Assembly (NCBI RefSeq): GCF_024346315.1
Contig: NZ_JAGQCS010000006.1
Coordinates: forward strand, 124,001 to 188,000
From: Cyanobium sp. ATX 6F1
GTDB lineage: Bacteria > Cyanobacteriota > Cyanobacteriia > PCC-6307 > Cyanobiaceae
Direction of reading: 5' to 3'
Length of the DNA stretch: 64,000 nucleotides
In this document: positions 1 through 64,000 of the stretch, piece after piece
Position numbering within the stretch: position 1 is the first letter of the stretch
How the letters are laid out: every line of letters begins with the position of its first letter
Notes under the pieces: model-generated
Told to the model about the DNA's origin: nothing
Databases searched by the model: none
What the model saw: the letters and a program-made list of their open reading frames with translations, nothing else
Position numbers and translations under genes: made by a program

Positions 1-471
1 AGTATTAAAAGTCATCTCACTAAAGGCATAAAAATACGCAATGAACAAATTGAAGTATACAATAAAAAGGTCCTTGCAGGAGAAGTTAAGGATAAAAAGG
101 GCAAAGTGATCTCCGAGACCCTCCCACAAATTCCTCAAAGAGGTAGAGACGACTTATTAATGATGAATCCATTTTTTGAAAATCGGACAACATATCACAT
201 GGAACATATTAGACAGTGGTTTAATCGAGTTTTGTCTAAGTGTGAATTTGATCGAAGATATACTCTGTATTCGCTCCGTGCTACGCATATATCATTCGCA
301 CTTTTGGATGGTCAAAGAGTTGACCTCGTAGCGAAGAACTGCGGGACATCAATGACAATGATCCAGAAAACATATGATGGGCTTTCTAGTAGGTTCCACT
401 TTGAATCTCTTGGGCTTTTTCAGGAATCCGTATCTAGCCCCGCCAAGGCAGGTAAATTATTGCTTGACTAA
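1..471 (+). CDS. Tyrosine recombinase/phage integrase, C-terminal part (5' end off window)
   Basis: The frame is open from the left edge, so the gene begins outside the window; the GTG at 106 is probably internal. The visible 156 residues carry the C-terminal catalytic signature of tyrosine recombinases: LRATHIS supplies the Arg-x-x-His pair, and TMIQKTYDG holds the likely nucleophilic Tyr about 45 residues later. Such enzymes integrate and excise mobile elements at attachment sites, often tRNA genes. The gene is AT-rich compared with the backbone, and all its neighbours up to 12 kb are accessory. The attachment site is not visible here. A host XerC/D is unlikely given the divergent sequence and composition. 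Confidence 0.8.
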   Translation, partial: SIKSHLTKGIKIRNEQIEVYNKKVLAGEVKDKKGKVISETLPQIPQRGRDDLLMMNPFFENRTTYHMEHIRQWFNRVLSKCEFDRRYTLYSLRATHISFALLDGQRVDLVAKNCGTSMTMIQKTYDGLSSRFHFESLGLFQESVSSPAKAGKLLLD

Positions 472-608
472 TTACTTGCCTAGGACTGCCTGATAGGGCG
501 TTATACGGTCAGTTGCACTAGTGCCACTTCGCACAAGTATCTCTCCTTGAGATGTCACTGAGACTAATACTTGAGTTGGATTACTGTATCTATTCAGTGC
601 AATATGTC

Positions 609-785
609 CTAATCAGGTGGATCTTCAAACAGGGTGAAGGCGCTATTTATAACATCATAATCGTCATCATCTAGATCCTCTAGTTCAGCTAGTTCCATTG
701 CGTCATCGTAAGTTAATGGATAAAACGGATTAGGAGGAGGTCCATCAAGGGAAAACTCTTCATGCTGGAAATTGTGGTTATTCAT
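609..785 (-). CDS. Small acidic hypothetical protein (58 aa)
   Basis: The ATG at 785-783 opens a 58-codon frame ending in TAG. The product begins MNNHNFQHEEFSLDGPPPNP and then has a very acidic stretch (LAELEDLDDDDYDV, about residues 31-44). It has no membrane segment or cysteine. It is the last of three tiny minus-strand genes whose ends nearly touch (next upstream stop at 799), so co-transcription is likely. Strongly acidic small proteins in mobile elements are sometimes antirestriction or DNA-mimic proteins, but nothing specific supports that here and the family is not recognised. Confidence 0.5.
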   Translation of the reverse strand: MNNHNFQHEEFSLDGPPPNPFYPLTYDDAMELAELEDLDDDDYDVINSAFTLFEDPPD

Positions 786-798
786 AGTCCCAAAAGAT

Positions 799-927
799 TT
801 ATTTCTTGAGTTTGTCGTATTGGTCTTTGACGTAATCCTTTATATACTCATCTGGTTTTCTTCTATTCCTTTTTGCAATTTCTTCTAACATCAAGTATTC
901 AACCTGATTTAATTGTATTGTTTTCAT
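799..927 (-). CDS. Tiny basic/amphipathic protein (42 aa), possible DNA-binding or antitoxin-like
   Basis: The ATG at 927-925 overlaps the TGA of the upstream gene in an ATGA arrangement, a strong sign of translational coupling and the reason for choosing this start. The 42-residue product is dominated by a charged helix: it contains LEEIAKRNRRKPDEYIKDYV and ends in a Lys-rich tail. The pattern of a short strand-like N-terminus (MKTIQLNQ) followed by helices resembles minimal ribbon-helix-helix proteins, but this is inference. It belongs to the three-gene set at 609-1115 beside the recombinase. Confidence 0.5.
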   Translation of the reverse strand: MKTIQLNQVEYLMLEEIAKRNRRKPDEYIKDYVKDQYDKLKK

Positions 928-1115
928 TGAGTTATCCCTTCAGGCAATGGAACATTGCAAGTATTTAAATGATTACCTTCTTTTCTTATTAGGAACTTAA
1001 TCAGGTCAGATTTATTAAGCCTGTAGTGTGAGCATAGATTGTCCCGTATAGAACGTATGTAGCTCTCGTGTTGCTTATAGGACAACTGTTCCCTAATTGG
1101 TTTTGCTGAATTCAT
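924..1115 (-). CDS. Small hypothetical protein (63 aa), first gene of a three-gene mini-operon
   Basis: The ATG is at 1115-1113 and the TGA overlaps the next start by four bases. The product is basic in its first half and contains a likely helical block (SYIRSIRDNLCSHYRLNKSD) that could be a small HTH-like fold, since Tyr-Arg-Leu-Asn-Lys-Ser is the kind of turn/recognition sequence seen in such proteins. The family is not recognised. Its position, divergent from the zinc-finger gene at 1487 and near the recombinase, fits a regulatory or excision-accessory role, but that is only contextual. Confidence 0.5.
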   Translation of the reverse strand: MNSAKPIREQLSYKQHESYIRSIRDNLCSHYRLNKSDLIKFLIRKEGNHLNTCNVPLPEGITQ

Positions 1116-1249
1116 ATTGCATTCTTGTGTAGGCTATGACTATTTAGGCTTCATGAAAAGTATAGTATTCATTGCTTAGGCGTCTTAGACCACTAGATCA
1201 CGAGGAACTAAAGAATGCATAAGTATGTTTTAAAGCATATTATAATTAT

Positions 1250-1272
1250 CCCCTACGGGGATGCCTTCGGCA
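1250..1272. repeat. Two adjacent mini-hairpins
   Basis: CCCC-TAC-GGGG (1250-1260) is followed one base later by TGCC-TTC-GGCA (1262-1272). Each has a four-base stem and a three-base loop. They stand out because the flanking DNA is strongly AT-rich. No U-tract follows on either strand, so a standard terminator is unlikely. Confidence 0.4.
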
Positions 1273-1334
1273 GGTCTATTGTAGCAAGTAATATGTAACT
1301 TAAGGTTGCTTGGAGGAAGAGATCCATCATTGCA

Positions 1335-1401
1335 CTGCGTAGCTATTTAGACATCTGCAATCTTTAAGATAAAGGATGCCTGAACAAGCTGCGTAGTTAT
1401 T
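1335..1401. repeat. Imperfect 13-base direct repeat (two copies)
   Basis: CTGCGTAGCTATT at 1335-1347 recurs as CTGCGTAGTTATT at 1389-1401, one mismatch, copy starts 54 bases apart. It lies in the gene-free stretch upstream of the zinc-finger gene. It could be a protein-binding iteron or chance. Confidence 0.35.
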
Positions 1402-1486
1402 ATACACACAATGCTTATATCTGTCAACTTGACGGATGATTTGAATGGCATTAGTCTAGATGTGTTGTAATAAATACATATAAAAT

Positions 1487-1906
1487 ATGGAATCTCCTAT
1501 TGATCAAAGATACCGATTACTGCTGTTGTATCATTATCTGGATGATGCTGCAGAAAAGATTGTTAGACATAAGTGGATTTTTAGGTGTCCTCACTGTGCT
1601 CCCATAGCACCTACAGAAGGTAAGAGAACACATCGCAAAGGAGCACTATTTTGGAATTCAGCTAGCAACTCCTGGATCTTCTCCTGTGCGAGGAAGGGCA
1701 GTCCATTCTGTCGGGACAACATGGGCTTTCCTCGTTTTATCAGTTCCTTGAATCGAGACCTTGGAGACGCGTATGTTAGAGAGCGTTGGACTTCACGAAC
1801 TACCGGTAAAGGACATAATTGTCCAAACCCTAAAAGGTATCCCCTAAATAGTAATAGGATACCTGGTTCATCGAATGAAAACAAAGAAGCAAAGGATTAC
1901 CTTTAA
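1487..1906 (+). CDS. Stand-alone phage-primase-like zinc-binding domain protein (139 aa)
   Basis: The protein has a C-x2-C pair at residues 34-37 (IFRCPHC) and a second Cys pair near residues 67 and 75. Between them is an Arg/Lys-rich loop and a KGALFWNSASNSWIFSC strand pair. Right after comes FPRFISSLNRDLGDAYVRER (81-100). This order (FRCPxC, basic loop, aromatic strands, xxC, then a helix ending in a Tyr-x-x-Glu-Arg-like motif) matches the N-terminal zinc finger of phage DnaG/gp61-type primases, which reads template DNA. There is no TOPRIM catalytic domain here, so the gene is either a stand-alone finger or a remnant. Its 3' end overlaps the next gene by 32 bases. Confidence 0.55.
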   Translation: MESPIDQRYRLLLLYHYLDDAAEKIVRHKWIFRCPHCAPIAPTEGKRTHRKGALFWNSASNSWIFSCARKGSPFCRDNMGFPRFISSLNRDLGDAYVRERWTSRTTGKGHNCPNPKRYPLNSNRIPGSSNENKEAKDYL

Positions 1907-2228
1907 GGATTTCTTGCAGAGAGTAAAATCCTTTATTGATGTTAGCGATAAGCGTCTAGGAGAATCAACCTTCTACATCTTTCGCACAGACACTCATGCT
2001 GTGCTTGCTCGAAACATCGAGGGCTATGAGACTGCGAAGGCAAAGGCAAACGCTTTAAGAAAGTCTCACCGGTTAAAGTGGTCCCAGGTAAGCTTCAAGT
2101 CTGAAGGAAAAGGGAGTAACACTACTAGTCGAAATAGGATTGATGTTGCCCCTAACTACAATCATTCCAAGAGAACTCACTTTAAGGGTGGGTATGATAA
2201 AAGTGGGAATTATTATGATATTGACTAA
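1875..2228 (+). CDS. Basic hypothetical protein (117 aa) overlapping the zinc-finger gene
   Basis: The ATG at 1875 lies inside the end of the upstream gene, so the two overlap by 32 bases in different frames, and coupling is likely. The product is rich in Lys and Arg, starts MKTKKQRITFKDFLQRVK, and ends with a Gly/Tyr-rich tail (GGYDKSGNYYDID). The charge suggests nucleic-acid contact. The middle (DTHAVLARNIEGYETAKAKA) resembles small phage-derived proteins that carry a strand-helix unit, but no family is recognised. It shares the AT-rich composition of the mobile segment. Confidence 0.5.
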   Translation: MKTKKQRITFKDFLQRVKSFIDVSDKRLGESTFYIFRTDTHAVLARNIEGYETAKAKANALRKSHRLKWSQVSFKSEGKGSNTTSRNRIDVAPNYNHSKRTHFKGGYDKSGNYYDID

Positions 2229-2259
2229 TATAGTTAAAAGCTAATAAATTTTGGTTGTG

Positions 2260-2757
2260 CTAATCTGGAAACTTGAATCTTATTCCTTTTTCGTTTTCGC
2301 TGATAATTACATTTGTCCCAAAGCTGCCATCGACTTTTCTGTAGTCAATGAACAAATATTTAAAAAATTCGCATGATATCTGACGATCAGTCAGAACTAT
2401 AGGTTTTGTTAGTACACCCTTAGTAGACGTGAAGGTCGAGTTGATTGCCACTGGCAGATCTTCGTATGTGTTTCTAGTGATTTTACCTGTCGACGAAATT
2501 GCGACATAAGTCAAGTTGGAGTTATAGTGAGTTATGTAAGTTGTTATCTTTTTGCCATTTTGTGATTTGACTAATACAAGATCCCTTATAAACTCACCGT
2601 TGTTTTCGCTGGCTTTGCTAAAAGAGGCTTTCATCCCTTTCGTGGCGAGCTCATCACAGTCTTTGCTTACAGATTCTGGCAGAAAGGAACAGCTCGAAAT
2701 TAATGACAGTGTTATTATTGACGCCATCACACGGATTTCTGTATGTACTTTACTCAT
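2260..2757 (-). CDS. Putative lipoprotein (165 aa)
   Basis: The N-terminus has a short basic stretch, a hydrophobic core (ASIITLSLIS) and a lipobox LISSC with the modifiable Cys at residue 23. This predicts cleavage by signal peptidase II and membrane anchoring. A second possible start, Met11, gives a more usual 12-residue signal peptide. The mature part is about 140 residues, mixed polar, with beta-rich character. No catalytic motif is visible and the family is not recognised. It sits alone on the minus strand at the edge of the AT-rich segment, a place where lipoproteins in mobile elements sometimes act in exclusion or surface change (inference). Confidence 0.6.
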   Translation of the reverse strand: MSKVHTEIRVMASIITLSLISSCSFLPESVSKDCDELATKGMKASFSKASENNGEFIRDLVLVKSQNGKKITTYITHYNSNLTYVAISSTGKITRNTYEDLPVAINSTFTSTKGVLTKPIVLTDRQISCEFFKYLFIDYRKVDGSFGTNVIISENEKGIRFKFPD

Positions 2758-2863
2758 TTAGGCTGCTAGATGCAGGGTACCTGCTAGTTTATCACATTCA
2801 TAATTGTTCTCTGATACCTATTTATTGCCAGCGGGAACTTATTTTTTATTGTCTCTGCATTGC

Positions 2864-3280
2864 CTACCCCCAAAGATCCAACCCAAGTCCCGCCAATGCA
2901 GCTGCCCTTCTCAGGCATGAGGATGCGGCAACCTCAGCAGCAGGTGCCTGGGACTTCGACTCCAGCGGTTCCGATGCAACTGCTGAGTAGTGAAGCAGGT
3001 CTCCATCAGCAGTAGGGATTGTCAAACGACCCGTCACGACAACCGCACCACCAACCTCTTGCACCGATTGCACTTCCCAGCACCAACCAGGAGCACGGTG
3101 ATGAAGGTGACGAGCAATGGTGTTCCAGGGGCAGTAGGTGAGAGTGACCGTTCCCTGCTTCCTGCTCTTCAGGTGCCGGGGGTCAATGGGTCGTGAGAGA
3201 TCGGCAAGGGTTTCGGCAGTGGGTCGAAGAGCAAACTTAGGAGTCGTTGCCTGAGTGCCGTTGCTGGCAGTTTGAAGCAT
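2864..3280 (-). CDS. Rad52-like single-strand annealing protein (138 aa)
   Basis: The product follows the Rad52/Sak layout: LSRPIDPRHLKSRKQG near the start, a CPWNTIARHLHHRAPGWCWE strand-helix unit in the middle, and the diagnostic helix SCLRRAAALAGLGLDLW at the C-terminus (the ALKRAARxFGLGLYL-type motif). Rad52-family proteins of phages anneal complementary single strands during recombination and replication. At 138 residues only the conserved annealing core is present, as in small phage versions. The ATG is 31 bases from a near-consensus promoter (3311-3340), so it can be expressed independently of the genes upstream. Its 3' end coincides with the drop to AT-rich DNA. Confidence 0.65.
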   Translation of the reverse strand: MLQTASNGTQATTPKFALRPTAETLADLSRPIDPRHLKSRKQGTVTLTYCPWNTIARHLHHRAPGWCWEVQSVQEVGGAVVVTGRLTIPTADGDLLHYSAVASEPLESKSQAPAAEVAASSCLRRAAALAGLGLDLWG

Positions 3281-3310
3281 GGTGCTGAATCTCTGTGGAT
3301 TACTTACGTG

Positions 3311-3340
3311 ATTCTAGTGCATGATGCTAGAGAATGTCAA
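3311..3340 (-). promoter_or_regulatory. Near-consensus promoter of the Rad52-like gene
   Basis: On the minus strand TTGACA (3340-3335) is followed after 18 bases by TAGAAT (3316-3311). The -35 matches the sigma-70 consensus fully and the -10 in five of six positions. It starts immediately after the stop of the upstream gene and drives the Rad52-like gene starting at 3280. Confidence 0.65.
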
Positions 3341-3727
3341 TCAGGCGCTCTCTTGTGTGAGGCAGAGATAGGTGCTCACCATCGGTTTTGCCTGCCCTTG
3401 TCTTTGTGCCTGCTGCTGAAGACCCTTGATGGCATCACGAATCTCAGCGGCATAGTCCCAACTCGTTCGGGAGCGTGATTTGAGCATCCATCCACCAGGG
3501 GCACGAACACCAAAGCGGAGTTCAGCATCTGAGAAGATCTCCAGCAACTCGGCATCAATGAATTGCTTCTCCTGCTCCAGGTGTTTCAGGGTTTCTGAAA
3601 TCTCCACTCTCCTGCCAACCATTTGATCCACGCTGAGATCCGCAAGATGCGGGAATGGATCTGCTCCTACGGGGGGCAGGGTCTTCAGTAGGTGCTCCAA
3701 GGCACCAGGAGGTAAAGGAGGGGTCAT
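3341..3727 (-). CDS. Hypothetical protein (128 aa) coupled to a ribbon-helix-helix-like gene
   Basis: The ATG at 3727-3725 overlaps the TGA of the upstream gene (ATGA), which fixes this start; a longer frame to 3775 would run inside the neighbour. The product has a proline-rich N-terminus, then a long charged helix (VEISETLKHLEQEKQFIDAE, about residues 40-60). It ends with FGVRAPGGWMLKSRSRTSWD and a Gln-rich helix. The coiled-coil look suggests an oligomer or partner binding. No family is recognised. It sits just before the Rad52-like gene, so a role in the same recombination module is plausible. Confidence 0.55.
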   Translation of the reverse strand: MTPPLPPGALEHLLKTLPPVGADPFPHLADLSVDQMVGRRVEISETLKHLEQEKQFIDAELLEIFSDAELRFGVRAPGGWMLKSRSRTSWDYAAEIRDAIKGLQQQAQRQGQAKPMVSTYLCLTQESA

Positions 3728-3921
3728 TTTTTGCCGTAGATAGCGCCCTCTTCCACCAATCTGGCGTAGTGGCACTCAATGGCACTCTCCACGATGGATG
3801 CAAGGGTTGTGGGTTGATTGGTGCGTTGACGGAATTCCTGTATCGCTGATACCAGTTCCATCGTCTCTTCGCTCAGTCGAATGCCGAACTGCTTGGGGGC
3901 GTCTGGATGCTCGTTTGCCAT
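3724..3921 (-). CDS. Small ribbon-helix-helix-like protein (65 aa)
   Basis: ATG at 3921-3919, TGA overlapping the next start. The sequence QFGIRLSEETMELVSAIQEF gives a short strand followed by a helix beginning Ser-Glu-Glu, as in CopG/Arc-type proteins. A second helix (TLASIVESAIECHYARLVEE) follows, typical of the RHH second helix. Such dimers bind DNA operators and often act as antitoxins or copy/transfer regulators. Coupling to the 128-residue partner raises the possibility of a two-gene regulatory or toxin-antitoxin unit, but the partner has no recognised toxin motif. Confidence 0.6.
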   Translation of the reverse strand: MANEHPDAPKQFGIRLSEETMELVSAIQEFRQRTNQPTTLASIVESAIECHYARLVEEGAIYGKK

Positions 3922-3988
3922 TTCTGCTGGTTTTGGGTTGTAGGAGTTTGACAGCTGACACCGCCAACACCAGCAGGAATCCAAGAAT

Positions 3989-4204
3989 TCATCGTGATGG
4001 CACCAGGGCGTGTTCTTCAGCGGCGTTGAATGACTGCTCCATGGTCTGATGACTGGAGAGGGTTCTGGTTTCCCAGCACATCTCCTCGACCTGAGTGCGA
4101 CGGCAAAGGTCAAAGGTGCCGGTGAAGCGGGAGAACCGGATGGAGAGACCCTCCCGATCGGGGCAGGTGAAATGCCAGGAGAAGGGTGTGATTTGCTGGA
4201 GCAC
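3989..4204 (-). CDS. Small hypothetical protein (71 aa) with duplicated promoter/leader
   Basis: The frame begins with GTG at 4204-4202 and ends at 3989. On protein features alone it would be doubtful: 71 residues, mixed charge, two Cys in the first half (one in HFTCPDREG) and one later. The supporting evidence is the leader: a 16-base element carrying AGAGG at a proper distance before the GTG is identical to the element before the ATG of the gene at 4329, and both share a 15-base extended -10 region. Function unknown. Confidence 0.45.
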   Translation of the reverse strand: MLQQITPFSWHFTCPDREGLSIRFSRFTGTFDLCRRTQVEEMCWETRTLSSHQTMEQSFNAAEEHALVPSR

Positions 4205-4208
4205 TGGG

Positions 4209-4291
4209 AACCTCTATGGGTTTCGTTGAAATGGGTTGAGAGGGGCGGGTTTCTGTGAACCTCTTGCCCGTCGACGCAATAACTATAGCAT
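4209..4291 (-). promoter_or_regulatory. Promoter/leader, copy 1 (extended -10 plus shared ribosome-binding leader)
   Basis: On the minus strand TGCTATAGT is an extended -10 (TATAGT at 4287-4282) within the 15-base block 4277-4291. Then, 52 bases downstream, comes a 16-base leader (4224-4209) with AGAGG just before the GTG start at 4204. Both blocks recur exactly at 4668-4705. Confidence 0.6.
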
Positions 4292-4328
4292 AAAAAGCTG
4301 GTTTCCTGTTGCCTTGTGCTCTTTTGGG

Positions 4329-4661
4329 TCAGAATGGTGCTGGTTGAGCGGACGCCACCTCCACGGCAAGAGCATCCAGAATCTGCTCCTCCACTGACCG
4401 GCATGGATTGCTTAACTCACTGAAGCGAACATCGAGCACCTGAACGAACAGGGAGGCGAATTCACTGCTGACGGTGCTGGCGAGTAGGTCAGCGGCAAAT
4501 GCCCAGTGCTCCAACATCAGCGCCTTGCTGAGTTGTCCATCGGCAGCGGCATCAGTGGATTCTTGTTCCCACAGGCAGCAGTGGTTTTGGATGGCGGCGA
4601 CAATCACGCCCTGGGCGGCATTCAGGGTCGCCAGGTCAATCGTGGAAAGGTCGGAAGGCAT
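4329..4661 (-). CDS. Hypothetical protein (110 aa) with duplicated promoter/leader
   Basis: The ATG at 4661-4659 is chosen because a 16-base leader with AGAGG sits just upstream; the frame could be extended to 4829 but would then cross the promoter. The product is acidic and mostly helical: STIDLATLNAAQGVIVAAIQ, then LMLEHWAFAADLLASTVSSE, and a final helix VEEQILDALAVEVASAQPAP. No catalytic or metal-binding motif is seen. It is divergent from the HTH gene at 4773, whose product might regulate it. Confidence 0.5.
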   Translation of the reverse strand: MPSDLSTIDLATLNAAQGVIVAAIQNHCCLWEQESTDAAADGQLSKALMLEHWAFAADLLASTVSSEFASLFVQVLDVRFSELSNPCRSVEEQILDALAVEVASAQPAPF

Positions 4662-4667
4662 GGTCTG

Positions 4668-4705
4668 AACCTCTATGGGTTTCTTTGACACAATAACTAT
4701 AGCAT
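4668..4705 (-). promoter_or_regulatory. Promoter/leader, copy 2 (extended -10 plus shared leader)
   Basis: The 15-base block 4691-4705 contains TGCTATAGT on the minus strand (TATAGT at 4701-4696). After seven bases comes the 16-base leader 4683-4668 with AGAGG, then the ATG at 4661. Both blocks are identical to copy 1 at 4209-4291, but here they are close together, so the start of the transcript would lie within or next to the leader. No good -35 is visible, as expected for extended -10 promoters. Confidence 0.6.
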
Positions 4706-4772
4706 GTGATGCTGGTTCCTGGTGACTACTTGCTCGTTTGCTGTCGCTTGGTGCTTGAGGTATGGTGTCTTC

Positions 4773-5024
4773 ATGGCAAAGCAAGTTCGTCTGACCCTCG
4801 CCAAGGCAATCGCCAAGGCAAATCTGCATCGTGCAGAGTCAGGGGAGAAACCCTGGACGATGAACTCCCTGGCGGTTGCTGCTGGTGTTGCGGCAACCAC
4901 CATTACCCGCTTGGCGCGGTCCGATGACAAGGCAGCATCAGCACTCTCTCTGGATCTGGCGGGTAAGGTGGTGACGGTGCTGGATTGTGGGATTGAAGAT
5001 TTGTTGGAGGTTGTTGAGTCGTAG
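4773..5024 (+). CDS. Helix-turn-helix regulator (83 aa), XRE/Cro-like
   Basis: The start at 4773 (MAKQVRLTLAKAIAKAN) is preferred over an in-frame ATG at 4722, which overlaps the divergent promoter. The segment MNSLAVAAGVAATTITRLAR (about residues 30-49) is a typical HTH: a helix, a Gly turn, and a recognition helix with Thr-Thr-Ile-Thr-Arg. The tail ending in Asp-Cys-Gly-Ile-Glu-Asp-Leu-Leu is also usual for Cro/C1-type proteins. It ends 13 bases from the hsdR stop, convergent with the type I RM operon, and is divergent from the gene at 4329. It could act as a controller of the RM island or of the duplicated promoters (inference). Confidence 0.65.
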   Translation: MAKQVRLTLAKAIAKANLHRAESGEKPWTMNSLAVAAGVAATTITRLARSDDKAASALSLDLAGKVVTVLDCGIEDLLEVVES

Positions 5025-5037
5025 TGTTCAGTCAGAA

Positions 5038-8000
5038 CTACTTTTCCAAGGCATCAGCGTCCACTGTTTCAATCTTCTTGCCGAGGTCTTCCCTTGACCA
5101 CTCTTCGGAAATCATTTCGGTCTGCTGTAGAACCAGGTCAATCGCTGATGCCTCTTGATCGGGTGGATACTTATATCGCTTGAGAAGTGCCTTGATCATC
5201 GTTCGCAGTCGTGCCCGAACGTTCTCCTTGTATTGCCAATCAATGCTGAGATTACCCCTAAGTTTTTCTGCCAGTTCCCGTGCCATCTTCATCAGCACCT
5301 CATCACCCATCAGGTCGTGTGCTGATTGGTTGTTCCCCAGGGCGTCATAGAAAGCAATCTCAGCAGTCGATAGACCCATTGCCGCAACTCTTTCTGCCTC
5401 ATCACGGAACTGCTTTGCCATCGCAATCAGTTCTTCGATCACCTGTGCTGCTTCGATTGAGCGGTTGGTGTATTTGTTCAGTGATGCCTGGAGCAGTTCG
5501 CTAAATCGCTTCTGCTTGACCACATTGGTCTTGAAGCGTGTAGAGACCTCTTCTCTTAGCAACCGCTGAAGCAGTTCTACTGCCAAGTTCTTCTGGGGGA
5601 TCTTGCTGACTTCTGCCAGGAATGAATCCGACAGGATGCTGATGTCTGGTTTTTCAAGACCTGCCACCTTGAAAACATCGGTGATTCCATCTGCGACAAG
5701 TGCCTGTGACATCAGTTGCCGCAACTCAAAATCAACATTCTTGGGGGCACCATTGCCGCCAAGAATGTCTTCTCCCTTGATCAGCGGTGCTCTTATCGCC
5801 TGAAGAAATGCGACCTCCTGATCAAGTGCCAATGCTTCATCAGTAGTGCCGCAAAGAGCAAATGCTTTGGTCATCGATAGCACCGTGTCGCAATATCGCT
5901 TCTTGCCATCAGATATTGCGAGGATGTGATCCAAACTGATGGGCAGGAGTTCCATCGCCGTCTTTGGATCCCTGAATCCACTCCAGTCGATTGGGTGGAG
6001 CAGATCTTTGGCAACCTGAAGTTTTTCCTTGAGGATTCGCAGCACCTCACTGGTGTCGATTGTTGGAGCACCCTTGCCCTTGGCAGCGGTGTAGGTCGCC
6101 AGTGCTTCCTTGAGTTGCGGTGCGATGCCGATGTAATCGACCACCAGACCGCCTGGTTTGTCTTTGAAAACCCTGTTGACCCTGGCAATCGCCTGCGCCA
6201 GGTTTGCCCCCTTCATCGGTTTATCCACATACATCGTCGCCAGGCACGGAGCATCGAACCCCGTCAACCACATATCCCGCACCAGCACGATCCTCAATGG
6301 GTCAGCAGGATCCTTGAACCGTTTCTCCAGATCTTTTTTTTGCTGCTTGCTGGTGTGATGCGGTTGAAGGTGAGGTTCATCAGATGCCGATGCCGTCATC
6401 ACCACCTTGATCGCTCCTTTCTTGGGATCGTCGTCGTGCCATTCGGGGCGTAGGGCAACGATGGCGGCATAGAGGCGAGCACAGATGTCTCGACTCATCA
6501 GCACACCAAGCGCCTTCCCTGGTTGGGTTTTGGATCGCTGCTCAAAGTGGGTGATCAAATCTGCTGCCACCTGCTTCAGGCGAGGTTCAGCACCCACCAG
6601 TGCCTCCAGTGCTGCCCACCTGCTTTTTGCCCGTTCAGCAGCAGGAATGTCGTCTTCATCTGAGAAGAGGTCATCCACCTGCTCATCCACCTGGGGCAGC
6701 AGTGGATCCTTGAGCGCCAGTTTTGCCAGGCGTGATTCGTAGTAGATCGGCACCGTGGCACCGTCTTCCACTGCCTGCTGAATGTCGTAGATGGAGACGT
6801 AGTGCCCAAAGACCGCTTGGGTGTCTCGATCTTCCTGGGAGATGGGAGTGCCCGTAAAGGCAAGGAAGGTCGCCTGGGGCAAGGCATCTCTGAGTGCCTT
6901 TGCCATTCCGTATTTGATTTCCCCTGTCTTGGCATCGAACCGTGCCTTGAACCCGTATTGGGTGCGGTGTGCCTCATCGCAGATCACCACGATGTTGCGG
7001 CGCTCGCTCAGGGTGGGAAAACGGTCTTCCCCAGATTCAGCAGCGAACTTCTGAATGGTGGTGAAGATGATGCCACCACTGGGTCGGTTGGCGAGCAGAT
7101 CCCTCAGTTCCTGGCGACTGTCTGCCTGCTGAGGGTTCTCGCCCAGTAGATCACCAGCACCTGAGAAGACCCCAAACAACTGACCATCCAGATCCTGGCG
7201 GTCGGTGACCATCACCAGGGTGGGGTTCTCAAGGCGAGGGTCAGTGAGCAACTTGCCTGCCAGACACGCCATCTCGATGCTTTTGCCAGCGCCCTGGGTG
7301 TGCCAGACGACGCCTCCCTTCTTGTCGCCATCAGGTCTGCTTGCCTTCACCACCTGCTCGACTGCCGCCCTGACAGCGTGGAACTGGTGGTAGGCAGCAA
7401 CCTTTTTGATGATCTGCCCGTCTTCTTCGAACAGGCAGAAGGAGCGAATGAAATCCAGGAACCGCCCCCGCTCAAACATCCCCCGCACCAAGGTCTCCAG
7501 ATCACGGTGAGCACCTAATGGATCGAGGTCGTTCTCCCCTGAAATGGTGCGCCATCGCTGGAACCGTTCCCGATCAGCACTCAATGAACCTGCTCTTGCC
7601 TGAATGCCATCGCTGATCACCAGCAGCACATTGGGCGTGAACAGGTCGGGGATGTCGGTTTTGTAGGTCTGGAGTTGGTTGAACGCTGCCCAGATGTCTG
7701 CCTTCTCATCGGCAGGGTTCTTCAGTTCGATCACCGCCAGAGGGAGACCGTTGAGGTAGACCACCACATCAGGGCGGCGGTTGTGCTTCGTGCCTTGGAT
7801 CGCCAACTGATTCACCGCCAACCAGTCATTGGCAGCAGGGTCATCAAACCCGATCACCTTGAGGCGGATCCCCACCTGCTGGTTCCCATCCATATAGGTG
7901 ATGGGTAATCCCTGGGTCATCCAGCGGTGGAAGTTGCGGTTTGATGCCAGTAGACCAGGCACGTTGGGGTTCGCCAGTTGAAGCACCGCGACTTCGATGG

Positions 8001-8196
8001 TTCCCGCAGGAACATCAGGGTTCAGGCGCTTCAGTGCTGAACGCAGTCGCCCCTGGAGGACGACCTGGCGAAAGTCGGATCGTTCTGGGGTTCTGCCGTC
8101 GCTGTCGAGTTGGGGGGCAAAGACGTGTTTGTATCCCAGATCCTTGAACCACTCAAGGCACTGCTGCTCCAGATGGTCTTCTGTGATCAGTGCCAT
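5038..8196 (-). CDS. hsdR: Type I restriction enzyme, endonuclease/translocase subunit HsdR
   Basis: At 1052 residues this is a full-length HsdR. The N-terminal nuclease domain shows RPD at 141-143 and IELK at 156-159, the PD-(D/E)xK catalytic set. The motor has Walker A QGAGKS (301-306) and the DEAH box (about 407-410), followed by a SAT-like TGT motif in FLAFTGTPISQEDRD. HsdR joins the HsdM/HsdS complex, pulls DNA toward itself with ATP and cuts unmethylated DNA at a distance. The start overlaps the hsdS stop by one base (TGATG). No frameshift is visible, so the gene looks functional. It is the last gene of the operon and converges with the HTH gene. Confidence 0.95.
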   Translation of the reverse strand: MALITEDHLEQQCLEWFKDLGYKHVFAPQLDSDGRTPERSDFRQVVLQGRLRSALKRLNPDVPAGTIEVAVLQLANPNVPGLLASNRNFHRWMTQGLPITYMDGNQQVGIRLKVIGFDDPAANDWLAVNQLAIQGTKHNRRPDVVVYLNGLPLAVIELKNPADEKADIWAAFNQLQTYKTDIPDLFTPNVLLVISDGIQARAGSLSADRERFQRWRTISGENDLDPLGAHRDLETLVRGMFERGRFLDFIRSFCLFEEDGQIIKKVAAYHQFHAVRAAVEQVVKASRPDGDKKGGVVWHTQGAGKSIEMACLAGKLLTDPRLENPTLVMVTDRQDLDGQLFGVFSGAGDLLGENPQQADSRQELRDLLANRPSGGIIFTTIQKFAAESGEDRFPTLSERRNIVVICDEAHRTQYGFKARFDAKTGEIKYGMAKALRDALPQATFLAFTGTPISQEDRDTQAVFGHYVSIYDIQQAVEDGATVPIYYESRLAKLALKDPLLPQVDEQVDDLFSDEDDIPAAERAKSRWAALEALVGAEPRLKQVAADLITHFEQRSKTQPGKALGVLMSRDICARLYAAIVALRPEWHDDDPKKGAIKVVMTASASDEPHLQPHHTSKQQKKDLEKRFKDPADPLRIVLVRDMWLTGFDAPCLATMYVDKPMKGANLAQAIARVNRVFKDKPGGLVVDYIGIAPQLKEALATYTAAKGKGAPTIDTSEVLRILKEKLQVAKDLLHPIDWSGFRDPKTAMELLPISLDHILAISDGKKRYCDTVLSMTKAFALCGTTDEALALDQEVAFLQAIRAPLIKGEDILGGNGAPKNVDFELRQLMSQALVADGITDVFKVAGLEKPDISILSDSFLAEVSKIPQKNLAVELLQRLLREEVSTRFKTNVVKQKRFSELLQASLNKYTNRSIEAAQVIEELIAMAKQFRDEAERVAAMGLSTAEIAFYDALGNNQSAHDLMGDEVLMKMARELAEKLRGNLSIDWQYKENVRARLRTMIKALLKRYKYPPDQEASAIDLVLQQTEMISEEWSREDLGKKIETVDADALEK

Positions 8197-9515
8197 CAGA
8201 TGCTCATCTCCTCAAGCATTCGCTCAGCATCAGGGATTCGGATTTCACCTGAGATGAGTTTGGGGAGGAGGGCATCACGCAAATCACTGAGATGCTGGGT
8301 TTCTTTCTGGCAGATCTTGATGGATGAGAATAGGGAGGTAGTGGTATCGCAGAATGCTCTTACAATGTCACCGCTTGGGGTAAGAAGCGGCATATCTCTG
8401 AGTATTTGCGAGTTTACCGCTGTAGCGATAGAGGATGTGCTGCCAAGAGAGTGGTAATCATATTGAGACAGCAAGCAGTATGTGTATTCAAACCCCGCCT
8501 CAGATCTCAGGGGAGAGAAATGAGCAATCGCTTCATTCGTGAGCATCTCACAAGCAGTGATTGCAACCCTTCCTACGGTGAGTTTGAAACTAACGATAAC
8601 CGTATTCGCTGGAACGACCTTGACATTGAATCTTTCTACCGCTTCTCTGGTCAGGCATTCCGATGCTCTGTAAGCAAATACGCCTGCCTCGCCAAGATCT
8701 CGGATTGACAACCACGGAACATCAAGGTGACCACACGAAAACCAATGCGCCTCTTTCCTTGGAGGAGTTTTGCCAATAGATATCTGGTATTGATTACCTG
8801 CTGACTGAATCTTCCACCCACTCGGAATTTCACCCAGTTCCGAATCCTCAAATGAATCTGCGAATAGGTCGCTGATCTCATCAGGTAATCCAGTCGGGCG
8901 ACCTTCTGCCTTTGCTCTTACTGGATCGAAATCCACAAACCACGACTTGAAGAGCGCCTTTGCCATCGCCTCCAAGGTTTCGTTGGTCTTGCGGTTGAGT
9001 TCGATCTTATCGTCGAGGGTGCCGAGGATATGAGCGATTGCTTGCTGAATCCATAGTTCTGGAAGGTGTATGGATGTTTCTTCGATGCCGCCTGCGCTTA
9101 TATTCGGTTGAGCAGACCCATACGCTTTCTGCTCGATCTCGCTTCGCACCTCTTTGCTCTTGAGGTGAAAGAAAAGGAAGGAGGGGTCTATTAGTGCTTT
9201 GTTGTAAGAATGAAACCTCCCCACTCTCTGGTTCAAGGCACAAGGCGTATCCGCTTCTCGCACTCTCGCTACATCTCCAACATATCCTGTCATTGATATC
9301 AATATGTCTCCCTGCTCAAGCAGGAAGTCTCTTGCTTGATGTGCGACAACTTCTGAGACATATGAGCATCCATCCATCTCAAGGCGCCCTTCTTTCACGT
9401 TCGCTATCTTCACCACTGGAATCCCAGTGCTCTGCCAGTCACTGCTTTTGAAGGCAAAACCTGACCTGACTCTGGCGACACTACTTATTGATACTTGAGG
9501 ATAGTCAGAACTCAT
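8196..9515 (-). CDS. hsdS: Type I restriction enzyme, specificity subunit HsdS
   Basis: The 439-residue protein has the two-half HsdS layout. The first target-recognition domain starts with SVARVRSGFAFKSSDW. The central conserved helix is in IAHILGTLDDKIELNRKTNE and is followed by FKSWFVDFDPVRAKAEG. The second recognition domain starts with GEIPSGWK. A C-terminal conserved helix contains LSDLRDALLPKLISGEI. Each recognition domain reads one half of the split DNA target. The start at 9515 (MSSDYPQ) overlaps hsdM by 11 bases; a start at 9542 is possible but lies deeper in hsdM. The recognition half-sites cannot be told from sequence. GC is a little lower than in hsdM and hsdR, as is common for exchanged TRDs. 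Confidence 0.93.
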   Translation of the reverse strand: MSSDYPQVSISSVARVRSGFAFKSSDWQSTGIPVVKIANVKEGRLEMDGCSYVSEVVAHQARDFLLEQGDILISMTGYVGDVARVREADTPCALNQRVGRFHSYNKALIDPSFLFFHLKSKEVRSEIEQKAYGSAQPNISAGGIEETSIHLPELWIQQAIAHILGTLDDKIELNRKTNETLEAMAKALFKSWFVDFDPVRAKAEGRPTGLPDEISDLFADSFEDSELGEIPSGWKIQSAGNQYQISIGKTPPRKEAHWFSCGHLDVPWLSIRDLGEAGVFAYRASECLTREAVERFNVKVVPANTVIVSFKLTVGRVAITACEMLTNEAIAHFSPLRSEAGFEYTYCLLSQYDYHSLGSTSSIATAVNSQILRDMPLLTPSGDIVRAFCDTTTSLFSSIKICQKETQHLSDLRDALLPKLISGEIRIPDAERMLEEMSI

Positions 9516-11400
9516 ATCCCAACCTCCTGAGGTTCTCAGCAATCTGCTGATCCAACCTTGCCCCTTCTTCCTGTTGCTGCTTCAGCAGACGAGTGAGGCG
9601 CTTCATCTTCTCCTCAAATGCCTCGCCATCGACTTCAACATCTGCTGCTCCCACATAACGCCCAGGCGTGAGCACAAAACCATTCTTTTCAATCTCTCCT
9701 AACTTGGCGCTGTAGCAGAACCCAGCAACATCCTCATAAGTATCAGTCACCTCGCCATTGCCACGCCAGGCGTGAACGGCAGCAGCAATCTTGTCAATAT
9801 CCTCATCCGTCAGCACACGGTTGACCCGTGTTTCCATTGTTCCCATCTTGCGAGCATCAATAAACAAGGTCTCGCCCCTTCGATCACGACCACGCTGGGT
9901 CTTGTCGTTCGACAGGAACCAGATGCAGGCAGGAATCTGAGTATTGAAAAACAACTGACTGGGCATTGCCACCATTGCTTCCACCACATCGCCCCGCACC
10001 ATCGCTTCTCTTATCTGCCCCTCTCCACTCTGATTGGAACTCATTGATCCATTGGCAAGAATGACCCCTGCTTGTCCCCCTGGTCGCAGTTTCCAGAGGA
10101 TGTGTTGTAACCATCCATAGTTGGCATTACCGGCTGGTGGGCGTCCAAACTTCCAGCGGGGATCAATTTCGTATTTTTCGCCTCCCCAATCGGAGATATT
10201 GAAAGGCGGGTTTGCCATTATATAATCAAATTTGAGATCAGGGTATTGATCTCTTGAGAACGTGTCTGCAGGTTCTTGCCCCAAGTCGGCGGCGAAACCA
10301 CGAATCGCCAGATTCATTGCCGCCAATCGCCAGGTTGTTGGATTGCTCTCCTGTCCGTAAATCGAAATATCATCTCGTCTGCCACCGTGCGATTCAACAA
10401 ACTCTTCGCTGTAGACAAACATTCCGCCTGTTCCACAGCAGGGGTCATACACTCTGCCCCGATGTGGTGCCAAGACGGCAACAAGAAGTTTGACCCCAGA
10501 TGGAGGAGTTAAAAACTCACCACCTTTTTTGCCTTCTGCGAGTGCAAACAGACCAAGAAAGTAAGAGTAGACCTCTCCCAGTATGTCTCCTGATTTCTTG
10601 CTATCTCCAAAACCGATGGTGGAGATCAGATCCACCAGTTCGCCCATGCGTCCTGGTTCTAGTTGAGCGGCACCAAATCGCTTATCTAACTTGCCCCGCA
10701 GTGTTGGGTTCTCGTTCTCGATGGCGACCAGTGCCTTGTCGATCAGTTGCCCGATCTCAGGTTGCTTTGCCTTTGCTCGTAGTGATTCCCAGCGAGCATC
10801 AGCAGGCACCCAGAACACGTTTTCTTGGGTGTAGTAGTCGCGATCCTCCAGTGATGCTTGCTGCTCTGCTGGGTCGTCTCCTACGTAGTTGTCCGATTCT
10901 GGGTCGCTCACCATCACCAGCACCTTTTGCTGCTGCTCGACAAAGGTGTCTGAGATGTATTTGAGGAAGATCAGCCCCAGAACCAAATGCTTGTATTCCG
11001 CCGCATCCATCTGTGCCCGCAGTTTGTCGGCACTCGCCCAGAGCACTGCTTTGAAATCCTTGGCGGGTGTTTCCTTCTTCGCTTTGCCTCGACCGTTGCC
11101 ACTGGGAGCAGCGGATGCCTCATAACGACCACCGCCCTCAATGCCTTCTGCAAGGCGAATGGTTCCTCCTCTCCCTTGTCCTTTGAGGATCAGACCCAGA
11201 CCCACCAAGCGGTCTTTGACTGTTGTGTATTCCTCTTCATCTATCTGGCGCTCCGCTGCCCGACCCAGTGCTTCTCTTGCTGAAAGGTTCCCAATCGTGC
11301 TGCCGTCCCCTGGAAGCACCTCCAGCAGCAGATCCCCCAGGTCGTCTTCTAGGTCGTCCTCTTCGCTCAGATCAGTCGCAAAGCTTGCTGAGTCGCTCAA
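9505..11400 (-). CDS. hsdM: Type I modification methylase HsdM (N6-adenine)
   Basis: The 631-residue protein has the SAM-binding motif DPCCGTGGM (319-327) and the catalytic motif NPPF (397-400), which mark gamma-class adenine-N6 methylases. A helical N-terminal domain (about 117-290, starting KAVLWASADKLRAQ) is usual for HsdM. Ahead of it lies an extra segment of about 110 residues: an acidic stretch (SEEDDLEDDLGD), a winged-helix-like unit ending in LKGQGRGGTIRL (about 72-83), and a Gly/Lys linker. HsdM methylates the host copy of the target and forms the complex core with HsdS. It is first in the operon; its promoter should lie in 11401-11522. Confidence 0.95.
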   Translation of the reverse strand: MSDSASFATDLSEEDDLEDDLGDLLLEVLPGDGSTIGNLSAREALGRAAERQIDEEEYTTVKDRLVGLGLILKGQGRGGTIRLAEGIEGGGRYEASAAPSGNGRGKAKKETPAKDFKAVLWASADKLRAQMDAAEYKHLVLGLIFLKYISDTFVEQQQKVLVMVSDPESDNYVGDDPAEQQASLEDRDYYTQENVFWVPADARWESLRAKAKQPEIGQLIDKALVAIENENPTLRGKLDKRFGAAQLEPGRMGELVDLISTIGFGDSKKSGDILGEVYSYFLGLFALAEGKKGGEFLTPPSGVKLLVAVLAPHRGRVYDPCCGTGGMFVYSEEFVESHGGRRDDISIYGQESNPTTWRLAAMNLAIRGFAADLGQEPADTFSRDQYPDLKFDYIMANPPFNISDWGGEKYEIDPRWKFGRPPAGNANYGWLQHILWKLRPGGQAGVILANGSMSSNQSGEGQIREAMVRGDVVEAMVAMPSQLFFNTQIPACIWFLSNDKTQRGRDRRGETLFIDARKMGTMETRVNRVLTDEDIDKIAAAVHAWRGNGEVTDTYEDVAGFCYSAKLGEIEKNGFVLTPGRYVGAADVEVDGEAFEEKMKRLTRLLKQQQEEGARLDQQIAENLRRLGYEF

Positions 11401-11522
11401 GGGTCACTGACGGTATCTACCCATTTTGCCGTTTCCGACTGGTTTTTGCCCGATCAGACCCCTGTTTCCTGCCTCCTGTCCGCCCGTGGGAATACTTAGG
11501 GGGTAGTGCTCTTCCCGAACCC

Positions 11523-11738
11523 ATGGCACCTCTCACCACATCGGCGATCACACTGGAACTGCTGCATGACACCCTGCTTACCCTCGACGCCATAGGCACA
11601 GGCGTAACTGCACTTGCCCTGGAGGCATCGGCGCATCCAGAGAAATCCCCACGGGTGAGGGTTTTGCTGGAAGGCTTCCAGGCGTTGCTACAAGACTGCG
11701 AAGACGATCTGGGGATTTACGCCGCTCTGGATTCCTGA
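11523..11738 (+). CDS. Small hypothetical protein (71 aa)
   Basis: The ATG at 11523 opens 71 codons ending TGA. The product is helical and acidic: AITLELLHDTLLTLDAIGTG, then RVRVLLEGFQALLQDCEDD. It lies divergent from hsdM (122 bases between starts) and overlaps the end of the minus-strand gene at 11717 by 22 bases. Base composition matches the RM segment rather than the very GC-rich backbone. The frame can be extended upstream to 11223, but that would run antisense through the hsdM start. No family is recognised. Confidence 0.45.
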   Translation: MAPLTTSAITLELLHDTLLTLDAIGTGVTALALEASAHPEKSPRVRVLLEGFQALLQDCEDDLGIYAALDS

Positions 11739-12007
11739 GACCTCAGACATCGCTTGGTCTGCTGGCGTTGTTGGAACCCCCACGGGTTTCCCTTGATCAC
11801 CTTCCCGCAGTGCTCACAGATAGTTGTCGGTATCCCCTTGACCCAGTTGGAGGGTCTCTCTTCTACAAACTCTCGCCTTAAGGGATCGTTGCCTCGCCCC
11901 TTTTGGTAGCGGGTAAGTGCAGGGGCGGTGGTGATTAAACCAGTCTCAAGGCAGCGGAAAAGTAGGTTTTGACCTCTCAGGTTCATGTGTCGCTTCATCT
12001 GTGGCAT
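11717..12007 (-). CDS. Small zinc-ribbon-like hypothetical protein (96 aa)
   Basis: The product contains CEHCGKVI near residue 64, one half of a zinc knuckle, and another Cys close to the C-terminus (KRCLRSQ), plus many basic residues. The N-terminal half (RCLETGLITTAPALTRYQKG) and the Trp-Val-Lys-Gly-Ile segment resemble DNA-contacting parts of HNH-type or homing-related proteins, but the HNH catalytic residues are not seen. Three in-frame Met codons at the start leave the exact N-terminus open. It is the last accessory gene before the composition changes to backbone. Confidence 0.45.
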   Translation of the reverse strand: MPQMKRHMNLRGQNLLFRCLETGLITTAPALTRYQKGRGNDPLRREFVEERPSNWVKGIPTTICEHCGKVIKGNPWGFQQRQQTKRCLRSQESRAA

Positions 12008-12241
12008 CTCTGACCCCCATCCGCTAATCGTATGAGGTGCGTTGGAATTCGGTCTGTCAGATCAGGAACGCTCTTGATGGTCTGAGTAGGTGGCACCCTT
12101 CAATCGGCTTTTGGGGCTTCACGGGCACCTGGTCCCGTCATAAAATCAATCAATCTTCTGCTGTGAACCACCTTTTGCCGTTGGTGAAAGGTTGGAACAA
12201 CGGTTGGAACGTCCCTTCAAACACCAGTAAGGACAAAGACT

Positions 12242-13606
12242 TTGGCGACCCACGAAATCTTCATGCCCGCCCTCAGCTCCACGATGACGGAGGGCAAGAT
12301 CGTGGAGTGGCTGAAGAAGCCCGGCGACCCGGTGGCCCGGGGTGAATCGGTGCTGGTGGTCGAATCCGACAAGGCCGACATGGATGTCGAGTCGTTTGAG
12401 GAGGGCTTTCTGGCCACTGTGCTGCTGCCCGCCGGCGGCACCGCGCCCGTGGGCGAGACCATCGGCTTGATCGTCGAAACCGAGGCCGAGATCGCGGCGG
12501 TGGCGGCCTCGGCGCCCGCCGCCCCCATGGCGGCCGCTCCCGCAGCGCCGACTGCTCCCGCCGCTGCCGTGCCCGCTCCTTTGGCCGCAGCGCCAGCCCC
12601 GGCCTCCGTTGCAGCGCCTGTGGCCGTGGCAGCCCCTGCCCCTGTGGTCACCCCTGCCGTGCCGGCGCCCGCCAATGGTGACGGCCGTCTGGTGGCCACC
12701 CCCCGGGCCCGGAAGCTCGCCTCCCAGCTGGGGGTGGCCCTGGCGGGTCTGCGCGGCAGCGGCCCCGGCGGCCGTGTTCAGGCTGAAGACGTTGAGCTGG
12801 CTGCTGGGCGGGCCGTGAGCGTGCCCCGGGTGGCGGAAGGCACCGCCCCCGCCGCGCTGGCGCCCCCGGGCGCTCCCGGCTCCAACGGCGCCGCAACAGC
12901 CCCGGCCCCGGCCGGCCAGAGCTTCGGCGCCCCCGGCGAGACGGTGGCCTTCAACACCCTGCAGCAGGCGGTCAACCGCTCGATGCTGGCCAGCCTCGAG
13001 GCCCCCACCTTCCGGGTGGGCTACACGATCACCACCGACAAGCTCGACGCTTTTTATAAGCAGGTGAAACCCAAGGGCGTCACGATGACCGCCCTGCTGG
13101 CCAAGGCGGTGGCGCTCACCCTCGCCCGCCACCCCCAGCTCAATGCCGCCAACAGCCCCACGGGCATGGCCTATCCGGCGGCCATCAACGTGGCCGTGGC
13201 TGTGGCCATGGACGACGGCGGCCTGGTGACACCGGTGCTGGCGGCCGCCGATCGCACCGATCTCTATGCCCTCTCGCGCAACTGGGCCGACCTGGTGGCC
13301 CGGGCGCGCACCAAGCAGCTCAAGCCCGACGAATACAGCACCGGTAGCTTCACGCTCTCCAACCTCGGCATGTTCGGGGTCGATCGCTTCGATGCGATCC
13401 TCCCCCCCGGCACCGGCGCGATCCTGGCGGTGGCCGCCTCGCGGCCCGTGGTGGTGGCGCTCAAGGACGGCTCGATTGCCGTGCGCCGGCAGATGCAGGT
13501 GAACCTCACCGCCGACCACCGGGTGATCTACGGCACCCACGCCGCCGCCTTCCTCCAGGATCTGGCCCGCCTGATCGAGACCAACCCTGAAAGCCTGGCC
13601 CTCTGA
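12242..13606 (+). CDS. pdhC: Pyruvate dehydrogenase E2, dihydrolipoamide acetyltransferase
   Basis: The 454-residue protein begins with TTG and reads [20 protein letters not shown]. The lipoyl domain has the acceptor Lys44 in ESDKADMD. An Ala/Pro-rich flexible linker (about 85-145) follows, then the E1/E3-binding domain ([13 protein letters not shown], about 155-185). The C-terminal catalytic domain ends with ADHRVIYG near residue 425: the catalytic His is present, but the usual Asp of HxxxDG is Tyr, as I recall for cyanobacterial and plastid E2. It passes acetyl groups from E1 to CoA. pdhA, the E1-alpha gene, is far away at 61,964, while queA follows after five bases. It is the first clear backbone gene. 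Confidence 0.93.
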
Positions 13607-13611
13607 GCGCC

Positions 13612-14757
13612 ATGGGCCCGGGTGACTCGCTCGCGGCGGACCTGAGCCTGTCGAGTTATGGGTTCGAGCTGCCGGAGAGCGCCATCGCCCAGCGGCCGGT
13701 GGAACCCCGCCATGCCGCCCGCCTGCTGGCGGTGGAGCCGATCGGCTCCAGCGGGCCCCTGGCCCGGGGGCTCACGGTCTGGGACCTGCAGCACGAGCTG
13801 GAGCCCGGCGATCTGCTGGTGGTCAACGACACGCGGGTGCTCCAGGCCCGCCTCAGCGCCCGGCGTGCCAGCGGCGGGGTGGTGGAGCTGCTGGTGCTGC
13901 AGCCCTGGCACCAGCGGAGCATCGGCGAGGGGGAGGATAGCTGCTGGCTCTGCCTGGCCCGCCCCGCCAAGCGCCTGCGCCCCGGGGAGGTGTTGCAGCT
14001 GGAGGCCGCCGGCCAGCCCCCCCTGGAGCTGCCGGTGGTGGCGGTGGACGAGGCCAGTGGCGGCCGGGTGGTCCGCTTTCCGCCGGAGTGCACCAGCGCC
14101 GAGCGGATCGAAGGGCTGCTGGAGCGCTACGGCACCATGCCGCTGCCCCCCTACATCCACGAGCACGACGCCGCAGACCAGACCCGCTACCAGACCCGTT
14201 ACGCCGCGCGGCCCGGGGCGGTGGCGGCCCCCACCGCCGGCCTGCACCTCAGCGATGAGCTGCTGGCGGCCCTGGCGGCGAAGGGGGTGACGATCGCGCG
14301 GCTCACCCTGCATGTGGGGCTGGGCACGTTTCGGCCCGTGGAGCAGGAGGACCTCACCGATTTGGAGTTGCACAGCGAGTGGGTGGAGCTGCGCCCCGAG
14401 CTGGTGGACGCTGTGGAGCGCTGCCGCGCCCAAGGCGGGCGGCTGATCGCGATCGGCACCACCAGCGTGCGCGCCCTGGAGGGGGTGGCCGCCCTGCACG
14501 GGGGCACCCTGGTGCCGTTCATGGGCCCGGTGAACCTGGTGATTCAGCCGGGGTTCCGCTTCCAGGTGGTGCAGGGCTTGCTCACCAACTTCCACCTGCC
14601 GCGCTCGTCGCTGTTGCTTCTGGTCAGTGCGCTGCTGGGCCGCGAGCGGCTGCTGGCGCTCTACGGCGAGGCGATCGCCCAGGGCTACCGCTTCTTCTCC
14701 TACGGCGATGCGATGTGGATTCCGCCGCAGGCGGTGCTGCCGGTGGCCAGGCCGTGA
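13612..14757 (+). CDS. queA: S-adenosylmethionine:tRNA ribosyltransferase-isomerase
   Basis: The 381-residue product has the QueA hallmarks: [20 protein letters not shown] at the start, [36 protein letters not shown], and near the C-terminus the [18 protein letters not shown] block. QueA transfers the ribosyl part of SAM to preQ1 at the wobble base of tRNAs (His, Asp, Asn, Tyr) to give epoxyqueuosine. It lies five bases behind pdhC in the same direction and probably shares its transcript. Length is somewhat above the 350-residue norm owing to an insertion around residues 95-125. Confidence 0.95.
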
Positions 14758-14764
14758 GGCCATG

Positions 14765-14790
14765 AAAAAGCCCCCGGGGTCTCCGGGGGC
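14765..14790 (-). terminator. Rho-independent terminator after sodB
   Basis: An eight-base GC stem (14770-14777 with 14783-14790), a five-base loop, and on the minus strand a run of T (14769-14765). It ends sodB transcription; the same hairpin may also slow queA transcripts from the other side. Confidence 0.85.
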
Positions 14791-14814
14791 CGAGGGGTAG
14801 CGATCAGGGATGGA

Positions 14815-15414
14815 TCAGGCGGCGGCCAGGTTGGCGGCCACGAAATCCCAGTTCACCAGCTTGTCGAGGAAGGTGGCCATGTAGTCGGGACGGCGGTTCT
14901 GGTAGTCGAGGTAGTAGGCGTGCTCCCAGACATCCATGGTCAGCAGGGCCTTCTGGCCGTGGGCCAGGGGCAGGTCGGCGTTGGCGGTCTTGGTGACCTT
15001 GAGGGTGCCGCCATCGAGCACCAACCAGGCCCAGCCGCTGCCGAACTGGGTGGCACCCGCGGCCTTGAAGGCCTCCACGAAGGCCTCGAAGCTGCCGAAA
15101 TCAGCGTTGATCTTTTCGGCCAGGGCGCCTGTGGGCGCACCGCCGCCGCCGGGCTTGATGCTTTGCCAGTAGAAGCTGTGGTTCCAGACCTGGGCAGCAT
15201 TGTTGAAGACGCCCGCCTTGGCGGCATCCCCGGCCACGGCAAGGATCACCTCCTCCAGGCTCTTGGCCTCCAAATCGGTGCCGACCACGAGGTTGTTGAG
15301 GTTGTTGACGTAGGTGGCGTGGTGCTTGCCGTGGTGAAACTCCAGCGTCTGGCGGGAGATGTGGGGCTCGAGCGCGTCGAGGTCGTAGGGCAGCGCGGGC
15401 AGCGTGTGAGCCAT
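14815..15414 (-). CDS. sodB: Iron superoxide dismutase
   Basis: The 199-residue enzyme shows the metal ligands in [14 protein letters not shown] (first His), WNHSFYW (second His) and [18 protein letters not shown] (Asp and last His). The [10 protein letters not shown] context, with Gln three residues before the second His ligand, points to the iron type rather than manganese. No signal peptide is present, so it is cytosolic. It removes superoxide produced at photosystem I. A strong terminator lies 25 bases behind the stop. Confidence 0.96.
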
Positions 15415-15489
15415 GAAATCGGAGCTGTTCCAGATTGAGAGGCCACTGTAACGACGGCGTTGGCCGCTCCCGGGTGACCCCGGAGGGGA

Positions 15490-16173
15490 TCAGCCGCCGA
15501 CGCGCACCAGCTCCACTTCGAAGATCAAGGTGGCGTTGGGGGGGATCACGCCGCCGGCGCCGCGCTCGCCGTAGGCCAGATCGGGGGGGATCACGAGTTT
15601 GCGCTTGCCGCCCACCTTCATGCCGGCCACACCCTCGTCCCAGCCCTGGATCACCCGGCCACCGCCGAGGGGAAAGCTGAACGGTTGGTTGCGGCTGTAG
15701 CTGCTGTCGAACTCCCTGCCATCGGGCAGGGTGCCCCGGTAGTTCACCAGCACGGTCTGGCCGGAGACCGCTTCGGCGCCGCTGCCCACGACCAGATCGG
15801 TGATCCGCAGGCCGCTGGGGGTGACGCGCTCCTTGGCGGCGGTGAGGTCGCCGCCGAGGGCACCGGCCTGGGCGAGCTCGGCTGCGTTCTCGGGGCTGGA
15901 GCTGGGTTCAGTGGCCATGGTGAACAGGGTGGGGTTGGGGTCGTTGGGGTCGAGCTCGAAGCTCCCCAGGGCCGGTTGTGCTGGGCTGGCCGGGGCGCCG
16001 CCGCTGGCCTGGGCCGTGGAGCTGCGGACGACGGCCTGCTGGAGATCACCACTCCCGAGGGCACCAGGGTTGATGGCGCTGGCGTTGACCGTCGTGGGGG
16101 CCACCAGCTGGCTCACCAAGGCGAGCAGCAGGCAGACCATGCAGACGCCGGAACTGATCAGGATGTCGCGCAT
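15490..16173 (-). CDS. FKBP-type peptidyl-prolyl isomerase, exported or membrane-anchored
   Basis: The 227-residue protein has an N-terminal hydrophobic segment ([19 protein letters not shown], about residues 11-29) serving as signal or anchor. A low-complexity Ser/Ala/Pro linker leads to a C-terminal FKBP domain from about residue 122. The domain has [58 protein letters not shown] and FEVELVRV, all core parts of the active pocket. It should speed prolyl isomerisation in the periplasm or thylakoid lumen. It is followed by sodB after 75 bases. Confidence 0.92.
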
Positions 16174-16228
16174 GGCCAGGGCCCGTTGCAGGAGGGCCCG
16201 ATTCTGCCAGTCAGCTCAGGGCAGCCGA

Positions 16229-16570
16229 TCAATCGGGGATCTCGCGCAGCTCCGGGCGGCTGCGCAGGAGTTGCTCCAGGCGGTCGATGCGGCCCCGCAG
16301 CTCATCGACTTCCTTCTGGCGAGCCAGACCGACGTCCTGAAGGAAGTGATCGAGGTTGCGCTCCAGGTCGCGCTCCACCTGCTTCTGCACCTCCGGGTCC
16401 TCCCCCCGCAGCCCCGTGAGCACCGCGTCCACCAGGGTGGCGGCCTGGGAGGGGTCCAGCCGTCCGCTGCTGACCCAGTCCTGGGTGACCTGCCGCAGGC
16501 GATCCGCCACCAGGGAGGTGGTTCCCAGGCCCCGCAGCAGCAGTTGCTGGAGAACGTTGTCGCGATCCAT
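16229..16570 (-). CDS. Phasin-like coiled-coil protein (113 aa)
   Basis: The product is almost entirely helical. It starts MDRDNVLQQLLLRGLGTTSL, has the VADRLRQVTQDWVSSGRL block, and ends in a heptad-rich helix (EVDELRGRIDRLEQLLRS). This order is typical of the small cyanobacterial proteins annotated as phasin or polyhydroxyalkanoate-synthesis-regulator family, related to PhaF/PhaI. No PHA synthase gene is visible in the window, so a storage role is uncertain. It precedes the FKBP gene by 55 bases on the same strand. Confidence 0.7.
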   Translation of the reverse strand: MDRDNVLQQLLLRGLGTTSLVADRLRQVTQDWVSSGRLDPSQAATLVDAVLTGLRGEDPEVQKQVERDLERNLDHFLQDVGLARQKEVDELRGRIDRLEQLLRSRPELREIPD

Positions 16571-16639
16571 GGCCGTTGGGTGGGTGGTTGAAGGGGACAG
16601 ATGCCCTTTCGACCCTGACGCTTCCTACCCTCCCTGGCG

Positions 16640-18202
16640 ATGGGCAATGACCGGCACGTGTGGTGGCTCACCGCCCTGGGGGCAGGGTTGCTGGCCGGTG
16701 TGGCCCTGCCGCCGGTGGGGTTTCCGCCGCTGCTCTGGCTGGCGCTGGTGCGCCTGTGGGTCGCACCCCAGGGCCATCGCCCGCGGCCTTTCCTGCTGGG
16801 GTTCCTCTGGGGCCTGGGGGCGGTGCTGGCCTCCCACCGCTGGCTGCTGTGGTTGCACCCGCTCGACTGGGTGGGGGTGCCGGGGCCCCTGAGCCTGCCA
16901 CTCGTGACGGGATTGTGGATCGCCCTTGGCCTGCTGGGGGGGCTGCTGGTGGGCCTCTGGAGGCTGTTGGTGGGGCGGCTGGGGATCGAGCGCCTCAGCA
17001 CGGCCCTGATCGGCGCGCTGCTCTGGGGGCTGGCCGAGACACTGTTGGCGAAAGGGCCCCTGTTCTGGATGGGCCTGGGGGGAGCGGCGCTGCCGGGGGA
17101 TCCGGCCCTGGCGGGGCTGGCGGCCCTGGGGGGGAGTGCCCTGGTGGCGAGCGCCCAGCTGCTGATCGGTTGGGCCCTGGCGCGGGCCCTGGTGCGGCAG
17201 GGCCCAGCCCGGCGGCGTTGGGCGCTGCTGGGGGCCCTGGTGCTGGCGCTCCACCTGGCCGGGGCGCTGGCGCTTGCCCGTGCCGGGGGGGCGGGCACGG
17301 CTCAGGCGGCGGGTGAGGCCCTGCCGCCGCTGCGGCTTCTGGTGCTGCAGCCGGCGATCCCCACTCGCGAAAAATTTCGGGTCACTCAGCAGCAGCGACT
17401 GCTCGATCTGCTGGCCATGGCCCAGCGGGAGGCCGGCCAGCGCCGCGCCGATGCGTTGCTGTTGCCGGAGGGGGCCCTGCCCCCCGGAGAAACCCTGCCG
17501 CTCCCGGCCGGTTCGGTGGTGCTGGGCGGGGGCTTCCGCTACGCCGGCGAGCAGCTGCGCAGCAGCCTGCTGCGCTTTTCCCCGGGCGAGTCGCTGCCCG
17601 AGCACTGGGTCGACAAGCACCGCCTGGTGCCCCTGGGGGAGTGGGTGCCGTTCGCTGAGTGGTGGCGTTGGGCGGGGCTTTCGGCCGTGGGCGGCGTGAC
17701 GCCGGGGTCCCCCTCGCGGCTGCTGGCGGCTCAGGGCAATGGCCCCGTGGGGGCGGTTGGGGTGGCCATCTGCTACGAGCTCAGCGATGGGGCCGCCCTG
17801 GCCGGCGCCGTGCGCGGCGGAGCCGGCTGGCTCCTGGCCAGCGCCAACCTCGATCCCTACCCCGCCCAGCTGCAGGAGCAGTTCGTGGCCCTCGCCCGCC
17901 TGCGGGCGATCGAAACCGGCCGCTGGCTGGTGAGCTCGGCCAACACCGGCCCCTCGCTGGTGGTGGATGCCCAGGGCCGGGTGCGCTCGCGCCTGGCCCC
18001 CGGCCGTGCCCGCACCGGCGTGATGGAGCTGCAGCCCCTGGGCGGCCTCACCCCCTACGACCGCTGGGGTGACGCTCCGCTGCTGCTGCTGCTGGCGGGG
18101 GCACTGCTGGTGCGGGCGCTGTTGGTGCGGGCCCATGCCCACGGCGAGCGCGCCCACCCGGTCGCAGACGGGGTTGGGATCGTCGATGAAACCGGTCGGT
18201 GA
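16640..18202 (+). CDS. lnt: Apolipoprotein N-acyltransferase
   Basis: The 520-residue protein has about six hydrophobic segments in its first 215 residues, followed by a nitrilase-like domain. The catalytic triad is visible: Glu in LLPEGALPPG, Lys in DKHRLVPLGEWVPF, and Cys in AICYELSDG. Lnt adds the third acyl chain to the N-terminal Cys of lipoproteins. It starts 69 bases from the phasin-like gene, divergently. Both membrane and catalytic parts are intact. Confidence 0.93.
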   Translation: MGNDRHVWWLTALGAGLLAGVALPPVGFPPLLWLALVRLWVAPQGHRPRPFLLGFLWGLGAVLASHRWLLWLHPLDWVGVPGPLSLPLVTGLWIALGLLGGLLVGLWRLLVGRLGIERLSTALIGALLWGLAETLLAKGPLFWMGLGGAALPGDPALAGLAALGGSALVASAQLLIGWALARALVRQGPARRRWALLGALVLALHLAGALALARAGGAGTAQAAGEALPPLRLLVLQPAIPTREKFRVTQQQRLLDLLAMAQREAGQRRADALLLPEGALPPGETLPLPAGSVVLGGGFRYAGEQLRSSLLRFSPGESLPEHWVDKHRLVPLGEWVPFAEWWRWAGLSAVGGVTPGSPSRLLAAQGNGPVGAVGVAICYELSDGAALAGAVRGGAGWLLASANLDPYPAQLQEQFVALARLRAIETGRWLVSSANTGPSLVVDAQGRVRSRLAPGRARTGVMELQPLGGLTPYDRWGDAPLLLLLAGALLVRALLVRAHAHGERAHPVADGVGIVDETGR

Positions 18203-18351
18203 TGGGACGTTGATCGCTCCGCTGCCGCCCTGTTCAGCGCCCAGGTGCCCTGATGGGCCACCCCAAAGGGGGCCAGGGCCGGCTGTTGCCACGATCGTCA
18301 CCGAGGGCCCCGTTGACTCGCCACCATGGCCCTGAGATCTGATCGCAGGCG

Positions 18352-19008
18352 GTGATGGTGGTCCTTGTGCTGGGTGAGTCGGAGCGCCGCAAGCTGGACG
18401 GCTCCGACGATGCCGACTTCTATGCCGAGCCCCGCTTCGTCCATCACCTTGACGGTGCCTTCCGCCAGCGGCTCACGGCCCTCTACCGGGAGAGGATTCC
18501 ACCAGGTGCCGTGGTGCTCGATCTGATGAGCAGCTGGGTGAGCCACCTGCCGGAGGACATCAGCTACCAGGAGGTGATTGGCCATGGGCTCAACCCAGCC
18601 GAACTGGCGGCCAACCCACGTCTGGATCGCCATTGGGTGCAAAACCTCAACCTCAGCCAACGGCTGCCCCTGGAGGATTCCAGCGTGGACGCTGTGTTGA
18701 TCGTGGCCGGCTGGCAGTACCTGCAGCAGCCCGAACATCTGGCCGCCGAGCTGCTGCGGATCGTGGGCCCCGGCGGACAGGCGATCGTGGCCTTCTCCAA
18801 CCGGATGTTCGCCCAGAAGGCCCCGCGAGTGTGGACCGATGGCAGCGATCGGGATCACCTGGCCTACGTGAGCCGGGTGCTCCAGGCGCAGGGCTGGCCT
18901 TCCCCCCAGCTGATCGCCGAAGCCACCCGGGCCGAGGGCCCGTTGGGCTGGCTTGGGGGGCACGGGGATCCGTTCTTCGCCGTGGTTGCTGAAAAGCCAG
19001 CGCCTTAA
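18352..19008 (+). CDS. SAM-dependent methyltransferase (class I, 218 aa)
   Basis: The product has the methyltransferase core: AVVLDLMSSWVSHLPED (motif I, with Asp-Leu-Met-Ser-Ser in place of the usual Gly-rich loop), HGLNPAELAANPRL, then SVDAVLIVAGWQYLQQPEHL and LLRIVGPGGQAIVAFSNRMF (motifs III to post-III). Substrate is unknown; similar cyanobacterial proteins are annotated only as methyltransferase-domain proteins. Start uncertain: GTG at 18352 is followed at once by ATG at 18355. Confidence 0.75.
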   Translation: MMVVLVLGESERRKLDGSDDADFYAEPRFVHHLDGAFRQRLTALYRERIPPGAVVLDLMSSWVSHLPEDISYQEVIGHGLNPAELAANPRLDRHWVQNLNLSQRLPLEDSSVDAVLIVAGWQYLQQPEHLAAELLRIVGPGGQAIVAFSNRMFAQKAPRVWTDGSDRDHLAYVSRVLQAQGWPSPQLIAEATRAEGPLGWLGGHGDPFFAVVAEKPAP

Positions 19009-19080
19009 CCCAGGGCCCAGGGCCGCCCGGGGTCACGGTTCACAATCCGTTACATTAGGCTGATCAAAAGACCGTTCCCC

Positions 19081-19293
19081 ATGCTCGACGCCCTGTTTCC
19101 CATCGTTTACATGTTCAGTTTTGCGGTGATCGCTGGGGGCGCCTTCGCCTTGATGACCCAGAACCTTCGCGCTGCCTCCAGCCCCCCCAGCCCCCGTCAA
19201 CGCCACCCCGAAGCCCCCGCTCCCGGGGAGGAAGTGCTCTATGTCGACCTCGGCCGCGAGCGGCTTGAGCAGCTTTACGAGCTTCCCTCCTGA
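19081..19293 (+). CDS. Small single-span membrane protein (70 aa), cyanobacterial
   Basis: The ATG at 19081 gives one membrane span (LFPIVYMFSFAVIAGGAFAL, residues 5-24). A motif LMTQNLRAA, a Pro-rich linker (SPPSPRQRHPEAPAP), and a tail EVLYVDLGRERLEQLYELPS follow. This layout is like small cyanobacteria-specific thylakoid proteins of unknown role. A promoter-like TACATT lies about 25 bases upstream. The stop is directly before the end of the convergent gene at 19295. Confidence 0.65.
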   Translation: MLDALFPIVYMFSFAVIAGGAFALMTQNLRAASSPPSPRQRHPEAPAPGEEVLYVDLGRERLEQLYELPS

Positions 19294-19294
19294 G

Positions 19295-20059
19295 TCAAGG
19301 CTTGCCTTCTGGGCACACGGTGAAGCTCGATCGTTCCCGATAGCTTTCCTCGCCCATGTCATCCACGCTGAAGGAGGTCCAGGTGACGGATCGTTCAGGC
19401 TCGGCCAACGCGATCGGCCATTCAATCCGGCGTCGCTGGTATGTGAGTCCCACGCAGGTGAGCTCCTGATCATTGGCCATGAGTGACCAGAGCAAGCGCA
19501 TGTCTCCCCGGTCGTAGACGATCGGTTGTTGCCCCTGATGGGCCTCGACCGGATAGCCGGGCTTGAGTTCAAGTTTTCGCTGGTTCTCCCAGCAGAGATA
19601 GTCGCCGTTCTCGGTGGGATAGAACCAGCAGGTTTCGTGGGCGATTTCCCCTAAGGAAACCTGATCGAGGCAGGAGATCTCCTCGATCTCGATTCGAGGC
19701 GATTGTTCAGGGCTCGGATCAGTCCAGGCCGATCCCCGGAGTTCGTAGGCCCCAAGCCACAGAGCTGTGGTGTCGAGGTGCGGAATCAAGGCATCGCAGA
19801 TCAGGCGACGCTGCTCTGAAACCCCTGGTTCTGGCGCCGGAACCAATGGGAGGAAGGGATCGTCTCCACTGGCGTTGGCATGGCCCGAACCCACCAGGGC
19901 CTCGAGGCTGTGATCGACATCCGCAGGAACCCGGAACATCCGCAGGGCCGAACCACTGCCGACGCCCTGGAGTTGAGCCGCCAGGAGGTCGTCCCAGGTG
20001 ACCTCGTCACCCGGCAGGGAGTCCTGGGGTGCCAGGACGAAAACGAGTGCATGCTCCAT
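19295..20059 (-). CDS. Hypothetical protein (254 aa)
   Basis: A soluble acidic protein with no signal peptide or membrane span. Conserved-looking segments are ALWLGAYELRGSAWTDPSPE, ETCWFYPTENGDYLCWENQR and DRGDMRLLWSLMANDQELTC, rich in Trp and Tyr. No catalytic motif is recognised. The normal codon composition and length support a real gene. It lies just downstream of the Hlip gene at 20100 on the same strand, with 40 bases between them. Confidence 0.6.
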   Translation of the reverse strand: MEHALVFVLAPQDSLPGDEVTWDDLLAAQLQGVGSGSALRMFRVPADVDHSLEALVGSGHANASGDDPFLPLVPAPEPGVSEQRRLICDALIPHLDTTALWLGAYELRGSAWTDPSPEQSPRIEIEEISCLDQVSLGEIAHETCWFYPTENGDYLCWENQRKLELKPGYPVEAHQGQQPIVYDRGDMRLLWSLMANDQELTCVGLTYQRRRIEWPIALAEPERSVTWTSFSVDDMGEESYRERSSFTVCPEGKP

Positions 20060-20099
20060 GGTCCTGAGGCGTTACCGCTGCAGCATCGGCCAGGTTGGA

Positions 20100-20249
20100 T
20101 CAGCCGAGACCGATCTGGGCCAGGATGCTCTGGCCGGTGAGGAGCTCGGTGCCGAGCCCGATCACGAAGCCCAGCATGGCCAGACGGCCATTCCAGGTTT
20201 CGGCGAAGGCAACGAAACCGAAGCGGGGAGCAGGGGAATCGGGGGCCAT
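20100..20249 (-). CDS. High-light-inducible protein (Hlip, 49 aa)
   Basis: A single chlorophyll-binding-type helix, [20 protein letters not shown], carries the ExxNGRxAMxG motif, followed by ELLTGQ and a short tail. Hlips bind chlorophyll and carotenoid and quench energy around photosystem II assembly under strong light. The start MAPDSPAP at 20249 is chosen because a TACAAT -10 sits about 30 bases upstream; longer frames would run through that promoter. Confidence 0.88.
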   Translation of the reverse strand: MAPDSPAPRFGFVAFAETWNGRLAMLGFVIGLGTELLTGQSILAQIGLG

Positions 20250-20279
20250 GGGGGAAAAGAAGTTGCGAAACTTGAAGTA

Positions 20280-20285
20280 ATTGTA
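20280..20285 (-). promoter_or_regulatory. -10 element of the Hlip gene
   Basis: TACAAT on the minus strand, 31 bases upstream of the Hlip start. The same hexamer precedes the Hlip gene at 25800 at a similar distance (26109-26114). No clear -35 is visible. Confidence 0.5.
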
Positions 20286-20358
20286 AAGGCTCTTGAAGCC
20301 GTTGGATCGTTTTCTGCGCCTGCCCACGTGATCGCGCCGGCCCTGGGAGGTCAGGGCG

Positions 20359-20643
20359 ATGTCTTGGAAGGTCGCCATGGCTTGGCTGATGCCTACTGAT
20401 GGCTGGCGGGCGGTTGATACGGTGATTGATGGCCTGAGCGGAGGGGGCGTGGCGCGGGATCTGGTGCTGGCCGTTGGACTACCGGTGGCCCTGTTGTTGA
20501 TCGCCACCTTGCTGCTTCAGCGTTGGCAGGGGCGCCTGCCACCCTGGCTGCGGCGACTGTCCGAGCGGCCCTCGCTGATCTGGAACGCCGGCATCGGCCT
20601 GATCCTTGCCCTGTCGCTGCTGCGCTGGTGGCTGCAGCGCTGA
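20359..20643 (+). CDS. Small two-span membrane protein (94 aa)
   Basis: Two hydrophobic segments are seen: DLVLAVGLPVALLLIATLLL in the middle and IWNAGIGLILALSLLRWWLQ at the end, joined by a basic linker (RWQGRLPPWLRRLSERP). The start could be the ATG at 20359 or a Met six codons later. It is divergent from the Hlip gene. Function is unknown. Confidence 0.55.
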   Translation: MSWKVAMAWLMPTDGWRAVDTVIDGLSGGGVARDLVLAVGLPVALLLIATLLLQRWQGRLPPWLRRLSERPSLIWNAGIGLILALSLLRWWLQR

Positions 20644-20858
20644 GGGGCTCCCTCAGCCAGCGCCCACCAATGCTCCACCACCGCCGGGGTGCCATACCAG
20701 CTCTCAGCGAAGGCCGATCCCGCCAGACGCCGCTGCACCATCTCTCGGAGCACACCGTGGCCTTGAGCGCCATATGAGGGCTGCCCAGCATCACCCGCGT
20801 GCCCGACGGGATCTGCCTCTGGAAGACTGTGATCCGGCGTTGATCACAGGGCCCTGAG

Positions 20859-21128
20859 GTGAATCCAGAGCCCGATTCCTCCGCCCCAGGCCCCCAGGCC
20901 CTGGAGTTGCCCGCGGGCCGCACGTTTCTGTGCAGCTGCGGCCGCAGCCGCCGGGGCTGGATCTGCGACGGCGCCCACCTCGGCACCGGCCTGATCGCCC
21001 GTGAGGTTCTGCTGGCGGAGCCGGGCACCGTGCAGGTGTGCGGTTGCGGCCGCTCCCGCCGCTTTCCCCTGTGCGACGGCAGCCATAACAAGCCGACCCG
21101 AAGGCCCTGGTGGAAGTGGTGGAGATGA
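20859..21128 (+). CDS. CDGSH-type iron-sulfur protein (89 aa)
   Basis: Two CDGSH-like cluster motifs occur in tandem: CSCGRSRRGWICDGAH (about residues 25-40) and CGCGRSRRFPLCDGSH (about 61-76). Each has three Cys and one His, the ligand set of 2Fe-2S mitoNEET-type proteins. The start is taken as GTG at 20859. In bacteria such proteins are linked to iron-sulfur or redox handling; the ferritin-like gene 171 bases downstream agrees with an iron theme. The basic Trp-rich tail (RRPWWKWWR) is unusual. Confidence 0.85.
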   Translation: MNPEPDSSAPGPQALELPAGRTFLCSCGRSRRGWICDGAHLGTGLIAREVLLAEPGTVQVCGCGRSRRFPLCDGSHNKPTRRPWWKWWR

Positions 21129-21299
21129 AGGAACGCAGGCATCACGCCGACGTCCTGAAGACCCGTTTCTTCTTTTGATGAGCCGTCTCTGCGGCTTGGC
21201 CGGGGCGAGCGGCTGTGCTGTGCAGCGCACGCTTGGAGGGCCCTGGGTGCCACGTAGGGTGAAGTGAGGATTGCATCAGATCAAAAGGGAGAACGAACC

Positions 21300-21764
21300 A
21301 TGCAGACGATCGAAGCCACGGTGAAGGCGTCGATGATTCATGCGCTTAATCACATCCTGGAGCTTGAACTGGCTGGGGTGGTGAAATACACCCATTACGC
21401 CCTGATGGTGTACGGCTACAACCGCATTCCGATTGTGTCCTGGCTCAAGGGCAACGCGGAGGAGGGACTGGTTCATGCCCACAAGGCCGGTGAGATGGTG
21501 ACGCTGCTGGGAGGGCATCCATCCCTTCAGATCGGTTCACTGCTGGAGACCCAGAAGCACGACATCGGCGACATCCTGAGAGAGAGCATGGAGCACGAAA
21601 AAGAGGCACTCAAGGCCTATTACGAGCTACTCTCCCTTGCCGAAGAACATTCCGTGCTGATGGAGGAGTATGCAAGGGAGATGATCGTGCTGGAGGAACT
21701 TCACCTCGACGAGGTGGACAAGATGTTGCGCCGACCGGGCGATCTTGAGCCCTACCACGGTTGA
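21300..21764 (+). CDS. Ferritin-like diiron protein (bacterioferritin family, 154 aa)
   Basis: A four-helix bundle is predicted: helix 1 ILELELAGVVKYTHYALM, helix 2 with EEGLVHAHKAGEM, helix 3 EHEKEALKAYYELLSLAEEH, helix 4 REMIVLEELHLDEVDKML. Glu and ExxH pairs (EGLVHAH, EELH) form the diiron site of ferritin-like proteins. No haem-binding Met can be confidently placed, so it could be bacterioferritin or another iron-storage or oxidase type. A purine-rich ribosome site (AAAAGGGAG) stands before the ATG. Confidence 0.85.
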   Translation: MQTIEATVKASMIHALNHILELELAGVVKYTHYALMVYGYNRIPIVSWLKGNAEEGLVHAHKAGEMVTLLGGHPSLQIGSLLETQKHDIGDILRESMEHEKEALKAYYELLSLAEEHSVLMEEYAREMIVLEELHLDEVDKMLRRPGDLEPYHG

Positions 21765-22188
21765 TCGCAGACCTCTTGCCTCAACGAATTCAGGTGAGGC
21801 CGCCCGCGAGCTGATTCATTCCTCAAGCTGTTAGACCATGGTGTCACGACGGCAAATCGATCTGCCTGTCAGCACCATCCCCACTGGGGTGAACAGGAGT
21901 TTCAGCCCCCTCGGCGCCTGCTGGGTCAAAGCTTGTCGGCCTCGCCCGGCTCACCGCTAGGCGATTGATGAGCAGTAGCTGACGGCCGTCACTCTGCCAA
22001 CATTCCCTGGGGCTCAGGGAAACAGGAAGGGATGGTTGGCTCTTCCATCTCTGAGCCCTACTTCGATCAACCGGCAGTACGCCTCCTCAGCGCTCACGGA
22101 CCTCACCGCCACGTCGAACAAGGAAAGAAGTGTTGCCTCTTCGGTGGCCCCGCAGCCAACTGGTTCACTCCACCACCCCTGCCGAGCG
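21765..22188. other. Gene-free stretch between the ferritin-like and DUF547 genes
   Basis: 424 bases without a convincing gene. A 63-codon minus-strand frame (22014-22205) and an upstream extension of the DUF547 frame (from 22036) are both open, but neither looks like a conserved protein. The minus frame's end (VSAEEAYCRLIEVGLRDG) looks protein-like and may be a gene remnant. No terminator with a T-run is visible. Confidence 0.4.
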
Positions 22189-22881
22189 ATGAACGACCTC
22201 CTCACCTGGGATCAGCTCCTCCACCACTACGTGGACCGGGCCGGCCGGGTGGATTACCAGGCCTGGAGCACCCACGACCCCCAGACCCTCGCCCGCTGGC
22301 TGGCCCAGCAATCCGCCGAGACCCACGGCCGTGAGGATCACCTCGCCCACTGGATCAACCTCTACAACGCCTTCACCATCGAGGCGGTGCTGTCGGCCTA
22401 TCCGATCCGCTCGATCCGCCCGACCCTGATGGGCCTGCCGAACTGGATCGCTTTCCTGCGCTTCTTCCAGCGGCGCGTGTATCGCCTCGGCCGTGATCGT
22501 TTCAGCCTGGCGCAGATCGAGAACAGGATGCTGCGCCAGCTCAGCGGTGATCCCCGGCTTCACTTCGCGATCGTCTGCGCCTCCGTGGGTTGTCCGCTGC
22601 TGCGCTCCGAGGCCTACACACCGGAGCGGGTGGAGGAGCAACTGGAGGAGGACATGATCCGCTTCATCAACAACCCCGCCAAGGTGCGATTCGATCCTGA
22701 GGGGGGCGTTCTGTATTGCAGCAAGATTTTCAAGTGGTACGAGGCTGATTTCCTGGCGGTGGCCCCGTCGCTGCCCGCCTACATCCTTCCCCACCTGCGC
22801 GGCCTATCGCCACCGGTTCATGAACCCCGAATCGCCTTTATGACCTACGACTGGAGCCTGAATCAGCGGATGTCCTCGTAG
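22189..22881 (+). CDS. DUF547 domain protein (230 aa)
   Basis: The start MNDLLTWDQLLHHYVDRAGR at 22189 is typical for the family and is preferred over an upstream ATG. DUF547 blocks seen: VDYQAW, HWINLYNAFTIEAVLSAYPI, LAQIENRMLRQLSGDPRLHF, FAIVCASVGCPLLRSEAYTP, and FNGS-like FIN-N-PAKVRFDP. The family resembles cysteine-protease-like folds and is of unknown function. The 3' end overlaps the convergent glycosyltransferase gene by 19 bases. Confidence 0.88.
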   Translation: MNDLLTWDQLLHHYVDRAGRVDYQAWSTHDPQTLARWLAQQSAETHGREDHLAHWINLYNAFTIEAVLSAYPIRSIRPTLMGLPNWIAFLRFFQRRVYRLGRDRFSLAQIENRMLRQLSGDPRLHFAIVCASVGCPLLRSEAYTPERVEEQLEEDMIRFINNPAKVRFDPEGGVLYCSKIFKWYEADFLAVAPSLPAYILPHLRGLSPPVHEPRIAFMTYDWSLNQRMSS

Positions 22882-23594
22882 AAGCGCTTCAGGCGCGCCG
22901 GTGGCATCCCCAGACCCCAGAGCACGCCGATCGAGAGATAGATCGCAGCGGCCTTGGCCGCTCCCCAGCGCTGCACCCGCCGGTCGGAACTGATCACCAC
23001 CCGGTTGATCAGCCGGAGGCGGCCCCGCTGCACCAGCCGCAGACAGAGATCACCGTCCTCCAGGAGCGGCAGGGTTTCGTTGAAGCCACCGACCTCCCAG
23101 AAGGTCTGGCGGCGGCAGATCATCACCTGATCGCCGAACAGCAGGCGCAGCCCGCGCAGATACAGGTGGGGGCGAAACAGCAGGGGCGCCAGATGGGTCT
23201 TGAGCAGGTTCAGGGCCGAAATCCCCCAGCGGGTGGTGGCGTCGCCACGCATCAGCGACACGAAGCCCGCCCCGGCCGTTGTCCGGTCCGCCAGCACCCG
23301 CTCCGCCATCGCCACCAGATCACAGGGCACGAGGGTGTCGGCATGCAGAAAGCAGAGCAGGTCGCCGCGCGCCTGGCGGGCGCCTTCATTCATCTGGATC
23401 GCCCGGCCCGCCGTTGCCCAGGGGCAGACCGACACGCCCGCCGCGCTGGCGATCGCCAGGGTGGCGTCGTCGCTGCCGCCATCCACCACCAGCACCTCGA
23501 GCGCCGGTGGATCGAGGGCACGCACAGTTGCCAGGGTGCGGCCCAGGCTCGCGGCCTCGTTCAAGGTGGGAATGATGATCGACAGCGGCGCCAT
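22863..23594 (-). CDS. Family 2 glycosyltransferase, TIGR04283 type
   Basis: The 243-residue product begins LSIIIPTLNEAASLGRTLAT and has VLVVDGGSDDAT (the acidic nucleotide-sugar site), GRAIQMNEGARQARGDLLCF, and LHADTLVP with the metal-binding Asp. This exact combination marks the TIGR04283 branch, which in cyanobacteria is often found near arsenosugar genes. A C-terminal hydrophobic segment (AIYLSIGVLWGLGMPP) may contact the membrane. Sugar donor and acceptor are unknown. No arsM-like gene lies in the window. Confidence 0.88.
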   Translation of the reverse strand: MAPLSIIIPTLNEAASLGRTLATVRALDPPALEVLVVDGGSDDATLAIASAAGVSVCPWATAGRAIQMNEGARQARGDLLCFLHADTLVPCDLVAMAERVLADRTTAGAGFVSLMRGDATTRWGISALNLLKTHLAPLLFRPHLYLRGLRLLFGDQVMICRRQTFWEVGGFNETLPLLEDGDLCLRLVQRGRLRLINRVVISSDRRVQRWGAAKAAAIYLSIGVLWGLGMPPARLKRFYEDIR

Positions 23595-23658
23595 GCCAGG
23601 ACCCCTCAGGCTTGGGCCGCCCGATTGAGAGCTGATGAGGGCTCTGAGGGGCTGCCGT

Positions 23659-24114
23659 TCATCGGCGTGGCTTCAGGAGCAGACCCCAGAAGCGATGGAA
23701 CGGATGCACCTCAGTGGTGGGTCGGCCCCCCTGCACCAGTTGATGCCCGTGGTTGACCCATTCAAACAGCCCTCCCTCGAGATTCACGGCCCTGCGAAAG
23801 CCCCGCTGCTGAAGCTCGTTCACCACGGCGGCGCTGCGCAACCCCACCGAACAGCAGACCACGATCGGCTGCTCCAGGCTTGCTTCCTTCGAGGGGGCGA
23901 GGCCCAGGAGCTCTCCCCCATCCGCGAGGAGTACCGCGCCTGGGAGGTGGCTGACATTGAATTCAGCAGCCGTGCGGGCGTCGAGAATCACCCAGTCGCC
24001 AGGCCGCTGAATCGCCAGTGCTCGTTGTAGCTCGTCAGAGCGAATCGAAGGAGCCGAGGGATAACGCAATCGGATCCACTGCTTGAGACAAAACCACACA
24101 AAACCGTTCATCAC
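23659..24114 (-). CDS. Single-domain rhodanese-like sulfurtransferase (151 aa)
   Basis: The rhodanese fold is seen in SIRSDELQRAL, WVILDARTAAEFNVSHLPGA (CH2A-like block) and the active-site loop CCSVGLRSA, with catalytic Cys and the usual Arg. After it comes LQQRGFRRAVNLEGGLFEW. A short hydrophobic N-terminus (MNGFVWFCLKQWIRLRYP) is unusual and might bind the membrane. It lies 64 bases upstream of the TIGR04283 glycosyltransferase on the same strand, so they may work together. Confidence 0.88.
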   Translation of the reverse strand: MMNGFVWFCLKQWIRLRYPSAPSIRSDELQRALAIQRPGDWVILDARTAAEFNVSHLPGAVLLADGGELLGLAPSKEASLEQPIVVCCSVGLRSAAVVNELQQRGFRRAVNLEGGLFEWVNHGHQLVQGGRPTTEVHPFHRFWGLLLKPRR

Positions 24115-24147
24115 CCAACGGTTTGGGCCTCAGGCCAACGATGTTGG

Positions 24148-24231
24148 CTATGAACCGGAGCTGAACAGAAATTGCAGCACCGCGAATCCCAGCAGACAGG
24201 TGGCGGCGAGCAAGGGGATGGTGTGCAGCAA
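24148..24231 (-). CDS. Candidate tiny membrane protein (27 aa)
   Basis: A TTG at 24231-24229 follows GGGAGG by eight bases on the minus strand. It opens 27 codons that form one hydrophobic span: LLAATCLLGFAVLQFLF, ending SSGS. The size is that of single-helix photosystem or cytochrome b6f subunits, but it matches none of those I know. A plain chance frame in GC-rich DNA cannot be excluded. It would be the first gene before the rhodanese gene. Confidence 0.3.
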   Translation of the reverse strand: MLHTIPLLAATCLLGFAVLQFLFSSGS

Positions 24232-24373
24232 GATTGGAACCTCCCGACTCTTCGATTGACCGACAATGCTTGCTCAACGGTGCCGTTGGCAGGCCGGATG
24301 TGGAGAACAACAAACACACTTGGTGATGAAGTTGTGTTGCAGGTGATGGGAGGAACCGCTCCTGCCGCCTTCA

Positions 24374-24817
24374 TCAAGCCACGAACCGCCGGTACAGCCA
24401 GCGCACGAAGCCACCCACCACCGGCACCGGTTCAAAGGTGGGACCAACGAAATCGAAATAGTCGCGATGCTCGACGATCTTGCCGCCCTCACCGATGCGG
24501 AGGCGGGTGGTGCCGGGATAGATGAACTCGATCCCCTTGATCTTCAGGCCCATCGTCCACTCCACGAAGGCCGTTTCGCCGCTGAGCGCCACGGCACCGG
24601 GGGCCAGGAAGACGTCATCGCAGCGGCGCATCAGTCCCTCCTGGGCAGCGATGTAGGCCTCGATGCCGCGCTTCTCCTGGGTTGGGTCCTGGAAATGGAC
24701 CGACTCGTCGTAGATGGCCCGCCATTGCTCCGCGCTGGGCCCCGGAGCCCCATAGGGCTTGGTGAACAGGGCCTTGAGCGTCGCCTCGGTGAGCGGCGGC
24801 GTGATAACAGCATTCAT
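24374..24817 (-). CDS. SnoaL/NTF2-like protein (147 aa)
   Basis: The start MNAVITPPLTEATLKALFTK at 24817 is used; longer frames to 24877 cross the end of the upstream Hlip gene. Motifs of the NTF2-like fold: YDESVHFQDPTQEKRG (active pocket region with His and Asp), AYIAAQEGLMRRCDDVFLAP, FVEWTMGLKIKGIEFIYPGT and IVEHRDYFDF. These small cone-shaped proteins are isomerases or ligand binders; the substrate is unknown. Position between Hlip and rhodanese genes suggests a stress or pigment role, but this is inference. Confidence 0.8.
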   Translation of the reverse strand: MNAVITPPLTEATLKALFTKPYGAPGPSAEQWRAIYDESVHFQDPTQEKRGIEAYIAAQEGLMRRCDDVFLAPGAVALSGETAFVEWTMGLKIKGIEFIYPGTTRLRIGEGGKIVEHRDYFDFVGPTFEPVPVVGGFVRWLYRRFVA

Positions 24818-24869
24818 GGCGGCAATCCCGCCAGGCCCAGAGCCCGTTGGACCCGGCCTGGAAATCGGA

Positions 24870-25139
24870 TCAGCCAAGTCCCAGGATGCTGCGGGTGAAG
24901 GCCTCGCCGCCTCGGGCGTATTCGGTGATCAGCAGGGCGATGAAGCCGAGCATGGCGAGGCGGCCGTTGAGCTTCTCGGCGCGTTCGTGAAAACCCCAGC
25001 CACGATCTGCACTCACCACTTCCATGCGCGGTTCGGTGGCGAAGGCATTGAGGCGACCGCCGTCCTCGGTGGTGACGGTGGCGCCCCGGATGGTGGCGCG
25101 ATCAAGGGCCGTGGGGGTTTTGGTGTCTTCTTGGTCCAT
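24870..25139 (-). CDS. High-light-inducible protein with N-terminal extension (89 aa)
   Basis: The C-terminal helix [20 protein letters not shown] carries the Hlip motif; ahead of it is an extension with [19 protein letters not shown]. The start MDQEDTKTP (25139) is chosen by comparison with its paralogue at 25800, which shares the extension almost unchanged. A GTG at 25223 would add 28 residues. The shared N-terminus, not found in the short Hlip at 20100, shows these two genes arose by local duplication. Confidence 0.85.
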
Positions 25140-25563
25140 GGATTGATCGGTGCGAGCGATGAAGAAACCGTACCAGCCACGCCTGGGTTCGATCGAAGGT
25201 CGTTGGAACGATTCTTCATTCACACCTGTAGAGGCTGCTGGCCCGCCAGGGTTTTGCTTTCACCGTTGAATCAGCTCCGATCACCGCTCCAAGCTGACCA
25301 AGTCGCCAAAACCACGGGTGCCCACTGGTAAAAATCCTCACTTCGAGAGCTCACGGCAAGCAACTTGGCTGGAAGTGGTTGCCTAGGGCAGGAAGGGGAA
25401 GGGCTGCAAATCCTGATCAATCATCGATCAGATAATCAACGAGTTGAGCCTGCCCGCTGCTGTCAAAGTGAAGGATCTAGATATCCAGCCGAAAGATAAA
25501 GAGCCCCACCGACAGCTCAGTGATCTCTTGGGTGGCCGCTGACAGCCAGCCCCATCTCAGCGT
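25140..25563. other. Gene-free stretch upstream of the second Hlip gene
   Basis: No gene is convincing in these bases apart from a possible N-terminal extension of the Hlip frame (to 25223). The stretch must contain the Hlip promoter; TACAGG about 100 bases upstream of the chosen start is a weak -10 candidate. Unlike the surrounding backbone it is less GC-rich between 25,260 and 25,530. No clear hairpin with a T-run is seen. Confidence 0.4.
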
Positions 25564-25746
25564 TCAGGGGCGCTGGATTCCGAGCGCCTGCGCTCCGTAC
25601 ATCTCGCTGAACATGGCCTGAAGCTGCCAGGCCCTCAGCAGTGATTTGGCCACTTCGCGGAGGTCTTCGAGTTCGTTGCAGCTGTCGATCGCCCGTGAGT
25701 GAGCTTCAACCGCAAAGGCTCTGGTAAGGGAAAGGGAATCTTCCAT
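25564..25746 (-). CDS. Small conserved cyanobacterial protein (60 aa)
   Basis: An entirely helical small protein: SLTRAFAVEAHSRAIDSCNE, LREVAKSLLRAWQLQAMFSE, then a YGAQALGI tail. Its compact two-helix layout recalls small phycobilisome or photosystem-associated factors such as NblA, but the NblA signature is missing. It begins 54 bases after the Hlip gene at 25800 and likely shares its transcript, so high-light expression is probable. Confidence 0.65.
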   Translation of the reverse strand: MEDSLSLTRAFAVEAHSRAIDSCNELEDLREVAKSLLRAWQLQAMFSEMYGAQALGIQRP

Positions 25747-25799
25747 GGCGTTGGGCCGTGATTGGTTGATTGGTTGGTTTTGAACGTTGAGGAGAGGAT

Positions 25800-26084
25800 T
25801 CAGCCGAGGCCCAGCAGACCGCGGGTGAAGGCTTCGCCGCCCATGGCCAATTCAGTCGCCAGCAGGGCAATGAAGCCGAGCATGGCCATGCGGCCGTTGA
25901 GCTTCTCGGCGCGCTCGTGGAAGCCCCAGCCGCTCTCGGCACTCACCACTTCCATGCGGGGCTCGGTGGCGAAGGCGTTCAGGCGGCCGCCGTCTTCGGT
26001 GGTCACGGTGGCGCCGCGGATGGAGGCGCGATCAAGGGCGGTGGGGGCAGTCGAGGTGGGGGCAGTGGCGGTGGCTTGGGTCAT
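25800..26084 (-). CDS. High-light-inducible protein with N-terminal extension (94 aa)
   Basis: The Hlip helix [20 protein letters not shown] is followed by LATELAMGGEAFTRGLLGLG. The extension ([19 protein letters not shown], then RMEVVSAE) matches the gene at 24870 nearly residue for residue. The first 15 residues are a Thr/Ala/Pro run (MTQATATAPTSTAPT). A -10 TACAAT with the extended TGT lies 25 bases upstream. It leads a likely two-gene transcript with the 60-residue protein. Confidence 0.9.
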   Translation of the reverse strand: MTQATATAPTSTAPTALDRASIRGATVTTEDGGRLNAFATEPRMEVVSAESGWGFHERAEKLNGRMAMLGFIALLATELAMGGEAFTRGLLGLG

Positions 26085-26108
26085 GGGGGCCTTAGCTGAG
26101 ATGAGTGA

Positions 26109-26114
26109 ATTGTA
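26109..26114 (-). promoter_or_regulatory. Extended -10 promoter of the Hlip gene
   Basis: TGTTACAAT on the minus strand, with a weak TTGCAT 15 bases before the -10. Its place 25 bases from the ATG and the same hexamer at 20280-20285 support it. Confidence 0.55.
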
Positions 26115-26197
26115 ACAGATCATTGCGGAATGCAAACGCATGTGACGTCCAGGCCGCAGCCGGGCGGATCGGGCTGGCCTCGGGGCAGCCGAAGGAT

Positions 26198-27205
26198 TCA
26201 GTCGATGGCCTGCTGCTGAGCGAAGCCCTGCTCGGGTGCCAGGGCCAGCTGCTGGGCGCTGAGATCCCAGAGCTGACGGGCCAGTTGGTCTGAGCAGGCT
26301 TCGGCGCTGGGTTCACTGGCCTCGAAGCGCCGCCGGCCTGGGCCCAGCACCCGGTTGCTCCAGTACTGGAAGCCAATGGGTGCCGGCTCTGAGGCGGTGG
26401 CCAGACCGGCCAGCAGGGCGCCAGCCCTCTGGGGCGTTTCGGTGAGCCGCAACAGGTCGCGGGCGACCAGGGCGAACAGAGCCTGAGCCACGGGGTTCTG
26501 GCGGCGGCTGTAGCGGAAGAAGCCGCCATCACTGCGCGGGATCACCAGCCCCGGGCTCCAGGCGAGCACCGGCACGGGCGTGCCTTGCTCCCGCAGCCGC
26601 CGCTCCAGCTCCCGCGCCATCAGCAGGTTGCAAAGCTTGCTGTCTTTGTAGGCCTTCTCGGCATGGAAGCGGGCGCTGCCATCCAGCATCGGCGCCCCAG
26701 GCCCCTGGCGCAGCCCAGCCAGATCGCCCAGGCCGGCCGCTGGGCCCACCTTCCCCCCGGCGCTGCTGGGGTCATGCACTTCCGAGGCCGTGACCACCAG
26801 CCGCGGTGCCGTGCCCCGCAGCAGCAGGGGCAGCAGCCGCTGCAGCAGGGCCTGGTGGGCCAGGTGGTTCACCGCGATGGTGAGTTCAAACCCCTGGGCT
26901 GACCAGCGGGGCTCGGCCCCGCCGCTGTATTGCAGGCCGGCGTTGAGCACCAACGTGTCGATCGGTTCGCCTGCCGCCAGCAGGGATTCAGCGCAGCGCT
27001 CGAGGCTGCTCAGATCGGCCAGATCACAGACGGGGGTCTGGAGCTGGCCGCCCAGGCGCTGGCGCAGGCCCGTGGCGGCGGCGGCATTCCGGCAGGGCAG
27101 GGTGAGGCGGTGACCGGCCTGGAGCAGCAGGACCGCTGCCTCCAGGCCGATGCCGGAGCTGCCCCCGGTGAGCAGGATGTGCCGGGTGGCGCCGGCGTCG
27201 CTCAC
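26198..27205 (-). CDS. Short-chain dehydrogenase related to light-dependent protochlorophyllide reductase
   Basis: The 335-residue protein starts with GTG and has the NAD(P)H loop LLTGGSSGIGLEAA, the LNAGLQY motif and the active-site pair in AYKDSKLCNLLMARELERRL, which is the hallmark block of protochlorophyllide reductase (POR). Where POR has a conserved Cys (PGC), this protein has SPGLVIP, so the Cys is absent. The first strand (TLPCRNAAAA) also differs. It is therefore a POR-like SDR rather than POR itself. The GTG overlaps the stop of the P450 gene by four bases (GTGA), so the two are made together. Confidence 0.8.
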   Translation of the reverse strand: MSDAGATRHILLTGGSSGIGLEAAVLLLQAGHRLTLPCRNAAAATGLRQRLGGQLQTPVCDLADLSSLERCAESLLAAGEPIDTLVLNAGLQYSGGAEPRWSAQGFELTIAVNHLAHQALLQRLLPLLLRGTAPRLVVTASEVHDPSSAGGKVGPAAGLGDLAGLRQGPGAPMLDGSARFHAEKAYKDSKLCNLLMARELERRLREQGTPVPVLAWSPGLVIPRSDGGFFRYSRRQNPVAQALFALVARDLLRLTETPQRAGALLAGLATASEPAPIGFQYWSNRVLGPGRRRFEASEPSAEACSDQLARQLWDLSAQQLALAPEQGFAQQQAID

Positions 27206-28563
27206 GTCGCCCCCACGCGATCGGCAGCGCTGGCACGGCGCCGCGGGCGCACCAGAAGGCCCTGCTTCGGCGAAGGGCTGGGGATGAGGCTGAGCGTCAG
27301 GTCCTGATCCGGCTCCAGCGCCAAGCTCAGCTGTTTGAGCAGCCCCACCGCCAGCAGGCGGATCTCCAGCTCGGCCAGCGCCTTGCCCAGGCAGACCCGT
27401 TCACCACCTCCGTAGGGCAGCAGGGTGACGGTGCGCTCGCCGGCCAGGTGACGCTGGGGCCGGAACACCTCCAGATCCTCGCTGCCGCTTCCATCCCGGT
27501 GGCTGGCGGTGATGCTCACCTGCACCACCCGATCAGCCGGCACCAGCACACCCGCCAGGGCGATCGGATCCCGGGTGCGGCGGAAGAAGCCCCCCACCGG
27601 CGGGGTGAGCCGCATCACTTCTTTCACCACCGCATCGAGACGCGGGGCTCGGATCGCGTCGAAGGCGGTCACGGCCTCCCCTGGCGCTGGAGGCCAGGGC
27701 AAGCCGTCGAGTTCCTGCTGCAGCCAGGTCAGCTCGGCTGGATGTTGCAGCAGGCTTAGCAGCAGGCAGCTCAGGGAAGAGGCGGTGGTTTCGTAACCGG
27801 CGAACAGCAGCAGCAACAGCTGCTCGGCCACGTCGTCATCGCCCAGGGGAAGACCGGCTTCATCGAGGCCACCGGCCAGCAGATCGAGCCCGCCGGCGGC
27901 CAGGGGCGCTCCGGCGGCAGCGGCGCTCTGGGCCTTCTTAAGCACGGCGCCCAGGCGTCGCAGCAGCCGTTGGCGGGCCTGAAGCGCCCTGGCGTAAGGA
28001 CTGCCGGGCAGGGCGTAGGGGAGGGAAAAGAGGCCCTGGCACCAGGTTTCGAAATCCACGAACAGGGCCTCGCGATCGACGGGATCGAGCCCCAGCACCG
28101 TGCTGGCGATCACGCTGAAGGCGAAGCGTCTCAGTTTGGGCACCAGGGCCACGGGCGATGCGCCGCCGAGCAGCTCCCCGCTGAGCGCATCGACCAGCGC
28201 CACGATCGCCGGGCTGTAGCGCTTGAGTGCAGAGGAAGCGAACAGCTGGCCCACCACCCGACGACGGGCCTTGTGATCGACGCCGTTGCGGTTGGCCAGC
28301 GACAGGGGCCCCAGCAGCTTGCGCACACTGTCCGGCCACCAGCCCTCGACGGCATCGCCCTGGGCGAATAGGTCGTTGATCGCCTTCTCCCCCCGGATGA
28401 ACACGGTGCGCTGCCCCAGAAGGGTGGTGCCGTACACATCGCCGTAGCGCTCGAAGCGGGAGCGGGCGAAATCCGGATCACGAAGGAAGGAGAGGGTTTC
28501 GAGCACGCCGCTCACAGCTGGCGTGATCGGCAAGGGCTGAATGGTGGCGGGATCGGGGGGCAA
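27202..28563 (-). CDS. Cytochrome P450 (453 aa)
   Basis: All P450 signatures are visible: the I-helix FAGYETTASSLSCLLLSLLQ, the ExxR motif EVMRL, and the haem loop LPYGGGERVCLGKALAELEI with Cys391. The start is set at TTG 28563-28561 (MPPDPATIQPLPI) with GGAG eight bases upstream; a longer frame to 28719 would run across the divergent gene. There is no membrane anchor, so it is soluble as in bacterial class enzymes. Substrate is unknown; cyanobacterial P450s of this look (CYP110/CYP120-like) act on fatty acids or retinoids. Coupling with the POR-like SDR suggests one oxidation pathway. Confidence 0.92.
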   Translation of the reverse strand: MPPDPATIQPLPITPAVSGVLETLSFLRDPDFARSRFERYGDVYGTTLLGQRTVFIRGEKAINDLFAQGDAVEGWWPDSVRKLLGPLSLANRNGVDHKARRRVVGQLFASSALKRYSPAIVALVDALSGELLGGASPVALVPKLRRFAFSVIASTVLGLDPVDREALFVDFETWCQGLFSLPYALPGSPYARALQARQRLLRRLGAVLKKAQSAAAAGAPLAAGGLDLLAGGLDEAGLPLGDDDVAEQLLLLLFAGYETTASSLSCLLLSLLQHPAELTWLQQELDGLPWPPAPGEAVTAFDAIRAPRLDAVVKEVMRLTPPVGGFFRRTRDPIALAGVLVPADRVVQVSITASHRDGSGSEDLEVFRPQRHLAGERTVTLLPYGGGERVCLGKALAELEIRLLAVGLLKQLSLALEPDQDLTLSLIPSPSPKQGLLVRPRRRASAADRVGAT

Positions 28564-28631
28564 CCAGGGTTCTCCAGGGTGATCTCCAGGCTGTCGGATC
28601 GCCGCCGCCACCGCGCCAGCATGGACGCACC

Positions 28632-29447
28632 ATGACCGCCGCGATCCCCGTGTCCACCCCAGAGTCCAATACGGAGTCCACCGGCGAGTCCACCACAGGT
28701 CCTGCTGGCGCCGGGGCAAGGCCGATGGCAGCCGCTGCGCTGCTTGAGCGGCTGGCGGAGGTGGAGGGGATGGGAAAGGGCCGCCGCCGGCTGGTGGTGC
28801 TGCTGAGCCAGCTGGGGGATTTCGACAGCCTCGAATACGCCCAGGCCCTTGCGCCTGTGCTGCCGCAGCTGGAGGCTGCCGGCATCAACGTGCTGGCGAT
28901 CGGCATCGGCGACGAGCAAGGCCGTCAGCGCTTCTGCGCGTTCACCGGCTTTCCGCTCGAACGACTCCTGGTGGATCCCGACCCCCACCTGCATCGGGCC
29001 CTGGGGCTCTACGGGGGATTGCAGCAAATCGGCGGGCCTTGGCCGAATCTGTTGTTGATGTGCGCCGGCATCGGCTCCCCCGGCACCCTGGCCGAGGTGC
29101 TGCGCGGTTACACCGGCGATCGCAGCGCGCCCCAGCGCATCGGCGACGACGAGACGATCCAGGCGGGCCCCCTGCCGCCGATCAAGGGCTCCTTTTTTGC
29201 GAAGGCCGGCGGTACGGGGTTCCAGCGCCCGTTTGAGCTGGCCACGGTGCGGCTGCGCAACATGGCCGAAGTGCTGGGCCACTGGCGCACCTATGTGCCC
29301 CGCGACGACTTCCTCACCCAACGGGGCGGCACCTTCCTGCTGGAGGCCGACGACACCGTGCTCTTCTGCCACCTCGACCGTGGCATCCTCGGCTTCTCAC
29401 CAACCATGGCCAGGCCGCTGAGCTTCCTGGATCCGTTCCTTGGCTGA
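28632..29447 (+). CDS. Peroxiredoxin-like (AhpC/TSA-related) protein (271 aa)
   Basis: After a low-complexity Ser/Thr-rich N-terminus (about 30 residues), the thioredoxin-like fold starts with [20 protein letters not shown]. The usual peroxidatic Cys position (after the first strand) is replaced by QLGDFDSLE, while a Cys follows later in [16 protein letters not shown]. It belongs to the peroxiredoxin-like families found in cyanobacteria and plants next to redox genes. The C-terminal half has [13 protein letters not shown] and [20 protein letters not shown]. It is divergent from the P450 gene, with about 68 bases between the starts. Confidence 0.75.
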
Positions 29448-29520
29448 TTGCTGTGCCAGGCACGCCCCGGGCAGACCAGCTGCGGCAGGACAGCGGCTGG
29501 AGAATGTCTCTCTTTCGCTG

Positions 29521-29694
29521 ATGGCCCATCACGCCGATCGCCCCACCAAGGTCTGCCCGGTCTGCGGGAGACCCTTCCAGTGGCGCAAGAAGTGGAAGGA
29601 CGTCTGGGACCAGGTGCGCTACTGCTCAGATCGCTGCCGCAACAACCGCAATCGATCAACGCAGCCGGACGTGCCCAACGATCAACAATCCTGA
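29521..29694 (+). CDS. DUF2256 small zinc-ribbon protein (57 aa)
   Basis: The motif [20 protein letters not shown] followed by [12 protein letters not shown] matches DUF2256: two Cys pairs forming a zinc ribbon with the conserved Trp-Arg-Lys-Lys-Trp. The start is set at ATG 29521. Function unknown; these proteins are common in cyanobacteria and proteobacteria, often near photolyase or radical enzymes. Confidence 0.85.
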
Positions 29695-29785
29695 GCAGCA
29701 GGCATGCATGACGCGCCGCCGGGTGTTCAAATGGTATTAATTAATCCAGTCAGAGGTTGAATGAGCGGAGTAATTGGTTGATTTA

Positions 29786-30085
29786 TCAGTAGTTATCGCC
29801 GTATTTGATGTCTGTGGTGGCATTCATGAGTTCAACCGTGGTTTGATAGCCCTGCGCCACCGTAAGTTCGTGCTGAGCTGCGATATCCTGAAGCGCTTCA
29901 AAGTCAAATTTGGGGGCTGTAATCCAGCTGAAACCCTTGCCGAAGGTGTTGTCTGGATTCACCACATACCAGTGGCAGGCCGTGTCGGGCACGGAGACGG
30001 AGCACTTGGTCCAGTCGTTGTCCCATTGGGGAACCTGCACGAAGGTCAGCGCCGCAAAGAGAAAGCCGAACAGGGCTCTGAACAT
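29786..30085 (-). CDS. Putative secreted or membrane-anchored protein (99 aa)
   Basis: From the start MFRALFGFLFAALTFVQVPQ at 30085 there is a hydrophobic signal or anchor of about 18 residues. The rest has two Cys (KCSVSVPDTACHWYVV) that could form a disulfide in the periplasm or lumen. A frame start at 30121 exists but the shorter form gives a standard signal. The gene and its flanks are less GC-rich than the backbone. No family is recognised. Confidence 0.55.
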   Translation of the reverse strand: MFRALFGFLFAALTFVQVPQWDNDWTKCSVSVPDTACHWYVVNPDNTFGKGFSWITAPKFDFEALQDIAAQHELTVAQGYQTTVELMNATTDIKYGDNY

Positions 30086-30208
30086 GGTTGCTTTAAATAT
30101 GTTTACAATCCTAGCATCCATCTTGATTTCGGCCCACTTCGTCAGCGCACTTCATCAGGGCAGACGCGGCGGACCCTGGGCCGTTCCCCCGTTCCCGCTT
30201 CTCTACCG

Positions 30209-30391
30209 TCAGTCAGAGGGCGGCGGCTCTTTTGACCAGATGCGCTCCAGCGACTTGAGGAACTCCCCATTACTCATGGGTCGGGCCAGGTCCCGTTTCC
30301 GCAGAATGCTGCCGATCCACCAGATCTGAAGACCCCCAAAGGCCAGGGCTACCAGAGCCAGTTGCCCATAGCCCCAGTTCAGCGGCTCCAT
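30209..30391 (-). CDS. Small membrane protein (60 aa), second of a tandem pair
   Basis: A single span (YGQLALVALAFGGLQIWWIG) is followed by a basic stretch ILRKRDLARP and the tail FLKSLERIWSKEPPPSD. The ATG at 30391-30389 overlaps the upstream stop (TGATG). Its tail resembles that of the upstream gene (FRATLDRNWAKGRP), which suggests a tandem duplication. Function unknown. Confidence 0.6.
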   Translation of the reverse strand: MEPLNWGYGQLALVALAFGGLQIWWIGSILRKRDLARPMSNGEFLKSLERIWSKEPPPSD

Positions 30392-30567
30392 CACGCCGCC
30401 GGGCGCCCCTTCGCCCAGTTCCGATCCAGGGTCGCTCTGAACCGCTCAACACGCAGGGCTGCGTCGTCAGAACGCCTCTGCAATGTCCAATAGACCCGCC
30501 AGACCTTCATGCCCACGGCCCCAGCGAAGACGGCCCAGGGCACAAGAATCAGCAGGGGATGCTCCAT
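30391..30567 (-). CDS. Small membrane protein (58 aa), first of a tandem pair
   Basis: ATG at 30567-30565. The product has one span (LLILVPWAVFAGAVGMKVW), a basic turn (TLQRRSDD) and the tail VERFRATLDRNWAKGRPAA. Both the overlap with the next start and the similarity of the two products support it as a real gene. No family is recognised; the two may form a small membrane complex. Confidence 0.55.
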   Translation of the reverse strand: MEHPLLILVPWAVFAGAVGMKVWRVYWTLQRRSDDAALRVERFRATLDRNWAKGRPAA

Positions 30568-30577
30568 CCCACCATTC

Positions 30578-31258
30578 TCACCCGGGGCCAGCCGGCCCTG
30601 AGGCCGCTGGCAGGTGGCCGGTCTTCACCCAGATCGTGCAGCCCGCCTCACTCCAGGGCCGGTGCTGGCTGCCGTGGGGATTGCGCAGCCAGCTGCCCGC
30701 TCCGTAGCTGCCGTGCTCGTCAGAGAAAACACCCTCCAGCACCAGGATCTCCTCGCCGCCGGGATGGCCGTGGGGATGAAACACCGTGCCAGGCGCCCAG
30801 CGCACCAGGGCCACGTGCTCAGTGCCAAAGGCCGACAGCGGCATCACCTCAAGGCCCGCCACCAGCCCCGGCACCCAGGGGGCCATGCGCGTATCGATCT
30901 CGAAGCCTTGCTGATCGGCTGGGTGCATCTGCTGCAGCTTCACCAGGATCGTGCAGCCCTGCTCGCTGAACGGAGCATGGCCTGAGCCGACTGGGTGGCG
31001 CAGGTAGGTGCCGGCCGGGTAATCGCCCGCCTCGTCGGAGAAGATGCCCTCCAGCACCAGGATCTCCTCACCGCCGCCATGGCTGTGGCGCTCAAAACGG
31101 CTGCCGGGTGCATAGCGCACGATCGAGGTGGCCCGGGCCAGCTCGCCGCCGATGCGATCGAGCATCCGCCGCTCCACCCCCGCCATCGGCGAGGGCGTCC
31201 AGGGCAGAGCCGTGGTGTCGAGCACCACCCGCTGGGCGAAATCGGCGTGGACATCCAT
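30578..31258 (-). CDS. Double-cupin protein, ChrR-type (226 aa)
   Basis: Two cupin domains repeat the same pattern: FERHSHGGGEEILVLEGIFS (about residues 55-75) and FHPHGHPGGEEILVLEGVFS (about 155-175). Each carries His-x-His and Glu metal ligands. Each ends with a similar HPVGSGHAPFSEQGCTI or NPHGSQHRPWSEAGCTI block. This is the ChrR_cupin fold, the metal-binding part of the anti-sigma factor ChrR, here without the anti-sigma domain. It may be an enzyme or a singlet-oxygen sensor module; no partner sigma factor is adjacent. The start MDVHADFAQR is used rather than an upstream frame. Confidence 0.85.
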   Translation of the reverse strand: MDVHADFAQRVVLDTTALPWTPSPMAGVERRMLDRIGGELARATSIVRYAPGSRFERHSHGGGEEILVLEGIFSDEAGDYPAGTYLRHPVGSGHAPFSEQGCTILVKLQQMHPADQQGFEIDTRMAPWVPGLVAGLEVMPLSAFGTEHVALVRWAPGTVFHPHGHPGGEEILVLEGVFSDEHGSYGAGSWLRNPHGSQHRPWSEAGCTIWVKTGHLPAASGPAGPG

Positions 31259-31384
31259 GGTCTTGATTCTGCTGGTCTGCCCGGAGCCTCTGAGCCTGCT
31301 GGCTGGGGTCACGCCGGGGAGCCTTCGGCCCGGCTGGGCTGATGACCCCCGTGGAGCGGCTCGATGGGAGGGGTCCGAGCCCAC

Positions 31385-31418
31385 AAAAAACCGGACCCCT
31401 GCGACCAGGGACCCGGTT
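31385..31418 (-). terminator. Terminator after tRNA-Ala
   Basis: On the minus strand AACCGGGTCCCTG pairs with CAGGGGTCCGGTT (two mismatches), followed by a T-run (31390-31385). It is 19 bases behind the tRNA. Confidence 0.75.
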
Positions 31419-31436
31419 GAATGGGATCGAAATCAA

Positions 31437-31509
31437 TGGAGCCAAGCGGATTCGAACCGCTGACCCCCTGCATGCCATGCAGGTGCTCTACCAGCTGAGC
31501 TATGGCCCC
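31437..31509 (-). tRNA. tRNA-Ala, anticodon GGC
   Basis: A full cloverleaf folds: acceptor GGGGCCA with TGGCTCC (one G-U), D-arm GCTC-GAGC, anticodon stem CCTGC-GCAGG with loop ATGGCAT (anticodon GGC), T-arm AGCGG-CCGCT with loop TTCGAAT, and discriminator A73. CCA is not encoded. The terminator follows. No integrase or att repeat is seen next to it. Confidence 0.97.
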
Positions 31510-31576
31510 AGATGGCGCCGCGCAGGTGCCTTGGGCCCCGGCGTTTTGCCAGATGTGAGCTTACCCGATGGGGTGC

Positions 31577-32284
31577 TCAGACCTGGCGCCACACAGCCAC
31601 CAGCTTCCCTTGGATGCTCACCTGGTCGGCGGGCAGCACGATCGGCTCGTAGGCGGGGTTGGCCGCCTCCAGCCGCACCGTGGCTCCCTCGCGGTGGAAG
31701 TGCTTGAGGGTGGTGCCGCTGCCCGGCACCAGGGCGCTCACGATCGTGCCCGCCTTGATGCGGCTGGGCTCGCTCACCGGTTCCATCAGCACCACATCGC
31801 CATGGTCGATGTGGGCGTCGACCATGCTGTCGCCGTTCACGGTGAGCGCGAACAGTCCCCGGGTTTCCAGCACCGGCGTCAGATCCAGCCGCTCCTGGAG
31901 GTCGTCGTAGGGCTCCACCAGGCCGCCGGCGGCCACGGTTCCCAGCACAGGGATCCCCGGGGCCATGGCACCCAGCAGCTGCATGGTGCGTGCCTGGCCC
32001 TCCTGCCAGGTGATCCAGCCCTTCTGCTGCAGGTGCCTCAGGCGGCTCTGGATCGGCGCCGGTGAGCGCAGCCCCATGGCCTCCATCATCTGGCGGATCG
32101 AGGGGCTGTGGCGGTGCTGGCCGATGAACTCCGCCAGCCAGTCGTAAAGCTCCCGCTGGGCGCTGGTGAGCTCCTGGCCCCTCTGGCGGCCAAGGTCAGT
32201 TCTGCTGGCTGACCTGAGGTCAGGTCTGCTGGCTGACCTGAGGTCAGGCGCGAGATGGTGGGCGTGCTGGGTGGGCACCGGCAA
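31577..32284 (-). CDS. lexA: LexA-type repressor/self-cleaving protease
   Basis: The product has an N-terminal winged helix (LTSAQRELYDWLAEFIGQHR, then SPSIRQMMEAMGLRSPAPIQ as the DNA-reading helix). The C-terminal peptidase domain follows: cleavage region VLGTVAAGGL (Ala-Gly), nucleophile Ser in NGDSMVDAHI, and Lys in TTLKHF. It cuts itself on RecA signal or, in cyanobacteria, may regulate other stress genes. The start is uncertain: the TTG at 32284 adds a 26-residue tail that crosses a tandem repeat, and no ATG, GTG or TTG exists between the repeat and the conserved domain. Confidence 0.92.
   Translation of the reverse strand: MPVPTQHAHHLAPDLRSASRPDLRSASRTDLGRQRGQELTSAQRELYDWLAEFIGQHRHSPSIRQMMEAMGLRSPAPIQSRLRHLQQKGWITWQEGQARTMQLLGAMAPGIPVLGTVAAGGLVEPYDDLQERLDLTPVLETRGLFALTVNGDSMVDAHIDHGDVVLMEPVSEPSRIKAGTIVSALVPGSGTTLKHFHREGATVRLEAANPAYEPIVLPADQVSIQGKLVAVWRQV
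32201..32248. repeat. Perfect 24-base tandem duplication in the lexA 5' end
   Basis: The 24-base unit 32201-32224 is repeated exactly at 32225-32248. Each unit contains a palindrome of seven-base arms (CTGACCT-G-AGGTCAG). In the lexA frame it encodes two copies of the eight residues RSASRPDL or a variant. It could be a binding site as well as coding sequence. Confidence 0.8.
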
Positions 32285-32400
32285 TACAGATGAACCAGTC
32301 GCCCCTTTCTCGCACCGCTTCGGGCCTTTGTCCAGTCATGGCCGGATCTGCCCTGTCCACCTGCAGCCGGCCGGCCTGCCAGAGGTTCTTCAGCGGCCCT

Positions 32401-33366
32401 TCAGAGGCCACCCAGCAGCACTGCCAGTAGCGCCTGCTGCACATGCAGCCGGTTCTCGGCCTGATCGAACACCCGGCTGGCGCTGCCCTCGATCACCCCG
32501 GCGCTGATCTCCTCCCCCCGGTGCGCCGGCAGGCAGTGGAGCACGATCGCCCGGGCATCGGCCTCCGCCAGCAGCGCCTCATCCAGGCAGAAGCCCTGGA
32601 AGGCCGCCTCCCGCTGGGCCTGCTCCCCTTCCTGCCCCATCGACGCCCACACATCGGTGTAGAGCGCCTGGGCGCCCCGCACGGCCGCCACGGGATCGTG
32701 GGTCACCACGATGGCGCTGCGCTCCCCCGCCAGGGCCCTGGCCCGCTCCACCAGCGCTGGATCGGGCTCGAAACCAGACGGGCAACCGATGCGCACATTC
32801 ACCCCCAGCAGGGCGCCTGTGAGCAGAAGCGAATGGGCGACATTGTTGCCGTCGCCCACGTAGGCCAGGGTGAGCCCCCCTTGGCCATCACTGACGCCGA
32901 AGGCCTCCTGCACGGTGAGCAGATCGGCCAGGGCCTGGCAGGGGTGCTCCAGGTCGGTGAGGGCGTTGATCACCGGGATCGTGGCCCAGTGGGCGTACTC
33001 AGCCAGCTCGTCTTGGGCGAAGGTGCGGATGGCCAGGGCATCCATGTAGCGGCTGAGCACGCGGGCCGTGTCGGCCACCGGTTCACCCCGTCCCACCTGG
33101 GTGACGCTCGGGTTGAGGTCCACCGTCTGGCCGCCCAGGCGGGCCATGGCCACGGTGAAGCTGACCCGGGTGCGGGTGGAGGCCTTGGTGAAGATCAGTC
33201 CGAGCGTCTTACCGCGCAGATCAATGCACCGCTCACCGCTCTTGAGTTCGGCGGCGAGCTGGAGCAACGCAAAGGTCTGCTCCCGGCTGAGATCGGCCGA
33301 CGAGAGGAGATCGTGGCCGCGCAGGGCGGCGAGGCTGGGCAGAACGCTGGCGAGCTGAGGGCTCAT
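32401..33366 (-). CDS. argF: Ornithine carbamoyltransferase
   Basis: The 321-residue enzyme shows the carbamoyl-phosphate motif STRTRVSF, the HPCQALADLLT block, and near the end the ornithine site HCLPAHRGEE. It makes citrulline in arginine synthesis. It follows ftsH by 69 bases on the minus strand and is followed by lexA after 116 bases, so co-transcription is possible. Full length, no missing residues. Confidence 0.96.
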   Translation of the reverse strand: MSPQLASVLPSLAALRGHDLLSSADLSREQTFALLQLAAELKSGERCIDLRGKTLGLIFTKASTRTRVSFTVAMARLGGQTVDLNPSVTQVGRGEPVADTARVLSRYMDALAIRTFAQDELAEYAHWATIPVINALTDLEHPCQALADLLTVQEAFGVSDGQGGLTLAYVGDGNNVAHSLLLTGALLGVNVRIGCPSGFEPDPALVERARALAGERSAIVVTHDPVAAVRGAQALYTDVWASMGQEGEQAQREAAFQGFCLDEALLAEADARAIVLHCLPAHRGEEISAGVIEGSASRVFDQAENRLHVQQALLAVLLGGL

Positions 33367-33435
33367 ATCCCCATCTCAAAGAACCCTTATCCGGGATCGG
33401 GGGCCCCTTCGTCAAGGCCCCTTGATCGTGTTCCC

Positions 33436-35337
33436 TCAGGCGCCGACGGCCACAGGCTCAGCAAGAACGGCCGCCTCGGGCAGGGTGCTGGAGGCCAGCA
33501 ACCCCTTGAGCTCATCGCCCTCGATCACCTCTTTTTCGAGGATCCTGCCGGCAATGGTCTCGAGCAGCTCCCGGTTGCCGTGGAGAATCGCTAGGGCCCT
33601 GTCGTGGGCGCGGTCCACCAGGGCGCGCACCTCGCGATCGATCGCCTGGGCGGTCGCGTCACTGACACTGCGGCGGGGGTTGTTGCCGCCCCCGAGGAAG
33701 CGGTTGCCGCCCTGCTTGTCGTAGGCCAGCGGACCGAGCGTGTCGCTCATGCCGTAAGTGCCGACCATCTGCTCGGCGATATCGGTGGCCCGTTGAAGGT
33801 CATTGGAGGCACCGGTGGTGACCTCACCGAAGACGACCTCTTCGGCGCTGCGGCCCCCCAGCAGGGTGGCGATCTGGCCTTCGAGGTCTTCCTTGGAATT
33901 CAAGAAGCGCTCCTCGGTGGGCAACTGCAGGGTGTAGCCCAGGGCGCTCATGCCCCGGGGCACGATCGAAATCTTGGCCACCTTGCTGCCGCCTGGCATC
34001 AGGTGCCCGACGATCGCGTGGCCAACTTCGTGATAAGCCACCACTTTCTTCTCATCGGGCTGGAGCACGCGGCTCTTCTTCTCCAGACCCGCCACCACGC
34101 GCTCGATCGCCTCGTTGAGGTCGGCCTGCTCCACTTCGGTGCGGTAGGCCCGGGCCGCCAGCAGGGCCGCCTCATTCACCAGGTTGGCCAGGTCGGCGCC
34201 GGCGAAACCACTGGTGGCCTGGGCGATCTTGTCGATGTCGATGCTGGCGGCCAGCTTCACTTTCTTGGCGTAGATGTCGAGGATCTTCCTGCGGCCGGAG
34301 AGGTCGGGGCGATCCACCAGCACCTGGCGGTCGAAGCGGCCGGGCCGCAGCAGGGCGGCATCGAGGGTTTCGGGCTGGTTGGTGGCCGCCAGCACGATCA
34401 CCGGCTTGTCCTGGCCGGTGAAGCCGTCCATCTCGGTGAGCAGCTGGTTGAGGGTCTGCTCCCGTTCGTCATTGCCCCCCACCACGCCCATCGAGCCCGA
34501 GCGGCTCTTGCCGATCGCATCGAGTTCGTCGATGAAAATGATGCAGGGAGCTTTTTTCTTGGCCTCTTCGAACAGATCACGGACGCGGGCGGCGCCGGCT
34601 CCCACGAAAAGTTCAACGAACTCAGAGCCGGAGATGATGAAGAAGGGCACTTCCGCCTCACCGGCCACGGCCTTGGCCAGCAGGGTCTTGCCCGTGCCCG
34701 GAGGCCCCACCAGCAACACACCCTTGGGGATGCGGGCGCCGATGGCGGCGTAGCGCTCGGGGGTCTTGAGGAAATCGACGATCTCGTTGAGCTCGGTCTT
34801 GGCCTCGTCCACACCAGCCACATCGGCGAAGGTGACCCGGGATTCCTCATCGGGCACATAGACCTTGGCCTTGGATTTGGTGAAGCTCAGGGCTCCCTGG
34901 GCGCCACCCGCACCGCCCATGGCCCGGCGGGCGAAGAACTGCAACACCACGATGAAGATCAGGGGCGGCACCACCCAGCTCAGCAAGGTGGTGAAGAAGC
35001 TGGGGCGCTTGGGTGGCGCGGCGGCGAATTCCACCCCCTTGGCCTCCAGCCGCTGGGGCAGCTCCATGTCGAAGATCGGTGTGGTGGCCAGCACCGGCGC
35101 TTCCCCTTCGCCGGGATTGGCCAGCTCGTAGCGGATCTGGTCCTGGGTGATGTAGGCGCGCTTGACCGCTCCGTCATCCACCTGATTGATGAACAGGGAG
35201 TAGGGCACCCGAGGCACCTGGGCCTGCTGGTTGGGCAAGAAGCTGCTGAACAGCAACAGCACCCCAAAGCCGATCAGCACCAGGTTGATGATGCTGAGCC
35301 GCCGGTTCGGCTTGTTGTCGTCCTGGCGGATGGCCAT
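33436..35337 (-). CDS. ftsH: ATP-dependent zinc metalloprotease FtsH (FtsH3-like)
   Basis: The 633-residue protein has two membrane spans (about 15-33 and 117-136). The AAA module has Walker A GPPGTGKT (211-218) and Walker [13 protein letters not shown] (about 268-279), with a second-region-of-homology Arg in RPGRFDRQ. The zinc site HEVGH is at 436-440. The lumenal part [20 protein letters not shown] and the [18 protein letters not shown] segment fit the cyanobacterial FtsH3/FtsH1 branch, which works in hetero-oligomers for iron response and photosystem II repair. No CDS lies between it and the divergent SRAP gene (103 bases). Confidence 0.95.
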
Positions 35338-35440
35338 CGGGGCTGTGTGCGCGTCCTGACCAAGCTAGGTCGGTGTTCCTTCGCTTCGGACCTGGGCCGG
35401 GGTGAGAGAACCGAACGTTCACAGCTGCGGTTGAATCGAG

Positions 35441-36088
35441 ATGTGCGGCCGTTTCTGCCTGACCACGCCCCTGGCGACGTTGGCGCCGAGGCTGGGGGCT
35501 CCGTTGCCGCCGGGGCTGGCCCACCACTACGCCCCCAGGATTCAGGTGCGCCCCGGTGAACCCCTGCTGGCCCTGCGCCAGGAGCACGGCCGCGATGAGG
35601 TGGCTCTGATGCTCTGGGGTCTGCTGCCCGACTGGGTCAAGGATCCCGCCGGCGCCAACAGGTCGATCAATGCCCGTGCCGAGACCGTGGACCAGAAGCC
35701 CAGCTTCCGCGGCGCCTGGCGCCACCGCCGCTGCCTGCTGCCGGCGGATGGTTTCTACGAATGGAGTGGCGCGGGAGCGGGCCGGCGGCCCTGGCTGATC
35801 CGCCGCCAAGGTGGCGCGCCCTTCTGGCTGGGGGGGCTCTGGGAGCGCTGGATCGGCGCTGATGGCAGCGAGCTGGAGAGCTGCTGCGTGCTCACCACCG
35901 CCCCGAACGCCCTGCTGGCGCCCATTCACCAGCGGATGCCGGTGATCATTCCGGACGGTCTTGAGCAGGCCTGGATGGCGCCCTGCGATGGCCCCGAGCT
36001 GCGGGCGTTGGCGCCGTTGATGGAGCCCTGGGATCCCGCGGGCTGGGAAGCACGTCCCCAGGGAGGGCCGTTGGAACTGACGGTCTGA
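35441..36088 (+). CDS. SRAP-domain protein (HMCES/YedK family, 215 aa)
   Basis: The start MCGRFCL gives Cys2, the catalytic residue that bonds to abasic sites in single-stranded DNA. Other SRAP residues: the SINARAETV(D) block (Asn, Arg, Glu), RRCLLPADGFYEW and FAGLW-like FWLGGLWERW, TTAPNALLAPIHQRMPVII with the conserved His. The protein protects abasic sites in replication. It is divergent from ftsH. Confidence 0.93.
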   Translation: MCGRFCLTTPLATLAPRLGAPLPPGLAHHYAPRIQVRPGEPLLALRQEHGRDEVALMLWGLLPDWVKDPAGANRSINARAETVDQKPSFRGAWRHRRCLLPADGFYEWSGAGAGRRPWLIRRQGGAPFWLGGLWERWIGADGSELESCCVLTTAPNALLAPIHQRMPVIIPDGLEQAWMAPCDGPELRALAPLMEPWDPAGWEARPQGGPLELTV

Positions 36089-36120
36089 GGCTCCACAATT
36101 CACGGGTACCGCATCGAGCC

Positions 36121-36915
36121 TTGGACCCTCTCCGCAGCAGAGTTCTCAATGCCCGGGCGCGGCTGGGCCGGCGGCACCGCTTCTTCCTGCAGCTTTTTCT
36201 GGTCTGCGTGCTGTTGATGGTGAGCTACACGCTGCCGCAGCCGCTGCGCCACCTGAGCACCGTCGGCCAGGTCCTGATGGTGGTTCTGCTGATCAAGCAC
36301 CTGGGTGAACCGATCACGTTCCCTGCCACCAGCCGGGTGAGCGACTGCCTCTACCGCGCCCTGGGGGTGCTCGCCCTGATGGCCCAGGCGACCTGGTTTC
36401 TGACGCCGCTCTCGTTCGCGAAAACCGGCATGCCCTTGCTGGTTCTGTGGTCGTTGTTCGTGACCTGGAGCACCCTGCGGCTGGTGCACCTGCTGGGCCA
36501 GGAGACGGTGGTGAATGGCCAGGTGCTAATGGGGGCGGCCGCCGGCTATCTGATGCTGGGCCTGACGGCGGGGTTGCTGCTGAGCGTGCTGGAGACGGTG
36601 CACCCCGGCAGCTTCACCAGCGTCCACAACGAGGGCGGGCAGTTGCTGGTGCCGCGCCTGCGGGGGGGGCTGGCGCCGGTGCAGGTCTGGGAGCTCGACT
36701 TCGTGCGGCTCAACTACTTCGCCTTCGTCAGCCTCACCACCGTGGGCTACGGCGACATCCTGCCGGTGACGCCGGTGGCCCAGATCGCCAGCGTCAGCTT
36801 CAGCGTGATCGGCCCTTTTTATCTGGCGGTGGTGATGGGGCTGCTGATCAGCCGCTTCACGATCCAGGAAGCCAACCAGGGGAAGGACAATCGATCCGGG
36901 GATGGAGAGCATTAG
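36121..36915 (+). CDS. Potassium-channel-like protein (264 aa)
   Basis: The frame starts with TTG at 36121. About six hydrophobic segments are seen; near the C-terminus is the pore loop FVSLTTVGYGDILPVTPVAQ with the K+ selectivity filter TVGYGD (about residue 207). A following span IASVSFSVIGPFYLAVVMGL is the inner helix. The voltage-sensor arginines are not obvious in the first part. It is similar to two-pore or KcsA-like ion channels of cyanobacteria. It precedes ribD by four bases, convergently. Confidence 0.88.
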   Translation: MDPLRSRVLNARARLGRRHRFFLQLFLVCVLLMVSYTLPQPLRHLSTVGQVLMVVLLIKHLGEPITFPATSRVSDCLYRALGVLALMAQATWFLTPLSFAKTGMPLLVLWSLFVTWSTLRLVHLLGQETVVNGQVLMGAAAGYLMLGLTAGLLLSVLETVHPGSFTSVHNEGGQLLVPRLRGGLAPVQVWELDFVRLNYFAFVSLTTVGYGDILPVTPVAQIASVSFSVIGPFYLAVVMGLLISRFTIQEANQGKDNRSGDGEH

Positions 36916-36918
36916 CGC

Positions 36919-38031
36919 TCAGAGCTCGAGATTCCAGAGCAGATCAGGCCCCAGCCGGGTGAGCGCCAACTCCTTGAGCTCGGGGCCGTCATCGATGCGC
37001 TCCAGGCCCAGGTCGCCGAGGGGGGTGCGGGCGGGCGGCCCCCCCAGCAGCTTCGGGGCCACCACGGCGGCCAGCTGCTGCACGCAGCCCTGGCCCAGGG
37101 CGGCGGCGGCCAGCTCCGCTCCGCACTCCCAGAGCACCCGGTTGCAGCCCCGCGCCGCCAAGGCCTCCAGCAGGGCGTCGGGCTCGCAGGCGGCCAGTTC
37201 CAGCCGCTCCACCCCGAGGCGCTCCAGACGGGAGCGGCCCTGCGCCGGCGCCTCCGGTCCATGGGCCACCAGGGTGGGGGCCAGCGCCGTGTTCCAGAGC
37301 TGGGCCTGATCGGGCAGATCCAGGCCGCGGCTGAGCACCACCCGCAGGGGCTCGCCCTGGCGCTGCCCCCGGGAAGTGAGCAGGGGGTCGTCGGCGCGCA
37401 CGGTGCCGCCCCCCACGATCACCGCATCACAGCGGGCCCGCAGCCGGTGCACCCAGGAGCGGGCCTCGGGGCCGCTGATCCACTGGCTCACGCCGTTGGG
37501 CAGGGCTGTGCGGCCATCGAGGCTCATCGCCCACTTGAGGATCCCCCAGGGGCGGCCCGTGGCCAGGCGATGGAGGAAGGGCCTGTTGAGGGAGCGGGCC
37601 TGCGCCTCGCGCACCGCTTCGATCACCTCGATGCCGGCGGCCCGCAGCTGGGCCAGGCCGCGGCCGGCCACGCGCGGGTCGGGATCAGCCATCGCCACCA
37701 CCACCCGCGCCACACCGGCGGCGATCACCGCCTCACTGCAGGGGGGGGTGCGGCCGTGGTGGCAGCAGGGCTCCAGGGTCACCACCAGGGTGCCGCCCTT
37801 CGCCCGCTCCCCCGCCTGGGCCAGGGCTCCCACTTCCGCATGGGGCTGCCCGGCGGCGGCATGGAAGCCTTCGCCCACCAGTTGGCCGCCTGCATCGAGC
37901 ACCAGCGCCCCCACCAGGGGGTTCGGGCTGGTGCGCCCTTCGGCCAGGGCCGCCAGCTCCAGGGCGCGGTCCATCCAGAGAGGCCAGGCGGCGGCGCCGC
38001 TCAACGGCCGCTGGTCGCCAACGCGCGCCAC
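36919..38031 (-). CDS. ribD: Bifunctional riboflavin deaminase/reductase
   Basis: The 370-residue enzyme has the deaminase zinc motif in QPHAEVGAL and the second part in LEPCCHHGRTPPC, then the reductase domain (GILKWAMSLDGRTALPNGVS, WISGPEARSWVHRLRARCDA and VGGGTVRADDPLLTSR). It makes 5-amino-6-ribitylaminouracil phosphate in riboflavin synthesis. The start overlaps DUF3122 by 31 bases on the same strand. ribF is elsewhere in the window at 47467. Confidence 0.95.
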   Translation of the reverse strand: MARVGDQRPLSGAAAWPLWMDRALELAALAEGRTSPNPLVGALVLDAGGQLVGEGFHAAAGQPHAEVGALAQAGERAKGGTLVVTLEPCCHHGRTPPCSEAVIAAGVARVVVAMADPDPRVAGRGLAQLRAAGIEVIEAVREAQARSLNRPFLHRLATGRPWGILKWAMSLDGRTALPNGVSQWISGPEARSWVHRLRARCDAVIVGGGTVRADDPLLTSRGQRQGEPLRVVLSRGLDLPDQAQLWNTALAPTLVAHGPEAPAQGRSRLERLGVERLELAACEPDALLEALAARGCNRVLWECGAELAAAALGQGCVQQLAAVVAPKLLGGPPARTPLGDLGLERIDDGPELKELALTRLGPDLLWNLEL

Positions 38032-38489
38032 TGCTTGACCAGGTAGGGCGGCACCGCCAGCTCATCGATCGCACCGGGGAGCTTCAGGCGCAGGGGCCGG
38101 TTTTGCTGGAGATCGGCCAGCAGCGGCTCCAGATCGAATTCGGCGACGGCCGAACGGCCATCGCTCGAGAGCTGGGGGTTCTTCGCGGTGAGGTCGTCCA
38201 GGCTCCAGCGGAACGGCCCCGAGCGCACCTGCAGTGCCGTGGGGTGCTCCAGCCGTAGCTTGCCGGGGAAGCCCACCAGCCGCAGGCGCATGGGCCCATC
38301 GCCTGAGCCCTGGTGATAGGCCACCAGCTGCCAGCTCTGGTCGTCGAGGTCGCGCAGGCTTTCGAGGCTGCGCTCGATCGGATGGGCCCAGGCGGGCGCA
38401 GGGACCGCCGTCAGCCCCAGCAGCCCTGCGGCCCCAAGGGCGAGCGACAGAATCACCGCCATCACGTGCTTGATCCGCAAACTCCCCAT
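38001..38489 (-). CDS. DUF3122 family exported protein (162 aa)
   Basis: A signal peptide is seen in RIKHVMAVILSLALGAAGLL followed by PAWAHP (likely cleavage after Ala-Trp-Ala). The mature part carries the family block SWQLVAYHQGSGDGPMRLRL, then VGFPGKLRLEHPTALQV. DUF3122 is a cyanobacterial family of unknown function, probably in the lumen or periplasm. It lies four bases behind the GH116 gene and overlaps ribD, so all three form one operon. Confidence 0.85.
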   Translation of the reverse strand: MGSLRIKHVMAVILSLALGAAGLLGLTAVPAPAWAHPIERSLESLRDLDDQSWQLVAYHQGSGDGPMRLRLVGFPGKLRLEHPTALQVRSGPFRWSLDDLTAKNPQLSSDGRSAVAEFDLEPLLADLQQNRPLRLKLPGAIDELAVPPYLVKQWRALATSGR

Positions 38490-38493
38490 CGGT

Positions 38494-41025
38494 TCAGGGC
38501 CGCCTGGCCGCACCGGGGATCGGCTCCCAGCCGGTGTGGGTGGCCCAGAGGGCCCAGATCGCCATCGCCCGCAGGTAGTGGCAGGCCCGGAAGGTGCCGA
38601 CAGCCGTGATCGCCTCCGGGGTGCGGAACTGCAGTCCGCCCGCATACACCTGCTCGACCACGGCGCCGGTGATCGAAAGGGCGGTGCCCGTCTCGTCCAG
38701 CAGCCGGTAATAGGCGGCCAGGCCGAAGTTGATGCCGGTCCAGACCTCAAGCGGATGGGTGCCGTTGGGATCGAGCGGGGTGCCGTCACGGCGCAGGCCG
38801 TTGGCCACCCCGAGCCGGCCCCCCTCGAAGCGCTCGAAGCAGGCCTCCTTGATGGCGCCCAGGGCGGAGCGCGCCCGCTCCTCGGCCACCACCGGCGGCA
38901 GCCCCAGCAGGCGGGCATAGAAATCACCGCAGAGCTGGTCGGCCATCACCACCGGTGTGCCGCTGCCGGCATCGATGCGGTAGAACTCGCCGTTCCAGAG
39001 CAGCGCGTCAAAGTTCGCCCTGCTCTGCTCCAGCCAGCCTCCGAACTCCCGCTGCTCGGCGCTGGTGTCGAGCCCCAGCTCCAGCTGCAGCCGCTGGCCC
39101 ATGGCCAGGGCCGCCTCCAGGGCCGCGATCCAGAGGGCACCGCAGTAGGCACTCACCCCCTCCAGGGGCCAGTCGTCGAAGGTCTGATCCGGGGCGCCGC
39201 CGTTGTCGGGCAGGCCGTCGTTGTTGGCATCAAAGGTTTTCAGGTAGCGCAGGGCCTGCACAGCCGCCGGCCAGCAGTCGGCCAGAAACCGCAGGTCTTC
39301 GCCCGTGGGGGCAAGGGTGAAGGCACGCCAGACCTGGAGCACGAAGTCGGAGGCGAGGTCCTTCCAGAGGTTGCAGTCCTGGTAGGCGGTGTAGTTGGTG
39401 GCGTCGAAGGGGCGTTCGTTGGGGGCCCCCAGGTCGTGGGGGGTGGCGCCGGCCACTTTGCGGGCCGCTTCCACCCGGCCGCGGCCCTGGGTGAAGTACC
39501 AGCCGATCGGCCGCGGCGTGGGGTCGGCGGCGGGGATGGCGCGGGCGAAATCCCGCAGCACCGCCTTGTCGAGTTCCGGCCAGAGCTGCAGCAGGGCGAA
39601 GGAGCCGTAGAGGCGCACGTCGAGGCTCTCGTACCAGGCGTAGTCGAGGCATTCGAGTACCCCGAAGCGGCCGACGGGATCGCTGGGGCTGGCGGCGGTC
39701 CAGAGGCTGCCGCCGCTGGCCAGGTCGTAGAGCTCGTTGAGCAGGGCCATGCGTAGCGGCTCGGGCAGATCGGCCCGCTCCAGCACCGGTGCCTGCCAGG
39801 CCTCGATCTGCTCGCGCCAATCCCGCCAGTCGAGCAACGCTTCAGCGGCGATCGCCGCAGCCTGGCGCCCGCCGGCGCCGAAAAAGTCGGTGTAGCGGCG
39901 CAGGGCGCGGGTGCCGGTGGCAAACGCCGTGACGGGGAGATCCCAGCTGATCACCACCGGCAGCTCGATCGAGGCCCCGGGCGCCAGGGTGAAGCGCAGG
40001 GCGATCGCGGCACTGGCGGGTTCGTTCGCGGCGCTGGTGCGTTCGTCGTCGCGGTCGGGGATCGAGCCATCACGCTCAAAGCTCTCCCAGAGCTCGGCGC
40101 CATCGCCCGAGGGGTCCCAGCGGCTGCAGCGCAGCACCTCCACCCCCTCCAGGTCGTCGGGCACCGCCAGGCACCACTGGCCCTGGCCTTCGGCGATGGG
40201 TTCGCTGCGCGCTCCCTCCAGCAGCACCCCCTTGAGGCCGGGGGCGTCCACCCAGCGGTTGTGCTGGCCGCCGGTGGCGCCGATGGCCGGCACGTAGTTG
40301 TGCTCCGGGCTGCCGTCATCGCGGAAGGTGACGGCGGCGCTGGGGTCGGTGTTGGTGAACCAGCCGCTGGTGTTGCGCCAGCTGAGCAGCAGCGAGAGCT
40401 CCAGAGGCTGATCGCTGGGGTTGCTCAGACTCCAGCGGAAGACCGCCACCGGGTAGCTGCTGCGTTGGTAGTCGCCGGGAAGAATCGGGCTGAAGGCCTC
40501 ACAACCCACCGCCGCCTGAAACACGCCGTCGTAGCGGAACCAGCTGAGCGGGTAGCGGGCGGCGTAGGTGCCGGTGCTGCGCAGGTTGCCGTCGCTGCCG
40601 GTGGTGCTGGCGGGGTACCAGCTCCAGGCGCCCAAGGGAGCGCCGCTGGCCCCGGGGCGGGAGTCGTCCCGTTCGGGGGCGGTGGCCAGGGCGTGGGCGC
40701 GGCAGCCGCTGCCGCTTTTTTCAAACAGGGCGAACTGGCAGTCGGGCAGGGAGCCGAACCAGTGCTCACCGCCATCCAGGTGCCAGAGGTTGAAGGCGCC
40801 GTCGGGGCCGCGGCCGAAGCAGCCCGCCCCGAAGCCCCCCAGGGGCGCTCCGTGGTTGGGGCCGTCGTCGAGGTTGCTGGCGTAGCGGACGGTGTAGGGC
40901 TTCTCCCAGCCCAGCCCAAAGGGCCGTTGCCAGCTGGCGGCGGGGGCCTGCCAACCGGAGCTGCCCGCTCCAGAGCCCTTGCCCCGCAACAGCTCGTGGA
41001 GGGCAGAGAGGCCGAGGCGCGCCAT
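38494..41025 (-). CDS. GH116 family beta-glucosidase/glucosylceramidase-like enzyme (843 aa)
   Basis: The N-terminal beta-domain starts with NHGAPLGGFGAGCFGRGPDG and HLDGGEHWFGSLPDCQFAL; the C-terminal barrel has the catalytic Glu in YAWYESLDVRLYGSFALLQL (about residue 467). The acid/base Asp is in GGAPDQTFDDWPLEGVSAYC (about 612-618). Both match the GH116 group (GBA2 type). It should release glucose from beta-glucosides; in a cyanobacterium the natural substrate may be glucosyl lipids or sterol/hopanoid glucosides. Membrane spans and signal are absent, so it is cytosolic. First gene of the operon with DUF3122 and ribD. Confidence 0.9.
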   Translation of the reverse strand: MARLGLSALHELLRGKGSGAGSSGWQAPAASWQRPFGLGWEKPYTVRYASNLDDGPNHGAPLGGFGAGCFGRGPDGAFNLWHLDGGEHWFGSLPDCQFALFEKSGSGCRAHALATAPERDDSRPGASGAPLGAWSWYPASTTGSDGNLRSTGTYAARYPLSWFRYDGVFQAAVGCEAFSPILPGDYQRSSYPVAVFRWSLSNPSDQPLELSLLLSWRNTSGWFTNTDPSAAVTFRDDGSPEHNYVPAIGATGGQHNRWVDAPGLKGVLLEGARSEPIAEGQGQWCLAVPDDLEGVEVLRCSRWDPSGDGAELWESFERDGSIPDRDDERTSAANEPASAAIALRFTLAPGASIELPVVISWDLPVTAFATGTRALRRYTDFFGAGGRQAAAIAAEALLDWRDWREQIEAWQAPVLERADLPEPLRMALLNELYDLASGGSLWTAASPSDPVGRFGVLECLDYAWYESLDVRLYGSFALLQLWPELDKAVLRDFARAIPAADPTPRPIGWYFTQGRGRVEAARKVAGATPHDLGAPNERPFDATNYTAYQDCNLWKDLASDFVLQVWRAFTLAPTGEDLRFLADCWPAAVQALRYLKTFDANNDGLPDNGGAPDQTFDDWPLEGVSAYCGALWIAALEAALAMGQRLQLELGLDTSAEQREFGGWLEQSRANFDALLWNGEFYRIDAGSGTPVVMADQLCGDFYARLLGLPPVVAEERARSALGAIKEACFERFEGGRLGVANGLRRDGTPLDPNGTHPLEVWTGINFGLAAYYRLLDETGTALSITGAVVEQVYAGGLQFRTPEAITAVGTFRACHYLRAMAIWALWATHTGWEPIPGAARRP

Positions 41026-41072
41026 GGCAGAGCCGGAGGTGGGCCCAGCTTGTCAGAGGCGGGCGCCGCTTG

Positions 41073-41312
41073 TCAGAGGCGGGTGCCGCCGGGGGCTCGG
41101 GGGTTCTCCGCGTCGCTGCTCACCTCCTGGTCGATCAGGGCATCGAGGGTGACGGCCGAGCGCACCAGGGCCTGGTAGTGCTGCACCACCCGCCGGTTGC
41201 GCTCCAGCCAGGCGCCAGGATCGCCGCCGTCGGCCGCCAGCAGCTCCCGCTCCCCCTGCTGGGCCAGCAGGGCGATCACCAGTTCATGGATCCGTTGGCG
41301 GCGCTCGCCCAT
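41073..41312 (-). CDS. Small conserved helical protein (79 aa)
   Basis: The start MGERRQRIHELVIALLAQQG at 41312 is well placed. The product is helical: GDPGAWLERNRRVVQHYQAL and VRSAVTLDALIDQEVSS, ending AENPRAPGGTRL. It resembles small proteins of unknown role in Synechococcus. It is 47 bases upstream of the GH116 gene and may be its operon partner. It diverges from cobL with 55 bases between. Confidence 0.55.
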   Translation of the reverse strand: MGERRQRIHELVIALLAQQGERELLAADGGDPGAWLERNRRVVQHYQALVRSAVTLDALIDQEVSSDAENPRAPGGTRL

Positions 41313-41367
41313 GGGCGTTGGGGTGGGGAGTTGAGCATCATGATCCGATCGGTGGGAGCAAGCGGCG

Positions 41368-42711
41368 GTGGAATCCCAGCGGCAGCCAGGCAGCCGGATC
41401 AATGACCCGCCAGGAGAGCGCATCGACGTGCTCGGCACCGATGCCGGCGGCGTGGACGCGCTGGCGGCCCCGGCCCTGGCGCTGTTGCGCCAGGCGGATC
41501 TGGTGGTGGCGCCGGAGCGGCTGCTGGCGGGAGCCCAGGCCTGGTGGCAGCGGGAAACAGCAGCGGGTCGGCTGGATCGCCCCCTGCCCCGGCTGCTCGC
41601 CAGCGACCGGCCCGATGAACTGATGGCCCCCCTGGGGGCGGCCCTGGCGGCTGGTATGCCCGCCGTGGTGCTGGCCAGCGGCGATCCGCTCTGGTTCGGC
41701 ATCGGCCGGCTGCTGGTGCAGCACCTGGGCGCCGGCGCCCTGCGCTTTCATCCCGCCCCCAGCTCCCTGCAGCTGGCTTTTGCCCGCCTGGGCCGCCCCT
41801 GGCAGGACGCCAGCTGGATCAGCCTCCACGGCCGCGACCCCGAACCCCTGGCCCAGCGGCTGCAGCAGCGCCCGCCCGCCCTGGCGGTGCTCACCGATCC
41901 CGGCCGCGGCGGCGCCGGTGCGGTGCGCCGGATCCTTGTCGCCTCAGGCCTGGAGGCGTCCTACGGCTTCTGGCTGTGCGAACGCCTGGGCCACCCGGCC
42001 GAACGCGTGCAGCGGCTGGCGCCTGGGCAGCCCCTGCCGGTGGATCTCGACCCCCTGCATCTGGTGCTGCTGATTGCCGAGCCGCCCGCCGATCCCGATC
42101 CGGCTTCCCTGCCCCTGTTCGGCCTCGACGATGGCCTCTGGCTGCAGCAGGGCGACCGGCCCGGACTGATGACCAAACGGGAGGTGCGCATCCAGCTGCT
42201 GGCGGATCTGGAGCTGCCCGCCACCGGGGTGCTCTGGGATCTGGGCGCCGGTGTGGGCAGTGTTGGCCTGGAGGCCCTGAGGCTGCGGCCGGAGTTGAAG
42301 CTCTGGGCCCTGGAGCGCCGGGGCGGCTCGGCGGCCTTGATCGCCGCCAACGCCCGACGCTTTGGGGTGACTCCCGCGGGGATCCTGGAGGGTGCTGCCC
42401 CCGAGGCCCTGGCCCAGCTGCCTGATCCCGACCGGGTGCTGATCGGCGGCGGCGGCCGCGATCGCGCCGCGATTCTTGCGGCCGTCCTGGAGCGCCTGCG
42501 GCCCGGCGGGCTGGTGGTGTTGCCCCTGGCCACCCTCGAAGCGCTCGCGGAACTGCGGCCGCTGCTGGAGCGCTCCGGCCTGGCGGTGGCGGTGGGCCAG
42601 CTTCAGGCCTGGCGCGGGGCCCCGTTGGCCGAGGGCACCCGCCTGGCGCCCCTCAACCCGGTGCTGGTGCTCAGGGGGCGCCGATCCGCTGGTGCAAGGG
42701 CGCCGGCTTGA
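41368..42711 (+). CDS. cobL: Precorrin-6Y C5,15-methyltransferase (decarboxylating), CbiE/CbiT fusion
   Basis: The 447-residue protein is a two-domain CobL. The CbiE half begins IDVLGTDAGGVDALAA and has VLASGDPLWFGIGRLLVQHL. The CbiT half has MTKREVRIQLLADLELP and the SAM motif LWDLGAGVGSVGLEALRL. It methylates C5 and C15 of the corrin ring and removes the acetate side chain at C12. The GTG at 41368 is the assumed start. Its end overlaps the DUF192 gene by 41 bases. Confidence 0.93.
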   Translation: MESQRQPGSRINDPPGERIDVLGTDAGGVDALAAPALALLRQADLVVAPERLLAGAQAWWQRETAAGRLDRPLPRLLASDRPDELMAPLGAALAAGMPAVVLASGDPLWFGIGRLLVQHLGAGALRFHPAPSSLQLAFARLGRPWQDASWISLHGRDPEPLAQRLQQRPPALAVLTDPGRGGAGAVRRILVASGLEASYGFWLCERLGHPAERVQRLAPGQPLPVDLDPLHLVLLIAEPPADPDPASLPLFGLDDGLWLQQGDRPGLMTKREVRIQLLADLELPATGVLWDLGAGVGSVGLEALRLRPELKLWALERRGGSAALIAANARRFGVTPAGILEGAAPEALAQLPDPDRVLIGGGGRDRAAILAAVLERLRPGGLVVLPLATLEALAELRPLLERSGLAVAVGQLQAWRGAPLAEGTRLAPLNPVLVLRGRRSAGARAPA

Positions 42712-43222
42712 GGCCGGTCAGCCAGCGGATCGGCGCCGGGCTGCCGGGGGTCAGCCCCAGGGCGGCCGCCTGGCCTGCCGCCAGTTCCACAACCCCGTCC
42801 ACCTTCTGCTCCGGGCCGTAGCTCCGGCAGGGCAGCCGCGGGCAGGGGGTCGCCGCCGCTTCGATCGCCACCACCCGCTCCCCAGCCACGAACAGCATGT
42901 CGAGCGGCTCGGGGGTGCGGTGCATCCAGAAGCTCACGGGCTGGGCGGGCTGGAAGCGGAACCACATGCCGCGCAGGGGCGCCAGGGGTGGCCGCTGCAT
43001 CAGCCCCCAGGCGTACTGACGGGGGGCACGGGGCACCTCGAGCTGAAGGCAGCGGGGGGGCGCCAGGACGCCCGTGGCGCTGGCGAGCGGCGGCAGGCAC
43101 CATTCGGCCTCGATGGGCAGGTACTGGGGCGGGCCCAGCGGTTCAACCGCTTTGGACTGGGCGGCTTTCGGGGCCGAGGGGGTGGCGGCGATCAGGGCCG
43201 CGAGGACGAGGCTGAGGCTCAT
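42671..43222 (-). CDS. DUF192 family protein (183 aa), exported
   Basis: A hydrophobic start ([16 protein letters not shown]) suggests export. The DUF192 core is visible: YAWGLMQRPPLAPLRGMWFR, then PVSFWMHRTPEPLDMLFVAG and VVELAAGQAAALGLTPG. Function unknown. The ATG overlaps the response regulator stop (ATGA), so it is the third gene of the nadK operon. Confidence 0.88.
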   Translation of the reverse strand: MSLSLVLAALIAATPSAPKAAQSKAVEPLGPPQYLPIEAEWCLPPLASATGVLAPPRCLQLEVPRAPRQYAWGLMQRPPLAPLRGMWFRFQPAQPVSFWMHRTPEPLDMLFVAGERVVAIEAAATPCPRLPCRSYGPEQKVDGVVELAAGQAAALGLTPGSPAPIRWLTGLKPAPLHQRIGAP

Positions 43223-43929
43223 GCTTCGGGGGGCTCCTGGTGGGGGATCCCCTGGTCGGGGAGCCCGTCACTGAGGCTGTACCCGCGCCCCCGCAACGTG
43301 TGCAGCAAACGCCGCTCGCCTCCTTCTTCGAGCTTCTGGCGCAGGTAACGCACGTAGACCTCCACCACATTGCTGGCCACTCCCTGTTGCCCCTTCCACG
43401 CCGCCGCCAGGATCTGCTCGCGGCTCAGAATCTGACCGGAGTGCTCCAGCAGGTGCACCAGCAGGCCGTACTCCCGGGCGGTGAGGGCCACCAGGCGCTG
43501 CCCGCGCCGCACCGTGCGGTTGCCGGGGTCGAGGCTCAGGTCCGCCAGCTGCAGCAGCGGTGAGCGGCCGCTGCTGCGGTCCATCACCCGAGCATGCAGC
43601 CGCAGCCGCAGCAGCAGATCGCTGGGGGGGGAACCCGAGAGCCAGAAATCATCGGCCCCGGCGCTGAGGCAGCTGGAGCGGGCGTCGACGCCGTCGCTGC
43701 CGATGTCCAGCAGCAGCGGCACCCCGGGCAGGTCCTGGCGCAGCAGGGCGATGGCCGACTGGGTCTCCGCCGCCAGCACCACCACGGCCGGGGGCGGATC
43801 CACCAGCAGGGCGCGTTGCTGGGGCAGGGCCAGGTCCTCCAGGCTCAGGCAGAGGGGCTCATAGCCCGAGGCGCTCAGGCGCGAGGCCAGGGGATGGGAG
43901 GTGCGTCCCAGCAGGAGCACCCGGGTCAT
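43219..43929 (-). CDS. OmpR-family response regulator with degenerate receiver
   Basis: The 236-residue protein has a CheY-like N-terminal domain and a C-terminal winged helix ([20 protein letters not shown], then [12 protein letters not shown] and [33 protein letters not shown]). In the receiver, the phosphoacceptor Asp after the third strand is missing: VVVLAAETQ stands where VLD would be (about residue 53-55), and the N-terminal acidic pair is replaced by LLLGRTSHP. So it is likely regulated without phosphorylation, like some atypical cyanobacterial regulators. It lies between nadK and DUF192, coupled to both. Confidence 0.88.
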
Positions 43930-44846
43930 GGGGCCTGCTGGTGGGCGCCCGGTTTGGCCACGTGGGGCAGCCCCCAGCCCAGCTTGTTGCGCAGCACCTG
44001 GAAGAACTCATGGTCCTGCAGGCGGATGAAACGGGCGGAATGGTCGCTGCGGCGGATCAGCACGCGATCCTCCGGCCAGACGTAGCAACCGGCGCTGCCG
44101 TCCACCACCATCATCAGCCGCTCGGGAGTGGCCGGAAACACCGTCACCGGCTCCCGATCGCTGAACACCAGGGCGCGGGAGGCCAGGGAGTGGGGGGCGA
44201 TCGGTGTGAGCTGCAGCACGGGGCAGTCGGGGGTGATCACCGGTCCGCCGGCGCTGAGGGCGTAGGCGGTGGAGCCGGTGGGGGTGGAGAGGATCACCCC
44301 GTCGGCGGCGATGTCCACCGGAGCGTGGCGGCCGATGGCGATCTCGAAGTGGCACATGCTCGTGAGCGGCTCGCGGTGCAGGGCCATCTCGTTGAGGCAG
44401 AGCACTTCCCAGCGACGCTGCTCGCCCCGCATCACGCTCACCACCAGCATGCTGCGCTCCTCAACCGTCCAGCGGCCGGCGATCAGCTGCTCGAGCACCG
44501 TGTCGAGTTCGTTGAGGTAGGCCTCCGCCAGAAAGCCCAGGTGGCCCGTGTTGATGGTCAGGATCGGCAGGCCGATCGGGGCGGTCTGGCGGGCGGCCGA
44601 GAGCACGGTGCCGTCCCCCCCCAGCACCACCGCCAGGGCCATCTCGGCGTGGAAATCGCTGGGCACGCAGGCGCTGTAGCCCAGGTTGCGCAGGTGCTGG
44701 TCGGGGTTGGCGAAGCCCACCATGCCGCCGGAGCTGCTGGCCCGCAGCACCCCATAGCCGGCCCCCACCAGCCGGCGCTCGATCGCATCGGCGGTGTTGA
44801 CGGCCAGATCCTTGCCGTCGTTCACGATCAGTCCGACGCAGGGCAC
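43926..44846 (-). CDS. nadK: NAD+ kinase
   Basis: The 306-residue enzyme has [34 protein letters not shown] and [20 protein letters not shown], the three main NAD-kinase motifs. The start is GTG at 44846 ([13 protein letters not shown]). It makes NADP+ for photosynthesis and biosynthesis. The response-regulator gene overlaps its stop by four bases (ATGA). Cyanobacteria often have two NAD kinases; this one cannot be assigned to either without comparison. Confidence 0.95.
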
Positions 44847-44899
44847 CGATCGGGAGCGTGGGTGAGCTGAGTTTATGGAATCACCTGGGCAGGAGACCT

Positions 44900-45907
44900 T
44901 CAGAACTGTTCGAGGAAGCGCAGGTCGCTGCTGAACAACCGGCGGATGTCGTCGATGCCGTGGCGCACCATGGCGAACCGCTCCACCCCCAGGCCGGCGG
45001 CGAAGCCGCTCCAGCGCTCCGGATCGAGCCCCAGGCCTTCGAGCACCGCCGGATCGACCATGCCGCAGCCCATCACCTCCAGCCAGCGGCCCCGCCACTG
45101 CACATCCACCTCGGCCGACGGCTCGGTGAAGGGGAAATAGCTGGCCCGGAAGCGCACCGGCAGGTCGCCGAAGAAGGCCTGCAGGAAGGCGGTCACCGTG
45201 CCGCGCAGGTGGCTGAAATCCAGCCCCTCGTCGATTGCCAGCAGCTCCACCTGGTGGAACACCGGCGAATGGGTGGCATCGACCGCATCACGGCGGTAGA
45301 CGCGCCCGGGCGCCACGATCCGCACCGGGGGTGGGTTCTTCTCCAGGTGGCGGATCTGCACCGGCGAGGTGTGGGTGCGCAGCAGTTCGTGCTCCGAGAG
45401 GTAAAAGGTGTCCTGCATGTCCCGCGCCGGGTGGTGGGGCGGGATGTTGAGGGCGGTGAAGTTGTAGTGGTCGGTTTCGATCTCCGGGCCCTCCTCCACC
45501 CGGTAGCCCAGGCCGCAAAAGATGTCGACGATCTCCTCGGTGGTGGTGATCAGGGGGTGGCGGTGGCCCACCGGGGTGTAGGTGCTCGGGGCGGTCACAT
45601 CCAGCCGCTCGCGCTCCAGCTTCTCGGCCAGGGCCGTTGCCTTCATCCCCGCCAGGCGCTCCCCCAGCTGCGCCTGCACCAGTTCCTTGAGCACGTTGGC
45701 CCGTTGGCCCACCAGCGGGCGCTCGTCGGCGGGCAGCCGCCCCATGGCGCCAAGCACCCCGGAGAGGCGGCCTTTCTTGCCCAGCAGGGACACCCGTAGG
45801 GCTTCAAGCGCGGCCGGACTGTCCGCGGCGGCGATCTCAGCGCTGGCCTGGGCTTCAAGCTGCTCCAACTGGTCGGTGAGCGCCTGCAGGCTCAATGGGG
45901 CGCTCAC
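44900..45907 (-). CDS. pheS: Phenylalanyl-tRNA synthetase alpha subunit
   Basis: The start is GTG at 45907 ([19 protein letters not shown]), giving 335 residues, the usual length. Coiled-coil N-terminus, then the class II core: [29 protein letters not shown], the motif 2 block [20 protein letters not shown], and motif 3 [20 protein letters not shown]. The partner pheT is not in the window. It lies 53 bases upstream of nadK on the same strand. Confidence 0.96.
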
Positions 45908-46005
45908 GGCGTGGCAACGGGGGCCATTAACTGTAGGTAGCGACGTCTGGCGCACCCGGACGCGCCCAAGGGGCGACCTAGTTTGCGCTTCTCACGGACG
46001 CGCCC

Positions 46006-46818
46006 ATGGGCCCCCTGCGGATCCTGATCAGCAACGACGACGGGGTCTTCGCCGATGGCCTCCGTGTCCTGGCGGCCGAGGCGGCGTCCCGGGGGCATCA
46101 GGTCACGGTGGTCTGCCCCGACCAGGAACGCTCCGCCACCGGCCATGGGCTCACCCTGCAGACGCCCTTGCGGGCGGAGCGGGCCGATGAGCTGTTCGCC
46201 GCTGGGGTGCGGGCCTGGGCCTGCAGCGGCACCCCCTCCGACTGCGTCAAGCTCGCCCTCTCCAGCCTGCTGGAGGAACCCCCGGAGCTGGTGCTCTCGG
46301 GCATCAACCACGGCCCCAACCTGGGCACCGACGTGTTTTATTCCGGCACGGTCTCGGCGGCCATGGAGGGCACCCTCGACGGGCTGCCCGCCCTGGCGGT
46401 GAGCAGCGCCTGTTTCCAGTGGCGCCAGTTCGAGCCCGCCGCACGCCTGGCCCTCGACGTGGCCGAGCAGGTGTTGGCGGCGGGCTGGCCCGAGGGTTTG
46501 CTGCTCAACCTCAACGTTCCCGCCCTGCCCGACGGCTCGATCGCGCCGCTGCGCTGGTGCCGGCCGGGGGTGCGCCGTTACGTCGACCAGTTCGACCGCC
46601 GCAGTGACCCGCGGGGCCGCACCTATTACTGGCTGGCGGGGGAGGTGGTGAATGATCTGGAGTCGGCCGGCGCCGGCCCCCAGGACTGGCCCACGGATGT
46701 GGCCCAGGTCCATGCCGGTGGTGCCGCCCTCACGCCCCTGCAGCCGGAACTGTTCTGGAGAGGAGGCCTGGAGGCCCTGGGCGGACTGCTCCGGGTCGAT
46801 CTTCAGCGCGGTCGGTAG
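46006..46818 (+). CDS. surE: 5'/3'-nucleotidase SurE
   Basis: The 270-residue protein has the metal site [14 protein letters not shown] (Asp-Asp), then [20 protein letters not shown], the [20 protein letters not shown] block with the conserved Asn and the SAAMEG motif. It is a stationary-phase phosphatase acting on nucleoside monophosphates. The 3' end overlaps the DUF3611 gene by 16 bases. Confidence 0.95.
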
Positions 46819-47384
46819 ATCCGCTGCAGCAGCCACAGGCTGATGATCAGCCCGAGCAGGTGGGCGAACAGCACCTGGGTGTTGCTGAGCACCGCGAGCA
46901 TTTCGATCGAGGTGATCGGCAGCCCCACCACGCGGCCGCCGGCGCCAGGCACCCCCTGCATCTGGGCGCCGAAGAAGCCCGGCACCTGCTGGGAGGCCTG
47001 CACGAACAGGCTGCCGGCCAGGGCCTGGTAGCCCACCGCCGCCAGGGTGAGGCCGACCAGATCCGCCAGCAGCCCGCGCTTGACCAACCGCGCCGTTTCG
47101 CCTTTCGAGGGGTGGGCGGGGCTGGCCAGGGCGCGGCCGCAGAGCACCACCAGCCAGCCCTGCCAGAGGCTCCAGAGCAGCACGAAGAACGAGAGCGTGG
47201 TGAGCGAGAGGCCCGGGCCCAGCCCCAGGGCCCGGGAGGAATTGGCCGCCATCTGGCCGCCGATGTTGTTGAAGATCAGCACCCCCACCACCACGATCCC
47301 CAGGGCCAGCTGAAACCAGAAGCGCACCCAGCCCACGCGCCGCAGGGCGGCGGAGATCTGAAGCAGATCGAGGCGATCGGCCAT
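46803..47384 (-). CDS. DUF3611 family membrane protein (193 aa)
   Basis: The start [20 protein letters not shown] has the family's conserved beginning. Four hydrophobic spans follow: [57 protein letters not shown] and [22 protein letters not shown]3611 is shared by cyanobacteria and plastids and is of unknown function. It is divergent from ribF. Confidence 0.88.
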
Positions 47385-47466
47385 GGGGAAGGGGCGGGGG
47401 CGGAAGGGAGTGTGCGCCTCAAACTTGCCATGGGAGGATCGATCGGGCGAGGCACACTCCCCTGAT

Positions 47467-48513
47467 TTGATTCCGCTGCGATCGCCCCAGGAGGCCCGTC
47501 GGCCCACGGCGGTGGCCCTCGGCAGCTTCGACGGACTGCACCGGGGCCACCGGCGGGTGATCGAGGCGGTCACGGGTTGGCGGCCGGCCGCGCTTGGCAC
47601 CGCTCCTGGGCCAGCTCCCGTGCCAACGGTGTTGAGCTTTTGGCCCCACCCCCGGGAAGTGCTCTTTGGCGACACCCGCCTGCGGCTGGACCTGCCGGTG
47701 GAGAAGCTCAGCCTGTTGGAACCGCTGGGCATCGAGCAGCTGGTGCTGGTGCCGTTTGATCGCGCCCTGGCGGCCCTGAGTCCGGCCGCCTTCGTGGAGC
47801 AGGTGCTGGTGGGCCAGCTGCAGGCCCGGGTGGTGGCCGTGGGGGAGAACTTCCGCTTCGGTGTCGGCCGCTGCGGCGATACCGCTGAGCTGGTGGCCCT
47901 CGGTGCCCGCCATGGGATTGACGTGCAGGTGCTGCCGATGCTCCAGGACAACGGTGAACGTTTCAGCAGCAGCCGCATCCGCAAGGCCCTGGCCATGGGT
48001 GATCTGGAGGAGGCCGCGCGGCTGCTGGAGCGGCCCTACCGCTTCAGTGGCCGGGTGGTGCGGGGCCGCGGCCTGGGTCGGGAGATCGGTTGGCCCACGG
48101 CCAACCTGCAGGTGGACGGCCGCAAGTTTCTGCCCCTGGAAGGGGTCTATGCCGCCTTCGCGCAGCTTGATGGCGGGCCGCCGCTGGCGGCGGTGATGAA
48201 CCTCGGTCCCCAGCCCACGGTGGACCCCATGGCCCCCTCGGCGGTGGAGGTGCACCTGCTGGACCGGCAGCTGGAGCTGGAGGGCCGTGAGCTGGTGGTT
48301 GAACCGGTGGCGTTGCTGCGCCGTCAGCAGCGCTTTTCCGACCTGGAGGAGCTCAGTGCCCAGATCGCCCGTGACGCCCAGCAGGCCCGTGAGCTCACCG
48401 GCGCCCGTGGCGCCCCAGCGGCCATGGCTGGCCTGGGCTCAGGCGGCGGGGTAGGCGTTGGTGAGGCCCCAGACGATGAAGGCACCGATGCCCCCCAGCA
48501 GCAGAATCCCTGA
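47467..48513 (+). CDS. ribF: Bifunctional riboflavin kinase/FAD synthetase
   Basis: The FAD synthetase half has VALGSFDGLHRGHRRVIEAV and FWPHPREVL; the kinase half has FSGRVVRGRGLGREIGWPTA and NLQVDGRKFLPLEGVYA. TTG at 47467 is used as start because the usual RibF start motif is close by; a longer frame to 47383 would overlap the divergent gene. The C-terminus has an unusual low-complexity tail of about 30 residues (AGLGSGGGVGVGEAPDDEGT), which lies antisense to the small gene at 48439. RibF makes FMN and FAD. Confidence 0.92.
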   Translation: MIPLRSPQEARRPTAVALGSFDGLHRGHRRVIEAVTGWRPAALGTAPGPAPVPTVLSFWPHPREVLFGDTRLRLDLPVEKLSLLEPLGIEQLVLVPFDRALAALSPAAFVEQVLVGQLQARVVAVGENFRFGVGRCGDTAELVALGARHGIDVQVLPMLQDNGERFSSSRIRKALAMGDLEEAARLLERPYRFSGRVVRGRGLGREIGWPTANLQVDGRKFLPLEGVYAAFAQLDGGPPLAAVMNLGPQPTVDPMAPSAVEVHLLDRQLELEGRELVVEPVALLRRQQRFSDLEELSAQIARDAQQARELTGARGAPAAMAGLGSGGGVGVGEAPDDEGTDAPQQQNP

Positions 48514-48555
48514 AATCAGCACCAGCATCGGGTTTTCCGCTTCTCCCTGCGCCAT
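48439..48555 (-). CDS. Small single-span membrane protein (38 aa)
   Basis: ATG at 48555-48553. The product MAQGEAENPMLVLISGILLL continues with GGIGAFIVWGLTNAYPAA: a short acidic head and one membrane span of about 20 residues, ending with Tyr-Pro. This is the shape of small photosynthetic-complex subunits. It overlaps the 3' end of ribF by 75 bases on the opposite strand. The regular hydrophobic pattern and proper start support it; identity is unknown. Confidence 0.55.
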   Translation of the reverse strand: MAQGEAENPMLVLISGILLLGGIGAFIVWGLTNAYPAA

Positions 48556-48631
48556 GGCTGCTGGACCGCTCACACTCCCGCCACCCTAGGCAGCCCCTTT
48601 CGCCCGCTTCGCCATCTCCAACACCAAGTCG

Positions 48632-49717
48632 ATGGAGTCTTCGCCCCAGGATCCCCCCAACACCGGCCAGCCGGTCGATCGGCCAGCGGAGGCGGGCCGA
48701 GAGGCAATCGCCCGGCTGCTGGATGCCAATTTGGACCGGGCCCGCGAGGGCCTGCGGGTGATCGAAGACTGGTGCCGCTTCGGCCTGGACCGCGATGATC
48801 TGGTGGCCCGCACCAAGGACCTGCGCCAGCGGCTTGGGTTGCTGCACGAGGACCGCTTCAAGCAGGCGCGCCACACCGCCTCCGACCCGGCCGCCGGCCT
48901 GGGCCATCCCGCCCAGGAGTCGCGGCGGACCCCTTCCCAGGTGGTGGCGGCCAACTGTGCCCGGGTGCAGGAGGCCCTGCGGGTGCTGGAGGAATTCGCC
49001 CGCAGCGAGGCTCCGGAGCTGGCCCGCCAGGCCGCCGCCGGGCGCTATGCCCTCTACGACCTGGAGCTGGCCGTGCTCAGGGCCCGCCAGGGCGGCCATG
49101 AACGCCGCGCCCAACTGGCCCAGTGCCGGCTCTACCTGATCACCAGCCCCTCGCCCCAGCTGGAGGCCACCGTGGCCGCCGCCTTGGAGGCGGGGGTGCG
49201 CCTGGTGCAGTACCGCAGCAAGGACGCGGCCGATGGCGAGCGTTGGCGGGAGGCGCGCGCCCTGCGCCAGCTCTGCGCCCGCCACGGGGCCCTGTTCATC
49301 GTCAATGACCGCCTTGATCTGGCCCTGGCGCTCGACGCCGATGGGGTGCATCTGGGCCAGGGGGACCTCCCCCCCGCCGTGGCCCGCCGCCTGCTCGGGC
49401 CGGAGCGCCTGATCGGCCGCAGCACCGGCGAGCTGGCTCAGCTGCACCAGGCGGTGGCCGACGGCTGCGACTACGTGGGGGTGGGGCCCGTGAACGCCAC
49501 CCCCACCAAGCCGGGCCGGGCGCCCATCGGGCTCGCCTACGTGCGCCAGGCGGCGAGCGAATCGCCGATTCCCTTCTTCGCCATCGGTGGCATCGAGCTC
49601 GCCACCCTGGCGGCGGTGCGGGCGGCGGGGGGCCAGCGGGTGGCGGTGGTGCGGGCGATCACCGGGGCCGCTGACCCCGGCCAGGCCAGCCGAGACCTGC
49701 TGGCGGCCCTGGCATGA
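48632..49717 (+). CDS. thiE: Thiamine phosphate synthase with N-terminal extension
   Basis: The 361-residue protein has an N-terminal domain of about 160 residues (LLDANLDRAREGLRVIEDWC, then ANCARVQEALRVLEEFARS). This domain is usual in cyanobacteria and similar to ThiE_N. The ThiE barrel follows: CRLYLITSPSPQL, VRLVQYRSKDA, LFIVNDRLDLALALDADGVH, LIGRSTGELAQLHQA, DYVGVGPVNATPTKPGRAPI and the FAIGGIELATLAAVRAAGGQ end. It joins the pyrimidine and thiazole units of thiamine. thiS overlaps by four bases. Confidence 0.95.
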   Translation: MESSPQDPPNTGQPVDRPAEAGREAIARLLDANLDRAREGLRVIEDWCRFGLDRDDLVARTKDLRQRLGLLHEDRFKQARHTASDPAAGLGHPAQESRRTPSQVVAANCARVQEALRVLEEFARSEAPELARQAAAGRYALYDLELAVLRARQGGHERRAQLAQCRLYLITSPSPQLEATVAAALEAGVRLVQYRSKDAADGERWREARALRQLCARHGALFIVNDRLDLALALDADGVHLGQGDLPPAVARRLLGPERLIGRSTGELAQLHQAVADGCDYVGVGPVNATPTKPGRAPIGLAYVRQAASESPIPFFAIGGIELATLAAVRAAGGQRVAVVRAITGAADPGQASRDLLAALA

Positions 49718-49944
49718 GCGCAGCGGAGATGATCGCGGTGCTGCTCAATGGTGAACAGCGTTCCTGCCCCGCGGGCCTGGATCTGGAGGCGGCCCTGCGC
49801 CACTTCGGCTACGAGCCGCGCCTGGTGGTGGTCGAGTTCAACGGAGCGATCCTCCCGCGCGCCCACTGGCCGGATCAGCTGGTACGGGAAGCCGATGGGC
49901 TCGAGGTGGTCACCATCGTGGGAGGGGGGTTTCTAGAGTCATAA
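49714..49944 (+). CDS. thiS: Sulfur carrier protein ThiS with extended C-terminus
   Basis: The 76-residue beta-grasp protein has VLLNGEQRSCPAGLDLEAAL, EPRLVVVEFNGAILPRAHW and ADGLEVVTIVGGG. ThiS normally ends in Gly-Gly, whose carboxyl end carries the sulfur. Here the frame reads on four residues (FLES) after GGG, so either trimming is needed or the carrier works differently. The ATG overlaps the thiE stop (ATGA). Confidence 0.88.
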   Translation: MSAAEMIAVLLNGEQRSCPAGLDLEAALRHFGYEPRLVVVEFNGAILPRAHWPDQLVREADGLEVVTIVGGGFLES

Positions 49945-49955
49945 GCATCTATCAG

Positions 49956-50924
49956 GTGACAGCGTTGTCCCCTTCACGGCGTTTCCTGATCCTCCGTCGA
50001 CTCTGCGGCACCCTCCTCGTGCCGGTGTTTCTGGTCGGCCTGCTGTTGGCGGCACCGGCGCCCTCCCAGGCGGCCAGCGGTGGCCGCATCGGCGGCGGCA
50101 GCTTCCGCTCGGCCCCCTCGATGCCCCGCAGCTACGGCGGTGGCGGCGGTGGTTACCGCGGTGGCTACGGCGGCGGTTACGGCGGGGGGTATGGGGGTGG
50201 CATCGGCTTTCCCTTCCTGATCCCGATCTTCGGCTTCGGCGGTGGCGGCCTGTTCGGATTTCTGATCCTGATGGCGATCGTGGGTGTGATCGCCAACGCC
50301 CTGCGCGGTGGCTCCGGCGCCCTGATGGGAGGCGAGGGCGGTGCGATCGAAGCCCCGCGCCGCGATGGTCCGGTGGCGATCGCCCAGCTGCAGGTAGGCC
50401 TGCTGGCCTCGGCCCGGGAGCTTCAGGAGGATCTGCGCCGCCTCGCGGGCAGCTCCGACACCAGCTCCAACACTGGTCTCCAGAGGGTGCTTCAGGACAC
50501 CACCCTGGCCATGCTGCGCCAGCCCGATCTCTGGGTCTACGCCAATGGCGAACTGGGCCAGGTGGCCTTCGCCGCGGCCGAGTCCACCTTCAACCGCCTC
50601 TCGATGACCGAGCGCAGCAAGCTGCGCAGCGAGGTCACCTCTAACGTGGCCGGCCAGCGGCAGAACTCACCCACCACGGCCGTCGGCAATGCCGATGCCA
50701 CCAGTGATTTCATCGCCATCACGCTGCTGGTGGCCAGCCGCGGGCGCATTCCGCTCAAGGCGGTGACCACGGCCGATGAGCTGCGCGAGGCCCTGCGGGT
50801 GCTCGGTTCGGTGCCCTCTGCCGAATTGCTGGCACTGGAAGTGATCTGGCAGCCGGAGGGCGCCGGTGAGGTGCTCAGCACCGAGGAACTGCTCACCGCC
50901 TACCCCCAGCTCCAGCACCTCTGA
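49956..50924 (+). CDS. DUF1517 family membrane protein (322 aa)
   Basis: A signal or anchor (LLVPVFLVGLLLAAPAPSQA) is followed by a Gly/Tyr-rich repeat region (YGGGYGGGYGGG, about residues 48-80), a span FGFLILMAIVGVIANALRGG, and a soluble C-terminal domain (IAQLQVGLLASARELQEDLR, SDFIAITLLVASRGRIPLK). DUF1517 is a cyanobacteria/plastid family of unknown role. GTG start at 49956, eleven bases behind thiS. Confidence 0.88.
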   Translation: MTALSPSRRFLILRRLCGTLLVPVFLVGLLLAAPAPSQAASGGRIGGGSFRSAPSMPRSYGGGGGGYRGGYGGGYGGGYGGGIGFPFLIPIFGFGGGGLFGFLILMAIVGVIANALRGGSGALMGGEGGAIEAPRRDGPVAIAQLQVGLLASARELQEDLRRLAGSSDTSSNTGLQRVLQDTTLAMLRQPDLWVYANGELGQVAFAAAESTFNRLSMTERSKLRSEVTSNVAGQRQNSPTTAVGNADATSDFIAITLLVASRGRIPLKAVTTADELREALRVLGSVPSAELLALEVIWQPEGAGEVLSTEELLTAYPQLQHL

Positions 50925-50982
50925 GCCCCTTGCGGAAGGGTGCGGCGGGCTGCACACTGCGATCCAGTTCCAGCCCCCACGG

Positions 50983-51141
50983 ATGGCACCAAGGCCGGTT
51001 GAATGGGTGAACACACCGGTGCTGGTTGAGGCTCTGCAGCGCTACGAACTGGGCCTGCTGCCCCTGTCGATGCGCCGCTGGGTGGAGACGCTGCTGGAGC
51101 TTCCCCCCAGCCGATCGGTCTCCTCAGAGCGCCTGCTCTGA
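50983..51141 (+). CDS. Small conserved hypothetical protein (52 aa)
   Basis: The start MAPRPVEWVNTPVLVEALQR is used. It has one amphipathic helix (ALQRYELGLLPLSMRRWVET) and ends PPSRSVSSERLL. The size and composition are like small cyanobacterial proteins of unknown function. Its 3' end overlaps larB by 18 bases (convergent). Confidence 0.5.
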   Translation: MAPRPVEWVNTPVLVEALQRYELGLLPLSMRRWVETLLELPPSRSVSSERLL

Positions 51142-51879
51142 AGCCCCCTGAGGCGACCCCCTGAGCATGCGCAGGGCCGCCATGGCGGCCCCATAGCCGT
51201 TGTCGATGTTCACCACCAGGAGCCCCGGGGCGCAGCTGGCCAGCATCCCCTGCAGGGCCGCGTGGCCCCCTTCACTCACCCCATAGCCCACCGACACCGG
51301 CACGGCGATCACCGGCTGGGGCACCAGCCCCGCCAGCACCGTGGGCAAGGCTCCCTCCATGCCGGCGCAGGCGATCAGCACCCGGGAGTGCCGCAACTGC
51401 TCCAAGCGGCCCAGCAGCCGGTGCAACCCGGCCACGCCCACATCCACCAGCAGCGTGCTGGCCACCCCGGAGCAGCTCAGGGCCAGGGCGGCCTCCTGGG
51501 CCACCACCAGGTCGCTGGTGCCGCCGGTCAGGATCGTGACGGCAGCAGGCCCCGCCGGTTCTTCCAGGGGCCCCTGGGTGAGGCAGCGGCTCTGGGGGTG
51601 GTGGCGGCTGGCGGGGGCCAGCTCCAGCACCGCGGCCGCCTTGGCCGGATCCACCCGGGTCACCAGGGCCGGCTGACCCAGCTGGGCCAGGCGCTCGAGG
51701 ATGGCGGCGATCTGTTCGGCGCTCTTGTGGGCGCCCCAGATCGCCTCGGCCATGCCCAGCCGCTGACGGCGCTCCAGATCCAGGTGCACCAGGCCCTCGA
51801 TCATGCCGTCGAGGCCCTCAGGGGCCCTGGGTCCTTCTTGGCGCTGTCCTTTATGGCCGTGCCCTGGGGCGAGCGTCAT
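51124..51879 (-). CDS. larB: LarB-type nickel-pincer cofactor protein (AIR carboxylase-like)
   Basis: The 251-residue product has the AIR-carboxylase/PurE fold of LarB: LVHLDLERRQRLGMAEAIWG at the start and TILTGGTSDLVVAQEAALAL. Further on are VASTLLVDVGVAGLHRLLGR, LIACAGMEGALPTVLAGLV and VPVSVGYGVSEGGHAALQGM. LarB carboxylates and hydrolyses nicotinic acid adenine dinucleotide in making the nickel-pincer cofactor. larC and larE are not in the window. It is the last gene of the era-trmD-ispF operon, coupled by ATGA to the TIGR03792 gene. Confidence 0.88.
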   Translation of the reverse strand: MTLAPGHGHKGQRQEGPRAPEGLDGMIEGLVHLDLERRQRLGMAEAIWGAHKSAEQIAAILERLAQLGQPALVTRVDPAKAAAVLELAPASRHHPQSRCLTQGPLEEPAGPAAVTILTGGTSDLVVAQEAALALSCSGVASTLLVDVGVAGLHRLLGRLEQLRHSRVLIACAGMEGALPTVLAGLVPQPVIAVPVSVGYGVSEGGHAALQGMLASCAPGLLVVNIDNGYGAAMAALRMLRGSPQGASEQAL

Positions 51880-52415
51880 GGCAACTCGCTGGTGGCTGGC
51901 TCCGGGGGGCGCTCGGGCACCAACTCAGCGGTCTCAACGATCGGGAAGGGGTTCACCGGCCGCTCACCGCTGGCGGCCTTACCGGTGCCGGGATCGTTTG
52001 CGGCCAGGCAACGGCGAGCGGCGGCTTCGAAGCGCTCCTGCACCTGGTCGAGTGTGGCGGCGGGGATCGATTTCCAGTCGCTGCGGCTGGCCCAGCCGAT
52101 CAGGATCAGCCCCTCCTGCCGCGCCGCATCCCAGAGCAGCTGGCGGCCGCGGTAGCCACGCTGCTGGTCCAGCCAGGGTCCCCAGCTGGAGGCTTCCGCC
52201 TGGAGCCAGCAGGCCCGCGCCGAGGCGGGCACGCTCAGGCGCAGCAGTTCCACCACCTCGGCCTGATCGGCCAGCGGCGTCGGAGCTGCGCCGCTGGCGG
52301 CCGCTGATTGGGGTTGAAGAAGCGCCAAGAGAGCGATCACAAGCCAACCAAGAACCATAGACAGCCACTGCCCCCGGCGGGATGGCGATGACGGTCGGGG
52401 CCGGGCGCTCGCCAT
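51876..52415 (-). CDS. TIGR03792 family protein (179 aa)
   Basis: A signal or anchor (WLSMVLGWLVIALLALLQPQ) near the N-terminus is followed by the family block VVELLRLSVPASARACWLQA, then GPWLDQQRGYRGRQLLWDAA and LILIGWASRSDWKSIPAATL. TIGR03792 proteins are cyanobacterial and of unknown function, with an ABM-monooxygenase-like look. A Pro-rich C-terminal tail is added. It starts five bases behind ispF and is coupled to larB. Confidence 0.85.
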   Translation of the reverse strand: MASARPRPSSPSRRGQWLSMVLGWLVIALLALLQPQSAAASGAAPTPLADQAEVVELLRLSVPASARACWLQAEASSWGPWLDQQRGYRGRQLLWDAARQEGLILIGWASRSDWKSIPAATLDQVQERFEAAARRCLAANDPGTGKAASGERPVNPFPIVETAELVPERPPEPATSELP

Positions 52416-52420
52416 GGGGA

Positions 52421-52906
52421 TCAGGGTTTGTGCAAGAGCGCCACGGCGTGGCAGGCGATGCCCTCTTCGCGGCCCGTGGGACCGAGCCCTTCGTTGGTGG
52501 TGGCTTTGACCCCCACCTGCTCGGGCTCCAGCCCAAGGCGGGCGGCGATGGCGCTGCGCATGGCCGTGATGTGGGGCTTGAGCTTGGGGCGCTCCGCCAC
52601 GACCACCGTATCGAGATTCAGCACCTGCCAGCCGCGCTCCCGCACCAGGGCCATCACCTGCTCCAGCAGCACCAGGCTGTCGGCCCCCTTCCAGCGCGGG
52701 TCGTCGGGGGGGAAGTGCAGGCCGATGTCCCCCAGGCTGAGGGCCCCCAGCAGGGCATCGATCAGGGCGTGCACCAGCACATCGGCGTCGCTGTGGCCAT
52801 CGAGCCCGAGGCCATCGGGGTGCTCCAGCCGCACCCCCCCCAGGATCAGCGGCCGACCCGGCACCAACCGGTGGATGTCGTAGCCGTTGCCGATGCGCAG
52901 TTGCAT
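52421..52906 (-). CDS. ispF: 2-C-methyl-D-erythritol 2,4-cyclodiphosphate synthase
   Basis: The 161-residue enzyme has [20 protein letters not shown] (metal ligands Asp and His), then [20 protein letters not shown] with the third ligand and [11 protein letters not shown]. It makes the cyclodiphosphate of the MEP pathway, source of carotenoids and chlorophyll phytyl chains. It lies 25 bases behind trmD. Confidence 0.96.
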
Positions 52907-52931
52907 GGGGCTGCTCGCGGTTCGCTCCAGC

Positions 52932-53642
52932 TCAGTCTTTCAGCCCCTGTTGCTCCAGCCAGCGGGCATGGAGATCGGGCCGCCGCTCGGCGGTGCGTTG
53001 CTGTTGCTGCTCGAAGCGCCAGCGGGCGATGGCGCCGTGGTCGCCGCTGCGCAGCACTTCGGGCACCTCCTGGCCCCGGAAGTTGGCGGGGCGCGTGTAG
53101 TGGGGGTGCTCCAGGAGCAGGGTGCTGTGGCTTTCCGACTCGAGGGACTCTGCCGTGCCCACGGTGCCCGGCAGCAGCCGCACCACCCCGTTGATCACCA
53201 CCATCGCCGGCAGCTCGCCGCCGGTGAGCACGAAATCCCCGATCGAGACCTCCTCATCGGCCAGGGAGCGGATGCGCTCATCGAAGCCCTCGTAGTGGCC
53301 ACAGAGCAGCACCAGCTGGTCGTGGCCCGTGGCCCAGCGTTGTAGGTCGGCCTGCCGCAGGGGCCGGCCCTGGGGGCTCATCAGCAGGATGCGCCGCCGG
53401 GCTAGCTGCGGAATCGACTCCACCGCCGCGAACACGGGTTCGGGCTTGAGCACCATGCCGGCGCCGCCGCCATAGGGTTCATCGTCCACCTTGCGGTAGC
53501 GGTCGTTCGCGAAATCACGGGGGTTGTGGGTGTGCAGCTCGGCGATGCCGGCGGCAAAGGCCCGGCCGATCACACCGAGGCCCCGCAGGGGGGCGAAGGC
53601 CTCGGGGGCCAGGCTGACCACATCGAGCCTGAGGCCGCTCAT
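52932..53642 (-). CDS. trmD: tRNA (guanine37-N1)-methyltransferase
   Basis: The 236-residue SPOUT enzyme has [20 protein letters not shown], the [19 protein letters not shown] loop, [32 protein letters not shown] and [20 protein letters not shown], then [20 protein letters not shown]. It methylates G37 in tRNAs to prevent frameshifting. Its ATG overlaps the stop of the lyase-like gene (ATGA). Confidence 0.96.
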
Positions 53643-54136
53643 GCCTCCTGGGCGGGGGGACGAGCGACACGGCGGATTTCGGAGCTGAAGCTGGCGTCGC
53701 TCGGGCGGCCATCGGCGAACCGCTCCACGGTGCTGCGCAGGCGCAGGTTGGGCTTGGTGAACCAGATGCGCTCGCGCCGCTCCCGTTCGCCCTGCTGCAC
53801 CACCAGCTCAAGGCTGCCGTCGGGCCACAATTCCCAGGTGCCGCGCAATGGGGCGTTGTCGTCGGCGCTGCTCCCGGCCTGGAAGCCACCGTCGACCCCG
53901 AAGCGCAGATGGCGCGACGGCTGGCCCTTGGGGGTGAACGTCAGAGCGCCGAGATCGCCTTCGCCGCCAGTGGCCTGCCATTCCACCCGCAGCTCGCCGC
54001 GCTCGCTGGCATGCCAGCTGTCATCGCCGCCGCTGGTCAGGGCGAAGCGGCTGCGCAGGCTCATCCATTCGCCGGCGCAGAACGCCAGAAAGCCCGCCAG
54101 ATCCTTGGGCGGAAACGGAGCGCTGCTGTCGGTCAA
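53639..54136 (-). CDS. CpcS/CpeS-type phycobiliprotein lyase homologue (165 aa)
   Basis: The family's opening is visible in LAGFLAFCAGEWMSLRSRFA. Further beta strands follow: ELRVEWQATGGEGDLGALTF, FGVDGGFQAGSSADDNAPLR, WELWPDGSLELVVQQGERER and RIWFTKPNLRLRSTVERF. CpcS/CpeS lyases are lipocalin-like and attach bilins to Cys-82-type sites of phycobiliproteins. It lies between era and trmD, and no phycobiliprotein gene is near. So it may be a lyase, or a family member with another task. Confidence 0.75.
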   Translation of the reverse strand: MTDSSAPFPPKDLAGFLAFCAGEWMSLRSRFALTSGGDDSWHASERGELRVEWQATGGEGDLGALTFTPKGQPSRHLRFGVDGGFQAGSSADDNAPLRGTWELWPDGSLELVVQQGERERRERIWFTKPNLRLRSTVERFADGRPSDASFSSEIRRVARPPAQEA

Positions 54137-54202
54137 GGGGAAAGGACGGGGCGGTGCGGTGGTTCCATCCTCTCAGCCGCTGGCCGGGCTGGCCTGGAGC
54201 GC

Positions 54203-55198
54203 TTAACCGTCTCCCCGATAGCCAAGTTCCGCCAGCTTGGAGGGATTGCGGCGCCAGTTCGGCACCACCTTCACGAACAGCTCCAGATAGACCGGCCCGT
54301 CAAACACCTTCTGCATCTGCAGCCGGGCGCCGCTGCCGATGGTCTTGAGCATGGTGCCGCCCTTGCCGATCAGGATCCCCTTCTGGCTGGAGCGCTCCAC
54401 CAGCACCGTGGCCAGCACGGCGGTCCGAGGGCCGTCGTCGACGATGCGATCGATGCTCACCGCCACCGAGTGGGGCACCTCCTCGCGGGTGTGGTGCAGC
54501 ACCTGCTCGCGGATCAGCTCCGAGAGCAGCAACTGCTCCGGCTGATCGCTGACCGCGCCGGCGGGGTAGAGGTGGGGGCCCAGGGGCAGCCGGGCGGCGA
54601 GGGCCTCCACGAGCTCCCCGGTGCCGGCGCCGGTGGTGGCGCTGCAGGCCAGCAGGGGCCAGTCCAGGGGCGCAGGCCGCTCGCCCCAGGGGGACGTGTC
54701 CGGGTCAATGCCCAGCAGGGCGCGGTAGCTGGCGGCGAGCTCCTCGGCGCGGGCGGGATCGACCAGGTCGCTCTTGTTGAGGGCCACCAGCACCGGGGCG
54801 CGGCTGTGGCGCAGCAGCTCGACGATGAAGCCGTCGCCCCGGCCCGCCGGCTCGCTGCCATCCACCAGCAGCAGCACCACATCCACTTCGCCAATGGCGC
54901 CCCGGGCGCTCTGCACCAGGCGCTCGCCCAGCAGGTGGTGGGGTTTGTGGATTCCCGGGGTGTCCAGCAGCACCAGCTGGGCGCTGGGGGTGGTGAGGAT
55001 GGCCCGGAGGCGGTTGCGGGTGGTCTGAGCCACGGGGGAGGTGATCGCCACCTTCTCGCCCACCAGCTGGTTGAGCAGGGTGGATTTGCCCACGTTCGGT
55101 CGGCCGATCAGGGCCACGAAGCCGGAGCGGAAGCCCTCTGGGCTGCTGGGGAAGGCTTCCGCCGCGAGCTCAGCGGGCGGTGGATCATGGATCTCCAT
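54203..55198 (-). CDS. era: GTPase Era
   Basis: The start MEIHDPPPAELAAEAFPSSP at 55198 gives 331 residues. G-motifs: GRPNVGKST (G1), T in QTTRNRLRAI (G2), DTPGIHKPHHLL (G3), NKSDLV (G4) and the SATTGAGTG region (G5). The C-terminal KH domain has LIGKGGTMLKTIGSGARLQM. Era binds 16S rRNA and assists 30S assembly. It leads the minus-strand operon; the start is 30 bases from the divergent gene at 55228. Confidence 0.95.
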   Translation of the reverse strand: MEIHDPPPAELAAEAFPSSPEGFRSGFVALIGRPNVGKSTLLNQLVGEKVAITSPVAQTTRNRLRAILTTPSAQLVLLDTPGIHKPHHLLGERLVQSARGAIGEVDVVLLLVDGSEPAGRGDGFIVELLRHSRAPVLVALNKSDLVDPARAEELAASYRALLGIDPDTSPWGERPAPLDWPLLACSATTGAGTGELVEALAARLPLGPHLYPAGAVSDQPEQLLLSELIREQVLHHTREEVPHSVAVSIDRIVDDGPRTAVLATVLVERSSQKGILIGKGGTMLKTIGSGARLQMQKVFDGPVYLELFVKVVPNWRRNPSKLAELGYRGDG

Positions 55199-55227
55199 AG
55201 CCTTCACACTGCCAGCCCACCGGCCCG

Positions 55228-55800
55228 ATGCCCGATACCAACGCCGCCGATACTCAAGCCGCCGACACAACAGCCCCCGCCTCCGGCTCCCCCGCCACGC
55301 CCAGCTTTCCCCAGGCGATGGAGATCGCCGGCCAGTGGTTGGCGCTCTGGGAGGCGGGGGAGCTCAGCGATGAGGTGCTCGCCGATCGGGTGGGGGAGCT
55401 GGTGGCCAGCCTCGATGGGGCCCGGGGCTTCTTCGTGGTCGCCCTGGCCGGGGACAGTCCGCTGATGGACCGGCTGCCGGAAACCCTGGTGCTGAGCCTG
55501 CGAGGCGCCGGAGACCTGGTGGTGGACCTCACCGCCCGCAACCTGGCGATGAGCACGGCGATGGCGGTGCACCACGGGCGCACGGATGACGGGGACCAGC
55601 AGGCGGGATCGAAGCGGGTGCAGATTCGCTGCACGGAGCTGCTGCGGCTGCTGGAGCCTGGGGCGGTGAAGGAGCGACTGGAGCGCCTGCTGGCGGCCAC
55701 CGCGGGCAGCGGCGACGATGTGGCGTTCCTGGAGCGCTGGGGCTACGACGGCGATCAGAAGGCCGCCATCGCGGCGGCGATCGAAGCGGTGGCCGAGTGA
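55228..55800 (+). CDS. Conserved hypothetical cyanobacterial protein (190 aa)
   Basis: After a Thr/Ala-rich N-terminus, a helical-beta core is seen: FPQAMEIAGQWLALWEAGEL, GELVASLDGARGFFVVALAG, GAGDLVVDLTARNLAMSTAM, ELLRLLEPGAVKERLERLLA. It has no signal or membrane span. The layout is as for conserved unknown cyanobacterial proteins beside era. Function unknown. Confidence 0.65.
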   Translation: MPDTNAADTQAADTTAPASGSPATPSFPQAMEIAGQWLALWEAGELSDEVLADRVGELVASLDGARGFFVVALAGDSPLMDRLPETLVLSLRGAGDLVVDLTARNLAMSTAMAVHHGRTDDGDQQAGSKRVQIRCTELLRLLEPGAVKERLERLLAATAGSGDDVAFLERWGYDGDQKAAIAAAIEAVAE

Positions 55801-55840
55801 TTCCGCGCAGCTTCCAGCCGCCCCCCGGCGCCAGCCCATG

Positions 55841-55864
55841 AAAAAAGCGCCCCTGGGGGGGCGC
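55841..55864 (-). terminator. Rho-independent terminator after the BI-1 family gene
   Basis: A stem GCGCCCC (55847-55853) with GGGGCGC (55858-55864), a four-base loop, and a T-run on the minus strand (55846-55841). It ends transcription from 55887. Confidence 0.85.
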
Positions 55865-55886
55865 CTGGCTTGAGAGCATCTGTGCC

Positions 55887-56621
55887 TCAGTCGCGGCGGC
55901 CGCCGCCGTTGAGGGCGATGATCAGCCGCAGGATGAAGATGAACAGGTTGATGTAGGTCAGGTACATGCCCAGGGCGCCGGCCAGGTACTGGTCGTCGCT
56001 GTAGGTGCGGGGCATCGTGTAGAAGTCGACGAAGGCCGCTCCCACAAACAGCACCGTGCCGAAGCCGGCGATCAGCAGCTCCATGCCGCCGCCGCCGAAG
56101 CCGGGCACGAAGATGCCGCCCACCACCTGCACCACCATGGCGATCAGCAGGCCGAGAATCCCCAGACCCACCACGGCGCTGAGCGATTGCCCGACGCTGT
56201 CGCTCATGCGCCGCCCCAGGAAGGAGGCGATCACGAAGGTGATGCCGGTGGCCAGGGCCGCCACGCCGATGGCGCCGATGCCGGCTGTGCCGATGGCCAG
56301 GGCGACGATGCCGCTGAGGGTGAAGCCCGTCAGCAGGCTGTAGAGGGTGAGCAGGGGCAGGGCGGTGGCGCTGTTCCCCTTCATCGCCACGTTCTGGGCC
56401 ACGAAGAAGAGGATGAAGTTGCCGATCAACGCCACCCAGAACAGGGGCTGAAACAGGGCTGGGCTGGTGGCCAGCAGGGTCAGGCCGCCGGCCACACCGC
56501 CGGCGGTGAGCACCATGCCGCCACCCACGTAGGGCAGGGCCTTGTTGACCACATTGGGTCCCACGAGCGCGCTGCTCTGGGCTTCGCGGATCGCTTGCTG
56601 AAAATTGCTGCTGGCCGGCAT
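55887..56621 (-). CDS. Bax inhibitor-1 (YccA) family membrane protein (244 aa)
   Basis: Seven hydrophobic spans are present, including YVGGGMVLTAGGVAGGLTLL, LFWVALIGNFILFFVAQNVA, LLTLYSLLTGFTLSGIVALA and LFVGAAFVDFYTMPRTYSDD. The last spans YINLFIFILRLIIALN are typical. BI-1 proteins are pH-regulated calcium-leak channels or FtsH partners in bacteria. A terminator is just behind. Confidence 0.9.
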   Translation of the reverse strand: MPASSNFQQAIREAQSSALVGPNVVNKALPYVGGGMVLTAGGVAGGLTLLATSPALFQPLFWVALIGNFILFFVAQNVAMKGNSATALPLLTLYSLLTGFTLSGIVALAIGTAGIGAIGVAALATGITFVIASFLGRRMSDSVGQSLSAVVGLGILGLLIAMVVQVVGGIFVPGFGGGGMELLIAGFGTVLFVGAAFVDFYTMPRTYSDDQYLAGALGMYLTYINLFIFILRLIIALNGGGRRD

Positions 56622-56688
56622 GGCTCACCAGAGGGTTCGAACCTGTCCATCCTGCCAGCGCAGGCCAGGGGGTGGGGTGTGGTTCTCC

Positions 56689-57675
56689 CTATAGAGCCCG
56701 GCTGTGGCGACGGTCCCGTTCGGCGTAGGCCTGCACCAGGCGTTGAACGAGGGGATGGCGCACCACGTCGGCGGCGCTGAGTCGGCAGATCGCCACCCCC
56801 TCCACCCCCTTGAGCACCTCGGCCGCCTCGATCAGACCGCAGGGCTGCTGGGGCGGCAGGTCGCTCTGGGTGGGATCGCCGGTGACCACCATGCGCGAGT
56901 TCTCCCCCAGGCGGGTGAGCACCATGCGCATCTGGGCCGGCGTGGTGTTCTGGGCCTCATCGAGGATCACGAAGGCATCGGCCAGGGTGCGGCCGCGCAT
57001 GTAGGCCAGGGGCGCCACCTCGATCACCCCTTTCTCCAGCAGGGCGGCCGTGCGCTCAGTGCCCAGCAGGGTATGGAGGGCGTCATAGAGGGGCCTCAGG
57101 TAGGGATCCACTTTCTGCTGCAGATCGCCGGGCAGAAAACCGAGCCGCTCGCCCGCCTCCACCGCCGGCCGGGTGAGCACCAGACGCTCCACCTTGCGCT
57201 CCGTGAGCAGCCGCACCGCCTGAACGGTGGCCAGGAAGGTCTTGCCGGTGCCGGCGGGTCCGATCGCCAAGGTGAGGTCGTGGCGTTCCATCGCCTCGAC
57301 GTAGGCCTTCTGGTTGAGGGTGCGGGGGCGCAGCAGCCGGCCGCTCTGGCTGCGGGCCAGGACCTGTTGGCCCAGCTGTTGGTGCTCCTCGCCGCGGCCG
57401 GTGTCCAGGGCGGCGAGGGCGGTCTGCAGGTCGACGGCGCTGACCGCCTGGCCTTCCTGCCAGAGGGGTCGCAGCAACTCCACCAGGGCCGCGGCCCGCT
57501 CCAGCTGGGAGGGACGCCCCTGGATCACCAGGTTGAGCCCCCTCAGCACCAGGGTGGCGCCAGTGAGTTCGGCGATGCGGTGCAGGGTGGCGTCCGCCTC
57601 ACCGGCCAGGGCCAGGGCCGTGCCCCCATCGGGCAGCTCAAGGCAGAAGGAGGAGAGGCCGTCGACCCCAGCCAT
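56689..57675 (-). CDS. phoH: PhoH-like ATPase
   Basis: The 328-residue protein has the NTP-binding loop AIGPAGTGKTFLATVQAVRL, VLTRPAVEAGERLGFLPGDL, LAYMRGRTLADAFVILDEAQ (Walker B) and NTTPAQMRMVLTRLGENSRM, then GDPTQSDLP. The N-terminal domain of about 110 residues has a KH-like start, LRGLNLVIQGRPSQLERAAA. PhoH is linked to RNA turnover and phosphate stress. It lies eleven bases behind rpsP. Confidence 0.95.
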   Translation of the reverse strand: MAGVDGLSSFCLELPDGGTALALAGEADATLHRIAELTGATLVLRGLNLVIQGRPSQLERAAALVELLRPLWQEGQAVSAVDLQTALAALDTGRGEEHQQLGQQVLARSQSGRLLRPRTLNQKAYVEAMERHDLTLAIGPAGTGKTFLATVQAVRLLTERKVERLVLTRPAVEAGERLGFLPGDLQQKVDPYLRPLYDALHTLLGTERTAALLEKGVIEVAPLAYMRGRTLADAFVILDEAQNTTPAQMRMVLTRLGENSRMVVTGDPTQSDLPPQQPCGLIEAAEVLKGVEGVAICRLSAADVVRHPLVQRLVQAYAERDRRHSRAL

Positions 57676-57686
57676 GGGGGGGCTGA

Positions 57687-58136
57687 TCAGGCTTCCGTGG
57701 CGGCCGGTTCGGCTTCGCTTGCGGCGGCGGCAGCGGCTTCAGCGGCTTCAGCGGCTTTGGCTTCGGCAGCTTTGGCTTCAGCCGCAGCAACGGCTTCAGC
57801 GGCTTTGGCTGCCGCGGCTTCCTTGACGGCGGCCTTGGCGGCGGCGTCGCGGGCTTCAGCCTGCTTCAGCTTTCCGACCGTTTCGCCATGACGGATGGTT
57901 TTCTCCACCAGCCCGGCCTTCTCCAGCAGGGTGCGCACGGTGTCGGTGGGTTGGGCGCCCTGGCCCAGACGCACACGGATCGCCTCGGTATCCAGCCGGG
58001 TCTCGTCGGTGCGGGGGTTGTAGTAGCCCAGCTCCTCGAGGGGGCGGCCGTCGCGGCGGGAGGTGCTGTTGGTGGCCACCAGGCGGAAGCTCGCTTCCCG
58101 CTTCTTGCCAAACCGCTTCAGGCGGAGCTTGATCAT
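57687..58136 (-). CDS. rpsP: 30S ribosomal protein S16 with long Ala/Glu/Lys-rich tail
   Basis: The start [20 protein letters not shown] at 58136 is the correct S16 start. S16 core (about 80 residues) has [20 protein letters not shown] and [20 protein letters not shown]. Then a tail of about 60 residues made mainly of Ala, Glu and Lys is added, ending EAEPAATEA. Such tails occur in cyanobacterial S16, but this one is long. ffh is upstream and phoH downstream on the same strand. Confidence 0.95.
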
Positions 58137-58220
58137 CGTGGCCTTGCCTTGTTTGCTGGAGGAGGAAACGGCGGTGAAATCACGCGCCAATCGTCAACGA
58201 TACCCTGCGGCCTGACCACC

Positions 58221-59705
58221 TCAGAGCTGCCCGAAACCCTTGCGTTTCTTGGTCGGTTTGGGGGGCCGCGGCGCGGCGCCGCCCCGGGCCGCGGCCCCCG
58301 GCTGGCCTGGGAATCCCCCCATTCCGGGCAGGCCGCCCCCCATGCCGGGGAACCCTCCTGCCATCCCCGGGAAGCCACCGCCCATCCCCGGCAGGCCCCC
58401 ACCGAGACCGCCACGGCTCATCTGCTGCATGAAGCCGCGCATTTTCTGAAAATCGGCCAGTACCTTGTCCACATCGGCGGGGGTGTGGCCGCTGCCGGCG
58501 GCGATGCGGCGCCGCCTGGAGGGCTGGGCCGCCAGCAACTCCGGCTGCTGACGTTCGGCGGCGGTCATCGAGCCGATCATCGCCTCAATCTTCTTGAGCT
58601 GGGCCTCCCCCTGCTTGAGCATGCCGTCGTCGATCTTGTTCATGCCGGGGATCATCTTCATCAGGCCCCCGAGTGAGCCCATGCGCTTGATCAGGCGCAT
58701 CTGTTGAACGAAATCGGAGAAGTCGAAGGTGGCCTCCTGCAGCTTCTGCTGCATCCGCGCCACATCCGCCAGCTCCACCTCCTTGGTGGCCTTCTCCACC
58801 AGGGTGAGCACATCGCCCATGCCGAGGATGCGACTGGCCATCCGCTCGGGGTGGAACGGCTGCAGCGCTTCCACCTTCTCGCCGGTGCCGATGAATTTGA
58901 TCGGCGCGCCGCTCACCTTGCGGATCGAGAGGGCGGCGCCGCCGCGGGAGTCGCCGTCGAGCTTGGTGAGCACCGCCCCGGTGAGCCCCACCTGCTCGTG
59001 GAAGGCGCGGGTGAGCTCAGCCGCCTCCTGGCCGATCATCGAATCCACCACCAGCAGCACCTCGTCGGGGGCCACGGCGGTGCGGATCCGCACCATCTCC
59101 TCCATCATCGCGGTGTCGATCTGGAGCCGACCGGCGGTGTCCACGATCACCGTGTCGAAGCCCTCCTCGCGGCCCTTGGCCACACCGGCGGCGGCAATCT
59201 CCTCGGGCTTGGCGCCCGCGCCGAGGCTGAACACCTCCACGCCGATCTGGCGGCCGAGGCTCTGCAGTTGATCGATGGCGGCGGGCCGGTAGACGTCGGC
59301 GGCCACCAGCAGGGCGCGGCGACCCTGTTCCTTGAGGTGAAGGCCCAGTTTGGCGGTGGCGGTGGTCTTGCCAGCCCCCTGGAGGCCCGCCATCAGCACC
59401 ACCGTGGGGGCCGTCTCAACCTGGGCCAGGGGGGCGTTGGCGCCGCCCATCACCTCCACCAGGGCCCCATGGACGAGCTGGATGAATTTCTGGTCGGGGT
59501 TGATGCCGCGCACCACTTCGGCCCCCAGGGCCCGGGCGCGCACGTCGGCGATGAAGTCCTTGACCACCGCGAGGCTGACGTCGGCCTCCAGCAGCGCCCG
59601 GCGCACCTCCTTGAGGGCCCCATCCACGTTCGATTCGGTGATCGTGGCCTGGCCCCTGAGGCCTTTGACCGCATCCTCGAAACGTTGGGAGAGCTCATCA
59701 AACAT
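58221..59705 (-). CDS. ffh: Signal recognition particle protein Ffh (SRP54)
   Basis: The start MFDELSQRFEDAVKGLRGQA at 59705 gives 494 residues. The NG domain has MAGLQGAGKTTATAKLGLHL (G1), DVYRPAAIDQL, DTAGRLQ (G3) and TKLDGDSRGGAALS. The M domain has FDFSDFVQQMRLIKRMGSLG and MKMIPGM. A Gly/Pro/Met-rich tail follows (GGGLPGMGGGFPGMAGGFPG and further repeats), then a Lys/Arg-rich end (KPTKKRKG). It targets membrane and exported proteins to the translocon. Confidence 0.96.
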   Translation of the reverse strand: MFDELSQRFEDAVKGLRGQATITESNVDGALKEVRRALLEADVSLAVVKDFIADVRARALGAEVVRGINPDQKFIQLVHGALVEVMGGANAPLAQVETAPTVVLMAGLQGAGKTTATAKLGLHLKEQGRRALLVAADVYRPAAIDQLQSLGRQIGVEVFSLGAGAKPEEIAAAGVAKGREEGFDTVIVDTAGRLQIDTAMMEEMVRIRTAVAPDEVLLVVDSMIGQEAAELTRAFHEQVGLTGAVLTKLDGDSRGGAALSIRKVSGAPIKFIGTGEKVEALQPFHPERMASRILGMGDVLTLVEKATKEVELADVARMQQKLQEATFDFSDFVQQMRLIKRMGSLGGLMKMIPGMNKIDDGMLKQGEAQLKKIEAMIGSMTAAERQQPELLAAQPSRRRRIAAGSGHTPADVDKVLADFQKMRGFMQQMSRGGLGGGLPGMGGGFPGMAGGFPGMGGGLPGMGGFPGQPGAAARGGAAPRPPKPTKKRKGFGQL

Positions 59706-59745
59706 GGTCGAAGCGTGGCTACGGGCAGGGGGGATGGGAGTCGGA

Positions 59746-61857
59746 TCAGGCCAGGGGGCGGAAGAAGACCAGCTTCCAGGTCTTGCCGTCGCGGCCGAAC
59801 ACATACCTATTCGATCGGCTGCCCTCGGGGGTCCGCTCCAGCACCTTGCCCTGGCTGTTGCGCAGCTCATCGCTGTAGCGCAGTTCCACCTCCGCTTCGA
59901 TGCGGTTGGCGGAGCGGCTGGTGATCGTGAAGCGACGCACGCTGGAGTCGATCGCCTGGCTGAGACCGGCCGCTTCATCCTCGCGGCGCTGGCGGTTGAG
60001 CCGATCCACCTGGGGAGCGCGCGCGAGCTCATCGAGGGGCAGCTCGGCGCGGCCCCCGGCGAGCACGGCGGCCTTGGCCTTCAGCCAGGCCTCCAGCAGT
60101 GCTTGCAATTCCTCAGGGGTGGGCTCCTCGCTCACCAGGGGCAGGGCGGCGGGCAAGGGGGGGGCGGGTTTCGCGCTCGGGGGTGTGGCCAGGGGGGCGG
60201 GCTGGCTCAGCGGCGCTGGGCTTGAGCTGGAGGGACTCCTGGTCTCGGGCGTTCCGGCTGCCAGCCGGTGGCGCACCAGGGCCAGGCCACCGGCGGCCAC
60301 GCCGAGGGCCAGCAGGATCTGGGCGGCGGGGCGGCCCCAGGGGGGAAGCTCTGGCCGGCTGAAGGTCGGCCGCTTGAAGGCGGGCCGGGTGAGGGCCGGC
60401 CGCTTCAACGCCGGCAGGCGCAGATCTGGCGGGAACCAGGCGCTGATCGCCTGGAGCGGCCTGCCCCACTGGGGCCACTGCCACTGGGGTAGCTGCCACT
60501 GGGGCCATGACGGCCAGTCCAGTTCGTCTTCGACCTCGTCCTCCTCGGCCCCTTGCTCCAGACCATGGGGCACCACGGGAACACCGGTGCCGCTGCCGAG
60601 CCCTGAGATGGCGGGCGACCAATCCGCCAGGAGGTTGGGGGCCTCAGCGAAGCTGCCTGCGGCTCCGGCCTCTCCGCTGCGTAGGTGTTTGCGGTCCTCA
60701 CGCTCGACATAGAGCTGCACGTCTCGATCCGCGAACCAGGCCTCCAGATCCACGTCCACTTCGATGTCGCGGTAGCCCGGCAACACCTCGCGATCGAGCC
60801 AGTCGATGCAGTAGGCGCAGAGGCCAGCCAGGGGTTCCTCCCCCTGTTCGGCCGCCCAGCGGCGCAGCTCCTCGTTGGCCCCCTGGGCAAACAGGGTCTG
60901 AGCGGTCTCCACCTGGCCCAGCAGCAGCGACAGGCAAGCCAGATAGGGCTCCATGCCGCTCTGGCCACCGGCGGCCAGGCGCTCGCGGGCGGAGGCGATC
61001 CGCTCCGGTTTGCGCTGGCTGAAACCGGAGGCGGTGAGGGCGTAGCTGGCCAGGAAACCGGCGGTGGGAGAGGACGGCACCGCCCAGTGGCTGAACAGAT
61101 CGACCTGCTCCTGCACCGTCAGGAACTGGCGAATCTGCTTGAAGAAAGCCTGGAACTCCCCGGCGTTGAAGTCGGGGTCCCCCTGGCCGTCCAGTCCACC
61201 CCGTTGCTGCACCAGCTGTTCCAGGAGTTGCAGGCCTTCCTGGCGCTCGGCCACGGCGGCCAGATCGCGGCTGAGCAGATCGAGGATCCGGTAGGGCAGC
61301 AGGGCTGCCAGGCTGCGTTCGATCGCCTGGCGGGAGGCCGGCAACTGGCCCATGCGCTGCAGCAGCTGCAGCCCCAGCTGCAGGGTCTGGGCGGCGGCCT
61401 CGTAGCGGCGCTCCTTGCGGTAATCCTCGGCGCTGGCCTGGCAGGCAAGGGCCGCCAGCAGGGTCAGGTCAGCTTCCCGGCTGCTGCCCAGGGCCGGAGC
61501 CTGGGGTGGGTTGAGACCGCGGCGGGCGGCTTCGAAGCTTTCCGCCCCCTGGCCCGCCTCCAGCAGCAACAGCAGGCCCGCCACCTCCCTGGAGGGGGGC
61601 ACCTCCAGTCCCGGCACCAGCGAGGTCTCCGCGACCGACAGGTTGGTGAGTTCGGCCTCGTAGCGGGCGCGTCGCTCCCCATCGCTGAGCAGATCGGCGC
61701 TGTTGCGCAGCAGCTCAGCCCTGGCCAGGAGGGTCTCCTGGGTGAAGCCCTGGTCGGGGGGGCGATCGAGCCGCAGCTTCAGGGTGTGCAGCACGGTCTG
61801 GGCGTCGGCGGCCGGGCTGACACCGAGAAGGCGGAAATGGTCGATCGGCAGTTCCAA
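59746..61857 (-). CDS. ftn2: Cell division protein Ftn2/ZipN (ARC6 homologue)
   Basis: The 703-residue protein starts with a J-domain-like part, MELPIDHFRLLGVSPAADAQ, as in ARC6. A long helical repeat region (about 90-400) follows, then a Trp/Pro-rich linker with PQWQLPQWQWPQWGRP. One membrane span (AAQILLALGVAAGGLALV, about 525-545) and the C-terminal IMS-type domain complete it, with FTITSRSANRIEAEVELRYS, then SNRYVFGRDGKTWKLVFF. It anchors FtsZ at midcell. It is divergent from pdhA. Confidence 0.92.
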   Translation of the reverse strand: MELPIDHFRLLGVSPAADAQTVLHTLKLRLDRPPDQGFTQETLLARAELLRNSADLLSDGERRARYEAELTNLSVAETSLVPGLEVPPSREVAGLLLLLEAGQGAESFEAARRGLNPPQAPALGSSREADLTLLAALACQASAEDYRKERRYEAAAQTLQLGLQLLQRMGQLPASRQAIERSLAALLPYRILDLLSRDLAAVAERQEGLQLLEQLVQQRGGLDGQGDPDFNAGEFQAFFKQIRQFLTVQEQVDLFSHWAVPSSPTAGFLASYALTASGFSQRKPERIASARERLAAGGQSGMEPYLACLSLLLGQVETAQTLFAQGANEELRRWAAEQGEEPLAGLCAYCIDWLDREVLPGYRDIEVDVDLEAWFADRDVQLYVEREDRKHLRSGEAGAAGSFAEAPNLLADWSPAISGLGSGTGVPVVPHGLEQGAEEDEVEDELDWPSWPQWQLPQWQWPQWGRPLQAISAWFPPDLRLPALKRPALTRPAFKRPTFSRPELPPWGRPAAQILLALGVAAGGLALVRHRLAAGTPETRSPSSSSPAPLSQPAPLATPPSAKPAPPLPAALPLVSEEPTPEELQALLEAWLKAKAAVLAGGRAELPLDELARAPQVDRLNRQRREDEAAGLSQAIDSSVRRFTITSRSANRIEAEVELRYSDELRNSQGKVLERTPEGSRSNRYVFGRDGKTWKLVFFRPLA

Positions 61858-61963
61858 CCGCGGGACACCGGTGGCACGCGACTGTAGGCAGCGTCAGTGG
61901 TTTTGACTGCCGAATGCGGACGGACCCCGTACAGTCAGCCTCACCCGATCAGCCTCCTCCGCC

Positions 61964-63070
61964 ATGACCCAGGAGATCGTTGCCCCGGTTCAGGTCGGCG
62001 GAGTCAGCGCTGCGGAGGGTTCCACCGGGGGCCCTGGCAGCCATGCGGAGCGTCTGGCGGCGCTCTATCCCGCCGGTCCCACCACGGTCAGCCGCGACGA
62101 CGGGCTGATGCTTTACAGCGACATGACCCTGGGTCGGCGCTTTGAGGACAAGTGCGCCGAGATGTATTACCGGGGCAAGATGTTCGGCTTCGTGCACCTC
62201 TACAACGGCCAGGAGGCCGTCAGCACGGGCGTGATCAAGGCGATGAAGGCCCAGCACGACTGGTTCTGCAGCACCTACCGCGACCACGTGCACGCCCTCA
62301 GCGCCGGCGTGCCCGCCCGGGAGGTGATGAGTGAGCTGTTCGGCAAGGCAACCGGCTGCAGCAAGGGGCGTGGTGGCTCCATGCACCTGTTCTCCAAAGA
62401 GCACCATCTGTTGGGGGGCTATGCCTTCATCGGCGAGGGCATTCCGGTGGCCCTCGGGGCGGCCTTCACCAGCCGCTACAAGCGCGACGCCCTCGGGGAT
62501 GCCTCCAGCGATGCGGTGACGGCCGCTTTCTTCGGTGATGGCACCTGCAACAACGGTCAGTTCTTCGAGTGCCTGAACATGGCGGCCCTCTGGAAACTGC
62601 CGATCCTGTTCGTGGTCGAGAACAACAAGTGGGCGATCGGCATGGCCCACGACCGGGCCACCAGCGATCCGGAGATCTGGCGCAAGGCGGCGGCCTTCGG
62701 CATGGCCGGTGAGGAGGTGGATGGGATGGACGTGTTGGCGGTGCGGGCCGCGGCCCAGCGGGCGATCGAGCGGGCCCGCGCCGGTGAGGGCCCCACCGTG
62801 CTGGAGTGCCTCACCTATCGCTTCCGCGGCCACTCCCTGGCCGACCCCGATGAACTGCGCAGCGAGGCCGAGAAGGCCTTCTGGGCGGAGCGCGATCCGA
62901 TCAAGGCACTGGCTGCCCACCTCAAGGAGCACGGCCTGGCCAGCGCCGAGGAGCTCAAGGCGATCGAAAAGGAGATCGATGCCGAAGTGGCCGATGCGGT
63001 CAGCTTTGCTTTGGCGGCCCCTGAGCCCGATCCCTCCGAGCTCACCCGCTACATCTGGGCGGAAGACTGA
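61964..63070 (+). CDS. pdhA: Pyruvate dehydrogenase E1 alpha subunit
   Basis: The 368-residue enzyme has the thiamine-diphosphate motif in [60 protein letters not shown] and [20 protein letters not shown]. It decarboxylates pyruvate together with E1 beta, which is not in the window. The E2 gene pdhC is 48 kb upstream. A TACAGT at 61930-61935 is a weak promoter candidate. Confidence 0.95.
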
Positions 63071-63115
63071 CCCACCCCAATCGAAGGGCGATCTAGAGAT
63101 CGACCCAGCTGGCGA

Positions 63116-64000
63116 TCAAAGATCGACGCTCTGACGGCGGGTGAGGTTGCGCAGTTTGCGCAGGGCCTTGAGCTCCACCTGCCTCACCCGCTCGCGGGAC
63201 ACCTCCAACAGCCGGCCGATCTCGGCCAGGGTGTGGCGCTCCTGGCTTTCGAGCCCGAAACGCAACTCCAGCACCTGCCGCTCCTGGTCGGTCAAAGCAG
63301 TGAGCCAGCGCCCCAGTTGCTCATGGTGCATGCCGCGCTCCACCAGATCAAGCGGTTCGCCTTGGCTGTTGTCGGCGATCAGATCCCCGAGAAAACTGCG
63401 TCCCTCCTCACCGTTGACCGGGGCATCCAGGCTGGAGGTGGTCAGGGATTGGCGCAGCAGGGAATCGAGTTCCTCGATGGGGATCGCCATCGCTTCGGCG
63501 ATTTCCTGGCGGCTCGGCATCGCCCCCAACTTGTGGGCCAGATCGAGGCTCACCTTGCGGATGGCGCTGAGCCGTTCGCTCAGGTGCACCGGCAGGCGAA
63601 TCGTGCGCGACTGACAGGCAATCGCCCGGGTCATGCTCTGGCGGATCCACCAGAAGGCATAGGTGGAGAACTTGTAGCCCCGGGTGGGATCGAACTTTTC
63701 GACCGCCCGCTCGAGCCCCAGAGATCCCTCCTGGATGAGATCAAGAAGTTCAAGGCCTTTGCCCTGATACTTCTTCGCCACGCTCACCACCAGACGAAGG
63801 TTGGCCTTCATCATTCGATCCTTGGAGCGCCGCCCCACCTTGATCGTCTTTTTCTGTTGATCACTGAGCAGCTCGAGGTTCCCCTCTTCGATCAGGCGCA
63901 TCATCGTTTGCACCTGATTGCCGAGTTCGATTTCTTCGGCCGGGGTCAACAGCGGTACACGGCCGATCGTCGCCAGATACCAGCTGATCGGGTCACTGCC
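63116..64000 (-). CDS. Group 2 sigma-70 family RNA polymerase sigma factor (5' end off window)
   Basis: The frame is open to the right edge; the visible part starts in region 1.2, with DPISWYLATIGRVPLLTPAE. Region 2 has ANLRLVVSVAKKYQGKGLEL, RGYKFSTYAFWWIRQSMTRA; region 3 has LPVHLSERLSAIRKVSLDLA; region 4.2 has TLAEIGRLLEVSRERVRQVE. The Ile-Gly-Arg-Val-Pro-Leu-Leu-Thr start is typical of group 2 (alternative, non-essential) cyanobacterial sigma factors rather than the principal RpoD. It ends convergently with pdhA. Confidence 0.92.
   Translation of the reverse strand, partial: GSDPISWYLATIGRVPLLTPAEEIELGNQVQTMMRLIEEGNLELLSDQQKKTIKVGRRSKDRMMKANLRLVVSVAKKYQGKGLELLDLIQEGSLGLERAVEKFDPTRGYKFSTYAFWWIRQSMTRAIACQSRTIRLPVHLSERLSAIRKVSLDLAHKLGAMPSRQEIAEAMAIPIEELDSLLRQSLTTSSLDAPVNGEEGRSFLGDLIADNSQGEPLDLVERGMHHEQLGRWLTALTDQERQVLELRFGLESQERHTLAEIGRLLEVSRERVRQVELKALRKLRNLTRRQSVDL

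Follow-up and report, generated by a model that had tools for sequence, protein, structure and literature searches.

In Cyanobium sp. ATX 6F1, the duplicated control cassette of a small gene module consists of a structured RNA leader, not of a regulon acting at the DNA level. It lies in the window analysed here (the whole stretch of 64,000 nucleotides) and serves a module of five genes, A to E, carried by an integrative element of 13.3 kb that also encodes a type I restriction-modification (R-M) operon. We are highly confident that the repeat represents an RNA stem-loop leader. The chances are about even that the cassette is a putative extended -10 promoter followed by a conserved 5'-leader RNA which works as a translational operator with a trans-acting factor. 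We infer an effect of the leader RNA on translation, its binding by a protein, and a repressive sense of the control.

Two blocks make up the cassette. The promoter block consists of 15 bases in two exact copies at 4277-4291 and 4691-4705 (plus strand CAATAACTATAGCAT, minus strand ATGCTATAGTTATTG), and the leader block of 17 bases in two exact copies at 4208-4224 and 4667-4683 (plus strand GAACCTCTATGGGTTTC, minus strand GAAACCCATAGAGGTTC). The initial annotation had described two blocks occurring twice without mismatch; exact copies of both were indeed found in the window, with the leader block one base longer than annotated. By inspection, the promoter blocks of gene A (4691..4705, minus strand) and gene B (4277..4291, minus strand) each contain the putative extended -10 element TGCTATAGT. 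Gene E has a promoter-like site, TTGACA-18-TAGAAT, at 3311..3340 on the minus strand. A third, diverged copy of the leader block, overlooked in the initial annotation, stands before gene E at 3287-3303, with 3 mismatches across 3287-3301. Between promoter and leader block there are 52 bases in the gene B copy and 7 in the gene A copy. This change, already recorded in the initial annotation, is real, but it is not mere spacing, because it reflects a second hairpin, likewise overlooked there, which is present in one copy and absent from the other. Any duplicated 15-mer appeared in only 2 of 1000 dinucleotide shuffles of window positions 2701-5000, and the real sequence holds two separate duplicated blocks. 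In the genome of 2,964,692 bases, the 15-mer matches these two sites alone, even with up to 2 mismatches allowed. A random or genome-wide repeat was ruled out by this search together with the leader-model searches described below.

Plausible genes stand behind the blocks, as had been proposed. Gene A (4329..4661, minus strand) encodes an acidic orphan of 110 amino acids (pI 4.05) that is predicted to form a helical hairpin (pLDDT 80.7). Ten homologs align with it at 45-66% identity, and a Foldseek search with the model returned nothing significant, the best match being Snf7 at E 0.45. Gene B (3989..4204, minus strand) starts with GTG and encodes an orphan of 71 amino acids; of the loci compared, only L063 and L065 have homologs, which are 62% identical. 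A small ORF of 39 amino acids (3873..3992, minus strand), seen in the sequence only, overlaps the end of B and the start of C; in relatives without B, a similar putative PAG-GG peptide comes after the leader. Gene C (3724..3921, minus strand; 65 amino acids) is ribbon-helix-helix-like by inspection, and family searches gave no significant match (best E 0.099). Gene D (3341..3727, minus strand) encodes 128 amino acids with a predicted coiled coil and beta-hairpin (pLDDT 82.4). Comparison of its model with solved folds gave no significant match. A weak RecE-like match against PHROGs, found in 8 of 10 members (best 0.0029), was not relied on.

On the sense strand, the leader block folds into a small stem-loop, hairpin 2, composed of a G, one unpaired base, 4 base pairs, the loop CA(N)AGA, and a closing C. 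In the gene A leader (4667..4683, minus strand) it reads GA-AACC[CAUAGA]GGUU-C, with the Shine-Dalgarno sequence AGAGG(U) in the loop and 3' arm, and the gene B hairpin 2 (4208..4224, minus strand) is identical. The gene E counterpart (3287..3303, minus strand), GU-AAUC[CACAGA]GAUU-C, has a different stem and a loop alike in kind. Long leaders carry a stronger hairpin 1 upstream of hairpin 2, with a loop of like kind. In the gene B leader, hairpin 1 (4240..4272, minus strand) comprises an inner GAGGUU[CACAGA]AACCC at 4247-4263 and an outer GGGC/GCCC. It occupies most of the 52-base gap and is missing from the short gene A copy. Hairpin 2 occurs alone in the 13 E leaders, by inspection, and in 4 of 14 A leaders (window, L066, L070, and the first A of L068).

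Across 41 leaders, hairpin 2 lies on the sense strand just before the start codon, overlapping the Shine-Dalgarno region. The step with the unpaired base is GA in 32 rows, GC in 7, GT in 1, and GN in 1. The loops follow CA(N)AGA with N of 1-4, one of the 41 rows (L067:6720) being misaligned by one base. Stems are AACC/GGTT (26), ACTC/GAGT (6), ATCC/GGAT (3), AATC/GATT (3), ACTC/GGGT (1), and GACT/AGTC (1). In 22 rows of hairpin 1, the loops are CA(N)AG(A/C) with N of 1-2, inside a G+C outer stem, and the inner stems are GGTT/AACC (12), AACT/AGTT (7), and GACT/AGTC, AATC/GATT, and GATT/AATC (one each). As the stems vary and the loop stays constant, the conserved unit is the loop, the unpaired base, and the existence of a stem. 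Locus L069 alone contains several different stems with a loop of one kind, which suggests that the loop and bulge, not the arm sequence, would be read. With the structure imposed, hairpin 2 has a mean energy of -0.35 kcal/mol (n=41, range -1.0 to 4.8) and hairpin 1 of -9.9 kcal/mol (n=22). Folded as single sequences, three leader stretches of the window gave z 0.40 to 0.50, no advantage over shuffles, and hairpin 2 is absent from the minimum-energy fold of the E stretch; the long leader of L065 folds better than shuffles (z -2.27). Near 6700 in L067 and 8190 in L068, an unrelated G+C inverted repeat replaces hairpin 1 upstream of hairpin 2, at places where the B/C promoter is not seen within the operon.

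Covariation was assessed in two alignments. The first, A2, contains 41 leaders from 14 loci and 12 genomes, placed by start-codon position and not by pairing. It leaves out, from 42 position-defined leaders, that of gene A in L073, where the 5' arm is deleted and the frame cut short. In A2, 99.0% of 200 cells are paired, with both-side changes in 4 of 5 pairs, and sliding by one column lowers pairing to at most 57%. Covariation scores 0.334, whereas shuffles average 0.125 and none of 500 reached the observed value, a control that overstates significance because the leaders share descent. Further pair types, 7 against 6.3 in shuffles, showed no excess. The second alignment, A3, holds 22 long leaders. 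The inner stem of hairpin 1 is 100% paired, with both-side changes in 4 of 5 pairs, and the whole 17-pair structure is paired in 99.2% of 366 cells. Both-side changes affect 6 pairs (shuffled mean 4.0; 7 of 500 reached 6), and further pair types fall below the shuffles, at 10 against 12.2. The four short A leaders named above and the L073 A leader were left out of A3, as were the C leaders of L067 and L068, which have no hairpin 1 of the A3 type. Unguided RNAalifold recovers both hairpins. The AGAGG of hairpin 2, in loop and arm, is expected from its Shine-Dalgarno role alone. The leader set excludes L075-L079 and the E fragment in L063 (9960). In L075, L076, and L078, A and/or E homologs occur without the hairpin, and L077 and L079 contain fragments.

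The module recurs in related loci as an HTH gene divergent from A, (B), C, D, and E. In G031, a gene A homolog has homologs of C, D, and E as neighbours; A and E are each preceded by the leader block, and C by a version of it with an enlarged loop. Two covariance models, R1 for the long leader and R2 for hairpin 2, were searched against 23 whole genomes; R1 matched in 15 at E 0.01 and R2 in 16 at E 1. The 57 R2 matches consist of the 41 training rows, 13 held-out sites, and 3 with E of at least 0.77. In each of the 13 held-out sites the four stem pairs are intact, with G-U counted as a pair; for L152:1839 the pairing was read by eye after the script's pattern missed it. Eleven of them precede a module gene, a remnant, or an expected start (the gene at L151:192 lies at a contig end). 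Among the 54 matches with E <0.1, 52 are found before a module gene or where one would start, in agreement with the initial expectation of small ORFs behind the blocks. The other two (L071, L077) adjoin an HTH gene encoded on the opposite strand, and no gene A could be recognised after them.

Wider R1 scans, run with stricter filters at the cost of weak matches, gave matches in 17 of 400 family genomes, representing 8 of 59 genera, and in a class sample of 194 genomes only in the window's own genome. Four of the 17 genomes (G383, G240, G109, G199) have decayed or remote copies with hairpins partly degraded. The loci of these copies are L158-L161; no clear module protein follows the one in G199, L161. 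Two of the eight genera (g10, g82) have decayed copies in the loci inspected. In the run on 23 genomes, R1 also matched in G087, beside an HTH gene and an E fragment, and at G104:C2 (E 0.0097). The hairpin is absent before the A and E homologs of G087 and G156 and before the E homolog of G261. A remote version of the module at L075:8065-8899 has E followed by A, with no D found; its gene A is preceded by a different hairpin, GGGAGG-UCAA-CCUCCC. In the 64-kb window, a strict hairpin pattern matches 4 sites, all in the module and all sense, before A, B (two), and E, whereas 100 shuffles gave a mean of 0.39 and a maximum of 2. The sequence pattern AAACCCNNAGAGGTTC occurs in 14 of 400 family genomes and its backwards-read control in 9 of 400, so single matches are near chance level. 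One of them, L080 in G078, has no module gene, and G010 and G084 also matched.

The marginal energy of hairpin 2 means that a partner would be needed to hold it closed. A weak lid with a kept loop and an unpaired base has the look of a protein-clamped translational operator. In the proposed mechanism, a factor acting in trans, in the simplest case an RNA-binding protein from the element itself, would read the CA(N)AGA loop and the unpaired base and clamp the intrinsically weak hairpin 2 over the Shine-Dalgarno sequence. Translation of A, B/C-D, and E would thereby be limited together, hairpin 1 might offer a second or loading site for the factor, and the regulon would be one small module. The recurrence of the same leader before as many as three transcription units would allow one factor to control how much the entire module produces. 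Genes C and D are candidates for the factor by co-occurrence only. Gene D is present in 16 of 27 genomes tested: the 13 inspected genomes with leaders before module genes, among which G148 has D only in pieces, and G071, G240, and G109, which have fragments. It was not found in G087 or G156, where no hairpin precedes the homologs of A and E. As D lies inside the regulated operon, its co-occurrence with the leader is weak evidence. Family searches gave no RNA-binding homology for any module protein. The full proposal, put forward tentatively as one possibility, is that a new RNA-binding regulator, perhaps D or C, reads the CA(N)AGA stem-loop over the module's Shine-Dalgarno sequences and keeps the restriction-carrying element quiet.

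The leader RNA might also act without any protein, with hairpin 1 as a stabiliser of the mRNA 5' end or hairpin 2 as a Shine-Dalgarno lid sensitive to temperature or to ribosomes. In its favour, hairpin 1 is stable and follows shortly after the -10 box, and the marginal stability of hairpin 2 is that expected of an RNA thermometer. However, a bare lid or stabiliser needs neither the CA(N)AGA loop nor the unpaired base, both of which are seen in both hairpins, and the loop is also kept in hairpin 1, away from the Shine-Dalgarno site. We regard this explanation as rather doubtful. Less can be said for a twin-hairpin riboswitch for a small ligand, analogous to guanidine-II, which appears improbable. 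Two small stem-loops with like loops and free stem sequence before a Shine-Dalgarno region do give a layout similar to that described for guanidine-II. Yet the CA(N)AGA loop differs from ACGR and varies in length by up to 3 bases, hairpin 2 stands alone in the 13 E leaders and in 4 of 14 A leaders, and recombination-like or orphan genes follow the leaders. No known RNA family was matched. Rfam 15 (4227 families), searched with window positions 2700-5100 at E up to 5, gave only a sub-threshold mir-8 match, and at gathering score nothing but a tRNA was detected in L065, L069, and L066. Among the titles and abstract openings listed, none describes a leader of this kind, although it may already have been published.

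The initial annotation had attributed the cassettes to a single DNA-binding regulator, perhaps the divergent small HTH protein (HTH_26) encoded at 4773..5024 on the plus strand. The blocks would then be the promoter and DNA operator of one transcription factor. It is true that the HTH gene is divergent from gene A in most loci compared and that the promoter blocks are alike. The arms, however, covary around a fixed asymmetric loop on the sense strand, and recognition of RNA fits arms that change together better than a DNA operator with fixed half-sites would. In addition, three leaders occur in G031, an assembly of about 30 contigs with an estimated completeness of 100%, and a search of it at E 0.001 gave no relative of the HTH protein, which indicates that the protein is not needed for the leaders to persist. 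G019 has the HTH gene and no leader match. None of the 54 R2 matches with E <0.1 precedes the HTH gene in its own sense. On the stem covariation and the case of G031, the DNA-operator regulon of the HTH protein was rejected as the main reading, and we consider it very improbable.

Gene E (2864..3280, minus strand) encodes 138 amino acids and is a probable relative of the Sak/DUF1071 single-strand annealing proteins. It aligns over most of its length with phrog_3290 (E 8e-4), and scores 14.7 bits against Sak (PF06378), for which the Pfam gathering score is 22.3. Relatives with 32-35% identity occur on 6 cyanobacterial plasmids, 4 of them annotated as DUF1071. A phage or virus origin of the gene was rejected, as the phage collection gave no match and neither did IMG/VR, searched by peptide patterns. 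At E 0.001, 25 of 400 family genomes have a homolog, in some cases only as a weak or fragmentary match. Fragments of E in G069, G103, G128, and G087, often its 3' half, are located near or apart from full copies, and the 3' end of the gene resembles a recurrent junction of insertion or recombination. A relationship to annealing proteins and the recurring fragments would suit hairpins acting as single-stranded DNA, for example as substrates of E or of a recombinase, with their position before genes being incidental. This is highly improbable given that hairpin 2 is placed in the sense orientation over the Shine-Dalgarno region in all 41 leaders. A recent duplication of the leader with no function beyond promoter and ribosome-binding site would explain the identity of the window's copies across 17 and 15 bases, but it is scarcely credible beside cassettes of the same layout in other genera (the 8 of 59 with R1 matches, 2 of them with decayed copies) and compensatory changes in the stems.

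In the window, the leader RNA, which we retain as the preferred explanation, belongs to a mobile element. The R-M operon comprises HsdR, the type I restriction subunit (5038..8196), HsdS, the specificity subunit (8196..9542), and HsdM, the methyltransferase (9505..11400), all on the minus strand. At the left end of the window, positions 1..471 on the plus strand encode the C-terminal part of an integrase (Phage_int_SAM_5; 455 amino acids in full, L147:15104-16471) that starts upstream of the window. The right 15-bp direct repeat, the attachment site, lies at 12242..12256 (plus strand) and marks the beginning of an E2 gene, called pdhC-like on inspection. The left repeat lies upstream of the window (L147:14951-14965, equal to G000:C6:122951-122965). 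At the empty site in the related genome G001 (L157), the two flanks overlap by exactly those 15 bases, and the insert measures 13,291 bp with one repeat counted. For the window's element, integrase, flanking direct repeat, and empty site in a relative were thus all found. A close HsdR relative is located near the HTH gene in L064 (in two pieces), L070, L149, and L006 (where the contig begins inside HsdR), C-terminal HsdR remnants occur at L077 and L150, and the neighbours differ at the remaining loci. An ORF of 96 amino acids containing cysteines (window 11717-12007), located at the element's right end, has relatives near R-M genes or module copies in L073, L081, L149, L150, L159, and L160. 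Near the integrase lie three small ORFs of 63, 139, and 117 amino acids (window 924-2228), and in several loci their relatives flank the module on that side too. Family searches with them gave nothing significant apart from a weak phrog_451 match for the 139-residue ORF. The loci compared bear out the idea that small unrelated genes in a defence-carrying region share promoter/leader cassettes. The further suggestion of a defence or anti-defence regulon holds in part: the region does carry defence genes, but the hsd genes of the window have no leader, and the genes behind the window's leaders are E, the probable annealing-protein relative, and orphans.

Several known systems invite comparison. 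Controller (C) proteins are encoded by small HTH genes beside R-M operons, and the window likewise has a small HTH gene adjoining an R-M operon. In contrast, its conserved elements are RNA-type hairpins that do not precede the HTH or hsd genes, and the regulator is not present wherever the operator is, as G031 illustrates. The guanidine-II riboswitch has the loop ACGR in both hairpins, whereas the picocyanobacterial loops are CA(N)AG(A/C) or CA(N)AGA. Moreover, E and some A leaders have a single hairpin, the genes have no known link to guanidine, and the leader has no Rfam match. The likeness lies in the two small stem-loops of like sequence in a leader, as outlined for guanidine-II (mini-ykkC; for example PMC5486947). 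Gene E resembles the Sak/DUF1071 proteins in aligning with phrog_3290 and with plasmid proteins, most of them annotated as DUF1071, and differs from them in scoring below the Pfam gathering threshold and in having no match in the phage collection.

When a leader hairpin keeps its loop while its stem covaries, recognition by a specific RNA-binding protein or by a ligand is the usual explanation. If confirmed, the operator would add an RNA layer to the control of mobile defence elements, turn five poorly known genes into a testable regulon, and provide a small loop-recognition system for use in cyanobacteria. A further likeness is to the coat-protein operators of phages such as MS2 and PP7, small stem-loops with an unpaired purine on the 5' side, a conserved loop, and an overlapping ribosome-binding site. 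Hairpin 2 similarly overlaps the ribosome-binding site and has an unpaired base on its 5' side. It differs in its CA(N)AGA loop, in the second stem-loop often found upstream, and in that no coat protein is seen; moreover, several genes in a single chromosomal module share the leader, and in most loci each of them has a promoter of its own. If the proposed reading is true, these leaders would represent a chromosomal counterpart of the phage coat-protein operators in the mobile, defence-carrying modules of picocyanobacteria.
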